Source of the DNA: Larimichthys crocea
Taxonomy: Eukaryota; Chordata; Actinopteri; Sciaenidae
DNA length: 64,000 bases
Assembly: GCF_000972845.2 (NCBI RefSeq)
Contig: NC_040022.1
Span: forward strand, 20,080,713 to 20,144,712
Direction: 5' to 3'
Position 1 is the first letter of the stretch. The number at the start of each line of letters is the position of its first letter. Made by a program: the position numbers and the translations under genes. The notes under the pieces are model-generated. The model did no database searches and had not been told where the DNA came from. It saw only the letters and a list, made by a program, of their open reading frames with translations. Of this stretch, positions 1-64,000 are shown piece by piece.

Positions 1-547
1 GTTTAACACATGCATATTCACAGTTAGATTATTGCAGGACAGTCTTAAAGGGATAATTTTGACTTTTTCAAAGTGTGTTTTATGACGTACTTATCCATAG
101 TCAGTGTGTTACCTGCAGAGGATGGTGGTCAGCATGCCTTCAGTTTGGAGAAGCAGACAGAAGGATCAGCACAGAAGCAGAGAAAAGCACTGTTGTGGAC
201 AGAGTCAGACAGTTTTAGCTACAAGAAAAGAAGAGCCTAAAAAAATCTGTTTAGGTTGTATTAAGAATGTCAGACGGCCCTTTTCCTTGGCACTAACTGT
301 AGAATTGTTTTCCTTCGCATAAGCTGCGTGGCACACTGTATCACACCACAGATCAGCTGTTTGGGTCACAAAGTTGTGAGATCAGTCTGAATGGAAACTT
401 CATGTTTCAAAAGATGGTGCGGGCTCCAGGCTGTGTGATCCAAATAGCTTATCTGCAGTGCAGTTGGGCTAATGCGTAGAAATAGAAGTTCTGCAGATAC
501 TAACCACCAGGCTATTCTAGAAGTAAGCTTTGCTTTCTGTTCTGCAG
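1..547 (+). other. ap2a1: Intron of ap2a1, 5' end of window
   Basis: No coding exon was recognised here. The stretch ends in the acceptor TTCTGCAG immediately before the first ap2a1 exon in the window. The first exons of the gene (about 300 residues) must lie to the left of the window. Confidence 0.6.
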
Positions 548-716
548 TGAGCCAAACCTGCTGGTGCGAGCCTGTAACCAACTGGGCCAGTTCCTGCAGC
601 ACAGAGAGACTAACCTGCGCTACCTGGCTCTGGAAAGTATGTGTACTCTGGCCAGCTCCGAATTTTCCCATGAAGCCGTCAAGACACACATCGAGACCGT
701 GATCAACGCCCTCAAG
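548..716 (+). CDS. ap2a1: ap2a1 coding exon (trunk)
   Basis: Begins after TTCTGCAG with the last base of a split codon, then [18 protein letters not shown] and on to ETVINALK. It ends in phase 0 at AAG|gtggta. The sequence is strongly conserved alpha-adaptin trunk. Confidence 0.95.
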
Positions 717-3700
717 GTGGTACCTCACACTTTGAACTAATGATGGTCACTCAGCAAACATTAGGCTTAAGCAATGTTTTGATTGTTTCAGTTGTTCAGT
801 ACTGGTACTGCAGCACAAGCAATTGCAAGTGGTCCTGTTGTCATTTTGTCTAAAAGGGCCCAAACTGGTCAGCAGCACATGACAATCCTCACATAGTTCT
901 GCACTTTGCTACTGTTTGTCTTTCTGTGTCTCTGCAGACTGAGAGGGATGTGAGTGTTCGACAGAGGGCAGCGGATCTGCTGTATGCCATGTGTGATCGC
1001 AGCAATGCCAAGCAGATCGTAGCCGAGATGCTCAGCTATCTTGAGACAGCAGACTACTCCATCAGAGAGGAGATGGTGGGTGTGCCAAGAAATATTTGGA
1101 GCCATGCTATATATTCTTTTTTTCCACATTTTTTTGTGACTAGATTCCTTTCCTCCTTTCTGTCAAGTGAGAACTGGTGAAGATGGCTTGTTTTCATCAG
1201 CTGCATATTGCATTGATGTGGTGCATTAAAGTTAATGCAAATGGCAGCAGTGTCCCAAATCAATCAAATCAGATTTATTTCAGATAATTTTCCAATATGT
1301 ACATACCAACCGATGTCGTCTTCTTTCAGGTGCTAAAAGTGGCCATACTTGCAGAGAAGTATGCCGTCGATTACTCCTGGTATGTGGACACTATTCTCAA
1401 CCTCATTCGCATTGCTGGTGACTATGTCAGCGAAGAGGTGTGGTATCGTGTCATCCAGATCGTCATCAACCGAGACGATGTGCAGGGCTACGCTGCCAAG
1501 ACAGTCTTTGAGGTACTACATGAAAATGTCAAAGAGGGACACACATTGATTGAGACTGATAGAATGGTTATCAAACCACAATACTTTTTAGTACTGACCA
1601 AAATGGTGGTAGTGTATATACGTAGATATGTTTTTTAAAATAATATCTTTATTACATTTTCCAACATAAACACAAACAACAAATCTCCAGCTGCTTCTTA
1701 TGTAATCTAGATTGTACAATACAGTGAGAGAAAATCGTCCTCCACATTAATAAGCTGTTGGAGTATAACTGAGAAGGCGTGGGATCTAAGTGCATGTACA
1801 TACACCACATTTACCCACAGACATAAGGAAATGCTCAGTTCCATTACAATTGACAGCAATGCAGCAAATGTTGCTATAATAATAATAATGATAATGATAA
1901 TGATGATGACGATGATGATGTCTGGGAATAAGGAAGAGTAATCAAAAAGAAAAATACAATAATACCAACTTTGAGAGAAAATGTTTTTAAGAAAAAAATA
2001 TAAGAATTCCCCCTGATGAATATGGAAATCTATGGAGTCAGGTCTCCCTTGCCCGGATGTGGGTCACCGGGGCCCCCCCTGGAGCCAGGCCTGGGGGTGG
2101 GGCTCATTGGCGAGTGCCTGGTGGTCGGATCTTCACCCATGGGGCCTGGCTGGGCACAGCCCGAAAGGGTGACATGGGCCCCCCCTTCCCATGGGCCCAC
2201 CACCCATGGGAAGGGTCTCAGGGGGCAGTTGCAAAGAGAGTTGGGCGGCAGTTGGAGGCGGGGACCCTGGCAGTACGACCCCCAGTTGCAGAAGCTGGCT
2301 CTGGGGACGTGGAACGTCACCTCTCTGGCGAGGAAGGAGCCTGAGCTGGTGCGCAAGGTTGAGAGGTACCGGCTAGATATAGTCTGGCTCGTCTCGACGC
2401 ACAGTGTGGGCTCCGGAACCAGTTTCCTTGAGAGGGGTTGGACGCACTACCACTCTGGAGTTGCCCCCGGCGAGAGGCGCAGAGCGGGGGTGGGAATGCT
2501 TGTTTCCCCCCGGCTTGGCGCCTGTATGTTGGGGTTCACCCCGGTGGACGAGAGGGTAGCCTCCCTTCGCCTTCAGGTGGGGGGATGGGTCCTGACTGTC
2601 GTCTGTGCCTATGCACTGAATGGCAGTTCAGAGTGGAGGGGGTGCTGGAGAGCACTCCCTCTGGGGACTCCCTCGTCCTCCTGGGGGACATCAATGCTCA
2701 CATGGGCACCGACAGTGAGACCTGGAGGGGCGTGATTGGGAGGAATGGCCCCCCTGATTTGATCCCGAGCGGTGTTCTGTTATTGGACTTCTGTGTTCGT
2801 CATGGACTGTCCATAACGAACACCATGTTCAAGCATAAGGGTGTCTATATGTGCACTTGGCACCAGGACACCCTCGGTCGCAGTTCGATGATTGACTTTG
2901 TGGTTGTGTCGTCGGACTTGCAGCCACATGTTTTGGACACTCGGGTGAAGAGAGGGGCGGAGCTTCAACTCCCACCTCCGGGAAAGCTTCACTCACGTCC
3001 CGGGGAAGGCGGGGGACATTGAGTCCGAGTGGACCTTGTTCCGTTCCTCCATTGTCGAGCGGCTTCTGCAGTGATGCGGACTCTGCACTGGTCCGTTGTG
3101 GTGAAGAAGGAGCTGAGCCGAAAGGCGAAGCTCTCGTTTTACCAGTCGATCTACGTTCCTACCCTCACCTAAGGTCACGAGCTTTAGGTAGTGACCGTAA
3201 GAATAAGATTGCGAATACAAGCGGCCCGAAATGAGCTGGACGAAGTGGCCGGGGAGAGGGAAGTCTGGGCCACCCTGCTAAAGCTGCTGCCCCCACGACC
3301 CGACTCAAACGGATAAGCGGGAGAAGACGAGACAAGAATATAAGAATAAAAATAATGAGGACCGTAACCTGCCATTCTTCCAGAAATTGTCATATGTTAT
3401 CATGAACTGGATGTATATGACAGTGTGTGCTGACTGCATTCGTTTTTGGTTTTAATAGTTAATTAAGTTACATTGATATTACCTGACCATTTAAAGAAGC
3501 TGTATTTCAGACAGTTGGTCCATTTATTTTAGCCATTATTAACTTCTCCAATAGTGTTTTAAATATGCTACTGTTTACCTCTTCACCTCTCATCTCTCTT
3601 TTTTCAGTCATTTTATATCCATCCCTGAGCAGCCATTTATATCAAAGATTTTAGTCTCATAAATAAATATGAATGCTCCTTGACAAAGAGCACTGAGAGT

Positions 3701-6700
3701 GCTCAAGGTTACCATTGACATCCAACATTAGCCATAATTGTCTTTGACCTCAGCTCAGCCTTAAGCACAGTGGGCCATATTGTTTTAATCAGCTGTCTGA
3801 AGGTGATGGCATCAGTTAAAATAATGATGTGCTGCTGGATTGGTTCATGTCCTACTTGTTCAATAGGTTTTCATTGTAATGCTTAGAGCTGGATTCATTG
3901 GATTTTATTATTACCTTACCTAAACCATATCTATCAAGTCCTTACAAGTAAGTACAGTCGTCCCTCGCTATAACGCGGTTCACTTTTCGCGGACTCGCTG
4001 TTTCGCAGATTTTTTTCAGTGTAATTTTGCATGCTTTTTTTTTACAGCATAGTGTACAGTATGAACGTGCATTGTGTTCTGCGTACTAAATTGGCTAAGG
4101 GAGAACCACACATGTGTTCTGCGTCCTGATTAACTAAGGGAGTACTGTACAAAATGCGTGTAAAAAGGTGTATAAAAGTGTGTGGTTAGGGGTTTTACGG
4201 CCTTAAAACATGTATAATACTTGTAAAACTTACTTAGCGGATTTCGTTTTTTGCGGGTTATTTTTAGAACGTATCCCCCGCAATAAACGAGGGACCACTG
4301 TATTAACATTTATTTGACCTTAAATGAGGCTTAACTTTGACAGTTTGTCTTTTCTGTCAATATTATAACCAGGTCCAAAGCTAAAGTCAAGTCACAAGTA
4401 ACACTAAAACACAAAGATAGCTGCATCAACGGTGGGGGGCCTAGCAGCATAGCAGCATAACAGGCAAGCCTATGCCTACTCAGGAAGGAGTCATGAGTCC
4501 ATACACCAAGTTTTGTGTCGACTTCTTGTTTGGCAGCTTTGCTGCCGATTTGGATTGGCTGTTACGGCAAAAGAGTTTGAAGTTCAGACATGAAACTTCA
4601 ACCTTGAGCCAGCCATGGTCTGAAGACCATATCTATCAAGTTTCATGTAAATTGGACAAAGTGTGTGCCCTCTGTAATCATAAGCGTGTTTTTGACAAAA
4701 TTAAAATGGCTGCCAAATCTCTATGCATGTATTAGACAGTCCTTTAGCAAATGTACTGGGATGGCTGAGAATGTCAGTAAACACTGGAATCATGGTTAAA
4801 GTCCAAAGAAATATGAGCAAAAATGCAATTTTGCTAATTATAGTGCCCCCTAAAGGTCAAAGGTCACCAAAGTTCTTGGGCCTCTCAAAGAAGTGGTCAT
4901 GAGTCTGTTAGAAGTTTGAAGACAAAACATCAACTGTTGCCGAGATATGGCCTCACTACCTGAATGGCGGCATCGCCGCTGATTTTGATTGGCTGCTACG
5001 GGCAAACGGAAATTAAATCCAAATCAAATCAAATCAATTTTATTTGTATAGCCCAAAGTCACAAAGTACATTTGCCTCAGAGGGCTTTACAATCTGTACA
5101 GGGAGTGACACCCTCTGTCCTTAGACCCTCGGTTCGAGTGAGGAAAAACTTGCCCACAAAAAACCCTTTTAACAGGGAAAAATGTGGAAGAAACCTCAGG
5201 AAGAGCCACAGAGGAGGGATCCCTCTCCCAGGACGGACAGACGTGCAATGGATGTCACGTGTACAGGACAAATTAACACAAACATATTGTACAATTACAA
5301 TAACTGATAAAATGACAATGAATCACAATGAATGATAAAAATGATTACAGTAACAGATATGGTAGTAATAATGACAGTAATAATGCGTAGTGGACGTCAT
5401 GCAGGATCACAGCAGCAGCCACAGTCCACATGATGACTTTTGTGTGGCTTGGTCTAAAGATTCTGTGTGTCAAGTCTTGTGGAAATCAAACAATCTGCAT
5501 GACCTGAAATGCTTTTTGAAGGTTTTTGATAAAATTCAAAATGGTGGAAAATCCAATATGTGCCAATATGCAAATTGACACCATAGGGTTCGTTGAACTT
5601 GTCCTGATCCAAGGATTCCAACGGTACCTCATAATATAATAATAGGAAAAGCTACAAACACAATGGTTGCCTTCGCTGCTGGGCCCCCAATAAAAGATGA
5701 CAACACTTGGGTCAGTTGGGTCATGGACAGCTGCTAATGTTGTGGTCCATTAGTAAGGTAAAACATTTAACCCTCATTAAGAAAGCAGTCCACCTCTACT
5801 CAGCTCGTCTGTCCTCACTGTTGTAGTGACATTGTGCTGGTTCTTTAACATGGTGTCAATTTGTCTGAAGATTTTGTAAGTTAGGACTATTATTCTTCAT
5901 CAGGTTGGGTGAGATCAAAGTTGTTAAAACAGGGGTAAAATCATATGATTATTAAAACAGAACCACGCTTGTTGAGTACATTTTATTAGAATATTGTTTT
6001 TATTCCAGTCCTGTCACTAAAGCAACACCAGTTTTCGACTGACTGATGAGAACTTGGTCAGACGAGTTTACACTCCAACCCATCAATCAGCTGACTAGAA
6101 GGTGTAAAAAATATCATTTACAATATATTAATATATATTAAGAATGCTTAAGCGGTGAAGTGCTTGTCTCTTAGTTAAAGGATTTCTGCTCATCGTGGCA
6201 TGTATTATATAACTTCAGAGATTCAATGTGCCTTTAGTGCTGCTGTAACTGTAAAACACTACAATAAATTCTTGTCTTCTCCAGGCTTTGCAGGCTCCTG
6301 CTTGCCATGAAAACATGGTGAAGGTTGGAGGCTACATTCTGGGAGAGTTTGGTAACCTTATTGCTGGTGACCCACGCTCCAGGTATGTTGGCTTTCAGCT
6401 GCCAAGGCACTAAGTTGACTGACAAAATGATAAATGGTGACTTTGTTTTCCTGTCATTCAGCCCCCTGGTTCAGTTTAACCTTCTGCACTCCAAGTTCCA
6501 TCTGTGTTCCGTGCCCACCCGTGCCCTGCTGCTGTCAGCCTACATCAAGTTTATCAACCTATTCCCAGAGACTAAGGCCACCATCCAAGAGGTTCTGCGC
6601 TGCGACAGCCAGATCCGCAACTCAGATGTGGAACTGCAGCAACGTGCTGTCGAGTATCTGAAACTTTCTTCTATCGCGAGTACCGACGTCCTGGTTAGTT

Positions 6701-8815
6701 TTGATTTTAAAAAAGTCAACTCAGGTCAGGTCCAGTAATTAATGAGAAAAAAAGACATTTGCAGGGAGCACCGGTTAACATGTTATACACCTCTGTTACA
6801 CTGTCACAGCCATTGAGTCCTATTCTTGCTGTCAGAGCTTGGCAGCTCCTTCTATCCAAACCCATGGCATGATTGTCCTCTCTCTCCCTCAGGCCACTGT
6901 CCTGGAGGAGATGCCTCCTTTCCCAGAGAGGGAGTCATCAATCCTGGCTAAGTTGAAGAAGAAGAAGGGGCCTGGTGCTGTTTCTGTGACAGAGCTGGAA
7001 GACAACAAGAGAGAGGGTGGCGAGTTGAATGGAGGGGGTGACCGAGGGCCAGACACAGCAGCCATGGCTGCCTCCAACGCTGTTAGCAGACTCTTTATTC
7101 AAAAAGAAACTGAATTGTTGGGTTGCTTTTAGCTGCCTTCATGCATGGTGTGACAACAGTAATACATATACAAGTTTCCTTTGTTTTCCAGTCAACCCCA
7201 TCACCATCAGCAGACCTCCTCGGGATTCGTTCTGCTGCCCCCATTGGTGCTGCCCCAGCCAACGCTGGCAGCCTATTGGTGGATGTGTTTTCTGAGGCAG
7301 GGCCTGCCGCACCATCTGCTGCTGTGAATGACGACGGCTTCCTAAGGTGAAAGGTCATCTCTTGATGAGCAGATGTAGAATCAACCAGAAGTCAAAGTCC
7401 AGTATGAGTGGCTGCAATAAAGCGTGCTGTTAATGCAGTTCAGAGTAGTGCAGAAATCGCTGTGTTATGATTCAAGATTACTGAATGTGTCCCCAGGGAA
7501 AGTGCATTCAGATATGTTGAACACGGCATCATTTCACACCCTGCTTATGTCCTGACTTTAGGAGATCTTTTTCTGTATTTCATTTGAAGTGGTGTAGTGT
7601 CTACCTGAGGGGGGGCTGTTCATTTTCTGATACAGGACATGATGGGATCACTCCAGGCAAACAGAGCCTCTCATACTGGACTGGGCAAAACTGTTGTTGC
7701 TTAATGGGAAAATTCCTTGAATTGGACAGCATGTAGTGGTGTTTTCCATCTTAAACTTTTTATTGTGAATAGTTGTGGTGTTCGTAATGTGTTTGTGCTG
7801 TTAGACTACTGTGCAAACTAGCTGTAATGTGTCTGTGCTGGCTCTGTCTTTCTTTGCTCTATCTTTCTGTTATTTGGACCTGTCAACCTGGAGACATTGG
7901 TAGTCAGATATAGGGCTGTTATTGTGGTTAACCACAATAATGAAATACTGTGATATTGACAAGGCAGTGTCAGGGAACAGCAAGCAGCCGCCACAACTGC
8001 ATGTGACGTCCCATCAGGTTCAGTCTTTGAACATTTTCAGACAGAAAAGCGGCTCAGTGCAGCTAGACTCAGACTGGAAACTCAACATAGCAGAGAGAGT
8101 TCTCCCTCTGCTACTCAATATGCTCCAATTCACAGAATCCCACAATCCAATCAGAATTTAGCATCAGCACCAGCATTCCAACATTGCACAGGAAAGTGTG
8201 ATAATGCCTGTTCTCAGCTGTCCTCTTGGTCATGACTCATGAAGCCTAATGATATTCTGTTCCATTGTTTAGCTGCAATCAAAGATTTTGCTCTTTTATA
8301 ACCAGCATGATGTCATCAGGAAGGAGGTGGTAGGGACTAACTTCAGAGAACAAGAATTCAAACAAACAGTGGTGTGTATCATACTGGCTGTCTCGTGTTC
8401 GGAAAAGCCTAAAAGAGGAAATTAAAAACAACAGCAACCGTCCCTCTGTTTTTACAGACAGTTGTGTGATGTAGAGCGAGGCAGGCAGCGTCATAGAGCA
8501 AGTCATTTGTAAGACTGTATAAAACATGACTATAGTCATCGTGACATCACACATACAGTGTGTGTTTTTGTCCACTGTTATACACTAGACGGAGGGGTAA
8601 ATGAATCATTTGTCATGCAGATGGCCTGTGTGTTTACGAGGCCTGTGTGTTTACTACATATANNNNNNNNNNTATTATATATTATATATATATATATATA
8701 TATTTATATAATATATATATATATATATATTATATAATTATATATTATATATAATAATATATATATATATATATATATAATTTATATATATATATATAAT
8801 ATATATAATATATAT

Positions 8816-8853
<38 letters not shown>

Positions 8854-11462
8854 TATATGAGAGCAGTGTGTGCACATAAAGCAGAACACATTGTTGACTC
8901 GTTTTCAGTCTTCATGGTTGGCAGGTCTGCTGATCTGTCTGGTCTTTTTATCTTGCTGTGAGTGCTGTCTTTCGTCTTTTTCTCTCCTTCCTTCTCTCCA
9001 TTTCCCTGTGTGTGGGGTGTGGTGTGTGTGTGTGTGTGGGTGGGGGCGGGTGGGGTGTCTGGGTGTGTGTATGGGTGTGTGTGTTTTTTGATTTGAAGTG
9101 TGTCTGTCCCTGTCCTCTACTGATGGACATTGACAGAGATCTGGAACAGCCCACAGAGACCTCTGACTCCCTATTGGGTGGAGGGTTCTGGTGATTCGGA
9201 GTAAGGGCCCAGTAGTAAACTACAGAATCTTCTAGAAAAATACATCTATGCCAGCTCACAAGAGTTTTCTAGAGTTCAGGCCTTTTTGTCTTGAATGTCA
9301 TCAGTAATACACACTACACTAAGCACTTTTAAATAAAATGAAAATTATCTTATTCTTATTATAATTATTACACTGAGTGGCTGGCTTGATGCATGTCAGC
9401 TATTAGTTTACATAAAAGCAGCTGACTGGTTCTGTACATGTTAATACACACAAACACACTGTATACTGCTGCACTCACTGCAAGCAGGACAATAGTCTGG
9501 CAGAGCCATGAAAAAAAAGGTAACACAACTTTTCAGAACTGAACACATCACATCTGCTAAAGTGAATGTAAGTTATCGTGTCTTTGTATCCACCCGTGAT
9601 GGGAATATTAGCAAGTTAAAAAAATATATTTTTTAGTTAAATCATTGTGGAAGGGGGCACAATAATGAAAAGAGGTCCAGTTATAGCTCATGCTAAAAAA
9701 CAATGCTATTTTTAAATAATGTACATTAAAAAAGGTTTTTGTCCATGGCCAAACTCTGCAGTATTTCAGTTCATGTTTCTACATTTGAAGTGCAAATTGA
9801 AAATGCAGATGAAACATGGATGGAAACACACTTTCTGATGAGTAAGTAGACATTGCGTATAGTTTAATTGTGTATGTCACGCGAAGCTGCAAGATAAAAC
9901 CCCAAAGAATGTGCACATACACACATTATTTTGGCAGCAAAACGTTAATGGCATCAGGCTTTGTGTAGACTACATACAGTATGGCTGTCTTAACATGTGG
10001 ACAGTGTCAGCAGAGTGCAATCTGTACGCATTTGGACAGTGAATAATTTTTTTTGTTGTTTTGACTCGACTCAAACTGAACTCGCTGAGGTCAAAGTGCT
10101 GCTTGCTGTATGTAAACTGAAGCATTGTGACTCATTTGTATGCTGATGCAAAAGAGAGCAATAGGACAATGATGTGAATCAAAGCTGCACTTTCCCCTCA
10201 TGGGGATACTTTCATATATTATTCCCTGTGCTTGAGGTACAGAACAACACAGTAGAAATGTCCAAATCCATACACAGTGCACTGGATGCATATTTGTTAT
10301 GCAGTGTAAGTACAGACAGGCACCACCTCACTGTGTAATGGTACATTTTGCATAAACTGCTTTACTAACCTCTGCATTTGATCTTTTTATCCTTATTGCT
10401 CTCATCTTTCTCTTAACCAACCGTAATCACATGTGCTGTGTTGAATGGATGTCACATTTCTGTTTCATCCAATCATTCCTCATTTGTCCTGTTGCCTGTC
10501 TGTATCCATCTCTCTGTCCTGTGGGCTCTTCATCTCTTTGCTGTCCTGTGGTCTCTCAGCTCTGCTCCTCCCTCTGAGGACCTGCCCCCTCTGTCTGAGG
10601 CAGACGAACTTCTCCAACAAGTAAGCTCTTTTCTCTGTGCGTAGCTTTGTCATGTGTCAAGAAACATAACCACTTACTGTACATCCAGTAAACTGGGACT
10701 AAACTCCATTTACTGGTTTGAGTTTTGGTCAAGTGCAGCCATCTGACCAAAAAGTGGCTGTAATAATATCTGGAACTGATCCAGTCCTGATGTTGCAAAA
10801 GAAGTAAAGTCTAACCTTCATCTATGAACTATAAACTTCAGATGAGATTTTTCATTCTGTTGCGTTGGATGACTGTTTTTACCGTAGGTTTGTCTCTCCT
10901 GTCTATGTCTCTGAAGTTTCGACCTCTTGTAGACTCTGAGAAACAGGGCGTCATGACATCACAGCTCTTATGTGGACTAATCCATCAGAGCTGAGGACAA
11001 TAACAAAGCGCAGGCTCATGTGTCTCTGCTCTCACAATCAATAATATCTCGCATATCATTGAGTTCATCTTATATTCACAGGATATTTGCTCCTCTGTAG
11101 AAGTTACCAAGAGCTTGGCATGGAAATAGTTCAGCCTGGATACAATATCCAGATAGACACTTTTAGCCCATCTCAGTTGTAATGTTTTGTCCCTGCTGGT
11201 GACAGAAATGGTGATTTCAGCTGGTCAGAGCAGGATATTACAACATCTACACAAGATAATTCACATTATTATTGGGATCCCAATATATATATGTATATGT
11301 ATAATATATATGAGAGCAGTGTGTGCACATAAAGCAGAACACATTGTTGACTCGTTTTCAGTCTTCATGGTTGGCAGGTCTGCTGATCTTGTCTGGTCTT
11401 TTTATCTTGCTGTGTATGTGACTGTCTTTCGTCTTTTTCTCTCCTTCCCTTCTCTCCATTTC

Positions 11463-11502
<40 letters not shown>

Positions 11503-14467
11503 CGGGTGGGGTGTCTGCGTGTGTGTATGGGTGTGTGTGTTTTTGATTTGAATGTGTGTCTGTCTCCTGTCCTCTACCGTGATTGGACATTGACAGAGAT
11601 CTGGAACAGCCCACAGAGACCTCTGACTCCCTATTGGTGGAGGGTTCTGGTGATTCGGAGTAAGGGCCCAGTAGTAAACTACAGAATCTTCTAGAAAAAT
11701 ACATCTATGCCAGCTCCACAGAGTTTTTCTAGAGTTCAGGCCTTTTTGTCTTGAATGTCATCAGTAATACACACTACACTAAGCACTTTTAAATAAAATG
11801 AAAATTATTCTTATTCTTATTATAATTATTACACTGAGTGGCTGGCTTGATGCATGTCAGCTATTTAGGTTTACATAAAAGCAGCTGACTTGTTCTGTAC
11901 ATGTTAATACACACAATACACACTGTATACTGCTGCAACTCACTGCAAGCAGGACAATAGTCTGGCAGAGCCATGAAAAAAAAGGTAACACAACTTTTCA
12001 GAACTGAAACACATCATCTGCTAAAGTGAATGTAAGTTATCGTGTCTTTGTATCCACTCCTGTGATGGGAATATTAGCAAGTTAAAAAAAATATATTTTT
12101 TAGTTAAATCATTGTGGAAGGGGGCACAATAATGAAAAGAGGTCCAGTTATAGCTCAAGTGCTAAAAAACAATGCTATTTTTTAAATAATGTATCATTTA
12201 AAAAAGGTTTTTGTCCATGGCCAAACTCTGCAGTATTTCAGTTCATGTTTCTACATTTGAAGTGCAAATTGAAAATGCAGATGAAACATGGATGGAAACA
12301 CACTTTCTGATGAGTAAGTAGACATTGCGTATAGTTTAATTGTGTATGTCACGCGAAGCTGCAAGATTCAAACCCCAAAGAATGTGCACATACACACATT
12401 ATTTTGGCAGCAAAACGTTAATGGCATCAGGCTTTGTGTAGACTACATACAGTATGTGCTTCTTAACATGTGGACAGTGTCAGCAGAGTGCAATCTGTAC
12501 GCATTTGGACAGTGAATAATTTTTTTTGTTGTTTTGACTCGACTCAAACTGAACTCGCTGAGGTCAAAGTGCTGCTTGCTGTATGTAAACTGAAGCATTG
12601 TGACTCATTTTGTATGCTGATGCAAAAGAGAGCAATAGGACAATGATGTGAATCAAAGCTGCACTTTCCCCTCATGGGGATACTTTCATATATTATTCCC
12701 TGTGCTTGAGTACAGAACAACAACAGTAGAAATTGTCCAAATCCATACACAGTGCACTGGATGCATATTTGTTATGCAGTGTAAGTACCAGCAGGCACCA
12801 CCTCACTGTGTAATGGTATCATTTTGCATAAACTGCTTTTACTAACCTCTGCATTTGATCTTTTTATCCTTATTTCTTCTCATCTTTCTCTTAACCAACC
12901 GTAATCACACTTGCTGTGTTGAATGGATGTCACATTTCTGTTTCATCCAATCATTCCTCATTTGTCCTGTTGCCTGTCTGTATCCATCTCTCTGTCCTGT
13001 GGGCTCTTCATCTCTTTGCTGTCCTGTGGTCTCTCAGCTCTGCTCCTCCCTCTGAGGATCCTGCCCCTCCTCTGTCTGAGGCAGACGAACTTCTCAACAA
13101 GTAAGCTCTTTCTCTGTGCGTAAGCTTTGTCATGTGTCAAGAAACATAACCACTTACTGTACATCCAGTAAACTGGGACTAAACTCCATTTACTGGTTTG
13201 AGTTTTGGTCAAGTGCAGCCATCTGACCAAAATAGTGCTGTAATAATATCTGGAACTGATCCAGTCCTGATGTTGCAAAAGAAGTAAAGTCTAACCTTCA
13301 TCTATGAACTATAAACTTCAGATGAGATTCTTTTCATTCTGTTGCGTTGGATGACTGTTTTTACCGTAGGTTTGTCTCTCCTGTCTATGTCTCTGAAGTT
13401 TCGACCTCTTGTAGACTCTGAGAAACAGGGCGTCATGACATCACAGCTCTTATTGTGACTAATCCATCAGAGCTGAGGACAATAACAAAGCTGCAGGCTC
13501 ATTGTGTCTCTGCTCTCACAATCAATAATATCTCGCATATCATTGAGTTCATCTTATATTCACAAAGCCTTTTTTTCTTTGTTTTGACCAATAGTTCACG
13601 ATATTTATTGATCTTTAATGAAGGCCACAAGCAATTAGATGGTTGAGTTACTCATTCTCCCCCAGCATTGTCTCAGTAAGAGAGAAATGCATCCTGATAG
13701 TTCAGAATTGTGTTCACTGAATTAGTTCTCAAGAGCCTGGAATGAAGGCAGAGAGGGAGATCTCTCTCTCTTTAAGAAAAGCAGAGTGCACTGTGAAGAT
13801 GAATGACATTAATGATAATCAAAATTCACTCACTCAGTCATTGTTGTGTGGGTGTGCACGTGAAAATAAAGTGCAAAGGATGAATAAGTTAGTGATATGA
13901 ATACCAACATGATATGATCCTTGATGCAATACTATCTTCTGATTGGTGCCTGACAGATCAGTGCACCCATAGTAATAACATGACTGGGTCACATTTGTTG
14001 GGACATTGTGTCGAGTGTCTCCATGTTCTAGGAACTGTTTCACCAGTACCTAGTGACAGTTTAGTTAAAGGTGTTGACTAACCATTTAAATGCTTTCATG
14101 CTACAGGTTTGTGTGCAAGAATAATGGAGTTCTGTTTGAGAATCAACTGCTACAGATCGGCATCAAGTCAGAGTATCGCCAGAATCTGGGTAAGTTGTCT
14201 ACAGATGTTGTACTGAGTTTCCATGATCATAGAGTGGCACCCTCACGACTGTATGACAAGCAGCATGATGATAAATGGTCTTTGTTGTATTCATGTTGTC
14301 AACACTCCGTGGTTTGTTGCCAGGTGGATTGCTCTGACATATTTGATACTTTGACTATGAACTCAGAATGCTCCATAAAATGCAGATGTTAATATAACAG
14401 AATGACCTGTTTGTCTCTCTCTGTCTCTCTGTCTCTCTCTGTCTCTCTGTCTCTCTCTCTCTCTCTG

Positions 14468-14537
<70 letters not shown>

Positions 14538-16430
14538 AGGGAGAATGTACTTATTCTACGGTAACAAGACATCAGTGCAGTTTGCCAGCTTCACCACCAC
14601 AGTCAGCTGTCCTGGGGAGCTCCAGTCTCATATCTTTTCTGTGCAGTCATGTTTCAAAGCATAAAATGGGCTCACCATTTCAAGTCTACTTTGAGTCTCT
14701 GGATTCAAAGTAGACTTGGCCAATATTAGTTATTTTGAGATATATCACTGAGCATATATGTCAGCTGATGAATGAAGAAATATCACAGATATGTTTGAAA
14801 TCAGTGTCACCATGCTGCAGCTCAGAAAACTTCTGCGTGATGTCTTGATGGTCCTTAACAGCTGGCCAAAGCTCAATGTTCAGACCAAACCAGTGGAACC
14901 ACTGGTAGAGGGTGGAGCTCAGATCCAACAGGTCCTCAACATCGAGTGTCTGACTGACTTCTCTGATGCCCCACTGCTCAACATCAAGTTCAGGTGAGCT
15001 CATAGAACCAACCCAAACTGCAATGGTGACCAGCAGCACCTCCACATCATGCACAGAGAGAACTACACGTGTAGATACCATTTGTTCAACTTCTTTTAGT
15101 CTCACAAAGACACAACGTCTGAACCAAAAATCTCAAATTTGACAGTCAAATTTCCTCTGGTCTAATGTCCATTCATGTGTTTGTTGGTCCAAGCAGTTCT
15201 TCTTGGTCTATGTCAGTCATGGTTTCTTTGCAGTAATTTGACTATGAAGCTCTGATTCACAGTCTCCTCTGAACAGTTGATGTTGAGATGTGTCTGCTAC
15301 TTAAACTCTGTGAAGCGTTCATGTACTTTGAAATGATAATTCAACTTGTCACAGTGGCAACCTCATAACTACAGCGAGAGAAACAATACAAAAGCTGATT
15401 TTAGTATCCGAAGCAACTCTACATGTGCAGCAACGTGTGTGTTCCTCAGATATGGTGGAGCGCTGCAGAACCTGACCCTCAAGTTGCCTGTCACCATCAA
15501 CAAGTTCTTCCAGCCAACTGAGATGACCTCACATGACTTCTTCCAGCGCTGGAAACAGCTTAGCCAGTAAGTGTGTGTGTGTGTGTGTGCGCGTGCGCGT
15601 GTGTGTTAGATTCCCTTCTAAAGCTAAAGTCTATTATGTGAATGCTTTTCAGGCCTCAGCAAGAAGCCCAAAAGATATTTAAGGCCAACCACAGCATGGA
15701 CACTGAAGTACTTAAGGCTAAGGTATGTCTACGAGCTCATTCTACTGTCATCATCATTGATCTCCACATCCATAATAATAAATGATAATACAAGCTGTAC
15801 TGTACCTAACACTAAAGCACTCATGCTTTGTTTGTTATTCTGTTACTAACGTTCCATGTTCATATTTGTCTTTGTTCAGTCAGCCAAAGAAAAAAGATGA
15901 CCTGTCCAAACAGTTCTGACTACGCTGCCTTTCCATTTACAGTTGAAAGTAAACTAACACAAAGTTGAATTAGTTTCGAAGTGTTTGCTAATCCATGGTG
16001 GTGACGTGTTTGCCTGTAGCTACTGGGACTAGGAACGGCCCTGCTGGACAACGTCGATCCAAACCCGGAGAACTATGTTTGTGCTGGAGTGATTCAGACT
16101 AAGGGCCAGCAGGTTGGCTGTCTGCTAAGACTGGAACCAAATGCCCAGGCTCAGGTACGACACACACTTAGGAAAAAGTCGCTCAATGTTTGGAATAACT
16201 AAATCATTTTGACTTAGTAAATACCAGAGATATAAGTTAATGTTGATTAGTTTTGGTGCCTCATTTTGTTGTTAGCAGGAGCAATGTACAATTCCTGAAA
16301 ATGGCTTCTCCTAACTGTGCGTGTGTCTGCGTGTGTGTGTGTCTGTGTGCAGATGTACCGTCTGACTCTGCGCTGCAGCAAGGACTCTGTGTCCAGGCGT
16401 CTCTGCGAGCTGCTGGCCGAACAGTTCTAG
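548..16430 (+). CDS. ap2a1: AP-2 complex subunit alpha (alpha-adaptin), 3' part of gene
   Basis: Large subunit of the AP-2 adaptor, which links plasma-membrane cargo and PI(4,5)P2 to clathrin in endocytosis. Fifteen coding exons: 548-716, 938-1075, 1330-1512, 6285-6382, 6462-6693, 6893-7081, 7192-7346, 13038-13100, 14107-14189, 14540-14629, 14870-14993, 15450-15566, 15653-15722, 16020-16154 and 16353-16430. They sum to 1924 nt in one open frame, 640 residues plus the stop. Exons to 6693 encode the end of the helical trunk ([40 protein letters not shown]). A charged hinge begins at KLKKKKGP. The exons from 14107 encode the appendage, with [13 protein letters not shown] and the C-terminus [11 protein letters not shown]. 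The appendage ending and hinge favour AP2A1 over AP2A2, though TKPVEP is AP2A2-like. The N-terminal 300 or so residues are outside the window. Confidence 0.95.
938..1075 (+). CDS. ap2a1: ap2a1 coding exon (trunk)
   Basis: Encodes [19 protein letters not shown] through DYSIREEM, 46 codons in phase 0. It is flanked by CTCTGCAG and ATG|gtgggt. Confidence 0.95.
1330..1512 (+). CDS. ap2a1: ap2a1 coding exon (trunk)
   Basis: Encodes [20 protein letters not shown] through YAAKTVFE, 61 codons in phase 0. It lies between TTCTTTCAG and GAG|gtacta. It is followed by a 4.8-kb repeat-filled intron. Confidence 0.95.
1513..2015 (+). other. ap2a1 intron, left part
   Basis: No gene is seen. There is an imperfect (ATA/ATG/GAT)n tract at about 1878-1920. 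The stretch is AT-rich and otherwise unremarkable. Confidence 0.5.
2016..3360 (+). mobile_element. Non-LTR retrotransposon remnant with endonuclease domain
   Basis: A GC-rich leader is followed by a reading frame of the apurinic endonuclease type used by LINEs. Visible pieces are [40 protein letters not shown] and, after a frame change near 2640, [11 protein letters not shown] and [13 protein letters not shown] segment at about 3080-3240 ([20 protein letters not shown]) resembles the far 3' end of the same open reading frame, so most of the reverse transcriptase has been deleted internally. The copy has frameshifts and stops and is dead. The family is very common in teleost genomes, but I cannot name the clade with certainty. 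It is inserted in an ap2a1 intron. Confidence 0.8.
3395..3950 (+). other. ap2a1 intron with LINE reverse transcriptase scrap
   Basis: At about 3745-3890 a short broken frame reads [15 protein letters not shown] and later [13 protein letters not shown]. This matches the LDLSAAFDTVDH...LNWFRSYLSNR region of L2/Rex-type LINE reverse transcriptases. The rest is AT-rich and unassigned. Confidence 0.5.
3955..4300. mobile_element. Tigger/pogo-like MITE with TA target duplication
   Basis: The ends are inverted: CAGTCGTCCCTCGCTATAA on the left and the complement of CAGTGGTCCCTCGTTTATT on the right. The element is 346 bp and flanked by TA (3953-3954 and 4301-4302). The CAGTNGTCCCTCG terminus is typical of non-autonomous Tigger (pogo) elements. 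It has no coding capacity. Confidence 0.8.
4303..5014. repeat. Dispersed teleost repeat
   Basis: Contains phrases that recur within the window. A 'gattttgattggctgctacg' type phrase is seen near 4550 and near 4980. A block at 4600-4735 is echoed at 5430-5580 ('...tttttgacaaaattaaaatgg' type). The short open frame at 4472-4735 is part of this repeat and not a gene. Confidence 0.5.
5015..5335. repeat. Dispersed teleost repeat (TTTATTTGTATAGCCCAAAG type)
   Basis: Starts with repeated AATCAAATC, then TTTTATTTGTATAGCCCAAAG and GAGGGCTTTACAATCTGTAC. It is a high-copy fish repeat recognised from general knowledge of teleost genomes. It appears to interrupt the surrounding repeat, which resumes after it. 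The 123-residue open frame across it is not a gene. Confidence 0.6.
5336..6284 (+). other. ap2a1 intron, right part
   Basis: A repeat scrap is present at 5430-5580 (see 4303-5014). From about 5600 to the acceptor CTTCTCCAG at 6284 nothing further was recognised. Confidence 0.5.
6285..6382 (+). CDS. ap2a1: ap2a1 coding exon (trunk)
   Basis: Encodes [20 protein letters not shown] through AGDPRS. It ends with AG of a split Ser codon before gtatgt. Confidence 0.95.
6462..6693 (+). CDS. ap2a1: ap2a1 coding exon (trunk)
   Basis: Encodes [20 protein letters not shown] through SSIASTDVL. The first base completes the split Ser codon, and the exon ends in phase 0 at CTG|gttagt. The intron before it is only 79 bp. 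Confidence 0.95.
6893..7081 (+). CDS. ap2a1: ap2a1 coding exon (end of trunk, start of hinge)
   Basis: Encodes [32 protein letters not shown] and a Gly/Asn/Asp-rich hinge to MAASNA. It is phase 0 at both ends, with donor GCT|gttagc. Confidence 0.92.
7192..7346 (+). CDS. ap2a1: ap2a1 coding exon (hinge)
   Basis: Encodes [20 protein letters not shown] through VNDDGFLR, a low-complexity Ser/Pro/Ala hinge with a DLL clathrin-box-like tripeptide. It ends in AG before gtgaaa. Confidence 0.92.
7347..8640 (+). other. ap2a1 intron
   Basis: No exon or recognisable mobile element was seen. Short open frames at 7922-8161 and 8279-8575 have no family resemblance and are taken as chance. Confidence 0.5.
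8641..8855. repeat. (TA)n low-complexity tract with assembly gap
   Basis: An almost pure A/T dinucleotide tract runs from 8660 to 8855. It contains ten N at 8663-8672, an assembly gap. It directly borders the first copy of the 2.2-kb duplicated block. Confidence 0.95.
8856..11082 (+). repeat. Upstream copy of 2.2-kb tandem duplication in ap2a1
   Basis: Matches 11308-13563 nearly base for base, starting at GAGAGCAGTGTGTGCACATA and ending at GTTCATCTTATATTCACA. Most differences are single-base indels. It includes a GT/TGGG microsatellite at about 9005-9090 and a copy of the hinge exon at 10560-10620. It lies directly after the gap, so it may be a misassembled allele or uncorrected read sequence and not a true duplication. 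Confidence 0.9.
10560..10620 (+). pseudogene. ap2a1: Frameshifted duplicate of ap2a1 hinge exon
   Basis: Reads [20 protein letters not shown]. Compared with the copy at 13038-13100 it lacks three bases around the DP/AP codons and has one extra C before AACAA. Its length is 61 nt and not 63, so inclusion would shift the frame before FVCKNNG. The splice sites CTCTCAG and gtaagc are intact. The downstream copy keeps the frame and is taken as the real exon. Confidence 0.8.
11083..11307 (+). other. Unique spacer between duplicated blocks
   Basis: About 225 bp with no counterpart after the second copy. It ends in a short (TA)n stretch that leads into the second copy, just as the (TA)n tract leads into the first. 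Confidence 0.7.
11308..13563 (+). repeat. Downstream copy of 2.2-kb tandem duplication in ap2a1
   Basis: The second copy of the block at 8856-11082, with a longer pure (GT)n run at about 11467-11500. It carries the intact hinge exon 13038-13100. The two copies are direct repeats. Confidence 0.9.
13038..13100 (+). CDS. ap2a1: ap2a1 coding exon (hinge, intact copy)
   Basis: Encodes [20 protein letters not shown]. The phase fits both neighbours: AG|C before and AA|G after, giving LLNKFVCKNNG. It is chosen over the copy at 10560-10620 because only this copy keeps the frame. Confidence 0.9.
13564..14106 (+). other. ap2a1 intron
   Basis: Starts where the duplicated block ends. No exon or recognisable element is seen before the acceptor GCTACAG at 14106. 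Confidence 0.5.
14107..14189 (+). CDS. ap2a1: ap2a1 coding exon (appendage start)
   Basis: Encodes [20 protein letters not shown] through SEYRQNL, the first beta strands of the appendage immunoglobulin-like sandwich. It ends with G of a split Gly codon before gtaagt. Confidence 0.95.
14408..14538 (+). repeat. (TC)n/(TCTG)n microsatellite forming a polypyrimidine tract
   Basis: About 130 bp of TCTCTCTG and TCTC repeats run straight into the acceptor ACTCTCAG of the next ap2a1 exon. The repeat is therefore the polypyrimidine tract of that splice site. Confidence 0.95.
14540..14629 (+). CDS. ap2a1: ap2a1 coding exon (appendage)
   Basis: Encodes [20 protein letters not shown] through CPGELQS plus one base. 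No GT follows the expected end. The frame and the family alignment place the boundary at TCTC|ATATCTTTTC, a U12-type AT donor. Confidence 0.85.
14630..14869 (+). other. ap2a1: Putative U12-type (minor spliceosome) intron
   Basis: 240-bp intron. The 5' end ATATCTTTTC differs by one base from the U12 AT-AC consensus ATATCCTTT. A perfect branch-site core TCCTTAAC lies at 14852-14859. The exon resumes 12 nt after the branch A. Joining TCT C with AG CTC AAT gives ELQS-QLNVQTK, in frame and as expected for alpha-adaptin. The terminal dinucleotides would be AT and AA, a rare but reported variant. No GT donor in range keeps the frame. Confidence 0.75.
14870..14993 (+). CDS. ap2a1: ap2a1 coding exon (appendage)
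   Basis: Encodes [18 protein letters not shown] through DAPLLNIKF. Its start is set by frame and by the U12 branch site and not by a CAG acceptor. It ends with AG before gtgagc. Confidence 0.85.
14994..15449 (+). other. ap2a1 intron
   Basis: No feature was recognised between donor gtgagc and acceptor TTCCTCAG. Confidence 0.6.
15450..15566 (+). CDS. ap2a1: ap2a1 coding exon (appendage)
   Basis: Encodes [20 protein letters not shown] through FFQRWKQLS. The platform subdomain, which binds DPF/W and FXDXF ligands in the family, starts here. It is followed by a (GT)n run directly after the donor. Confidence 0.95.
15653..15722 (+). CDS. ap2a1: ap2a1 coding exon (appendage)
   Basis: Encodes [20 protein letters not shown] and ends KAK in phase 0 at AAG|gtatgt. 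Confidence 0.95.
16020..16154 (+). CDS. ap2a1: ap2a1 coding exon (appendage)
   Basis: Encodes [20 protein letters not shown] through [11 protein letters not shown], 45 codons in phase 0. The acceptor is CCTGTAG. Confidence 0.95.
16353..16430 (+). CDS. ap2a1: ap2a1 last coding exon
   Basis: Encodes [20 protein letters not shown] then LAEQF and TAG at 16428-16430. This is the standard alpha-adaptin C-terminus. Confidence 0.95.
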
Positions 16431-16695
16431 AGTCCAGACCTACCATGACCAGTACTCCCACCATCCCCACCAGCGACCTCTCCCTCGAGCCCTCCTGCCA
16501 CACCTTTCCTCCTCCCTCCAACAAAGAATCTTTGAGTAAAAAAAAGTTGTAACCTACATAAGGGAAAAAGCAGCCACTGCTAGCAGCAGCGGCATTATTA
16601 TTGTCATTATTCTTGTCCCAGATTCTGATTCCAGTTCATCTTCTTCTTGTTTATTAACATGATGCTATATTCTTGATTTTGTTGGTGTTTACCTG

Positions 16696-16731
<36 letters not shown>

Positions 16732-17340
16732 GCGTGCGTGCGTGCGTGCGTGTGTGTGTCCCATGGTTGTACTGGGGTCCCATTTTGCTCCATCCTTACT
16801 CTGTGTGTGTGCGATTTTATTTGAATTGCTAGAACATTCCTTGAAGTCAACTTGGTAAAGCTGTTGATCACGCACATGCACTCGCCCCCGCGCTGCACAT
16901 TCACACACTTTTTCACACACACTCACACTCACACGCACAGTGGTTCTGGTAGGACTGACTGATGAAGTGAGACCTGAGGGTCCAGCACTCTGATCTGTGC
17001 TGCTTTTGCCCACTAATTTCTGTGAAGCATTCCAACTGAAAAATGTGCTTTGGATCCTCTTTGAGGCCCTCCGGCATGAACCCCCCTACTTTATCACCTG
17101 ATCCCACTCCTGAAGCCCTGTAGTAATTAATTTCAATGAACGAGTACACTTCTTTATGTTCTTGATGTGTATGTAAATATGTGCCAGTGTATTACTTTAT
17201 TGCTTTCTGAGACATTCCCATCATACTGGTTTAGAAGGCCTGAGATTATCTGATCCAAGCCGCCCAGCAGGAGGATAGCACAGAATGGACACTATGTAGC
17301 TGATGGGTACAGGGAGGAGACTCGTATTAAAACACAGTCA
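16431..17340 (+). other. ap2a1: ap2a1 3' untranslated region
   Basis: Contains a (GTGC)n microsatellite at about 16693-16756 and scattered CACA runs. A possible ATTAAA poly(A) signal lies at 17326-17331. The end is inferred from that signal only. Confidence 0.55.
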
Positions 17341-18540
17341 GTGACAGTCTGTTAAAAAACAGTCTTGTCTGTGAGATTTCTGCTTTATTATAAGCATTTC
17401 CAAACATTTACAAGAAAGAAAACTTTAGTTATGAGGACTAACACATATCTGATTAAGTTCCCCACCTCTAATGAAGATCATCACACAGCTGCTTCTCTTA
17501 GCTTTTCAATGGTAGGCACCTCCATCTTAAAGGATGCTGGTGGTGGCTGAGGTTGCAGCACCAGTGTTTATATAGAGTCCTATTGATTTTCCAGCACCAA
17601 CATGTTTGATTTTATTCCAGGCAAGACACAGAATAGTCTGATGTACATATGCATACATTCATATTCCTGCGCCTGCAGCCAAGCATTTATAGAGGAGATC
17701 AATGCCAACACACACAATTGACACACAACCACTACAATACACGTTTAGAGAACACAGATGTCCAACAAGCTGAAAATGTTTGGATCCACAGTTTTTTAAC
17801 TCTTCCCAGGCTTCCTCTCACGCACAAGCACTGATGTCGTGAGAGAGGATAGGATGTATGACACCCAGATGTCCATTACAACTACAGGGGACTCTATATG
17901 TGTGTGTGAATGTGTGTGTGGCTGTAAGCAGGTAAGAAAAAAAAAAAAAAAAAAAAAAGCCTAAAGACATTTCTAATACATGGTCACATTACATTCTGTG
18001 GCTGCACAGCAATCACAGGACATTGAACTTTGTTGTGGAAAATGTAGTCATTTTGTCATTCTGTGAGTGTATGTGAGTTTGTGTGTGGGTGTGTCTATGC
18101 AGTATCCACTAGCTAATGCAGCCTCATGTATCGGTGTTAAGAACCTGTCCAATACCTGTGTTAGAATTAAGAGTTACTCTGTAATGAAAAAATGTGAAAG
18201 TAAAACTATGCCATATATCCAACATCACGCCTCCTGTGGTGTGTCACATTCATACACAATGATGACAACAGCTTTCTTTCTATGCATTAGCTGGTCAACA
18301 TGATTGAGCCTGAGATTCTCCCTCGTCACTGAGTAATATGAGTATTATTGTCTATAAGCATTAATAGCCTATACCTTAGGCTGTAGAAACTTCTTGTGCC
18401 TTGCGTTATATCACATAATAACAAATTCTTTTGTAGCTACTGGACAGTATGTATGATATTTTTCTCCTATATCAGTATAATATATGAAAGGGAGTGCAGC
18501 TTTTCATGCTGTGATCATTGCATCCAGACTAATGGGGTGG
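17341..18540. other. Intergenic DNA
   Basis: Contains a homopolymer A run at about 17937-17958 and no recognisable gene. Short open frames have no family resemblance. Confidence 0.5.
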
Positions 18541-18930
18541 GTCTGTGTTTTTCTGTTGCTTGGTCCCTACACATCTGAAGAGTCTGTCCATTCCTGTGGG
18601 GTTCCTCAAGGTTCTGTATTTGGGCCTTTTAAAACATTTACCTGACTCTTTTATCCACAGCGACTTAAAGGGAGCAATTTGGGGTTCAGTATCTTGCCCA
18701 AGGACAAGGGCATGCAGACTGGAGGAGGCGGGGATAAAACCTCAGATCATCTGGTTAGTGGACTACCCATTCTACCTCCTGAGCCACAGCCACACCTTTT
18801 TTTATTTGTAAATTGATATATCTGCTTTCCTGAGGTTACATCATGATCAAATTTGAAGGTATCTCTTAATACTGTTATGCTGAAGACATCCAACTCTAAG
18901 CCTGACAAACTGACTTTTCTGGCTGGATGT
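18541..18930 (+). mobile_element. L2/Rex-like LINE reverse transcriptase fragment, interrupted
   Basis: CCTGTGGGGTTCCTCAAGG encodes the CGVPQGS-type reverse transcriptase motif near 18590. TGTTATGCTGAAGACATCCA near 18875 encodes a decayed YADD catalytic box (YAED). The two motifs are separated by a SINE-like repeat at 18645-18797. Confidence 0.6.
18645..18797 (-). repeat. tRNA-like SINE family copy, partial
   Basis: On the - strand it starts GGCTGTGGCTCAGGAGGTAG (A-box-like), followed by a decayed B box and CTTGGGCAAGATACTGAACC. Further copies or pieces lie at 19060, 20270, 25240, 48775 and 53738. It is inserted between two parts of an L2-like LINE. Confidence 0.65.
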
Positions 18931-19059
18931 CTGTCAAGATAAGTACTTATTGCTAAAGATTGTATAGTTTCAAAGGTTGCTCAATTTATTTGTCCCTCAC
19001 CTTAGCTGTAAAGTCTAGTGTTGAATATTGGAAATGTGTTAAGTCTTTTCACTTTATAT

Positions 19060-19350
19060 GGTAAACAGTAAATGGACTGTACTTATATAACACCTTTCTA
19101 GTCTTCCGACCACTCAAAGTTCTTTAACACTACATATCCCATTCACACACTGATGGCATTGGCTGCCATGCAAGGTGCCAACTGCTCATCAGTTTGAGGA
19201 GATAACCATTCACACACTGATGGTTCAGCCTTCAGGAGAAATTTGAGGTTCAGTATCTTGCCCAAGGACACTTCGACATGCAGACTGGAGGACCACCGAT
19301 CATCTGATTAGTGGACGACCCACTCTACCTCCAAGTCACAGCCGCCCACA
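19060..19350 (-). repeat. tRNA-like SINE family copy, nearly full length
   Basis: Includes the head (ACTCTACCTCC...CATGCAGACTGG on the + strand), the middle CTGATGGCATTGGCTGCCAT and the tail ending near GTAAATGGACTGTACTTATA. It is the most complete copy in the window. Confidence 0.7.
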
Positions 19351-20269
19351 TAAAATCATTTATTCCACTTGAATGGTAAATTTACTGTATAATGATACAG
19401 TTAAAAAGGTAATAATCTAAATCTAAATACAAGTTAAGGCCCAGGTTTCCATGTTCATCTTTCTCGGTTTAAGACTGGCAAACATGTCAAAGAGTTCCTT
19501 AATCACACAGGCTTTGCCTTCCAGTGTTGCAGTATTGACTGTGAGAGTGATCCTGGAAAAGACTCCACACATCAAGATAGAAATGTTTCATAATGGGATA
19601 AAGGTTATCACTTGGAACAACTTTGTATTGATTGGTCCAGCATTCAGCCTTGTAACGTGCTCTTTGTGTACAGCATACATGCATTTGTAGAGAATCTGGT
19701 GACCAGTTTTTTTTTACATCTCTGTAGACCACAGCCTGTGGCCTTTACACTGAACTTTCACATGTGCATTTATGCACTACAGTCTTACTATCATATCCTC
19801 TCTGTAACTGTCAGTGCACTCTTCTTGCTTACAGTCCACACTGACATTAACAGTCACTTTCCATTTTTCCTCACACATTGCACATAAGTGCACTTTCAAC
19901 CACAATGTCCACCATATTTGTCTGTAGGAATACTACAAGACCACCAGAATAAATGCTGTTTGAGTGCTGAGTTGACTGAAAAACTTTGATACTTAAAATA
20001 GTGATCTTATTTTCAGGTTTCAGCTTAGCTGCAGTTTGCTGTACTGAGCTGGAAATAAATTATGGAAACTATCCACACTTACTGGCCTAGATGGACTTCT
20101 TGTTTGTGTCCTACTTTAGCCCACATCCTCTTTGGCCTGTAGTCTGTAGGGACTGCTACTGCTCTGACGTCTTCAGAGTCACTCCCCGGTAACACCTCTA
20201 GACCAATAGTCTGGTTTTCATTGCAGTGTTTGGTAGTGCAAAACTCAAATGGACATAAGAAACACAGCA
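19351..20269. other. Intergenic DNA
   Basis: No gene or named element was recognised. Confidence 0.4.
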
Positions 20270-20540
20270 CTCGCTCAGGTGGTAGAGTGAGTTGTCTAGC
20301 AGGATTCTTCTCCTCAGTCAAGTTTAACTGTCCTCAAACAAGATACTAAACCCCAAATTGCTCCAGATGACTGTGCAAATGTGTATAAATGAGCTTTGTG
20401 TCATTGTGAACGCTTTGGATAGGAAGCACTGTATAACTCCTGATGAGCAGTTGATGATTCTGCATGGCAACCTCTGCCATCAGTGTATGGATGTGTGTCA
20501 ATGGGTGAATGTGACAAGTGTTGTAAAGTGCTTTGAGTAG
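20270..20540 (+). repeat. tRNA-like SINE family copy, diverged
   Basis: Starts CGCTCAGGTGGTAGAGTGAG and continues with CAAGATACTAAACCCCAAAT and GGGTGAATGTGACAAGTG. It has the same layout as the copy at 19060, in the opposite orientation. Its end overlaps the 480-bp repeat that recurs at 25232. Confidence 0.65.
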
Positions 20541-20985
20541 TCTGCAGAAGCTTCTCAGCTAATTTCTTCTGTTTCCCTGATTTGATCTTGTGAAAGTTTC
20601 AAATGTTTGCAGGGATTTGGATAAAATAGAGACAAGTTGTGTGTAACTGCATGTCTTGAGGAGCAGCCTGAAGATAAAACAAAAGTACTGTGTGCAGGTG
20701 ATCAGTGCTTTATTCTATCGGGGTCTCTGCTGTAAAATAAGTCCTTTAATTATTTTTTAAGAAGTGGATGGAAAAGTGAAAATTGTCCAAATGTACATTT
20801 ACATATCTTCCAAAAAATGGTAATATGCTAATTCGGGTTTCATATTAAACATGCTCATGGTGGAATTGTTGGTCTCTGTAAATAATATTAGGAAGAGTAC
20901 AGTCTAGACCTGCTCTGTATGAAAAGTGTCATGAGATAACTTTTGTTATGATATGGCGTCATATAAATAAAATTGAATTGAAATT
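20499..20985 (+). repeat. 480-bp direct repeat flanking the phosphatase gene, left copy
   Basis: Runs from GGGTGAATGTGACAAGTGTT to ATAAATAAAATTGAATTG and is almost identical to 25232-25737. Differences are a few substitutions and two short indels. Confidence 0.85.
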
Positions 20986-21021
20986 AAAAACTAATATGCA
21001 AACTAGGATTGCATATCCAAA

Positions 21022-21137
21022 ATGGTGTGTGTGTGTGTATATATATATATATGTGTATGTATATATATATGTGTATATATATATATATGTGTATATATAT
21101 ATATATATGTGTATGTATATATATATGTGTATGTATA

Positions 21138-21178
<41 letters not shown>

Positions 21179-21215
21179 ATAATGTATATATATATGTGTG
21201 TGTGTGTGTATATGT
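21022..21215. repeat. (TG)n(TA)n microsatellite
   Basis: An alternating TATA/TGTG array of about 190 bp. Long open frames on both strands here are purely repeat-derived. Confidence 0.95.
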
Positions 21216-21470
21216 ATGTACTAAGCAGGTTATGAGCCACTTGAAAAAGGTAAAGGAGTGATATCTATGCAGTATGCAGTGTTCATCTCCAATGTAGAAA
21301 ATAATAAAAATTAAGACAAATTGAATCTAGTCAGAATTGAATTTTAGATGTTTTGAATTCTATTTATGATTTCTGTGATTGTAGAACGATTATGTAAGGG
21401 TTCAAACTGACAGAAAGCAGCTGTTGTGTACCATGATGTGCTCAGTATTTATGTTCATATATGTATGATG

Positions 21471-21779
21471 GAAAAGGCCGCCTTGCCACAAACAGCCTGC
21501 CTTCTTCTGCTCCATCAAAGCTTCCGAGGGGCTCCCTGATACAGCGGAGATGCTTGTGCGCATGTCGAAGTCAGGCAAGGCGCAGATTGGCTGAAGATGA
21601 CATCATCCAATCGAGATCTGTTGTTGGAAAGAGGATGAGCTCATCGTTTCGACGCCAGTTTGAGAGAGCACGGTGTGCACGGAGCACGCAGTAGCAGCAG
21701 AGGACACTTTGACCAGAACGAGTGTGCAAAGCTCGGAGTGAGTGACGGAGGACGAGGACTTTAAACAGGGACACTTCCA
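21471..21779 (+). promoter_or_regulatory. Inferred promoter and 5' untranslated exon of the phosphatase gene
   Basis: This region is richer in CpG than its surroundings. It ends in a good donor, TTCCA|gtgagt, at 21779-21780. The next acceptor TCCTGCAG (21935) lies three bases before the first in-frame ATG. The transcription start is not visible. The role is inferred from position. Confidence 0.45.
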
Positions 21780-21937
21780 GTGAGTAACATGACATGTCAT
21801 ATTTGACGTGAGCTGCTGTCTCAGCTGTGAGTGCTGACGGTGCAAGAGTCGCTTCTGACGGCAGCTGAGTTCTGATAGAGCAGATCGACATTTGGACCAT
21901 TGTGAACCTAACCTGTGCTGCATGTTGTCCTGCAGGT

Positions 21938-22030
21938 ATGGTATGGTCCCGGGAGAGAGAGGCGGAGCGGCCTCCGCTGTCTGTCATCATGCCGCGGCTC
22001 TACCTCGGAGCGGAGAGCGACGTGACGCAG
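21938..22030 (+). CDS. Phosphatase coding exon 1
   Basis: Encodes MVWSREREAERPPLSVIMPR then LYLGAESDVTQ, 31 codons, with donor CAG|gtaaga. The second Met (residue 18) could also serve as start. Confidence 0.8.
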
Positions 22031-24607
22031 GTAAGATGTGGAGCACAGAGAGCCTGTTCACATCCCGGACCCTAACCTGACTGCTCTCATTCATGCTCCA
22101 AGCGTGCACTAAAGTAACATTATGACTTCTGTTATTATTATAAATTATTTTGTCTTACTGATGCATTCATGCATGCAATTCATTCCATATTCATCTCAGT
22201 GGAACGTGGTGAAATAACAAGTACAATACAGTCTACTGATATGAAGCAGTAGTGTCAGAGCTTACTGAAGTATGACTGGCATCATACTGAATACAATGAC
22301 ATCACTTTACCAACAGACAAGCTCCATGTGTGTGTATGTGTTTGTGTGTGTATGTGTTTGTGTGTGTATGTGTTTGTGTGTGTACGTGTTTGTGTGTGTA
22401 CGTGTTTGTGTGTGTATGCACAGGACCGGCTGGCCTCTCTGGGTATTTCCTACGTGTTGAGTGTGAGCCGCTGTAGCCCCCAGCCCTCCTTTCTGCCCTG
22501 CTCCAGATATCTTCGCATCCCTATTGATGACTCCCTGTGGGACGACCTGCTGCCCTGGATCCCACAGGCTTTGCACTTCATCGGTCAGGACTCACTCCCC
22601 CTTTTACAAGCACATTTCCTCCAATCTGCATAACACACATATTGATCATATTGATAAAAGCAGCTATTTGAATGGTGCTGCTTGTTGCTGTCTCTGCAGT
22701 TGGACTTACTGTCTCACTGTGCTGTGTGTTCAGATGCAGCCATGTCTTCTGGGGCCTCTGTGTTGGTTCATTGCGCTGCAGGAATTTCTCGCTCCCCGGC
22801 TCTGGCCGTCGCCTACATCATGTACAGCCTGGGTATGGACTTGGACCATGCCTACAGGTACGCCACACACATACTGCAGCCTGGTTTGAGCCATGTGTTG
22901 TGAAACAGAGTTGTAAATGTTCCATTAATAGGTCCGATTTGAAAACCTAAACATAAAGTATAAAGATAATACAAATACGTCTGTCCTGTCTGTTGGTCAA
23001 ACACAACAGCAGTTCAAGTACTCTGAATTGTAACTATTCCAGTTATATAACTGTATAGATAACTAACTTATTGAAGGATACAAACAACAGCAACAGACAT
23101 GTCACTCTAAAAGTTGTTTGGATTGACACATGGGTGGAAATTGCAGAAGGGCCAGCAGCTCCCCTCCCTGGGAAAACATGAGCTGTCCCTCTAAATATAT
23201 CATTATAAACATAACTAAATATAAGTATATTAATAGGTTGTGCTAATTCTAGACATGAAATAATGCCTTCTATCCCTCACATGTCTGTCTGTGTGAACGT
23301 GATGCGACAAGTGTTTAAAACCACTTTAAATGCGAAGTGCTATATGAATAGAAGTCCATTGACACACACGTGTGCATGTGCACAGCTCAGCCCTGCTGAC
23401 ATGCGGGCGTGTGCACAACAACAACTTGAAAAAGTCACACACTGTCCAGGGTCATATAATGAGGTTGTTTAGAGCAGAGCAGTCGTCCCCTTGGTAAATC
23501 CTAAACACATCATGTACATGACAGTGAATCACATGGAAACAGGACAGCTCTGTCAGTGTTATTCTTTTCATTCTTCCTGCTGTCACATTTCCTGTTCTTC
23601 TTTTCACATATCCCTGTTCCGTTGGTTTGTTTGTGTCATGTCAATTCTTATTTCTCATTTTGCACTAATCAAAGAAGAAACAGATAACTACTGTCTGACC
23701 ACACTGTAGTGTAGAAGATTAACCAGAGTCTGTATGTGAGCTGTAGAAGACCTGTAGTCTTAACCTGCCTCCTGTCTGTCCCCTCATAAGGTTTGTGAAA
23801 GAGCGTCGGCCCTCCATATCCCCAAACTTCAATTTCCTGGGTCAGCTGCAGCACTTCCAGAGCACTCTGACCCAGAAGGCCTCTGGTGGGGACCTCCTCA
23901 TTCAGCAGCTGGATAATCGCCCGCCATCTATCAATGACAGTGTTAACCACACTCACAGCAGTCAGAACATGAATCATCAGGCTGACAGTCTCATCAGTGG
24001 CTTAGCGGAGGTCAAACAGGCACACGGAGAGGATTTCTACCACGGAAAGGATACACTGCAGAGACACTCACCTTCAGGTGAAAGAGGCAACGGGTCAGGG
24101 AAACTCCGGACTCTTCATCTCAACCTCAGTCAAAACCAGCAGCAACTCCAGGTGCCATGTGAGGTATCGCCTCCAAGGCTCTGTGAACCAGCAGCAAAGC
24201 CCACACACCTACAACTCCCAGCAGGCTCTGCTTCTGTACTAGAGAAACGCAAAAACCTGAGCCTCTCTTTGATCCCTTTGGGAATCTGCCCTACCTCCCC
24301 TTCAAGCAGCAGCCAGCAAGCAAGGTGCAGCAAGTCCAAAACTGTCCACGATAGGGAGATGAGAGAGTGGCCTGAGGCAAAGACACAGAATAACAGTTGC
24401 TTCTACAGGCAGGCAGAGGACACCAACGGGGACCAGAGCCTCCCCCACAGCAAGTGCAGCCAAGCTGAAGTGAAGGAGCAGGGCCTGCTGTCACCGTTCA
24501 GCTTCACCCTCAACAAGCTGCTGGACTGGGGGGAGAGGGTGCTGCTGGGAGGGGTGTTTGTCCACCCTGTAAGGATGGGACAGCCTGCACTGCTGTCCAG
24601 GTGCTGA
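21938..24607 (+). CDS. MKP-like dual-specificity protein phosphatase (DUSP8/16-like catalytic domain)
   Basis: Removes phosphate from Tyr and Thr/Ser. The closest relatives by eye act on MAP kinases. Five coding exons (21938-22030, 22424-22583, 22734-22857, 23791-24607, joined in frame; a non-coding exon is inferred upstream) give 397 residues. The catalytic domain spans about residues 17-160: PRLYLGAESDV, PIDDSL with likely general acid Asp67, and the signature HCAAGISRS with nucleophile Cys98 and Arg104. It ends with RFVKERRPSISPNFNFLGQL, a hallmark of the DUSP1/8/10/16 group. No N-terminal rhodanese/MAPK-docking domain is seen, unlike classical MKPs. The 230-residue tail is Ser/Gln-rich, ends LNKLLDWGERVLLGG..LLSRC, and resembles nothing I know. 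The start ATG is the first in frame after the acceptor. Confidence 0.85.
22031..22423 (+). other. Phosphatase intron 1 with GT-rich minisatellite
   Basis: Ends in about 90 bp of an 18-bp-like TGTGTGTATGTGTTTG repeat (22326-22417), which abuts the acceptor ATGCACAG. The pyrimidine content before the acceptor is therefore poor. Confidence 0.8.
22424..22583 (+). CDS. Phosphatase coding exon 2
   Basis: Encodes DRLASLGISYVLSVSRCSPQ through IPQALHFI, including the general-acid loop PIDDS. It ends with G of a split Asp codon before gtcagg. Confidence 0.9.
22734..22857 (+). CDS. Phosphatase coding exon 3 (active site)
   Basis: Encodes AAMSSGASVLVHCAAGISRS then PALAVAYIMYSLG. It contains the CX5R signature. 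It ends with AG of a split Arg codon before gtacgc. Confidence 0.95.
22858..23790 (+). other. Phosphatase intron 3
   Basis: No feature was recognised. The acceptor is CCTCATAAG at 23790. Confidence 0.6.
23791..24607 (+). CDS. Phosphatase coding exon 4 (end of domain and long tail)
   Basis: Starts FVKERRPSISPNFNFLGQLQ and continues 272 codons to the TGA at 24605-24607. After the domain, the tail is rich in Ser, Gln, His and Pro. It has one conserved-looking patch near its end (SPFSFTLNKLLDWGERVLLG). Confidence 0.9.
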
Positions 24608-25231
24608 GAGTGCTGGATGGGGGTGCAGGAGCCACTGTCCTTTCTGTTTATATCTGTGCATGTTTGTCAAGAGGAACCAACCCACACGCATGATGCATAC
24701 ACCCACATGGGAGGTCTAACAGAACCTTTGTCTCTCATTCATTCATTCATTCATTCATTCATTCATTTATTTATTTATTTATTTATTGCAGAGCTGAATA
24801 TAATGTAATAATACTGAACAAAACTTGGTCACCTTATCTTGTCATTTGTACACGTAAGACAGAAACCTTTAGCATAAATTGTCTTGAGATGCATTTACTG
24901 ATGATTAAAGACGACATTTCAACCTTTCCTTGTTGCCTTTTTCTCAGCCTGAGGCTTTGATTTAGAGACCTGATAGAAATTAGAGAGCTGTGCACTTAAA
25001 ATCAAGCGTATTAACAGATATGAAAGTGGGTAAAGACTTCTCTTTTAGTCATGAAAATCTTCAAACGTCTATAACTGGACATGGTCCACCCAGACAGAAT
25101 TAGTGTAATTCAGTTTTCCAGATACTCAGATTACCTCAGAGACCCCTATAGCTCTTGGAGTGGTTTATTCTAATTTAAATGAAAATGTATTTGTAGATAT
25201 GCACCATAAAACACGACGTTGTTTTAGCAAC
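24608..25231 (+). other. Inferred 3' untranslated region and intergenic DNA
   Basis: Contains an (ATTC)n(ATTT)n microsatellite at about 24738-24787. A possible ATTAAA poly(A) signal lies at 24904-24909. Confidence 0.5.
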
Positions 25232-25737
25232 GCTATCACCAATGGGTGAATGTGACAAGTGTTGTAAAGTGCTTTGAGTAGTCTGCAGAAGCTTCTCAGC
25301 TAATTTCTTCTGATTTGATCTTGTGAAAGTTTCAAATGTTTGCAGGGATTTGGATGAAATAGAGACGAGTTGTGTGTAACTGCATGTCTTGAGGAGCAGC
25401 CTGAAGATAAAACAAAAGTACTGTGTGCAGGTGATCAGTGCTTTATTCTATCGCGGTCTCTGCTGTAAAATAAGTCCTTTAATTATTTTTTAAGAAGTGG
25501 ATGGAAAAGTGAAAAATAGTCCAAATGTACATGTACATATCTTCCATATTAGAAATGATATGAACAAAAAATGGTAATATGCTAATTCGGGTTTCATATT
25601 AAACATGCTCATGGTGGAATTGTTGGTCTCTGTAAATAATATTAGGAAGAGTACAGTCTAGACCTGCTCTGTATGAAAAGTGTCATGAGATAACTTTTGT
25701 TATGATATGGCGTCATATAAATAAAATTTAATTGAAT
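25232..25737 (+). repeat. 480-bp direct repeat flanking the phosphatase gene, right copy
   Basis: The counterpart of 20499-20985. It lacks the CTGTTTCC piece and has an extra block of about 20 bp near 25545. The tail GGCGTCATATAAATAAAATT is typical of a fish interspersed repeat, so two separate insertions are as likely as a duplication. Confidence 0.85.
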
Positions 25738-26395
25738 TGTATGCACAGAGAGGAGGAAGAGGCCGCAGCAGGTTATTGTGTTCAGAACATGAAAGCTGAT
25801 CTATGAATCCCATAGTGTAATGTAATCATATTCTTATTTTTATTATCATCCATAAGAAAACAGAACTTTCGTCATAATATCATAAAGGTCAAGTACATGT
25901 ATATGTGTAAGAATGGCTCCATTAATTGTGCATAAAACGGGCTTCATAAGGCGCACCGCTTGAGGCGTTGTGTAATGTTAACAGCAGGTTGTTAGGCTCG
26001 GGTTTGGAGTGTGTCCGCATACAGAGGTGTGGTATTTGTTGCCTCAGGGCGCAGAATTCCAAAGCGTTCTACATTTGGATTACATCTGGATCGATGTTAC
26101 ACAGACGCTAAAGACAGAAAGAAAAAGTTGTGAAGTTATATTTACGTTCTTTTTCTCAACTGAAACCAAAACTATCAAACATTTGACGGAAAATCACAAC
26201 TACTTTGTCACACTCAGGAGCTCGAGTTGCTTTTACACTCTGCGCGAGACAGAAGGTTGAAATGATGTCACGGATACTACAATTGACCAAATAAGGACAT
26301 TGACACATGGGAGTGGAATCCGTTCTGGTCATTTTTCAGTTTTCAAGAGCACAAAGCTGAAGTGTGCGTGTGTCCAACTCTAGCATATCTTTTCT
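25738..26395. other. Intergenic DNA before rras
   Basis: No gene or element was recognised. Confidence 0.4.
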
Positions 26396-26931
26396 ACTCT
26401 CCGTGTCTGTCACCGACACACACACACACACTCACACACACACTCACTCACTCACTCACACATTCACATTCACGCTGCTGTGAATGTTGGCGTGTGTGAG
26501 CTGCCTTCGACTTTCTTGAGCAAAGAGAAAAGAGGAAGCAGTTCCGCCCTCAGAAGCTGTGAGGAGGCCGCGAAAAGAGCCGAAAGACGAGGGAGAAGAA
26601 GAAGAAGAAGAAGAAGAAGAAGAAAACCCTCCGACACTCGCTCTTCTTCTGGCAGCCTCTCGCGGGGGGACGGTGAAACTCAGGCGGGAAGGATCGACGT
26701 AGTTTTGGTTCGAAGACGTCGCAGAAAATGACCTTGCTGTGAGAAGTTTCAGTTCGGAGCTGCACCGTGAAAAGCGTCCATGCTGCTCTCGTCTGCTGAT
26801 ATTACCGTTAACGGGCGCCTTCACTCGAGTACTCGCTTTGGATTTGGGCTCTAGCTGCTGTGGAACAGCGGGTCTCTGATTCAGGCCCGGGAAAAGTGTT
26901 TGGTTCGGACGAAACCCAGCTGAAAAGCAGA
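26396..26931 (+). promoter_or_regulatory. rras: Inferred rras promoter region and 5' untranslated region
   Basis: CA/CACT microsatellite at about 26415-26470, then a GC- and CpG-rich stretch with an (AAG)n run at 26596-26625. It leads to the ATG at 26932. The transcription start is not visible. An in-frame GTG at 26860 extends the frame upstream but is not a plausible start. Confidence 0.5.
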
Positions 26932-27018
26932 ATGAGTGGAGAGGAGGAAAGATTCAAACTGGTGGTGGTGGGAGGAGGAGGGGTGGGGAAGAGCGCCCTG
27001 ACCATCCAGTTCATCCAG
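26932..27018 (+). CDS. rras: rras exon 1
   Basis: Encodes [20 protein letters not shown] then SALTIQFIQ, 29 codons, with donor CAG|gtactg. Confidence 0.95.
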
Positions 27019-30000
27019 GTACTGTCTCCACCTGTGACTGCTGACCGTCATGTTATACACGATGACACAGTGACTTTATGAATCATTCACTTATTCTTTA
27101 TAGAACAGCTTATCAAACATCTTGTAGTTAGTAAGCAGAGTGTGTGCAGATCAAAACTGTTCATATAAATGTTTTATCACTCATCATAAATCAGTCGTCA
27201 GACATTCATCAGGCCTGTAGTGGCCTTTAATCTGTCACATCAGTGTGTTCAGTGTGTCTGTACCTGCTGCATGTAGCTCACAGTAACAAAGAGCTAAACA
27301 TGACAGCTGTTCCAGATGTGCAGCCCTCATCAGCCGTGGTTCAAACACAAAGCAGCACAGGTCACAGTGTTCACCTATCATCGATTCACACTTTGAATTT
27401 AAAAAGATCTCACAGTTTTCCTTCAGTTGTGGCTGTGATCATCTCAACACAAAGAGACAGAAAGAACAGGAAACTAAGCAAGGCCAGTCAGTGATACGTG
27501 AGATTTGGAGTAAAGTGGTAACAGGCACAAACACTGGTATGCCCATTGCCTCGAAGCCTGGTTTGTGCTCAACACGTTGCCCTAAGTGCAAAAGTCCACT
27601 TGCCAAAAAGGCATAGTGGTCAAACTGTGTAATTACAACATGATTCACACTGTCTTCAAATTAAAGTTTCATGGCTAAAAAGTGTCTGTAAGATGGTAGG
27701 TACAGTTTTTAAGAGTCACGGCTCCTGTGAAAAGGAACAATAGCACACGGTGTGTCAGACCTGTCACTAACAGCTCTATAGATGGAATGCAACAGCATAA
27801 GCCTGTGCAGTAATATAAAGTATAAAATGGAGATACAGAATTGCTACACTGTGTGTTCTACTATTTATACATTAGTAACAAATGGCCACTCTCCAATCGA
27901 GCCAAATATTTCTTGAGTATTGTCAGACAAGTCTGTGTATTTAATAGAAACTGTGCCAAAAGCTGTCACTTGTTATTAACACTGAGTGTGTCCCACAGTC
28001 CTACTTCGTGTCAGACTACGACCCCACCATTGAAGACTCATACACCAAGATCTGTACTGTAGACGGAAAGGAGACCCGGCTGGACAGTAAGGCTCCGTCA
28101 CGCTGGACATAAGTCCATATTTCACACTGTTTGTTAGTGATTGCAGGGTGTGTGAGGGCTTTGTTTGAAAGCAGAGGGTGTGTTGCACCATGATGTGATA
28201 TGACACAGGTGGCGTGTTTGCTCTCTCAATGTTTCATTCCCTTGTTGGGACTTGTACTTGGCTGGTGTTAAGCTGTGTGTGTTGGGTCATACTGCTGTTT
28301 CACTGCACAGTAATATGTGAATCATCAAATTTACACATTGTGTCTGCAGAGCGTTTGTTTGTATGACTCTTCATATGTTCACATTCACAGATTGTCTTTA
28401 TATGCCGTCGTTCACAAACATCCCTGTACACAAACCATCCAGTTTATTGGATGAGGTAGGAGGAGGTCAACAACAACAACAACATAGATGTGTTTTTTTT
28501 AATTTTTTATACTGAGGGAACTATGCTGCAGAGTGATGTGTACACTGATGTTGCAGTGTGTGGATGGGTGGTGTAAAGGGGGGAACCCGCATAGCATGAC
28601 ACTCACTCATGTCTACTCAAAGGCTCTGTCAGAGCTTCGTCAGTCCCAGTTCATGCCTCTCATGTAGCCTTCACTCTTCAAGTTTTTGGTCAAATCCAGA
28701 AGCTTGTTGTTGTTTCATTTCCAAAACGCTCAAAGTCTCTGACTCTATAGATACAAACATTCTACCTTGTTTTCCATGTCAGTCCAAATAAAGAAGGTTT
28801 GTGAGATGAAATCATTTTTCAATATTTTTCTATATGTTTCTTTTCATTCATATTTCCACATGTGCTGAGCAGGGTCATTTCTGTCAGACAGTTGTCTAGA
28901 GATTAGTAAATAGAACAGAGCATGTTTTTATCCACTTTGTTAAAGAGTATTTGAGGGTTCTAGAAATACCCGCAGAGCAGCACTAGCTGTTGTTAAACTA
29001 CCTTCTTGTCTTCAGAGAATTATCTTTCAGATAGAGCTGCAACAATTACTCCGTGGACATAAAAATACCTGACATTATTATGGCTATATGACTATTATGA
29101 CTGTTTTGTTAACTAATCATTAAATTCATTTCTTAGTCTTATCTTATATTTTCAATAAAACACAGAAAATGGGTTGGACATTTCCCATTATTTTCTGACA
29201 TTTTATAGCAAACAATTCACAAATGAATCTAGAAAATAACTCAATTCAATTATCGGTAATACACATAATCGCTAGTTGCATATGAATACAGAATCTGTAG
29301 GAAAGGGACTGAGATTTTGGCCCCAGAAGCATCCTGGTTTTCTGTTTGTAGACCGAGTATTGAGCAGTCACCTCTGATCAGGCTTTGGCTGCATGCATGG
29401 AAGCAGTCCATGTGGAGAGCATAAGAGCTGAAGCAGAATCATCAATGACCATTTAACTTTTTACCAGCTTTTTTAAAGTTCTCTGTATTCACATGCAGAT
29501 TACTGCATCCATTGTTTTGCTGGTCATTGCCCCCAGAGGCTAAATCGTTTTAGCCCTACTGTCAGAAAATCTGATGCTTTGCTCTGTGACTCGAACCTGA
29601 TAATAAAACATGAGGCATAAAGGGACTGCTGTTCTCACAACGTAAAGGTCCAGTGCGTCAGATTTACAGAAATAAAATCATATTCATGTTTTCATCAGTG
29701 TATCTGAAAATACATATCCACAGAGTCTACCATGTTTCTACAGTAGCCCAGAAAGGACAAACCAAACAGTAGCTCTAGAAGGGGCTTTTTGTGACCACCG
29801 TAGTTTCTTCCTGCTTGTAAGAGGGCGGGGTTGCAAACTGACACCACTGCTCTCTTCTTACTGATACTTTAAGAGGCTCTTAGAAATGATTTTGGATGAA
29901 GCAGTGTGTCCCACCCATATATAAAAGACATAGCTAACTGATTGGAACATGGCATCCATTGGATGTTCAACATTCTTCTTCCTCATTTGATCTTTGTTGA

Positions 30001-30626
30001 ACTGGTCATTTACATTTATTATTTACATTTACATTTATTCCTTTAGCAGACGCTTTTATCTAAAGCGACTTTCAGAGAAGGGAACAATCAAGGTACAATG
30101 CGAGAAGAAAGTGTTAGTGCTGTGGTAATTCTTAATGGCTATATGTCTAATTGTTGGTAGTGCTAGCAGAGGAGGTCCTTTCTGAAGAGCTGGAGGTCGT
30201 CAGGAGTTTTAAAGGTAGACAGGCACACACCTGATCTGGTAGGAACTGGTAGTGCAGTCCACCAATGGAAAACAACAGATGAGAAAAGTTTGGATTGCCT
30301 TGAGCGAACGGGTGGCAGAGCCAGGCGTCGTTCATTGGAGGAGTGCAACAGTCGTGAGGTAACATATGCCTGTACAAGGGCGTTCAAGTAGATGGGTGCA
30401 ACCAGAGACTACTTCGTAGGCAAGCATTAGTGATTTGAATTGAATGTGGGCTGCTACAGGTAGCCAGTGAAACTTGATGAGCAATCTCTGCCACCTCAAA
30501 CTCTGTTTGAATATGTACCTGACCTCAGTTATCTGTTACACATCCTCTACCTACACACACCTGTTAATAACAGTGCATCAGTCCAGCATTTTTGTCTCAT
30601 GAAGGTTGGTCATGACCAGCTATTTG

Positions 30627-30699
<73 letters not shown>

Positions 30700-33600
30700 T
30701 CTCAGTCTTGGATACAGCAGGTCAGGAAGAGTTTGGGGCGATGAGGGAGCAGTACATGCGCTCAGGAGAAGGCTTCTTACTGGTGTTTGCACTCAACGAC
30801 CGGGGCAGGTAATGGAGTGTGTGGAGTCAGCTCTGGCCCCCTGAGACCATGACAAGGGGAAGCAGTTACAGGAAATGGATGTATATCTTGTTAATTCTTC
30901 CTGCTCTCATCTTAACAAAATGTGATGTTGTTTGTTTGTCTGTAAGCAGACCGCTCACATATTTTGGCTTTGTGTTCATTAAAAAAGAAATATTTGATCT
31001 ACTCAAGTATGACTGGGAGTTACAGTCAGGTTTCTTATGGTGTAATCACTCTGCATATGTAAACAGAGCCAGAGCAAACCAAGTGAATGGAACCTCTTGA
31101 ATCAACACTAGGATCATGTTTGCTGTTTGCTTTGTTTATGACATGACGATGAGCTGATGTGATGTTACATATTATGGCCTCATCCACAGTCTGTGCTTGT
31201 TCTTCTGTCCTTCTAACAGCTACCATGAGGTCCAGAAATTTCACACCCAGATCTTGAGAGTGAAGGACCGAGATGACTTCCCCATGGTGCTGGTTGGAAA
31301 CAAGGCTGACCTGGAACAGCAACGAGTGGTCTGTAACAACTAATGCATCTCTGCAGTGTCATTAGTGGAAGTGGAACATTTTACACTTTTACCACCACAG
31401 AAAATATTAAAAGATAAGAATCAAATAATAATTCAAAACAAGGCTCTTATGGTGCCACCATCCTGACACGTTGCACATGTACAGCAGTGTTGGCACAGTG
31501 TAGACAAACAAAGGAGGCATGCATATTTCTAATCATAAAATTATTTATTGTCGACTATTAAATATTAGAAAGGGAAGAGCAGGTCAACACCTGCTCTTCC
31601 CTTTCTAATATTTCTGACTGCAGTATGCTTCCAATCCTTTGTTTTACGCTTTTTAAGAAACTTTATTAGAAATATAATACAAGATCCAAAAATGGAAACA
31701 CAGCTTATTAATACACATACAAAGAAAGAAAAAAAAAAAAAAAAAGGAGACAGTTTAAAATACACACGGATACATATGTACACATAAACCCTTACTTATG
31801 TTATGCTTACATATATACACACACAGGGAACATATAGATGAGCAGAAGATAAAGGAATTAAATTGTCAAGATATGCCATGGAAGTCTATTATCAGTTGAA
31901 CGGCGTCTTCTAAGTTCTTCTAAGCAGAGGTAAAACTTCGTTTTACCTCTGCTGACAATCTTGTCACATTTCAGCGTTACACGTCACTAATCGTGGATGT
32001 ACGTGCGCTTCCTGCATGAATGTGACTGTGTAGCAGATTGATGCAGGAAATGCAGAACTTTTTTCAGTGATCTTGTAGTTTGAGATTCCTACATGTACCA
32101 ATGGATGACTACCACAGTTTAAGAACCAGTGTAATTAATTAAAGAGTAATGCGTTTATTTTAGTATTAATGTCTCAGGTTGTTCTTTCAAAAACAGGAGG
32201 AGAATCAAATGTCTGAGGTGTAGCGTAGGCTTTCAGTAACACTCACTGACTGTTTGTTGTGCAAAACGTTTTACAGTTCACAGTCAAAGAAAATGTTCTC
32301 TAAGCGAGGGCTTTCTCTAACACTGTAACAACGGTAGTCAACCTTTGTTTATGTAGTAGAAGATGCATGGTCCACAGTTAGAAGCCCAACAGCTGGAGTA
32401 GACAGCTGTAGACAGTCAAGTCAGATTTTGGTGATGCACTGGGCAGCAGATCTGTAAATGTCAGTGATTACTGTTCAGAAGCAACAGTTCATCCATTTTG
32501 TTGGCCAGAAAGCGTTCGGCTAGATGTATTGACAGAAGCACACTGTTGCCGTTTAACCAGTGTTGTGGAGAAAACCTTCCAGAACGCAATGAAATAACAA
32601 CACGGAGACAGCTGCTTGCGAATCCGAACGAACCTTTACTTTTACTCTTCACAACCTTTTATACCCATTTTTACGTCATTCTTACATCACTGTTACATAG
32701 TAAAATCACCAGATCTGGACCCAAATGTCCTGTACTTTCTTATAATCATATGTCTGTGTTCTGAGCGTCACATGAACGTAATATTGTCTATGTGTTTCCT
32801 TTATCATGTTCTATTCAAAAGTCCATATGCGTCACGCAGAACACCACATATCCCTCCTCTGGGGATATCAAATCCCCACCAATAGTTCAACACCACAGCA
32901 ATGCAAGTAAGGGCGAAAACCCACTTGGGGAAAAATTCCCTTACGGCCCCCGGAAACGCTTTTTGATTATATGTTTAACACGGGCGATCACACAATGGCC
33001 TGCATTGGTGGTTACATTATACTGATTATATGTAGAATAAAACAAACTAAAATTATGTGTCAAACAAAGTCAAAAAACAAAATCACAATATTATGAGTAT
33101 AAAACAACCTACAAGAACAAATCAAACTTGTGTGTAGCAGAGTTAAAGTCAACTAAGAACAATATTATGCGTATGTGTGTTGTATAGCAAAAATTGCAAA
33201 CAAAATAAAACAAGAATCCAGATTATATGTATCATTAATAGACCAATGCCATGTGTAATAATAAAACAAAATCAACGAATCAAAGACATGTAATAATAAA
33301 ACAAAATCAAGACTTATAAATGAATCAAAGTCACGCGTAGTAATAAAACAGAATCAGTGTGTGTAATAAATCATGCTTGCTGTGTTCAAATGCAGAAAAA
33401 CTCATCTTGAGATTAAAAAATCAATTCAACATAACTCAGTGAAATTGGAAAGGTGTGACAATGATCACCTTAAGAGAGCACAGTCACTCACAGTCACTTA
33501 ATTGTCCATTAATAAATCCATTAATAAAGGTCCATTTGGTCCTACAGATGGCACCACATTGTTCTCTCCAGTTCAAAATCTTTAGCTGACCACTCCAAAC

Positions 33601-36600
33601 AAAGCAGTCGGTTTAGATTAATTCATACAATCAGTGAAAAACCTTAAGAACCCCTCTTATGTACCCCATCATCCCATTCCCATGATGTGTGAGTCCCACT
33701 TTCAGGTCAACAAGGGCCTTTAAGCTAGCGAAGATCCCCTACAACACCAGGGTGTTAAAGAAGGTCATCAGGGAGGTCACAGATCATGTGCAAATATGCC
33801 ACTGGGAGAGGAGCAAGATCAAATTTATTCCATCCCCTAGTAGATAAAACCCTAGCAATTAGAAGGGGTTCCATAAAACAATTGAGTTAACATTTTTAGA
33901 GCAAATTTCTTCTCTCTTTTTAAATCAATCACAACAATCATCGTTGAAATCAAGATATCGCAAAATCTTCGACCCATGTACATTATGTACAGTTGAGGGT
34001 CACCACCATGGAGAGGTTACTAGCACATACGATGCATGGTGGCGTGGAATCCATCTTTGTAGGATATTTCCATGAACAGTCGATATCCATCAATTGCATA
34101 TCATCATAACATAGTTGTAACTTTGAACTTTTAAACATGTATTACATTACTGTGAAAACCATCATTGAAAATAGATTTTAAAAGTGATTCATAAAATGGC
34201 AATTTCTAAATGATTAAAAATCACATCTTTTAGAACACCAAACAACCAGTAAAGCCAGAATCATCACATAAAGTTAACCTAAAATGGAACATAGCAGAAA
34301 ACTGATTTTATCCCCGAAGATAGAAAATATTTCTTCTCAATTATTTTATTCATTGTTGCCTTGAACAGTTTGTTTGGGCCATAACTATTTGAACTCTATA
34401 TTCAAAACCTGATTCCATACATTTGTATATGATTAATGCGAAAAGGTGTAGTCTAATTGAAACTGCTCAGTAGGTACTGTTCATTGACTGTTTTAGCAAC
34501 GTGTAGGACAATTTAAGTATTATGTGGAGACTACACGGTAGGCAGGAGTATAGCACTCATCTGCTTCATCTTCAAATCTCGTGGCCAAATCATTCCAGTT
34601 GAACACTTTATAATCCGCTCTAGTGAATAGAATTGGATGAGACATTGGTGAGTGTTCCTTGAACAGGCATAATCAATCATTAGACTGAGGGCCGAATTTG
34701 TTTTTTGCACTAGAGTTTGAGAAACTTCACCTGTACCTCTATCACGCCTTGTTGATTTAGGTTTGGCTACCTTGAGTGTATTTATGGAAGAAAATTGACC
34801 AGTATATAGAAAACTATCGTCCTTATCAGTTTCACTATAGTACAGATCTTACCGCTCTGCACCTCCCCTGGAACATCTTGGTAATTAACAGCCCACAGTT
34901 TATAATCAGGATAACTTTTCAATGGCTGTTGGGTGAAACACCGCAGAGGTTCAGTCAAAGGTACAGCAGCTGTGAATGTTATCTTCATTACCTGGGTGCA
35001 CTGAGCACCATCTTAATCAGAGCTTTATCATGCGTTGTCCATGACCATTTACCTTGAGAGAAAGTCAAGGGGTGAACAATACTACAGTCATCACATCTGT
35101 CAATTGGACAGTCAAACATAACAGGGTTAATAGTTTGGTTAGTTTGGTTAATAGGCAGTTTGGTTAAAGCGCAGGAAATAGAAGTTCTGGTTGTCACCAA
35201 CACCTGGTTCCACCTGGGAGACAAAAACATTTTTAGATATTTGATTAATACAAAATTCTTAGTAATAATTTCTTCATTAAAAGGATGAATTGGTTCCTCC
35301 GATGGTTTTGTGAGCTGTTCAGACACCTGTAATGATAAAATTCAAAACGTCAGTTAATCTTTTTACATATTCAGCCATAAAATCCTCCGTCCAAAGCAGT
35401 TTCTCCTTGGCTTGATCATTGGGTGGTATCTCCATCAAGCAGTTTGCCACTATCAGCATCAGCAGGTGAATCACCAGTTTCCTTTCCCTACTTTTTGGAT
35501 AAATACTGATCCATTATCAGTTAAAATACTGGTCCATCATCCTTTTTTTTTTTTTACATTACTCTGAGCACAAATTTCACACTGTTCCAACACTTACTCT
35601 GAGCACAAATTTCACACTGTTCCAACACTTACTCTGAGCACAAATTTAGCTGATTTCCAACACTTACTCTGAGCACAAATTTCACACTGTTCCAACACTT
35701 ACTCAACCACTGATTGTAAATATGGTAACCAATATCTTTGCTGTCACACAGTGATCAACACTGTGCGCCTCAGAAATCAACATAGTCAGCAACGCTACTG
35801 GTGCAACCAACAAACCCTCATGAGATCTCCACAGCCCTCTTTCATCCTTCGTTGCCCCCCTTTGCTGCCAGACGCTGTGTTCACTCAATCCTGCATTTTG
35901 TTGCATTAGAATAATGTCTTCTGGAGTTACAATTGGTTCTAACGATACCAACGGTGTCATAATGGGAACATCACTTTTTGCTGCTAGCTTTGCTGCCTCA
36001 TCTGCTGCATTGTTACCTCATATGATGTCTTCATTACCCTTTTTGTGTGCTTGGCATTTTATTATTGCAAGTTTTGTTGGCAACATCATAGCTGAGATTA
36101 GTTCCACGATCTGCTTCTAGTGGGAGGGAAGAAAATGTTCAGGAGCCTCTGATGTCTTATGCTGTATTATTTATTGACGCTTGATCAAGGAGAACTAGAG
36201 ACACTCTCAAAGTACGTCTGAAGTGCTTGAGTCGGTCTCGCCTTCTGACGAACTCGTGATGGTGCATATACTTTAAACCCCAAGATAACACCACAAATAC
36301 TATACGCCCCAGAATTAGTCAGAGAATGTCTTTACTCTTGGAGGTGTTACTGTCAGCACATTCTAGTCTGGGGACACAGATGTCTGTTTACACAGATTGG
36401 AATGGCAACAACAAGCTATCTATTATGTCTATGAAAGGCAGCAACAGGTCTCTGTGACCCTGGCCACCACAGCGTTAAGATATGGTGGCACCTAGTCAAA
36501 GACAAATAATTAATACTGTTGAGGACCACAGGGCTCACACATGACCTTGTGTAACCTAAGGATAGAAAATATAACACATACTGTAAACACCGTGCTTGGG

Positions 36601-39600
36601 TCATCACAAATTTGCTTCGATCAAGTAGCTCAGCGATCTTATGATGTGTATATATTGTAACTGGATTACCCATCGTAATAGGGGATGCTTTCTCATACGC
36701 ATAATAAATGGCGGCTAGTCCTTGATAGCACGGTGGCCAACCTTGGGCCACGTTATCTAGTTTGGAGCTGTAATCAGCAGTGGGCTGTTTTCTGTTTTCT
36801 TTGCTTCTGGAATTAGGGCTCGAATGTATATTTCCCATTTTCCCAACTCCTTAAGCACCGGATTTGTGATTTCCGCTAGCCAGTAGGCAGTTGCTGCCTC
36901 TGCTTGAACATTCATTTGGAATTTTACACCCGAATTATCAATGTAAACTCCTTGTGGAGAGCACCAAATCTTTATTTTTAGTTGACACAACGCATCTCTC
37001 CCTAGCAAATTTACAGGTGTGTGTTCAGATACTAGGATTGGCAGAATGATTTTGTCATTACCAATTGATAGTTGAACTGCCTTCTATTTGCACCTCTAAC
37101 ATTGGCTCGACATTAGCTGCTGTTGTCATTACGGCTAATTGGCCCTCCCCAATAGGATTCTCTGGGTATCCCTAGTACCCGTGTTTAGGCCCACCCCCGG
37201 GATTGGCCAGACTGGCGTTCCCACTTTGAGTGGGCTGACCCTCAGACCCCCGTCCTTCTTCCTGTTGAGCCGGCCATGGATTTTCAGGACAGTCTCGACG
37301 GTTATGTCCAGGTTGGTTACATCCCCAACACCGTTTATGTTGTCCAACCCGATTTCCCTTCTGGGCCGTTGCTTTCTTCCCTCTTCTTCTTGGTTGCTGT
37401 ATGTAAACATAAACAACAGGAGGAGCTTATGGGGGTGGGGCAGGAGATTGGTGGTGGATCGGAGGAGCAGAAGGCACAGCGACTGCAGGAGCAACAATTG
37501 CCCCACTCTGTGCTTCTTCATCATCATTCAATACGGGAGCCTGAACCTTTTTCTTTCTCTTATTGGTCAGTTCAGTTAGTTGAAGTTGTGAGACTTTTCT
37601 TTGAACCGCTCTCTCTTGTTCACGCAACTTCTGCTCCTCTTTCCTGTGTCTGTCTATTGCATGTATCACATGGTCACAAAATTTTCTGTGAGTTTTTGAT
37701 GCCAACCCCACCACATCTTCAAGTCTACTTTTCACGGGGCTGGGCATGGCCTCTATAATGGAGGTCCTGAAGACTGTAGTTAACAGTGGACTACTCTCTG
37801 GATCTTCTACAGTCTCTTGTTTCCATCGTTTCAACTGACGGCTAATGTAAGCAGCTGGGTTCTCAGTATCTGTCAGTGGTTCACTTTTTAGTGCTTTAAG
37901 GTCAACCTGAATGGGATACTCCCTTCGCAAAGATGCCCAGAGGGCAGTTCTAGATAGGTTAAACTCTGTTCCATCCACATTAGGGTCAATCATCCATGCA
38001 TTCCCATTTGAACGCAAAATATTTTCCATAGCAGGTATTCCGATTGTGCGTGCCCACACTGCTTTAATGTCCCCGATGGAGAGCATTTTGCCAATAGTCT
38101 CTTCTTCAAAAACTTTAATCCACTTACTGGCTCCCTTGTGCATATCAGGAAGTTTAGAGGTCAGCCCCGCAAAGTCAAGAGTTTTCCATGGAATATATTG
38201 TCTTTGCTTCCCTTTAATCAAAATTGAATATTGGCCTCCCAGTACTTCCTGTCTCTCCCTTGACGGGCCTGCCTGTTCCTCAAACACTAGTCTTTCGCCT
38301 AACTCATGCACATCTGCCTCACCTGATCCTCCCCCCAAACAGGAATTATAATTACTGTCTATCTCTTCCTCTAATTCCTGAATCCTAGTTCGCTGTCTTT
38401 CTCTCCCTGGTTCTACCCGACCTGAATCCAGCCAATAGGACTCTCCTTCTTCTTTGCATGGCTGATTTCTCTCGGCATAACAATCGAGCACTTGTGATTT
38501 TCTGAAGTTTACATTCTTCTTGAGGGTGCTGCAGGATTTGGGAATGGGCATACGACCGGCCTCTAGGGCCTCATCTATTTCAACTGCTCCAGAAATCATG
38601 GGATAAATCCCGGTTTCTTTAGTCACGCACCTTGATTCATCTGCGCTCCTGTATTGGTTTCCTTCATCCCTAAACAGTTTAACTATCCCTAATTCTATTT
38701 CTCGTTTCTGTTGTCGTTTCTTACTTTTGTCTTTTGGTTTATAGTCTTTAATTCGAACCTCCATAGCTTCACACACATTCACATCAAACGTGCCTCCTTC
38801 TGGCCAGCAGGAGTCCAAACCTTTAGTGCGTTTTTTCCATTTCTTGGAAATTTCTTCTATCTCTTTTCTGCATATTGGGTGTTTAACGCCCAGGATCATC
38901 ACTGGACTGAGACTCATTTTGCAATTTAAAATTACACTGGCTGATAAGACTTTATCAATTGATCGTAGGTTAAAGTCAGAAGATTCTAGGTTAAAGCCTA
39001 TTCGAGGTCAAGATTCCAATTAGAAATAATACGCGCAACCTAGAAGTAAACCTCTATTTTTATTCTTTATTATGACTACTAGTACTGGTTGTAATGTGTT
39101 TATTAAATGTTTTCTTAAACGAGAAACCTGTTAGAAAAATAGATGCAGCTTCACTGTAATTTTTAGACTTTGGCAGCAGAATCCAATGAAATTGTCATTT
39201 AAGAACACAGCACCTTCAGGCAACAAAGTTTAACCACACAATAACAGTTGTACAGCTTACAAATCGCAACTTGATCAAAAATCCACTTTACCAAAACTCA
39301 GAATTATTTAAACACAAGAGAAAACATTCAACATTAACTTAACTTCAGCTTTATGCTTGAGGGGAGAGAAAGGAAAAAAAGAGCACTGCTGCTTACACAG
39401 GACGGGCGGGGCTGTCTGAAACAGACTAGGAGTGCGGAAGGAGGGGGAATGACATCACACAGCGCTGCTCTCTGCAGCCCGATAAACAACTTCAGTATCA
39501 CAACAAAGTTTAGAAACACTACCATCGACAGCTTGCCAACAAATCAGTTAACCACCACACACGGCCTATCAGTAGACCTGTCCCTCTCTCCCTGTCCTCT

Positions 39601-42600
39601 CTGTCCTTCAACAAGGCACCGAGAGTCTCTTACTAGACTAAACAGCACGATAACGACTAAAGAACAATCAGAACAGATCAGAACAAACAGAAAGTGCTCA
39701 ACATATTAACTTATTTTAACAGAAATATCTGCAAAGCAACACCGAATATACAAGCAATAATTTACATAAACATCAGGATTATACAGTATTTTAGAATGAC
39801 AAACTCAGACTCTTGAAATTTTTATTCAACTCATCCTGTGCCAGAGGTCACACCACCAGCTAAGTGAATTTGATTAAGATTTTAACGCTTCATTCAGAAC
39901 ATTAATGTACATTTGAATTTTTTTTTGCACACTCTTACAGCTTCTCAATCACTCTCAGCGGCCGCTCACTCACACACACAACTCTTAATCTCTTTCATGC
40001 GTCTCTGTTCACACTTGGCACCCATGCACACTGTATACTCACTGTATATTTTTACTTCATAAAAGATTTTTATGATAATATTTTATAATTTTTATGGGAG
40101 TTACTAAATTTATTCTCCCTGTACCCACAGTCAATTTATTACGAATTATAATCTGGTTTTACTATAATTCCTCTTCCCCCGGGCCCAAAAGCTACTGCAG
40201 TACAAACCACACATTAACACAAAACAAAGACAAAGCAAAACACACAAAACCTAACCTTAGGCTCACTACTGTAGTTCAGTTTCTGTAGGATCCCCCGAAC
40301 ACAGGTCAACACAACACAAAGTCTAACCTTAGACTTAACTTCTGTAGTTCAGTTTCTGTAGGATCCCCTCTAAGGATCCCCCGAACACAGGTCAACACAA
40401 CACAAAGTCTAACCTTAGACTTAACTTCTGTAGTTCAGTTTCTGTAGGATCCCCTCTTAGGATCCCCCGAACACAGGTCAACACAACACAAAGTCTAACC
40501 TTAGACTTAACTTCTGTAGTTCAGTTTCTGTAGGATCCCCTCTAAGGATCCCCCGAACACAGGTCAACACAACACAAAGTCTAACCTTAGACTTAACTTC
40601 TGTAGTTCAGTTTCTGTAGGATCCCCTCTAAGGATCCCCCGAACACAGGTCAACACAACACAAAGTCTAACCTTAGACTTAACTTCTGTAGTTCAGTTTC
40701 TGTAGGATCCCCTCTTAGGATCCCCCGAACACAGGTCAACACAACACAAAGTCTAACCTTAGACTTAACTTCTGTAGTTCAGTTTCTGTAGGATCCCCTC
40801 TAAGGATCCCCCGAACACAGGTCAACACAACACAAAGTCTAACCTTAGACTTAACTTCTGTAGTTCAGTTTCTGTAGGATCCCCTCTTAGGATCCCCCGA
40901 ACACAGGTCAACACAACACAAAGTCTAACCTTAGACTTAACTTCTGTAGTTCAGTTTCTGTAGGATCCCCTCTAAGGATCCCCCGAACACAGGTCAACAC
41001 AACACAAAGTCTAACCTTAGACTTAACTTCTGTAGTTCAGTTTCTGTAGGATCCCCTCTTAGGATCCCCCGAACACAGGTCAACACAACACAAAGTCTAA
41101 CCTTAGACTTAACTTCTGTAGTTCAGTTTCTGTAGGATCCCCTCTTAGGATGCCCCGAACACAGGTCGACACAGCACAAAACACAAAGCAGCCTCAAAGC
41201 TTCAATAAAACACACATACTTCAAGTCTTTCTTTCAGGTCCAATTCACAATTTTGACTCGAGTCTTTAATTTGTTAAAGCACACAAAAGGCAACCCCCTT
41301 TACTCTCCCTCTGAACTTCTCACCACTACGGGGGGGCTTTTGCATGGGTGGGCTCGGATCAGCAGCTGTACATCCAACATCTAACTTTGGAATTTCTTTT
41401 TTGGAGAGAATGTTTGATACAAGTTACTGCACTTAGGTCTGGGTGAGACTGCAATAAAGTGGCAAGAAATGTCTTACCTTTTTATGACGGCCGTTTTACA
41501 GTGTCTCCCAGTCCAAGATGCAGCCAGCAGATCAGTTCTTCTCTTCCAATCCCATCCTCGTCGCCAATTATGTTGTGGAGAAAACCTTCCAGAACGCAAT
41601 GAAATAACAACACGGAGACAGCTGCTTGCGAATCCGAACGAACCTTTACTTTTACTTTTCACAACCTTTTATACCCATTTTTACGTCATTCTTACATCAC
41701 TGTTACATAGTAAAATCACCAGATCTGGACCCAAATGTCCTGTACTTTCTTATAATCATATGTCTGTGTTCTGAGCGTCACATGAACGTCATATTGTCTA
41801 TGTGTTTCCTTTATCATGTTCTATTCAAAAGTCCATATGCGTCACGCAGAACACCACACCAGTGCTCTGGCACGCTGGCAACCTGCTGGGAGAGCTGCTG
41901 CTCCTCCAACTAAAACCTTTCTAAAACTTTGTGAAGGTGTCCTCATGGTGATTGTAAGAGACAGTGAAAGCTGAAACAATACAAGCCACACAAAACTGAG
42001 GCTACCATCCACCATGATATCTTGTTGCTATCATACATATTTTTCCAACATCAGTCTTACCACTTTTAAAGTAACCTCATACTCAGCAAACCTTTTAAAA
42101 CCTTCTATCTTCTCCCTGAGCTAACCTCCTCACAACAGAGTAATGTACAGGTGCATCACTCATTGTTGAAGTGAATGGAGAGCATAATGAGAGCACTAGC
42201 ACTGTTTTCTTTGTCTGCAGATCTCCAGGGAAGATGCTCAGGCATTTGCCAGAGAAAACAGGATCCACTACATGGAGGCTTCAGCCAAGAATCGCTACAA
42301 CGTGGATGAGGCCTTTCTGGAGCTTGTGCAGATTATCAGGTATAGTTATTAAGGTACAAGGAGTATGTTTGTCATAGTTTGTTTGGGCTTTTATCTGCCA
42401 TTAGTCTCTAAATATTTAGTCTGTTATCTTATCTTAGTTTTCCATTTTCTCCACTGCAAACATTTGCACCTCGACTGGTTCCTTTCTGCGTGGAGTTTGC
42501 ATGTTCTCCTCGTGTCTGTGTGGGGTCTCTCCAGGTACTCTGGCTTCCTCTCACAGTCACAGTAAAGACATGGACCTGAACAGGTTAACCGATGACTCTA

Positions 42601-43225
42601 AATTGTCTGTAGGTGTGAATGTGAGTGTGAATGGTTGTTTGTTTCTATGTTCCCTGTGATGAGCTGGGATAGGCTACGGCCCCCATGACCCTGATAAGGA
42701 GAAACGTTTAAAGAAAATTGATCGATGTTTGGGTTTATGAGTAATCTTCTGGTCCACCTTTTTGAAATGAGAAATATTAAATGTTATAATATCCAGTTAT
42801 AATTCCGTATTATGTGTTGCTGCACAGAGGCTTGTAATCCTCAAAGAAAGTTATCAGTTCTATTTTCATTTTTGGTCATAAAGATTAAGATGCAAACAGT
42901 GTTGAAGTAATTCAGGAGGAATGTGGGCTGAACTAGAACTAGAACTACCTAGAACTTGAATACAGTATCACCTCCTGAGCAGTGTCCAAATATAGTCCCG
43001 AGAACTCGTGCCCAAAACAGGGAACAAATCTAAAGCTGCATTAATCAATATGTTACATCAACAGTGACTGAAAGAACTTCAGGATGATTGATCCTTATCT
43101 TCCCTCCTCTCTCTTTTCTACTTTTCTCCATCCACAGAAGGTTTCAGGAGATGGAGTGTCCTCCTCCTCCAGCTCATCACACAGGGAAACAGAAGAGTGG
43201 AGGCTGTCCCTGTGTCCTTCTGTAA
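26932..43225 (+). CDS. rras: Ras-related protein R-Ras (small GTPase)
   Basis: Membrane-bound Ras-family GTPase that promotes integrin activation and adhesion signalling. Six exons (26932-27018, 27999-28086, 30706-30808, 31220-31328, 42221-42339, 43138-43225) total 594 nt, 197 residues. The P-loop GGGGVGKS (residues 14-21) is followed by switch [16 protein letters not shown] (61-66), NKAD, and ASAK near residue 150. The tail is [20 protein letters not shown] then VLL. The CAAX box CVLL predicts geranylgeranylation, and the Cys two before it is a possible palmitoylation site. [15 protein letters not shown] and the Pro-rich tail identify R-Ras over H/K/N-Ras. The N-terminal extension is only a few residues, against about 26 in mammalian R-Ras. 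Intron 4 contains a 9.3-kb retrovirus. Confidence 0.96.
27019..27998 (+). other. rras intron 1
   Basis: No embedded element was recognised. The acceptor GTCCCACAG is at 27998. Confidence 0.6.
27999..28086 (+). CDS. rras: rras exon 2 (switch I)
   Basis: Encodes [20 protein letters not shown] then VDGKETRLD, plus one base before gtaagg. Confidence 0.95.
28087..29033 (+). other. rras intron 2, left part
   Basis: No element was recognised. There is a short (CAA)n run near 28470. Confidence 0.5.
29034..29285. repeat. Degenerate hAT-type MITE-like repeat
   Basis: Begins AGAGCTGCAACAATTACTCC and ends near AATCGCTAGTTGCAT, decayed inverted ends. The inside has AT-rich 'ATTTTATAGCAAACAATTCA' type sequence. 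It resembles the very common fish repeat that begins AGGGCTGCAACTAACGATTA. Confidence 0.5.
29641..29940. repeat. Dispersed teleost repeat
   Basis: Includes AAAGGTCCAGTGCGTCAGAT and TTTCTACAGTAGCCCAGAAA, phrases of a high-copy fish repeat recognised from general knowledge. It has no coding capacity. Confidence 0.5.
30008..30480. repeat. Dispersed teleost repeat (TTTAGCAGACGCTTTTATC type)
   Basis: Contains TTCCTTTAGCAGACGCTTTT and TCTAAAGCGACTTTCAGAGA near its start, then about 400 bp of repeat body ending near GCCAGTGAAACTTGATGA. Short open frames on the - strand come from the repeat. Confidence 0.6.
30636..30698 (+). repeat. (GT)n microsatellite at a splice acceptor
   Basis: About 31 GT units end 7 bp before the acceptor TTCTCAG of rras exon 3. 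Confidence 0.95.
30706..30808 (+). CDS. rras: rras exon 3 (switch II)
   Basis: Encodes [20 protein letters not shown] then [13 protein letters not shown]. It begins with two bases completing Ile and ends with AG before gtaatg. Confidence 0.95.
30809..31219 (+). other. rras intron 3
   Basis: The first 80 bp (GACCATGACAAGGGGAAGCA, AGGAAATGGATG) look like the tail of the fish repeat seen in fuller form at 42450-42715. Confidence 0.5.
31220..31328 (+). CDS. rras: rras exon 4 (NKAD)
   Basis: Encodes [20 protein letters not shown] then [16 protein letters not shown]. The length of 109 nt is fixed by the reading frame. The donor GTG|gtctgt is weak. Confidence 0.93.
31560..31613. repeat. Perfect inverted repeat, 25-bp arms, 4-nt loop
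   Basis: AATATTAGAAAGGGAAGAGC plus AGGT is followed by CAAC and then its exact reverse complement. With the flanking A/T pair the arms are 25 bp. Confidence 0.95.
31923..31953. repeat. Perfect inverted repeat, 14-bp arms, 3-nt loop
   Basis: AGCAGAGGTAAAAC, loop TTC, then GTTTTACCTCTGCT. It lies 310 bp from the larger hairpin. Confidence 0.9.
32561..32848 (-). repeat. 3' LTR of the endogenous retrovirus
   Basis: 288 bp, identical to 41571-41858 except at two bases (in TTACTCTTCAC and in GAACGTAATATT). On the - strand it contains a GGTATAAAAGG TATA box (+ strand 32655-32665). Confidence 0.95.
32849..32880 (-). promoter_or_regulatory. Polypurine tract of the endogenous retrovirus
   Basis: On the - strand AGAGGAGGGATA directly precedes the 3' LTR, preceded by GGGGATTTGATATCCCC. 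It would prime plus-strand synthesis. Confidence 0.8.
32881..34775 (-). other. Retroviral interior, unassigned
   Basis: Upstream of the polypurine tract, where env would normally lie. Only short broken frames are present. I could not recognise a transmembrane envelope subunit. Part of it is A-rich (33040-33360) with repeated AATAAAACAAAATCAA phrases. Confidence 0.5.
34776..35560 (-). pseudogene. Possible retroviral env or distal pol remnant
   Basis: Two consecutive open stretches on the - strand (35326-34988 and 34988-34782) are Cys- and Trp-containing. They follow a hydrophobic leader-like piece near 35480 and an AG splice-acceptor-like site just before 35326. The position after integrase suggests an envelope surface subunit. 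I see no diagnostic motif, so this is an inference from order only. Confidence 0.4.
35561..35700 (-). repeat. Four tandem copies of a 35-bp unit in the integrase zinc-finger coding region
   Basis: Starts at 35561, 35596, 35631 and 35666. Each copy begins ACTCTGAGCACAAATTT on the + strand. Read on the - strand, a unit encodes CEICAQ, the CX2C half of an HHCC integrase finger. The 35-bp period is not a multiple of three, so the expansion breaks the frame. Confidence 0.9.
35701..35960 (-). pseudogene. Retroviral pol remnant: N-terminal integrase region
   Basis: The open stretch contains a [13 protein letters not shown] phrase and a following HX3H-like His spacing (EAHSVDH). These are typical of the RNase H-integrase linker and HHCC finger of gamma/epsilon retroviruses. 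The finger's CX2C lies in the adjacent 35-bp repeat array. It is broken on both sides, and no catalytic DDE core was found. Confidence 0.7.
36416..36840 (-). pseudogene. Retroviral pol remnant: RT connection / RNase H border
   Basis: About 60 residues, including a [15 protein letters not shown] phrase, are characteristic of the connection region between reverse transcriptase and RNase H in this retrovirus class. The polymerase palm with its YXDD box is absent: this piece follows the protease remnant almost directly, so roughly 500 codons were deleted. Confidence 0.75.
36841..37171 (-). pseudogene. Retroviral protease remnant
   Basis: Follows the gag stop TAG (37172-37174) in the same frame for about 35 codons, then shifts frame. 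It contains the conserved C-terminal protease phrase [10 protein letters not shown]. The D-T/S-G active site expected before it is missing, consistent with an internal deletion. Confidence 0.75.
37172..38917 (-). pseudogene. Retroviral gag with one internal stop
   Basis: An open frame of 496 codons runs from the ATG at 38917 to TAA at 37427-37429. The same frame then continues through a zinc knuckle ([16 protein letters not shown]2CX4HX4C, near 37290-37330) to TAG at 37172-37174. Matrix-like and capsid-like regions precede a charged coiled coil (about residues 430-475) of the gammaretroviral type. TAG followed by G at the gag-pol border fits the stop-codon readthrough used by gammaretroviruses. 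The TAA before the knuckle is probably the inactivating change. Confidence 0.85.
38918..40290 (-). other. Retroviral leader, gag-proximal part
   Basis: Untranslated region between the tandem array and gag. Short open frames on both strands are present, none recognised. Confidence 0.5.
40291..41170 (-). repeat. 86-bp tandem array, ten copies, in the retroviral leader
   Basis: The unit begins TCCCCCGAACACAGGTCAAC and ends CTGTAGGATCCCCTCTAAGGA. Units start every 86 bp from 40291 to 41151, and the last is diverged (GATGCCCC). Units are almost identical, alternating mainly at CTCTAAGGA versus CTCTTAGGA. There are no spacers. Confidence 0.97.
41171..41547 (-). other. Retroviral leader, LTR-proximal part
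   Basis: Region between the primer-binding site and the tandem array. It would normally hold the packaging signal and splice donor. Neither can be assigned from sequence alone. Confidence 0.5.
41548..41566 (-). promoter_or_regulatory. Primer-binding site, tRNA-Ser(GCU)
   Basis: The + strand reads AATCCCATCCTCGTCGCCA, 19 bases matching the 3' end of vertebrate tRNA-Ser(GCU) including CCA. It lies 4 nt inside the 5' LTR, the right place for reverse-transcription priming. Confidence 0.85.
41571..41858 (-). repeat. 5' LTR of the endogenous retrovirus
   Basis: 288 bp, flanked outside by CCAG (41859-41862), matching CCAG at 32557-32560. The TATA box GGTATAAAAGG on the - strand lies at + strand 41665-41675. 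Confidence 0.95.
41859..42220 (+). other. rras intron 4, right of the retrovirus
   Basis: No element was recognised. The acceptor TTGTCTGCAG is at 42220. Confidence 0.6.
42221..42339 (+). CDS. rras: rras exon 5
   Basis: Encodes [20 protein letters not shown] then [19 protein letters not shown]. It contains the SAK guanine-binding motif. It ends with AG before gtatag. Confidence 0.95.
42450..42715 (+). repeat. Dispersed teleost repeat (GGAGTTTGCATGTTCTCC type)
   Basis: Phrases TGGAGTTTGCATGTTCTCCT, TGACTCTAAATTGTCTGTAG and GAGCTGGGATAGGCTACGGC belong to a repeat found throughout fish genomes. It lies in rras intron 5. Confidence 0.7.
42716..43137 (+). other. rras intron 5, right part
   Basis: Nothing was recognised. 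The acceptor is ATCCACAG at 43137. Confidence 0.6.
43138..43225 (+). CDS. rras: rras exon 6 (hypervariable tail and CAAX box)
   Basis: Encodes [20 protein letters not shown] then GGCPCVLL and TAA. The proline stretch corresponds to the SH3-binding Pro-rich tail of R-Ras. Confidence 0.95.
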
Positions 43226-43309
43226 GGACTGTTACTATGGACACCAAAGCCTCGTCCCCAGACAGCTGAGTTCAAGACCTGTGTTTCCCTGGCTGTTTCT
43301 CGACTCAGC

Positions 43310-43361
<52 letters not shown>

Positions 43362-44760
43362 TGTGTGTGTGTGTCTGTGTGTGTCTGTGTCTGTGTGTGT
43401 CTGTGTCTGTGTCTGTCTGTCTGAGAGATAAGGTTCATCATTTTCTTTCCAAATAGTTTAATTTGCACTTTTGCCAAAAGCAACTTTTAAATCAGTGTAA
43501 TGTTTTATTTGAATGAGAGGATGTAAAGGAAGAGGTGTCCACAGCAGGCAGCAGAGGAACAGGAGGTCAGCATGCTGGCCGGTGTACCAATGCCATGGAG
43601 TAATAATGACTTTAATGTCCATAAAGACAAATATCAGAACATCATGTTCTGTAGAAATGACCAAACTGCTGTTAGAAAGGACGCCATGTCCTGCTGGTAC
43701 AGATATCAACAGTGACATCACCACCACACAGCTGACTGACTGAATAGTTTGTGTTCTGTATACAAAAATGTCAAAAATTGCATTTTGCATTCAACATTTC
43801 AGCTTGCTCGTGATATGTGGCACACCTAAAAAATGAGACAGACTGCCTGTGTGCTGTCATTTTGCGTGCCCTCCTGCAGGGGGCAGCAGAGCCCCACAGC
43901 AGAATTGTAAAAAGAGAGGGAGGAAATGTAGTGTGGTTCCAGGCTCTAGTCAGGCTTCCAGCTGCTGTGTTTGTCTTCTGTTGCCACCTCTCCAACTTTC
44001 CACCTGTGCTGCCACAGATGACACAACACACAGCAGCATAAATCCAACATGTCAATTCAAGGGCCTGATCAGATTTTGGATTATCCACTGCAGACTGTGC
44101 CTATGCTAGCTGAATGATACATGTTACATGAATGTCCACCTGCTAGTGCAGAATTCAGGGCAGCAGAACTTGTTTCTGTGTTTGCACATTTCAACATTTG
44201 ATCATTTGGCAGCATGTTGGCTTGATGTTCATTGTTTTTGGTGATAGGTTGGACTGCATTCTGGTACTAATGTATTCTTCTCATTCTTTTAGTTTTTACA
44301 TGAACAGTGTCAGTGTCTAACATGTGCTCAGATGTTTTGTATCATGCTGTGAGTACACATCAGATAAACATTCGGTCTAACAAAATAATCCTAACTCAAG
44401 GTTCACTTACTAGCTTTCTCTAGACCTGTCAGATAATGGTGGATGGTATCTTCAGTCACTAACCACGGCAGGTGGGGGTGAAATGGTAACCCGTTTCTTG
44501 ATTGGTCTCTTTGACTTCTGGTCCATGACCTTTGACCCCTTTCCAATAGACTGTGAGCAGTTGTAATCTGATGTTCACAGACAGCTCATATTGTCATTCA
44601 GTATTTTGTCCAGACTCCTTTTCATTTCATTTATGTGTGATGTCAAGATTATGTCATATACCACATTCTGGAAAGAGCTGAGAGGTGGACCTTGAGGTTG
44701 TAGTGGAGGGGAAGCATCGTTCTTTCACTTCTGAAGGTGTTTAATATTTTTATATAGCCC
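43226..44760 (+). other. rras: rras 3' untranslated region and downstream DNA
   Basis: A (GT)n/(GTCT)n microsatellite lies at 43313-43421, 90 bp after the stop. The end of the transcript cannot be placed. No other gene is seen. Confidence 0.5.
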
Positions 44761-45732
44761 AGCATTTCATTTTAATATAGCCCTCCTCTCTTCTGCATAG
44801 CATTTCTCAAAAAGAATGTGTTCCAGTGTTTATTAATATAATAGGAGTACAGGGTGTTTTTTGCCACTATTTTGTCATAATGTGGACTGCAGTCACTCCG
44901 ACTGTGCAGTAGTTCCAACCAACCAGTAGAGAACAGTATTGCAGCAGCAGGGCTGAGCAGCCAGCAGTCCTCCACAGCGCCACACAGACAGGCATGGCCA
45001 AATTGTTGTGGTTAGAGCACACATCAAACCAAAGAAGGCTTATTCAGGGGTTGTGTTGTGTCCCTGTGCCCTGATGTGTGTTCTTTTATTGGCAGTGAGA
45101 CAATCACAGACATGAGTCCACTTCACATGATTCACACCAAAAGAATTTATCAAGTTCACCTGCGAAATGCCCCAAAAAAAATCTTGCAGTACTCTTCCAC
45201 ATATCCAGTTTTATATTTCCCATTTTAATGCTTTGGGCACTTTGGTTTCACTTCTGTTTCTTTTAATAAGAATTCATATTTATATCTACCTTACAATCTG
45301 CAATTCACTTTATCAGATTTATACTGAAATGAAAGTCAAATCACTTTTATACATCATTAAAATATATACCCAAATATTTCTTTCTGTTGTGTGACTGATT
45401 TTGGATTTTGTTGTGTCAGATATTGGCTCATGAACAAGATTAGATGTTTTACATCGAATCTACTAATGCAGTGGAGCAGGAGAGCACCATTTTACATATA
45501 AACACAAGAGATACAACATATTGAATACCTTCCTGATGGAACTAAATGATAATTGTAATAATACCATCATGCCAGTGTGCAAGCTTTGGGATGACTTGGG
45601 CAGAGGCTACACAAATCACCCTCAACTCCGTCCATAGCACAAATTTAAGACTAGCTGTGTGTTTTAAGTGAGAGCTGAACAGTGTGAACTTACATTACAC
45701 TGCTTTAGTTTCAGCAATGTGCAATCAACTGG

Positions 45733-45826
<94 letters not shown>

Positions 45827-46150
45827 TTGCAACTGGACAAAACAAGTAAACTAAGCCAGGGTGTAGTGAGTTGACAGTGAGACAGGAAGCAGACACAGGT
45901 TTGTGGAGGTTCCTCCCTCCAGCTGGTATGCTGTCAAACAGGTTTGTGATGTGACATTTCACTGGGAAAACAGCACAACGTTTTGTAGCCTGACGCTTTA
46001 GCACAAAAAGTGAGCATTAAGGAGATTAGTTTGAAGAAGTATTGGTGCCTCCATGTTTCTCATGTTTCTGAAAATCAGAAGAATAACTTCTCTTTTTCTC
46101 CTGGAAAGTTCAGACTGACGGACCAAACTGCAGCCAAGTGAGGAGGTGAG
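44761..46150. other. Intergenic DNA before prrg2
   Basis: Contains a long (CT)n(CA)n microsatellite at 45736-45826. The last 100 bp end in a good donor-like ACAG|gtgagt at 46158-46159, possibly a non-coding prrg2 exon. Confidence 0.5.
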
Positions 46151-46280
46151 GTGAGACAGGTGAGTGTTAGAGGCTCATCCTCTACCTACTCTGGCCTCTG
46201 GACACAACCATTGGAACACTATCGACAGGAGCCCTCCTAGTCTTTTTCTGTGTATTTTTTTTTTTTTTTTTTTTGCTTCA

Positions 46281-46365
46281 ATGACTGCCACATCAGTAGT
46301 GTGGATTACCGTGCTGTCCCTGGTGCAGCTGACCCACTGCTCTGTCACCTCCAGACACACTCCAG
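46281..46365 (+). CDS. prrg2: prrg2 exon 1 (signal peptide)
   Basis: Encodes MTATSVVWITVLSLVQLTHC then SVTSRHTP plus one base before gtaaac. It has a hydrophobic secretion-signal core. Confidence 0.75.
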
Positions 46366-49300
46366 GTAAACCACACCTCTCCTCACTCAGAATTCACACA
46401 CTGCACTCACCGCAGAAAAAACAGTTGGCTGACATGTTTGTAGATAATTGTCTGTGTGTTCACATTTAGTCTGAACTCATTAGTTCACAATCTAAACACT
46501 AACACATTTAAAATAGATACAGAAGTGCACATAAGGGTTATGTATGAATTCTTAAAAAACACACACAAAAAAATAATTTTAATTTTAATTAAATTTTTGA
46601 ACATTTAAAGGTTGAATCAGTTTTTCTTTTTTGGAATTTTATTTATGGTTCATTGTTATAAAATAAAGTTATCCTTATGGTGTTTGCTGCTGCATACATT
46701 GAATATACCTGTTATGACACAGTTACCTATGATAGTAGTTAGAAGTTCAATCAGTAGTTGGAAGTTCAGTCAGCACATATTTTTCATTGCTTTGCAGTCA
46801 CAAGCTTCAGGTCGGGTTAGTTGAGTTACTTTACATTTTAGTCCTTGAAGCAGCTGAACATTTCCTGTGGCCCATTAGTTCCCACTGAAGACAGATTTTT
46901 AAAAATGAGAAATTGAGTTTCAATTTCTAAAGGCTCAGTGATTTCATTAAACAGCTGGTCGTTTTTAGTCAATTTTATTCAAACAGAGGGCAGTAGAGCA
47001 TTCAGGGACTTGACTGCTGTCGATTAATCCACATTTGAAGGTTTGAGGCAACAGGACAGTGTGTGGGACTGAATCAGAATACAATGTGTGTGTTCATTTA
47101 TGTATTGAAGTGCAAGAAGGAAGAAGATGTATACAAAATATTTTTCCCAATCATAATATTTCTTAATAGTATTCCTGTATTGGTTTACAGTGTGTGTGAG
47201 TTCAGGTGTTCTCCATCAGTGTATGTGGCCTGTGCTCTGCAGGAGATCCAGTGTTGGTGGACGAGCAGTCAGCGACCTCCTTCCTGTCACGCTCGCTACT
47301 CTATAACAGCTGGGACTTTGAGCTGGTGGTGCCTGACAGTCTAGAGAGGGAGTGTAAAGAAGAGATGTGCAGCTATGAGGAGGCAAGAGAGGTGTTTGAG
47401 GACGACGTTCAGACGGTAACACTGCTGGCAGCAACTGTCTCTTCATTGAACACACATTTAAATGTAGAATTGTACAGTTTACCTATGGACACAGGGAGAA
47501 TCTCCTTTCAAACCTGATTTTGGTGAAGTTGATGTTGCCTGAGCATTTCTGTTCAGGACATTGTTTGATTCTTGTGTGAACACTGACGAGAATCTTTTGA
47601 AGGGAACTAGAAATCATTGCATTAAATGCCTCTCACTTTCATTATTACTTGTTGCATTTGTGGTCTTTTATCTTGAAATTTTATTTAAACATGCAATGAA
47701 GACACGTCCACATTGGCTTCAATGAGATGTCCTGTCGTATCCACTTCTTTTCTTCTATTTTAATGAAGCTATGTCATTAAATCTTCTTCTGTTTTCATTT
47801 TTAGGAAATATTTTGGTCCCAGTATTCCGACAGTCAAGGTAAAGTTTTAAAAGATGAATATCATCCAATATTGAAGCCTTGCAGTGGGCTCATTCAGCAG
47901 AATGTAGTGCTTTCACATAGGAAATACATGTGTAATAATAAATACATTCTCATTATAATTAACATTATAATTATCACTAATATTTTATTATGCATATCTT
48001 CCAGGTTAAAGGCTCATTTGGAGATACTATTGAATGCTTCAACAGAAATTATGAAACTATACAAGCATTTTAAAGTCAGCTGTACTTCACAGTAACATAC
48101 AATGTTGTCAGAATACATATTTTATTACAGAACAGGTGATGTGTGCATGCTACGCTGCAAACTTTAGTTTAGAACTCAACAGTGTAGCAGGTGTCATATT
48201 CAGAGCTGCATTGGGTTTCACTGATCACAAAAGTCGAGTAGACCAACAGGAGACAGTATGCCTAAATGAAGTTATCTCTATAGTGATTAGTGACTGATGA
48301 GCTGACCAACTGTTAATGATGTTTGTCTTTGAAGCATATGCACCCAGAGTAGATGTGTCAGGCCTTGTGGCAGGGATCCTGGCTGTCCTCATGTCTGCTG
48401 CTATTGCAACTGTGCTGGGAATCTACTGCTACAAAACCAAGATGAAGGGTGGACGGAGGTCAGCCCAGTAAGTTTACTCTCAAGTCTAGCTGAGCAAGGG
48501 ATGTAAAATAAATGTTGACATGGTTCAACGGGCTCAGACCAAAACATTTTTACACTACTGGCCATTAGAATTGGTATGCATACTCATGTCCCTTTGATGA
48601 TATCTAACTTCTTTAGTGACCCCTCTCACCTTCTGTTAACACCCAGAATTTTCATTTGAAAATAAATCACCAGATGAAATTCACTGAACATGTTCATAGT
48701 CCCTGGGGATAAATCAAGGTGTAGAAGAAGGCCACGTGTCTGACTGAGACACCTGAAAGGACTTGTATTGTAAGAAGATAGTCAGTGGGCAAGATACTGA
48801 ACTCCAAATTGCTCCTGAAGGCTGTGCCATCAGTATGTGAATGTGTATGAATGGTTATCTCAAACTGATGAGCAGTTGGCACCTTGCATGGCAGCCAATG
48901 CCATCAGTGTGTGAATGTGTGTTAATGGGTGAATGAGATATGTAGTGTAAAAGTGCTTTGAGAGGTCAGAAGACTAGAAAGGTGTTATATAAGTACAGTC
49001 CATTTACCATTTACAAGAAGACAAAGTAACTGTCCTTCAGAGGGAAAATCTGTTTCTTTGTGAGGATAAATCATGAATGAATTATGATGTGTCTCCTATA
49101 CTTTTCTTGCGTTTTTGACTTTGACTTTGTTAATTCCATTGAAGTGACAGACATTAGATATGGTGATGTTTTCTGTTAAACAACTTTTAACAAGACTTTT
49201 AACTTCTAAATGCAACTTTTAAAAGTGAGTATTTATGCAAGTTAGTAATTCCATTTTCAGAGTGTAATCCCACTGTGGTAAACATGGACAGCTGTACTGG

Positions 49301-50810
49301 AGTATTTGTTCTGATTACATTACTAATGATCAAAAACTAGCGAGTCAACAACTTTGCTAACAGCCAGTCATCAACCAGGTCCCCAGCAGCAGACCCAGCA
49401 GCAGCTGATATCACTGACTAGTCCAGCAGCAGTCAGCCCAGCTCGGCGTCTGTCTTTCAGCCTTTTATTTCACCAAGCTCTCACCAACCACTAAAAGTCA
49501 GTCCCACATTTACTCTTGTCCGGCGGCTTCTTGCTTGCTCACTCTCAACGTTTCTCTTCTTAGCCTCCCCAGTCTATGTCATCTTCACCTCTGCTATGCT
49601 CTGCCTCTGTTCAGCTCAGTTATGTTGCTTGGTACTTTGAGCTCACAGTCTTGGCAGCACGGCTAACTAACTAAGCTAATATTAGTTAACATCTGCTATA
49701 GGACATAGCAGTTTACTTCACTGTCCATCATAAACTCTGAAAATCACAGAGAGTTGAGGTGGAATGTATGTGTGCTGATCCAGAGCTCCGGTGAGGATGG
49801 CAGCAGATGGGCGTCCAGCCGCAGAGTCAGTGCCCCTGGCAGGGATCATTGCACCAGGTCTACCCAGCTACAGTGAGGTTCTAGCCCGAAGTGGGCAGCA
49901 TGATGCCCCACCACCTCCATATTCAGGGTAAGTGGATGCTCCAGTATGCACATGCACTTTACATGAATCCAGGACAATGTCTGATTCAGCCAAACTCCTA
50001 CGAAATGAAAAAGTATACAGGAGTAAACCTGAAAAGTATTTTTTATTTCTTTTTTTTTTACTTTGTAAAAAAGAAACACCTTTTGTGTTTGTTCATTGCA
50101 AGTTTATTTCAGTGAAAGAGAAGCACCTGGATATTCATTACCTCACCACCTAGGCCTCCACCATCATCTACACAGCAGGTTACATCATCAAACATCAGAG
50201 CAACATAATGATGCTACTTATATATCAACATAAACACACCTCATATGAGGCGGTTGGTAGCATAGTGGGTTAAGCGATCGCCCCGTATGTGGTGGCTACA
50301 GTCCTCGCTGCAGCCGGCCCCGGTTCTAATCCCGCATCGGACGGCTAATTTACTGCGTGTCACTCCCCCTCTCTCTACCCCCTGCTTCCTGTGTATCCTC
50401 AGCTGTACTATCATAAAAGGCCAAAAAAAAAATCTTTTAAAAAAAACACACCTCATGTAGAATCAATAGAACAAAGAAGCATTCAAACCAAAAACTAACC
50501 ACAGTTAGACATTTTTAAAGTATTTTTGTGTTTCTTACAATATATTCTTCCAAAATAGCATTATTCAAGACCATGTTGTTTGTTTGTGGTTTAATAAATG
50601 CAACATGCTTCCTTAAAACCTTTTTAACACAATTTTCTTAACAAAATATATAAGCTTAAACAAAAACATGTCAGATAAAACTAATCTGACATTTTGACTA
50701 AGCTCACAGAAAAGGCAGAGCTGGTCTACTACCTCTTTTCACTTGGCTTCTGGAAGCAGCTGAACAGCCTTCACAATTTTTCTGTCTGTTGAACTCTCTG
50801 GATCTGGAGC

Positions 50811-50857
<47 letters not shown>

Positions 50858-51029
50858 TAGTTGCAGCTTGGACGGGTTCAGTCTATTTTTTGCCAACAGC
50901 TAATGAGACAGAATCTTTTTGAACACAGACTGTTGGACTACGTCTATAAGAAACCTCACAAAGATCTTTTCTCTCTTTGGCCACAGGGGTACGCCATCAG
51001 AGGCCGCTGATCCAGGAGACAACGAATGA
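46281..51029 (+). CDS. prrg2: Transmembrane gamma-carboxyglutamic acid protein 2 (proline-rich Gla protein)
   Basis: Single-pass membrane protein whose Gla domain is carboxylated by the vitamin K-dependent carboxylase and binds calcium. Six exons (46281-46365, 47243-47415, 47805-47838, 48335-48467, 49784-49927, 50987-51029) total 612 nt, 203 residues. The signal peptide is about residues 1-20. The Gla domain is about 46-92, with ERECKEEMCSYEEAREVFED including the Cys66/Cys71 pair and the FW after it. The transmembrane segment is about 106-130. The cytoplasmic tail carries LPSY (168-171) and PPPY (185-188), WW-domain ligands typical of PRRG proteins. The genomic position between RRAS and PRR12 supports PRRG2 over its paralogues. 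The start is uncertain: the poly-T tract just before it and CATCAG at 46291-46296 would also fit an acceptor inside the first exon. Confidence 0.9.
46366..47242 (+). other. prrg2 intron 1
   Basis: No element was recognised. The acceptor CTCTGCAG is at 47242. Confidence 0.6.
47243..47415 (+). CDS. prrg2: prrg2 exon 2 (Gla domain)
   Basis: Encodes DPVLVDEQSATSFLSRSLLY, the propeptide, and the glutamate-rich Gla domain to FEDDVQT. It is phase 0 at its end, ACG|gtaaca. Confidence 0.95.
47416..47804 (+). other. prrg2 intron 2
   Basis: No element was recognised. Confidence 0.6.
47805..47838 (+). CDS. prrg2: prrg2 exon 3 (34 nt)
   Basis: Encodes EIFWSQYSDSQ, the aromatic stack that closes the Gla domain. 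It is too short to stand out as an open frame, but the frame and TTTTTAG/gtaaag sites fit. Confidence 0.9.
47839..48334 (+). other. prrg2 intron 3
   Basis: AT-rich. No element was recognised. Confidence 0.6.
48335..48467 (+). CDS. prrg2: prrg2 exon 4 (transmembrane segment)
   Basis: Encodes AYAPRVDVSGLVAGILAVLM then SAAIATVLGIYCYKTKMKGG and RRSA. It is a hydrophobic helix followed by a basic stop-transfer stretch. Confidence 0.93.
48468..49783 (+). other. prrg2 intron 4
   Basis: Contains a SINE-like copy at about 48775-49015. The remainder was not recognised. Confidence 0.6.
48775..49015 (+). repeat. tRNA-like SINE family copy, 3' part
   Basis: Has GGGCAAGATACTGAACTCC, CTGATGAGCAGTTGGCACCT and the tail AGTGCTTTGAGAGGTCAGAA to AAGTACAGTCCATTTACC. 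It is the same family as 19060-19350. Confidence 0.7.
49784..49927 (+). CDS. prrg2: prrg2 exon 5 (cytoplasmic tail)
   Basis: Encodes APVRMAADGRPAAESVPLAG then IIAPGLPSYSEVL and DAPPPPYSG. Both PY-type motifs are in this exon. Confidence 0.92.
49928..50986 (+). other. prrg2 intron 5
   Basis: Contains a tRNA-derived SINE at 50245-50443 and a (GT)n run at about 50815-50855. The acceptor GGCCACAG is at 50986. Confidence 0.7.
50245..50443 (+). mobile_element. tRNA-derived SINE with 13-bp target duplication
   Basis: The tRNA-like head has an A box (GGTAGCATAGTGGGTTAAGC) and a B box (GGTTCTAATCCC, near the consensus GGTTCGAATCC). The body CACTCCCCCTCTCTCTACC leads to an A-rich tail. AAACACACCTCAT is found on both sides (50232-50244 and 50444-50456), a perfect target duplication left by LINE-driven insertion. 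Confidence 0.85.
50987..51029 (+). CDS. prrg2: prrg2 exon 6
   Basis: Encodes GTPSEAADPGDNE and TGA at 51027-51029. The first base completes a Gly codon. Confidence 0.88.
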
Positions 51030-51340
51030 GAGGACTGGCAGAGCCTCTTCATTGTGTTTGACAGGCACTGTTGGTTTGAGTGAATATTGCATGCATTTTG
51101 ATATACTGTATTTATGAGTGAAGTTAAGTCATGATCCCCGAGACGACGGCTCTGACAGTATGATCTGCATATTGTCTGGGAAATAGTCTGATGCTTTAAA
51201 GTGGGTGCAGCTGAGGGTGGGTATCATTTTAGTGGTTACACAGTGTTGTGTTTGTAGGCTAACAAAAGACAATTCACATCACTTCTTCATGGAACACTGA
51301 CATGTTTTATAAAATAAATCACAGAACCATGACATGTCTC
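51030..51340 (+). other. prrg2: prrg2 3' untranslated region
   Basis: Ends at a clear AATAAA at 51313-51318. Cleavage is expected about 20 bp later. Confidence 0.75.
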
Positions 51341-52011
51341 CAGTCATTTATGAATCTATTGTAGTTGTATTGTAGTCAGCAGAGAGCAGTCCATGTGTGT
51401 GTGTGTGTGGTGAACACAGCAGCATGTCACCACATCTTTCTTTACATGCTGTAACTTGTGTGTTTGTTGTTTATCTTCTCTTCTCATACCAGACTCAATG
51501 TTACTGTCTTCCACAATGCAACACCACACTGCACCGCTGTGCAAGACAAATGTGTGTGTGAGAACTTGGGAGGGAAGGAGAGGATGAACGCCAGCCCAGT
51601 CATCCCTCTTAAAAATGGCGTCTTGTGAACAAAATGAGCGAAAATAGCTTTAGTGTGCAGTGAGTGAGCGGGAGGAGAGGACAGAAGGACAGGAGGAGAG
51701 CAGAGGAGGTGCACGGATCCCTGTGAACACAGCTGCGTTTATTAAAGCTGCTGAAGATCGTAGAGCATCTGTTCTACTGCCCATCAGATTAACACAGGAG
51801 ACAATAGACAGTGAAATATATGGGGAGAGGAGGGAGGAGGTGCTCCTGGTTGCTGTGACCACCCTCCCCTCCTGCTTCTCCTCCCTCCATTCCTCCCAGT
51901 CTACAGGCTCGTCAAGCGGAGAAATAAACAGAAGCGAGCGGAGAGACGAGAAGACATTCCTCCGTCCCCTCCCCCTCGCTATCTGCCCATCTTCATCCAG
52001 CCCTTTCTTTC
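51341..52011 (+). promoter_or_regulatory. prr12: Inferred prr12 promoter and 5' untranslated region
   Basis: Only about 690 bp separate the prrg2 poly(A) signal from the prr12 ATG. The last 350 bp are GA-rich and then CT-rich. The transcription start is not visible. A 172-codon frame from 51660 runs across the prr12 ATG in another frame and is not considered coding. Confidence 0.5.
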
Positions 52012-52094
52012 ATGGAGAGGAATTACCCCGCTGCAGGATTCGGAGACCTAGGGGCTGGGACGGGATGGAGTTACGACAGATCGGCCAAAGCAAG
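52012..52094 (+). CDS. prr12: Proline-rich protein 12, first coding exon
   Basis: Encodes [20 protein letters not shown] then YDRSAKA, plus two bases before a strong donor, AG|gtaagc. As recalled, the start of mammalian PRR12 is nearly the same (M-D-RNYP-S-AGFGD..GAG.GWSYERSAKAS). PRR12 is a large nuclear protein with a C-terminal DNA-binding-like region, essential for neural development in mammals. Its large second exon was not found in the remaining 11.9 kb, so the window ends inside intron 1. Synteny with RRAS and PRRG2 supports the call. It is too short to be noticed as an open frame. Confidence 0.85.
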
Positions 52095-53403
52095 GTAAGC
52101 TTCAGCGGGCTGAGCATGGGTACCCACAGGCTCCTCTGGGCGCACAGTGTGCAGAAACTGCCTCTAACAATACCATGATGGGCACAGCGCTGCCTGCGCC
52201 TCTGCATTCAGCCAGGCTGCATGGTGCTGCTACATGGCCACCAGTTTCAGATACAGCCAGCCGTATTGTCATTTAGCGGAGGAGGAGGAGGGGGGCTGTC
52301 TCCAAAATGCATGGAATGCGATGGAAGGTTAATGGTGATACGGAGAAACGAAGGGGGATGGGTCGCTGGGAGTGATATTTTCAAAAAGCAAAGATCGCAT
52401 CCAGGTTCTAGCACTGCATTGTCTGCGCTGCAGCTTTGTCTTCCTCTGTGCTTCTCACATGCATGGCAGGACAGTGGCTGCTTTACAGCACGCTTCTAAC
52501 TGGCTTCAGTCTCCAAATGGAAGTGATGCCTGTCACGTGAACAGTCAGGTAAACTTCCAGCTTCTCTTTTATTCACTCACTCTGTACAAACGCCGTCTTT
52601 AATGATGTTCAACTCAAAACCTAACTGTTCCCGGAGTTCAGTGTGGGAACTCAAACGTCCCTGCTGCTGTCAATCAACTTGTTGGGCTCGAGCCTCTTTA
52701 AAAGGTGACATTCTGTCTTGTTAGTAAACAGTACTGTACGAGAAGACCACGTGACAGACAAACTGTCACCGAAGGACCCGTCAGCTGATGGAGTTAACGT
52801 TTGTAACTGCACGCTGACATGCAGTAACATTGCGTTACAGTTAGCTTAGCTCCGTACATGTTTGGTTACCGTGTGACACACACACTGCACACAGTGTCAT
52901 CAAACGCGCTCCTACATGCTCGTCAATAGCCACACTGTGGCCGTGTCGAAGCTGCTGCTGTTCACAAACGTCACATGAAGTGTCTGTTCCTCCCGCCGCA
53001 CTGTTGTGTGTTGGAATTGCGGCCTAAAGTTACCTAGCTCCTGTTAGCTTTGCTCCACGTTAGCGGTCGCCTTGACAACCAGTCTACCGTCAGAGTGCAT
53101 GAGTTGAGTCTGTGGAGCAAATGTTAATGTAGGCGCGTGCACGCTTTTCTTTCTACTACAACCAGAACATGTGTGTCTGGAGGTGATGACGTGAGCTCAG
53201 CTCTGATATTTGAGTTAGCTAGTTAATGCACAACCAAAGAATCTCTGCACAAACTCAGAGTCAGAGATCGTGTCAGTGAAGCTCAGCTGAGTGTTCATTG
53301 TTCTCACAGAGGTCTTGACCTGACTGCAGTCAGTCCTTGTAACTTACTTGAGGGAAAGCATTACCTTCAGTGGCATCTGGTACTTAGGTGAATTGTTCTC
53401 TTG
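52095..53403 (+). other. prr12 intron 1, unique part
   Basis: The first 450 bp are GC-richer than the rest. No exon or element was recognised. Confidence 0.5.
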
Positions 53404-53735
53404 ACAGATGAATCCTGGTTTACACTCTACTGGGCTGATGTTTTTGGTGTTGTATTGGCGAGTGGTTTGTTAATGTCAGCATTGTAAACAGAGTACCCCA
53501 TGGTGGTGGTAGGACTATGGTCTGGGCAGGCAAAAACAACAAACACAGGAGCATTTTGTTGACTCTAATGTACAGCGATACCACAATGAGATCTTGAGGC
53601 CCATTGTCGGGCCACTGTCCACTGTCACTGCCCCATGTTGCAGCATGATAATACATAGCCCCATGTTGTACACAATTCCTGAAAGCTGAAAACATCCCAG
53701 TTCTTGCATGACCTCTGTACTCATCAGATACGGGG
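53404..53735 (+). pseudogene. Tc1/mariner transposase remnant
   Basis: Decayed frames read DESWFTLYWADV, then GGGRTMVWAGK and TQFLKAENIPVLA. These match in order the Tc1 transposase phrases SRFTLYRADG, GGGSVMVWAG and QFLEAENIPVL. Stops and frameshifts are frequent. No terminal repeats were identified, so this is an old fragment. Confidence 0.75.
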
Positions 53736-53737
53736 TG

Positions 53738-53845
53738 ACTGTAACTCAGGATCAGATGAACGGTGGTTCGATCCCCGGCTCCTCCAGTCTGCATGTCGTA
53801 GTGTCCTTGGGCAAGATACTGAACCCCAAATTGCTTTACACCAAC
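53738..53845 (+). repeat. tRNA-like SINE family copy, head
   Basis: Starts near TGTAACTCAGGATCAGATGA and has a good B box GGTTCGATCCC, then CTTGGGCAAGATACTGAACC. It is the best-preserved head of this family in the window. Confidence 0.7.
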
Positions 53846-53849
53846 CACT

Positions 53850-54384
53850 CAGTTGTAGACTCATGATGAACATTCTTTCTCCTTCCTGAATATGTATAAA
53901 GAACAGAATCAAAAATAGGCACAAATATAAATTCACTGGTGACACTGACATTACTAAATATTTTTTCAGTTTCTATGTCTTGCCCACAAGTTGAGAATTT
54001 ACATGTGGTGGTGGGTGGTGCGTGTGATGGAGCGGTACAGGTGGGTGGTATGACCTAAAATTTATGTCACAATATTTTGTTGTTATTTTTGTACAGTGAC
54101 ACAATAAAAATGAGACTCTACTCAATGCAAGATTGCAATCTTGTGATTACTACTTTTCATTCTAGCAGCAGTGTAAGTGAAGTCATCTTCAGCAAACCTG
54201 ATCGATGGGTTTGGCTCCAGTTGGTAATGGAGTGTAGGCCTACATGTGTTGGGATGGAGCAGCCTGCCTCCTAATGTGGGTTAATAATAAAACACACATT
54301 TGTGCTTTTAATTTGAAAGAACAGATTACCATGTTTCCAGTAGGTTCTGTTTTATTTCACTATTTCAATTATGGTTAATCACGA

Positions 54385-54421
<37 letters not shown>

Positions 54422-54684
54422 AAAGACAAGTCTTTCAAAATAAGAGTCCCTTCAAAATAATAGCCCATTAAAAAGGCAATGATGACACAGCTTGTTGTAT
54501 TAATACTAAATTTGCTGAGCGTACAGACAGGACAGACACACACACTCTGACACACACACAAACAGACAGGACAAGCACACATACATACAGACACAAGACC
54601 ACACAAGCACACACAAACACACACGCACACAAACAAGACAAAAGTATTTCAAAATAAGAGTCCCTTCAAACTAAGAGCTCATTA
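53850..54684. other. prr12 intron 1, repeat-rich
   Basis: Contains CA microsatellites (54389-54418 and 54535-54640). A short extra piece of the inverted-arm repeat (CATTAAAAAGGCAATGATGA) lies at about 54467-54525, as a direct copy of 54684-54740. Confidence 0.6.
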
Positions 54685-55415
54685 AAAAGGCAATGATGAC
54701 ACAGCTTGTTGTATTAATACTGAATTTGCTGAGTGTCAATAATAATGTATGGCGGCGATGGGGCATATTCAAGATTTCTTTAGAAATGTTTCTATTTTTC
54801 TTATTATTCTTCCGTACATTTTTTGGTCGTCTTCTCCGCCTGCAGTTTTGGTCGCACATACACAAAAAAGGTATCAAAATGACCGACTTGGCCAGATTAG
54901 TATGCTATGACTTTCCTAAGCGTTTCGGAAAACGGTGTGCCTAAAAATTGCCAAAAAATTAATGGGTTTGTATTGGTAGAATGTTCCAGAGCTAGAGTGC
55001 GTGACATCATAGCTAGAGTGGAGAGGGAGAGAAAAATTTCATCAAAAAATAAATTTGCTCCACAAATGTCATAAATTATAGCTAGAAACATAGGAAAATT
55101 TGTCATCTCACTCATATTCATCTGCTAAAGCTGTCAGATATATAGTTTGGTTGTGGGATGCAAAGATGTGACAGTAACACGCACCCACTGTCCCATCTAC
55201 TCCCATGTAATTTCTAAAAGGAGCACGGAGTAGCTGTTCTTTCTCAAATTCCCGAGGTCAGAGTTTTTTTTAACATTTAGCCCTCAAACTCGACACAGAA
55301 CTGGTCGACAAGATGAGGATGCTCATGGTCATTCGGCTTTTGGATACGCCACACGGTCTGGCATTTTTGGCCACCTGTTCGAGGGGGTTAATTTAGAGAT
55401 TTTCGGTGTCGCATG
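54685..55415 (+). repeat. Left arm of a 750-bp inverted repeat
   Basis: Blocks AAAAAGGCAATGATGACACA, GTCGCACATACACAAAA, ACATCATAGCTAGAGTG and CTGGCATTTTTGGCCACC occur in the same order on the opposite strand at 60411-61185. The arms have diverged by many indels. Confidence 0.8.
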
Positions 55416-55526
55416 CGTGCACCTGTGCCTAATTACTGGCTTGCAGCTGACCCTGGTTGCAGTGTCAATAATAATGTTTGGGGAATGCGGGGCCAGAGTC
55501 AGGCACACTCAAAATTTCTTTTGAAA

Positions 55527-55567
<41 letters not shown>

Positions 55568-56190
55568 CTGTATATAATGTTATTAAAATATTAAAAAAAT
55601 ATATTTTTTTGCTGTTTGGAATAGCCACTTGTAATGTCTGAATATGTTAAGCGGAGCTTTAAAACTCCAGAATGTTTAGCTATCGGCTATCACCAATAGC
55701 ATCGTCAGATTGTATGTTTCTCTTTGTGAGTATATTGACTGTGGTGGTTTACGTAATGAATAACCAAGTTTTAAAATTTATGCAGTTCATCACTATGCAG
55801 TGCATTTTGTATTTATCATCAGCATCTATTAAAGCAATATTATGTAACTTTTTCTAACTTAAAATAGTTTTTCACTATTTCACTGATTTTGGTGAAACTG
55901 GATCATATTTTATGTAGAAAATGTTTTCTGGTTTTCCTTCTGATGTCCAGTACATGGAGTGGCCCACTGAATATACAGTAGTGTTTGTCTTACAGGTTCT
56001 GCACTGGTGGGCTAGTGGGCCAGTGCTAGCTCCATATGTGAATGGAGTGTTGCCCAGACATTGGCTTTATTTGGGAATCTCCTGAAGAGAATTATTAAGC
56101 GAAAGACACAGTGAATACTTTACAAGCATCGTCCAGGTAAAGTAACAGTCACGACAACTGGTTTTGGTACATTATTGGTGCTACGTCATT
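55416..56190. other. prr12 intron 1
   Basis: Partial direct copy of the arm repeat at about 55460-55530, then a (TTA)n run at 55530-55566. A possible fish interspersed repeat follows at about 55845-56130. Confidence 0.4.
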
Positions 56191-56254
56191 AATAACAAGC
56201 CTTGTTATTCACTGTGACACTGGGTAATTTCTCATCAGATGTAATATTATTATT

Positions 56255-56440
56255 ATTACAATATTGTTGCCTGTGGAGTCCCTCGAGGTTCTATCTAAGG
56301 GCCCCTTCTGTTCAACATCTACATGCTCCCACTTGGCAAAAATTATTAGAAGTCATAACATTGAATTCCATAGCTACGCAGACAATACACAACTGTACAT
56401 CGCGGTATCCCCACAAGACTTCACCCCAATAAAAAAAAAA
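56255..56440 (+). mobile_element. L2-like LINE reverse transcriptase fragment, left part
   Basis: Encodes a CGVPRGS-type motif (TGTGGAGTCCCTCGAGGTTC) and YADNTQLYIAV, a changed YADD box. The LINE resumes at 60052 on the other side of the long-TIR element. Confidence 0.75.
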
Positions 56441-56458
56441 AAAGTTAAGGGAAGTTAA

Positions 56459-56730
56459 GTGACTTTTGACTTCAAGTCATGATGCAAAGGCATGGAAGTA
56501 CCTTAGGGCCATAGAAATAAATTTATCCTAAGACACAAGTGAGATCACATTTTGTATCCAAAATATGCATTTTTTTTCAAAATGGCCACCAACCATACTT
56601 GAGGTCCATATCTTTGCTCCTGTCATAGCTATAATGACAAATTTGGTGTCAAAGTGTACAAGTGGGGTCAAGGAATCCAATAAAATAGGTTTCAAGTTTT
56701 AAAAAAACAAAATTGTTCCCTTTTAATAAG
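56459..56730 (+). repeat. Left terminal inverted repeat of the 3.6-kb element
   Basis: Pairs with 59745-60047 over nearly its whole length, with scattered mismatches and small gaps. Confidence 0.8.
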
Positions 56731-56959
56731 TGTTGAATTTGTGTATTATGGGTAGAGTAGTGGAACAACAATAACTATGTTCACAGATTAGGGGTAGGCA
56801 ATGCTATACCTACAATAGTGATGAAGACTCATAGTTTAGTGTAAATACATCACTAAGATGATTTTCTATTTAGACATCCGCACCACTGTGGGAACATGAG
56901 CCATGACATCCACAGAGAGACATGCAAGGCAGCCTCTGCAAGGTGCTTTACAATCAGTT

Positions 56960-59130
56960 TTACACTTGCAAATTACAAGTTCTGGTAAGTAAAAGGCTGA
57001 GGGGTGAGATCGCTCAGCTCATCATTGTCATTTGTTGCCATCTCCATGTTCTGATCATAAGCCTTCTTCATGAGCACATAGAGAGCAGCTACAGACACTT
57101 AATGTATCGGGTTCTGCAGATGTGGTGAACATTAATAAAGGCCTGCGTTTTGCCACTAGTTGAGATGCCACTATTGGTAAGAGCTGTGGTCCACCCACTG
57201 CCATCTAGCCAGTCACCAGACACACTCCACAGCATCTTCTCGATATGCGTTGACCCCAGTGTTACCAGGAAGGAATCCTCACCAAGCTCTGTCTGGAAAA
57301 AAACTTCCACTGAAGTTTCTTGGCCAGTGTGAATAGTGGTTGATCAGCTACAATGACTGGTGTCTGACCTGGATTAAGGTAGCTGTCTGAGGATTTTCAT
57401 TGCATGCCAAGCCATGGTGGGGCTGGTAGATGACTCTGTGAACAGTGGCAACATGTATGATTTGGATGGGGGGGTGAAGTAGCCTCTGTAATGCTGGCAT
57501 AATATGCAGCCCATGAGATTAATTCTCTGGCTTCAAGGTTCTCTTTTATAAGAAGGCTTCTGACTCTCTCTAACCACTTCTTCAGTTACATTGATGAGAA
57601 GACGGGAGGCTGGATGACGATGACTGTTGGTATTCAAGACAGGAACATCCAGATCCATGGTTGTGTAGTGAAGTGGCAAGGATTTCACATACTTCTTCCC
57701 CATTTCAGCTGGATCTAGAATGTCAGTCAGATTCTCAGTCTGTCTGAAGAGAAGTGCTGTTGAATGGTGATGCATGTTCCATGGAGGGCTGATGTTGCTG
57801 TTGTTGATGATGGGTTGTGGTCAATGTTATCAAAACCACCCGTGGTGAAGACACCCGTGACTGCCTGAGGTGGGACCACAACACCAATCTGCTCCCAGTG
57901 ACTGATCACTGAATTCGCTATATCTGTGCTAAATGTTTTCAAGCGGTCATATGACACACACATTCGTCTTTTATGCATGGTCTCCACCAGATATGTACTA
58001 CCACTTTGCTGGTGTAGTTTCATTGCCAGATCTAGTGAAGCTGGTGTTTCCCTCTCTCTTATGTGACGAGGAACACTGCCATGTTTCTTTGATCTGCATC
58101 TTACAGAGTTGAAAATGATTTGCTGCCCAATGGATATTGCAGCCTGGGACTTCTCAGATGCAGGATGTGGCTGATCAATACCTGGAGGTATAGAATGAGC
58201 TTCACAAGAAGTTGAGAAAGAACCTGTAAAAGTATGCTTCATGGGGAGATACTCTTGCCGAAGGATTTTGGCTGCTTTGAAGATGATGGAGACATCAGTA
58301 GATGTGTTGTTTTTCATGTCGGCAACAGCTTTGCTCAGGTCATTATCAAATACAAGTGACCATACACGATTTATTTGTACTGATCTGATGTCAGGAATCA
58401 GCCGTTCAATATCCTCCCGAGGTCGTGGGGTGTTGCATTTGATGTTTGGAAATCCCAGATTAGCAATGCGCTCGTCATAGAGGGCTGTCAGGTAAGACAT
58501 CACCAGTGATTCCCCTGAGCAGCGATAGCCTTCGATGTATTCAAGCAACTCATTGAGGACATGCACTGATGACCTGAGTTGCATTACTTTCAGTTGAGTC
58601 ACATCCAACAGTTTCTGCTTTTCTATAGAGTCTAGTTAGGCATGCACAATGATAAACAGCATTAATAGCAACCATGTCACCAGCAGCTAGTTCAGCCAAT
58701 AGATGCCTGTCACCAACCACCTGAGCACATTCTTTTACTTTTCTATCCAAGCCAAGGGTGGCAGCCCTCCTCAGTTCCTTTTTGTTGCCCACTTCACCAC
58801 AGAAGAGACACGGTGTATTGAATGGTTCACATGATGATGTTGAGGGTGTGGGTGAAGTCAGTTTGGTGGACTCGTCACTCATGCGCCATGTTTTTACTGG
58901 GCTGACAGACTCTTCATGCTTTTTTCTTTTTCTTGCTCTCTGAACCTTTTGTTTATCAGTAGCATTTCTGCAGCTTTTGTGCCATACCACAGTATTTTGA
59001 ATCATCAGCTGAACTACATCCTGTCTACCACCACTAATGTCCACTATAAACTCAGGCAGATCCCCTAATGCCTTCAGCTCCTGGATGTTTTCTACAGCTT
59101 CTTTGTAACATGATTGCAATCTTTCAGGAT
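56960..59130 (-). pseudogene. Decayed gene for a multi-domain protein of unknown function (multicopy fish/cnidarian family)
   Basis: Read on the - strand in at least four frames: 59119-58550, 58608-57727, 57775-57533 shifting into another frame, then 57310-57089. Order of features: a Lys/Arg-rich N-terminus; a C-X2-C...H-X2-C-type region (PCLFCGEVGNKKEL ... VYHCACLTRLY); a helical ELLEYIEGYRCSGES stretch; a middle with SIGQQIIFNSV; and a conserved C-terminal block (STHIEKMLWSVSGDWLDGSGW). These blocks recall proteins annotated only as 'uncharacterized' in many fish and coral genomes. At least three frameshifts separate the blocks. No DDE or tyrosine-recombinase signature was identified. Its place inside an inverted-repeat element suggests that it is, or rode with, a transposase. 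Confidence 0.65.
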
Positions 59131-59744
59131 TGTTTCTCAGTTTAAATGATGAAGAGGGATATCATGTTTTCTCCATCTGTAGGGCAGACTGACAAAGGAA
59201 GCATAAACTCCAGCATAAATTCCATTATGGTTAATCTAAAATAACAAATGAAGTTGCTTTAATATCATGAGCAAAATAAAATGAGTATTAACAAACATCC
59301 ACAAATGTAAAAAATTATCAAATAGCTAACTATCTAGCAACATGTGCTTGCTTGAATAATAATGAATCTAACTAGCTAATAACTAGCTAGCTAGCTAGCT
59401 AGTTATTAGCTATATAACATTAAAAACGTTTTTCTATTCAATGACAAAGTCATAGGAACCTCAAAGTGTTAACCTGTCACCTCTGATCTTCAAAGGCTGT
59501 CAGCTCAGCTGTCACAGGCCCTGGTGCAGATGGGATCCGATGTGTTGTTGCAGGAAGTGATTTGCAGAGGCTACTCCTGACTGGTTGAAATCTCATGCTA
59601 CTAAGGACAAACGTAGTGTACAGAAATACCTTCACTGCTGAACTACAAAAATGAAACTCAAAAAGTTTTTGAAGGAAAAGATAAGTAAAGTCACTCTGAT
59701 GACACATTTTCTTTGTGTGAAATGTCCTTATTTACCTCCAATTG
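59131..59744. other. Interior of the 3.6-kb element, 5' of its gene
   Basis: AT-rich, with a CTAGCTAGCTAG run at about 59386-59405. It may hold the promoter or a first exon. Nothing was recognised. Confidence 0.4.
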
Positions 59745-60047
59745 TCATATTAAGGGGAAAACTGTTGTTTTTTAAACTTGTAACCTATTATATTGGATTT
59801 CTTGACGCCAAAAATGTACACTTTGACACCAAGTTTGTCATTATAGCGATAACAGAAGCAAAGATATAGACTCTAGAGTATTTTCAGTGCATTGGCGGCC
59901 ATTTTTTGAAAAAAGGTGTTTATTTCTGATACAAAATGTGATCTCACTTGTGTCTTAGGATAAATTTATTTGTATGACCCTAATGTACTTCCATGCCAAA
60001 GGGCACCTTTGCATCATAACTTGAAGTCAAAGGCCTATTTTTTGGGC
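59745..60047 (-). repeat. Right terminal inverted repeat of the 3.6-kb element
   Basis: Inverted copy of 56459-56730. Its outer end reads GCCTATTTTTTGGGC next to TTAA. Confidence 0.8.
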
Positions 60048-60051
60048 TTAA

Positions 60052-60410
60052 CCTCCCTACTACTAGGCCGCTTACAATTAATACAGAACTCTGCCGTCTG
60101 AGTACTGAAAAAGACCAGACAGAGGGCACATATAACCCCCATTTTAAAAGCCTTGCACTGGTTACCCCAATTTTAGAATTGATTTTAAGATTCTCTTAAT
60201 GGCCTACCATTGTGACATGCTACAAAAGTATGTACCAAGCAGATCCCTCAAATCCTCGGCATCTGGACTCCTAGTTGTCCCCAGAACCTCCACAAAGAAG
60301 TTTGGTGAGGCTGCTTTTAGCTACTGCAGCCCCCATCTCTGGAACAGCCTGCCTATAGATCAGAGGGACTGCACCTCTGTAGACATTTGTGTTTCTGTCT
60401 CTCCCCTGAG
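60052..60410 (+). mobile_element. L2-like LINE reverse transcriptase fragment, right part
   Basis: Reads LLLGRLQLIQNSA, then SRSLKSSASGLLVVPR and FGEAAFSYCSPHLWNSLP. These phrases are typical of the 3' end of L2/Rex LINE open frames. It follows the same LINE at 56255-56440, with a gap in between that includes the 3.6-kb element. Confidence 0.85.
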
Positions 60411-61185
60411 ACACACAGAAAATCTCTAAATGAACCCGTCGAAGGTGGCCAAAAATGCCAAAAAGGTGTGCCGCAAACCAAAAGCTGAAATGACCATCAA
60501 CATCCTCATCTTGTGGACAATTTTCTTACCAGCAAAAAATTGTATAAACTCTGGCCTTGGGAAAAACAGGTGTTCCCTGCTTCTTTTGGAAATTTCTCTT
60601 CTCAAATTAACATGGGAGTAGATTTGGCAGTAGATGCATGTTGCTGGTGCATCTTTGTGTCTGACCCCAAAACTATAAAACTGACAGCTTCAGTAGTGTT
60701 ATCACTACCACGCCTCAAATTTTCCTACATTTTTAGTGGTAATCATGTCTGTAGAGTGACATTTGCAGCCTCGAGCACAGTTTACAAATGTATTTTTCGA
60801 CAGATTTTTCTAGCGATGATGTCACACTCTAGCTCTCTAACATTCATTTTTTTGCCGTGGTTTTTGACTATTTTTAGGCAAACCGTTGTTGAAACGCTTA
60901 GATAGCGCTTTTGTGTATGTGCGACCAAAACTGTGGGAAGGGAAACAAACCGTAAAGAAAAAAAAAAAAAAAAAAAAAGTAAGAATATATAATAAACATT
61001 GTGTACAGTAAAGAGTGTGCTCTTTCAGGCACACTCAATTAGAAACATTTCTAAAGACATTTTGAGTGTGCCTGACCGTCACCCACATACATTATTATTG
61101 ACAGTGCTCAGCAAATTCAGTATTAATACAACAAGCTATGTCATCATTGCCTTTTTAATGGGCTACTATTATGAAGGGATCAATC
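60411..61185 (-). repeat. Right arm of the 750-bp inverted repeat
   Basis: Reverse-complement counterpart of 54685-55415. A homopolymer A run lies at about 60958-60978. A second, partial copy of the same family lies at about 61490-61745. Confidence 0.8.
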
Positions 61186-61489
61186 AGAGCAGAGCAGTCA
61201 ACCGCAGCTGCTCCTGTGACATTTGACATCGCTGAGAGAGAGAAAAAAAACACTGGAAGTACCCGTCAAACAGGAAGGATTTCTGGCCAAACCGTATTTC
61301 CAATCATTGAACCGGCTTCACCTTTAGTATGTTGAGCTCTTCCTGAATGTATACATAGGTATTTTGTGTCCGTAAAATTAAGAAATGTGACCTTGGAGCG
61401 ATACATAGAAACGCTACTTCTGCTTTCCTCCAGAAATGTTCCCACCTTTTTAACATGGCTGTGAGGCTGTGGATAGGTTAGGATAGGTA

Positions 61490-61745
61490 TTATTTCTGTA
61501 GAGTGAAATTTGTGTCCTTGAGAGCGGTTTACAAATAAATTTTTTGACAGTTTTTTTCTCTCCCTCTGTACTCTAGCGATGATGTCACCAACTGTAGCTC
61601 GCAAACATTCTTCCAATACACACCCATTCATTTTTTGCCGTGTTTTTTGGCGATTTTTAGGCAAAGCGTTAGTCATAGCATACCGATCCTGGCTGAGCCG
61701 CACGTTTTGATACCTTTTTTGTGTATGTGCGACAAAAACCGCAAG
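61490..61745 (-). repeat. Partial extra copy of the arm repeat
   Basis: On the - strand starts TGTCGCACATACACAAAAAA and continues with GGTGACATCATCGCTAGAGT, as in 54850-55040. Confidence 0.75.
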
Positions 61746-61947
61746 AGGACTAGCGTGCTAAAATAGGGAGTTAGAATAATAACTTGAAAAAATTGCATTT
61801 CCTGTGGAAATAGTGTGGATGCCCTCTGCTGAAATGCCTGATGCATCTGTGGAAACTTGTATGAAAAGATAGAACTGTAGGATATTTTGAAATATGGTAT
61901 GAATTTGTACAATATAGTAACAAAGATTACCTGGAAAAAGTTGAGTA

Positions 61948-62680
61948 CCGTATTTTCCGCACTATGAGGCGCATCAGATTATAAGGCGCACTTTGAATGA
62001 ATGGCCCATTTTAAAACTGTTTTCATATATAGGGTGCACCGCATTATAAGGCGCATCGAATAATAGCTACAGTAGTGGCTGGGGTTGCGTTATGCATCCA
62101 CTAGATGGAGCTGCGCTAAAGGTAATGTCAACAAAACAGTCAGATAAGTCAGTCAAACTTTATTAATAGAATATTGACGTATACGTTCTGACAACTCCAT
62201 TCACTCCCAAAATGAATAAACAGCTGTTTTATTATTTGTCCCAAGGTAATGTCAGTGACGTAGTATTTTCGCGACACAAATGGTGTTGGACTGGAATTCC
62301 TCTTTACCGTTCTTACCGCTGTTACTTCCATAGACATATATACATAGACGCCTCATTGAGCAGGTTGGTCCATTGCTGCAATACGTTAACGTGTCCGCCA
62401 TATTGGATGTGGCAGATCTGCCCGTAAACTAATACAAGGAAAAGGGTTGCGCTCTACTTTGCCACATCCAAAATGGCGTCGACATCGACGTACGATTCAG
62501 CGCTCAATGCGGCGTCTACGTATATATGTCTATGGTTACTTCGGCGATGCCCCCTGACTATGGTAGCCATGATTAACCAGTATTTATCCATAGATAAGGC
62601 GCATCGGATTATAAGGCGCACTGTCGGCTTTTGAGAAAATTGAAGGCTTTTAGGTGCGCCTTATAGTGTGGAAAATACAG
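61948..62680. mobile_element. MITE with TA target duplication (AAGGCGCA family)
   Basis: The ends are inverted: CCGTATTTTCCGCACTATGA and the complement of CTGTATTTTCCACACTATAA. TA lies on both sides (61946-61947 and 62681-62682). Internal GATTATAAGGCGCA repeats are typical of this widespread fish MITE. It is interrupted by a second MITE at 62329-62534. Confidence 0.85.
62329..62534. mobile_element. Nested hAT-type MITE with 8-bp target duplication
   Basis: Terminal inverted repeats CATAGACATATATACATAGA and TCTACGTATATATGTCTATG. The duplication GTTACTTC lies at 62321-62328 and 62535-62542. The 206-bp element is non-coding. Eight-base duplications are diagnostic of hAT transposition. Confidence 0.9.
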
Positions 62681-62682
62681 TA

Positions 62683-63560
62683 ATCTTTCTATATTTGCAA
62701 TATTTATACTGTTCATTCCGTTTATACTGCTATATTTGCCATAATCTTTATTTATACTTTTAACTTGTATATATGTTTATATAATGTATTACATGTCATG
62801 TATATTGCTGTTTGCACCAGGGAAAGAATGGAAATGCTACTTCAATTCTCTGTATGTACTGTACACATAGCAGCATTGACAATAAAGTTGAATGACCGAA
62901 ATTCCTATGTGGAGTCTCCGTGGTCCCAACAATATTGTAACAACGTGTGAAATTACCTGGAAAAAGTTGAGTAATCTTTCTATATTTGCAATATTTATAC
63001 TGCTATATTTGCCATACTTATACCTTATACTTTTATATATTTTTTATATGTTATCTATAACATCTGTCGGGCTTCTCAGAGGCAGACGTGAGGTTGCCAA
63101 GCAACGAGTGCCATCTGCCGGGCCCTAATTAGATCAGTGTGTGTGTCATACTGACTGTTAGTGCTGCAAACGGCAGGACGTACCCGACAGATAAAGTCGT
63201 GTAGTGGCCAAACTGACTTTATTGCTAGTAGCATGAGGCTTTCCTGATTGTGTAGGTATTTGTCTTATGTGACTTCCGGTATGGAAAGGACTTCAAGCAT
63301 TCGGGAGAGAAACTGGTTTGTCTTCTGCCCTGCAGAAAAAACCCTCCTTTTCATATGAGGGTTAATGGGTGTACTGCAGGGATTAGCTGGTGCTTTTCAG
63401 GTCACAGTGCAAAAACGGGGCATCCACACTAATAAGCCATTTTTTCGGGAATAGTATATAGTGCACCTTGCAAGGCACAGTCATTTAAGTATGGGGAATA
63501 ATAGATAGTGTGCTCTTTCTGGCATGCTCAATAAGAATAATTATAAAGAATAAGTATGGG
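62683..63560. other. prr12 intron 1, short local duplication
   Basis: 62951-63030 repeats the sequence on both sides of the MITE (ATTACCTGGAAAAAGTTGAG then TAATCTTTCTATATTTGCAA) without the MITE. The rest is AT-rich and unassigned. Confidence 0.8.
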
Positions 63561-63570
63561 GAATAATTTG

Positions 63571-63760
63571 GGTCCATGCAGCGAAGCTGCGGGAACCCAT
63601 TGTGTTTCTACCTTTTTGGGGTCAATGCAGTGAAGCTGCGGGAACCCATTGTGTTTCTACCTTTTTGGGGTCCATGCAATGAAGCTGCGGGAACCCATTG
63701 TGTTTCTACCTTTTCTTATTGGGGTCCATGCAGTGAAGCTGCGGGGAGTCCAAATTTGAC
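63571..63760 (+). repeat. 49-bp tandem repeat, four units
   Basis: Unit GGTCCATGCAGTGAAGCTGC followed by GGGAACCCATTGTGTTTCTA and CC plus T-rich spacer. Units start at 63571, 63620, 63669 and 63723, the last spacing longer by five bases. The open frame across it is repeat-derived. Confidence 0.9.
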
Positions 63761-64000
63761 AAAAATTGGACGCTGTACGCTTCACTGTAGCCCGGGGCAC
63801 CAAGAGACTTTTTTGTGCGTCTGGGCATGTTACATACAGTTATCAAAATCACAACTTTTCATCAGAGGGCGTGGCCGTGACAGCGCGTCAAAGTCTGCCG
63901 ATTTTTTCAAAAAAAATAAAAAAATATGAGACTCCGTTGACTTTTGGGCTGATTTTCAGGCCAAAGTGTTGGGCTATCATATACTTTGTCAGAGCTGTCT
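63761..64000. other. End of window, unassigned
   Basis: Continues from the tandem repeat into sequence with no recognisable feature. Confidence 0.4.

What the first reader, a model, noticed from the sequence alone, without database searches (positions are those of the whole stretch)
56459..60047. Long-TIR element carrying an undescribed multi-domain protein
Inverted ends of about 280 bp enclose a single decayed gene whose protein has a C-X2-C/H-X2-C-type region and a conserved HIEKML...GDWL.GSGW block, but no known transposase signature. TTAA at both edges suggests a piggyBac- or Kolobok-like cut. I know relatives only as unnamed multicopy proteins. If intact copies exist with the same ends, this is a new type of DNA transposon, or a new passenger gene.
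Basis: partly seen in the sequence, partly recalled or inferred. Interest (0 to 1): 0.8.

Follow-up and report, generated by a model that had tools for sequence, protein, structure and literature searches.

The report
Decayed, internally deleted Academ-like DNA transposon
This is a dead, shortened copy of a jumping gene from a widespread but thinly described animal family whose protein joins a probable DNA-moving enzyme to a flap-cutting type of nuclease; it is most likely a new member of a known kind rather than a new kind.

Summary
The element is real: arms of about 280 bp (81%) enclose one frame-broken minus-strand gene. The TTAA is misread. In the one other copy of this end found in the genome (L006), identity runs past the TTAA to 60062, so the TTAA lies inside the element.

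A distant relative in the same genome (L017, 6.5 kb) has the same order between long terminal inverted repeats with TAGT tips. Five of 5 two-ended copies of that family carry 3-bp duplications (4 by script, one by eye). This fits AcademX (nuclease, 3-4 bp duplications), not Kolobok or piggyBac.

Verdict: a fossil member of a known kind, most likely Academ; no Academ reference sequence could be compared. Three loci of this subfamily were found, none intact.

The parts
56442..60062 (-). whole element (gene on the minus strand); right end firm, left end uncertain by about 8 bp
   Evidence: copy L006 diverges at window 60062; left end placed by eye, matching the right tip TAGTAGGGAGGTTAAG to AAGTTAAGGGAAGTTAAG (printed)
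56442..56728 (+). left terminal inverted repeat (aligned part 56465-56728; outermost bases inferred)
59748..60062 (-). right terminal inverted repeat (aligned part 59748-60031; outer bases from L006); on the side of the gene's 5' end
60048..60051 (.).
   Evidence: conserved in L006 together with the 11 bp beyond it, 10 of 11 identical
59048..59212 (-). N-terminal WSLCFLCQ zinc-type motif and start of the preserved reading frame, with an in-frame stop
   Evidence: 69% to P0002 residues 6-60, E 2.5e-24
58613..59158 (-). coding piece 1: WHKSCR, CLFC...YHCACL zinc-type region
57751..58620 (-). coding piece 2: helical and winged-helix-like region and the first acidic block DNIDHN (57811-57831)
57298..57745 (-). 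coding pieces 3-6, broken by frameshifts, ending in VADQPLFTLAKK with the second conserved Asp at 57343-57345
57095..57295 (-). coding piece 7: HIEKML...GDWLDGSGW block
56979..57098 (-). coding piece 8, last part before the internal deletion
   Evidence: P0001 residues 765-803 at 67% over 57107-56991
56976..56992 (-). internal deletion junction (approximate); about 700 aa (HEQ block, FEN1/XPG nuclease, linker) are missing here
   Evidence: window covers P0071 24-775 and then the tail from about 1,491
56891..56982 (-). C-terminal CXC-type cysteine motif, split by one frameshift (ELVICKCKTDCKAPCR / LPCMSLCGCHGSCS)
   Evidence: 6 of 8 relatives' tails match at 56982, E 4.6e-5 to 0.004; the tails of P0105 and P0061 do not (lax settings)
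56228..56441 (+). left flank: piece of a LINE reverse transcriptase (YADNTQLYIAV); identification recalled, Pfam gave no hit
   Evidence: read; no Pfam match at E up to 1
60063..60429 (+). right flank: downstream piece of a similar LINE (RLQLIQNSA...ALHWLP); identification recalled; the LINE stretch expected between the two flanks is absent, so there is no clean empty site
   Evidence: read; no Pfam match

Best explanation
A fossil, internally deleted copy of a cut-and-paste DNA transposon of the Academ kind (AcademX-type).

Shown: database relatives (whose DNA ends were not seen) encode one protein of about 1,520 aa with N-terminal zinc motifs, a core with invariant acidic residues, a FEN1/XPG-fold nuclease and a CXC tail. 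L017 in the same genome encodes the same order, in two overlapping frame pieces, between long TIRs with TAGT tips; its family duplicates 3 bp of target.

Inferred: the zinc and winged-helix-like parts bind the TIRs; the acidic core is an RNase H-like transposase that cuts the ends and joins them to target cuts staggered by 3 bp; the XPG-like nuclease trims flaps or gaps left by excision or integration.

The window copy lost the nuclease and probably the third catalytic residue (HEQ block), then decayed. It can no longer move itself, though its ends could once have been moved by an intact relative.
Confidence: 0.78

Rival explanations
1. An undescribed superfamily: a transposase fused to a FEN1/XPG nuclease and a CXC tail that is not Academ, the shared nuclease type being convergent.
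For: The only Pfam family touching the core is DUF6589, of unknown function, and the two terms searched for it gave one irrelevant paper. Listed database names are 'hypothetical' or 'uncharacterized', apart from 'Tesmin/TSO1-like CXC domain-containing' (two proteins), 'predicted protein' (one) and one receptor gene model. No held paper has both 'Academ' and 'XPG' as whole words.
Against: Nuclease type, 3-bp duplications, element size (6.5 kb against a published mean of 5.6 kb) and host range agree with published Academ features.
Confidence: 0.14
2. A piggyBac- or Kolobok-type element with TTAA duplications.
For: TTAA letters occur near both ends.
Against: In L006 the element continues past the TTAA to 60062; no match to a piggyBac or Kolobok transposase family in the Pfam scans; the related family makes 3-bp duplications; tips start TA, whereas Kolobok is described as 5'-RR (PMC9587614 passages).
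Confidence: 0.02
3. The protein is a passenger gene carried by an element whose real transposase is elsewhere.
For: The window copy lacks the nuclease and the HEQ block, so it could not act alone now; activity of the core has not been shown by any search.
Against: In L017 the stretches of 150 or more codons between stops are the two pieces of this protein and one 170-codon stretch on the other strand overlapping it; invariant acidic residues sit at the strand and helix positions expected for an RNase H-like nuclease.
Confidence: 0.04

Closest known systems
Academ superfamily, AcademX lineage (Repbase)
   Same: Long protein with a nuclease and 3-4 bp duplications (PMC10045372, passages; that the nuclease is XPG-type is recalled from Kojima 2020, not read); elements of about 5.6 kb on average (PMC10294476, passages); found in teleosts (PMC4746887, passages).
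   Different: Sequence identity to Academ references not tested; this copy is internally deleted to 3.6 kb and has lost the nuclease.
L017 family in the same genome
   Same: Same order of zinc motifs, acidic core, FEN1/XPG-like motifs and CXC tail; long TIRs; tips TAGT; core matches Pfam DUF6589.
   Different: 21-28% protein identity; different TIR sequence; several copies and internally deleted derivatives, whereas three loci of the window subfamily were found.
Pfam DUF6589 (function unknown)
   Same: Matches the core around the HEQ block above its cut-off in P0092, P0110 and L017.
   Different: Below cut-off in P0165 and P0137 and found in only 4 of 31 members of A2 at E up to 0.1; the matching stretch is deleted from the window copy.
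Kolobok and piggyBac
   Same: DNA transposons with TIRs; both use TTAA targets.
   Different: TTAA is internal here; the relative family duplicates 3 bp; no matching transposase domain.
P-element and Transib transposases
   Different: No sequence match; scores are within the range the tool calls inconclusive.

Membership tests
Academ (AcademX) | protein carries an XPG/FEN1-type nuclease | tested here: met
Academ (AcademX) | target-site duplication of 3 or 4 bp | tested here: met
   3 bp in 5 of 5 two-ended copies of the L017 family (controls on four of them); not readable for the window copy itself
Academ (AcademX) | DDD/E transposase core homologous to Repbase Academ transposases | not testable with these tools
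   no Academ reference sequence is in any library at hand
Academ (AcademX) | RNase H-like fold of the core | tested here: inconclusive
Kolobok | TTAA target duplication | tested here: not met
   TTAA lies inside the element
Kolobok | termini 5'-RR...YY-3' | tested here: not met
   tips TAGT...ACTA in L017 and at the window's right end; definition from PMC9587614 passages
piggyBac | TTAA target duplication | tested here: not met
   TTAA lies inside the element
piggyBac | piggyBac transposase domain (Pfam) | tested here: not met
   not listed (E up to 1) or 125 (E up to 0.1)
FEN1/XPG nuclease superfamily (C-terminal domain of relatives) | conserved acidic metal-binding residues at the FEN1 positions (positions recalled) | tested here: met
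   D727, D766, E860, E861, D863, D886, D888 54 of 54 and D945 53 of 53 aligned sequences in A3; the assignment to FEN1 positions is by eye
Pfam DUF6589 | score above the Pfam cut-off | tested here: inconclusive
   above in P0092 and P0110 (P0165 below) and in L017 by 0.5 bits; below in P0137; 4 of 31 members of A2 match at E up to 0.1; not testable in the window copy, which lacks the stretch

The most novel reading that the evidence does not exclude
The family is a separate, undescribed superfamily of animal DNA transposons in which an RNase H-like transposase is fused to a FEN1/XPG flap nuclease and a CXC DNA-binding tail, so that one protein would both cut and repair-trim its ends.
Probability: 0.14. 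Interest if true: 0.6.

Novelty: new member of a known kind. Interest (0 to 1): 0.32.

Why it matters
It corrects the reading of an element that looked like a TTAA transposon. It places a widespread animal protein family (hundreds of database entries; only DUF6589, of unknown function, was seen to touch its core in Pfam) as the probable transposase-plus-nuclease of long-TIR transposons. It also gives a genome in which a full-length relative and its short derivatives can be compared, so the role of a fused flap nuclease in transposition becomes a testable question.

Tried and rejected
TTAA duplication: rejected by L006.

Other copies of the window subfamily: DNA searches of the genome with both arms gave the window, a one-ended copy on C16, and two 86-bp patches on C13 (94% to window 56725-56810) that carry no arm; whether those patches belong to the element is open. 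The protein search gave 8 matches: three pieces of the window copy, two pieces of a fragment about 19 kb outside the window (L016), and three distant relatives (L013/L017, L014, L015/L018). The tool calls such counts lower bounds.

Relatives in viral contigs and prokaryote genomes: 6, 24 and 21 pattern matches, none confirmed.

I first wrote that no Pfam family covers the protein. Rechecking showed DUF6589 over part of the core in some members, and DDE_Tnp_4 at the very N-terminus of one gene model (P0055, residues 2-49), which lies outside the family's conserved part and looks like a fused gene model (inference). P0053 matched receptor domains.

Considered: that the end of P0001 and P0003-P0005 (LLILQV and divergent residues) is a true C-terminus; it looks like read-through into an intron (inference).

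Literature: search listings only. Passages read: PMC10045372, PMC9587614, PMC10799480, PMC10294476, PMC4746887, PMC4455052, PMC9783078, PMC5718144. Kojima 2020 on AcademH is not held and is recalled; Yuan and Wessler 2011 is not held.

Full report
What is there. The window lies in a 657.9-Mb assembly of 9,907 contigs (C12:20080713-20144712). The flanking LINE pieces and a 73% protein match over 37% of the query in Epinephelus coioides (P0015) look teleost-like, but no call names the organism. Between about 56442 and 60062 lies an element with inverted arms 56465-56728 and 59748-60031, 80.8% identical over 287 columns. Inside is a single minus-strand gene, read from 59212 to 56891 in at least nine frame pieces.

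The edges. One other copy of this arm was found in the genome, on C16. Over window 59401-60062 it is 93.3% identical. The match runs through the TTAA and the 11 bp beyond it (CCTCC[C/T]TACTA) and then stops, with a one-base length difference just before the TTAA. If TTAA were the duplication, those 11 bp would be unrelated flanks. The TTAA is therefore internal, and the right tip, read outward-in, is TAGTAGGGAGGTTAAG. The left tip fits AAGTTAAGGGAAGTTAAG next to a run of A (by eye). The putative duplication (CTA on the right) is not visible on the left. The neighbouring LINE pieces do not join cleanly either, so this locus alone cannot show the duplication.

The protein family. The read-through query found 54 proteins, and a search with one longer hit found 373, of which 120 were listed; each scored only the roughly 8,000 candidates sharing most words. 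Named sources include Epinephelus, Patiria, Mya and Priapulus, Actinostola, Oculina, Branchiostoma, Capitella and Nematostella. Pfam: nothing above cut-off in the window pieces, nor in nine family proteins scanned (a tenth, P0053, shows receptor domains). DUF6589, of unknown function, reaches its cut-off in P0092 and P0110 (34.7 and 28.3 bits, cut-off 27) but not in P0165. It is found at E up to 0.1 in 4 of 31 members of A2 and, in L017, at 27.5 bits. It covers the core from about the second Asp through the HEQ block. Full-length members are about 1,520 aa. The alignments (A1 20 sequences, A2 31, A3 54) show DWxLCxxCQ, WHKSCR, CxFC...YHxxCL, DNIDHN, DQPL, GGLHxE, HEQxN, then VWDxY, HEEADTR, TVDTDV, TGCDT, and a terminal CXC cysteine motif.

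What the window copy lost. tblastn places the window gene on residues 24-775 of the 1,525-aa P0071. The next coding matter is the CXC tail from about residue 1,491 (ELVICKCKTDCKAPCR, then LPCMSLCGCHGSCS in a neighbouring frame). Six of 8 relatives' tails match there at E 4.6e-5 to 0.004, two do not. About 700 residues, including the HEQ block and the whole nuclease, are missing. The copy is an internal-deletion derivative that decayed further.

An independent relative in the same genome. The protein search also led to C13:37.65 Mb (L017). It encodes the same family from the N-terminal zinc motif to the CXC tail in two long overlapping pieces (546 and 1,100 codons between stops; 21-28% identity, P0071 E 4.7e-74). 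It lies between inverted arms 92% identical over 339 columns. Searching with its arm gave 14 matches. I fetched the stretches around them (the 108-base match at the end of contig C8711 was not extended). Five places have both ends. Four tested by script have 3-bp repeats directly outside the tips TAGTCCGG...CCGGACTA: TGA, TAA, CGA, CAC. Two of these four right tips carry one change each, and their ends were set from the BLAST match. The repeats vanish when the tips are shifted by 1 to 5 bases in either direction, and 0 of 12 cross-pairings share them. The fifth (L035), whose left tip lacks one base, reads TTA/TTA by eye. L036 shares its right flank with L035 and is not independent; L014 is a 1,076-base contig with one end. 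Four of the five two-ended copies are shorter (2.7-4.6 kb) deletion derivatives, the same kind of decay as in the window.

Classification. Published statements seen as passages: AcademX makes 3 or 4 bp duplications and AcademH 9 or 10, a difference linked to the nuclease and helicase they encode (PMC10045372); Academ elements average 5,565 bp in bivalves (PMC10294476); Academ is reported from zebrafish, medaka and stickleback and is absent from tetraodon (PMC4746887). That the nuclease is XPG-type is recalled. The features that could be tested agree with AcademX, while TTAA-type families fail. Because no Academ sequence was available for comparison, membership is likely but not proven.

Mechanism. 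Shown: TIRs, conserved acidic core, nuclease fold in relatives, 3-bp duplications in the L017 family. Inferred: end recognition by the zinc and winged-helix-like parts; end cleavage and strand transfer by the core with a 3-bp stagger; flap or gap processing by the nuclease. The window copy is frame-broken and lacks two conserved blocks, so it should be inactive, and no intact member of its subfamily was found in this assembly (counts are lower bounds).

Noticed in passing
54447-55537 and 60413-61791: A second set of inverted repeats (69-95% identity in blocks, with internal duplications) surrounds the LINE pieces and the element, so the transposon sits in a nest of repeats.
   Followed up: partly
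61938-62696 and 61235-61477; L006 40-795 and 5138-5384: The same dispersed repeats lie near the C16 copy of the element end: 91% over 760 bp and 79% over 248 bp, the latter starting about 9 bp outside its tip.
   Followed up: no
L016 5142-5486 (C12, about 19 kb outside the window): A fragment 97% identical to window 57037-57432 is split by an insert of about 345 bp that ends in (TGATTC)n and is flanked by a 4-bp overlap, like a short retroposon insertion.
   Followed up: partly
L018 about 4676-5926: A third, more distant relative with NNIDINEETLDGKGTFHASQ and FDEQLYCKA blocks and one internal stop.
   Followed up: no
P0137 model, residues about 700-1060: The best match in the viral structure library is an alloherpesvirus protein, Allo54 of lake sturgeon herpesvirus (E 2.8e-5), ahead of named XRN/FEN1 nucleases; that this domain is what matches is inferred.
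   Followed up: no
PF20231 (DUF6589) in P0092, P0110, L017: A Pfam family of unknown function overlaps the core of these transposon proteins, which suggests that other DUF6589 proteins may be transposases too.
   Followed up: partly
40200-41273: Tandem array of an 86-bp unit, up to 100% identical between registers.
   Followed up: no
8830-11009 and 11283-13491: A direct duplication of about 2.2 kb, spacing about 2.47 kb, mostly 94-100% identical in blocks.
   Followed up: no
20499-20982 and 25240-25736: A direct repeat of about 480 bp, 99% identical in blocks, about 4.74 kb apart.
   Followed up: no
P0053 (database protein): A Priapulus gene model named as a glutamate receptor carries a 60% identical piece of this transposon protein over 17% of the query: probably an insertion or a fused gene model.
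   Followed up: no
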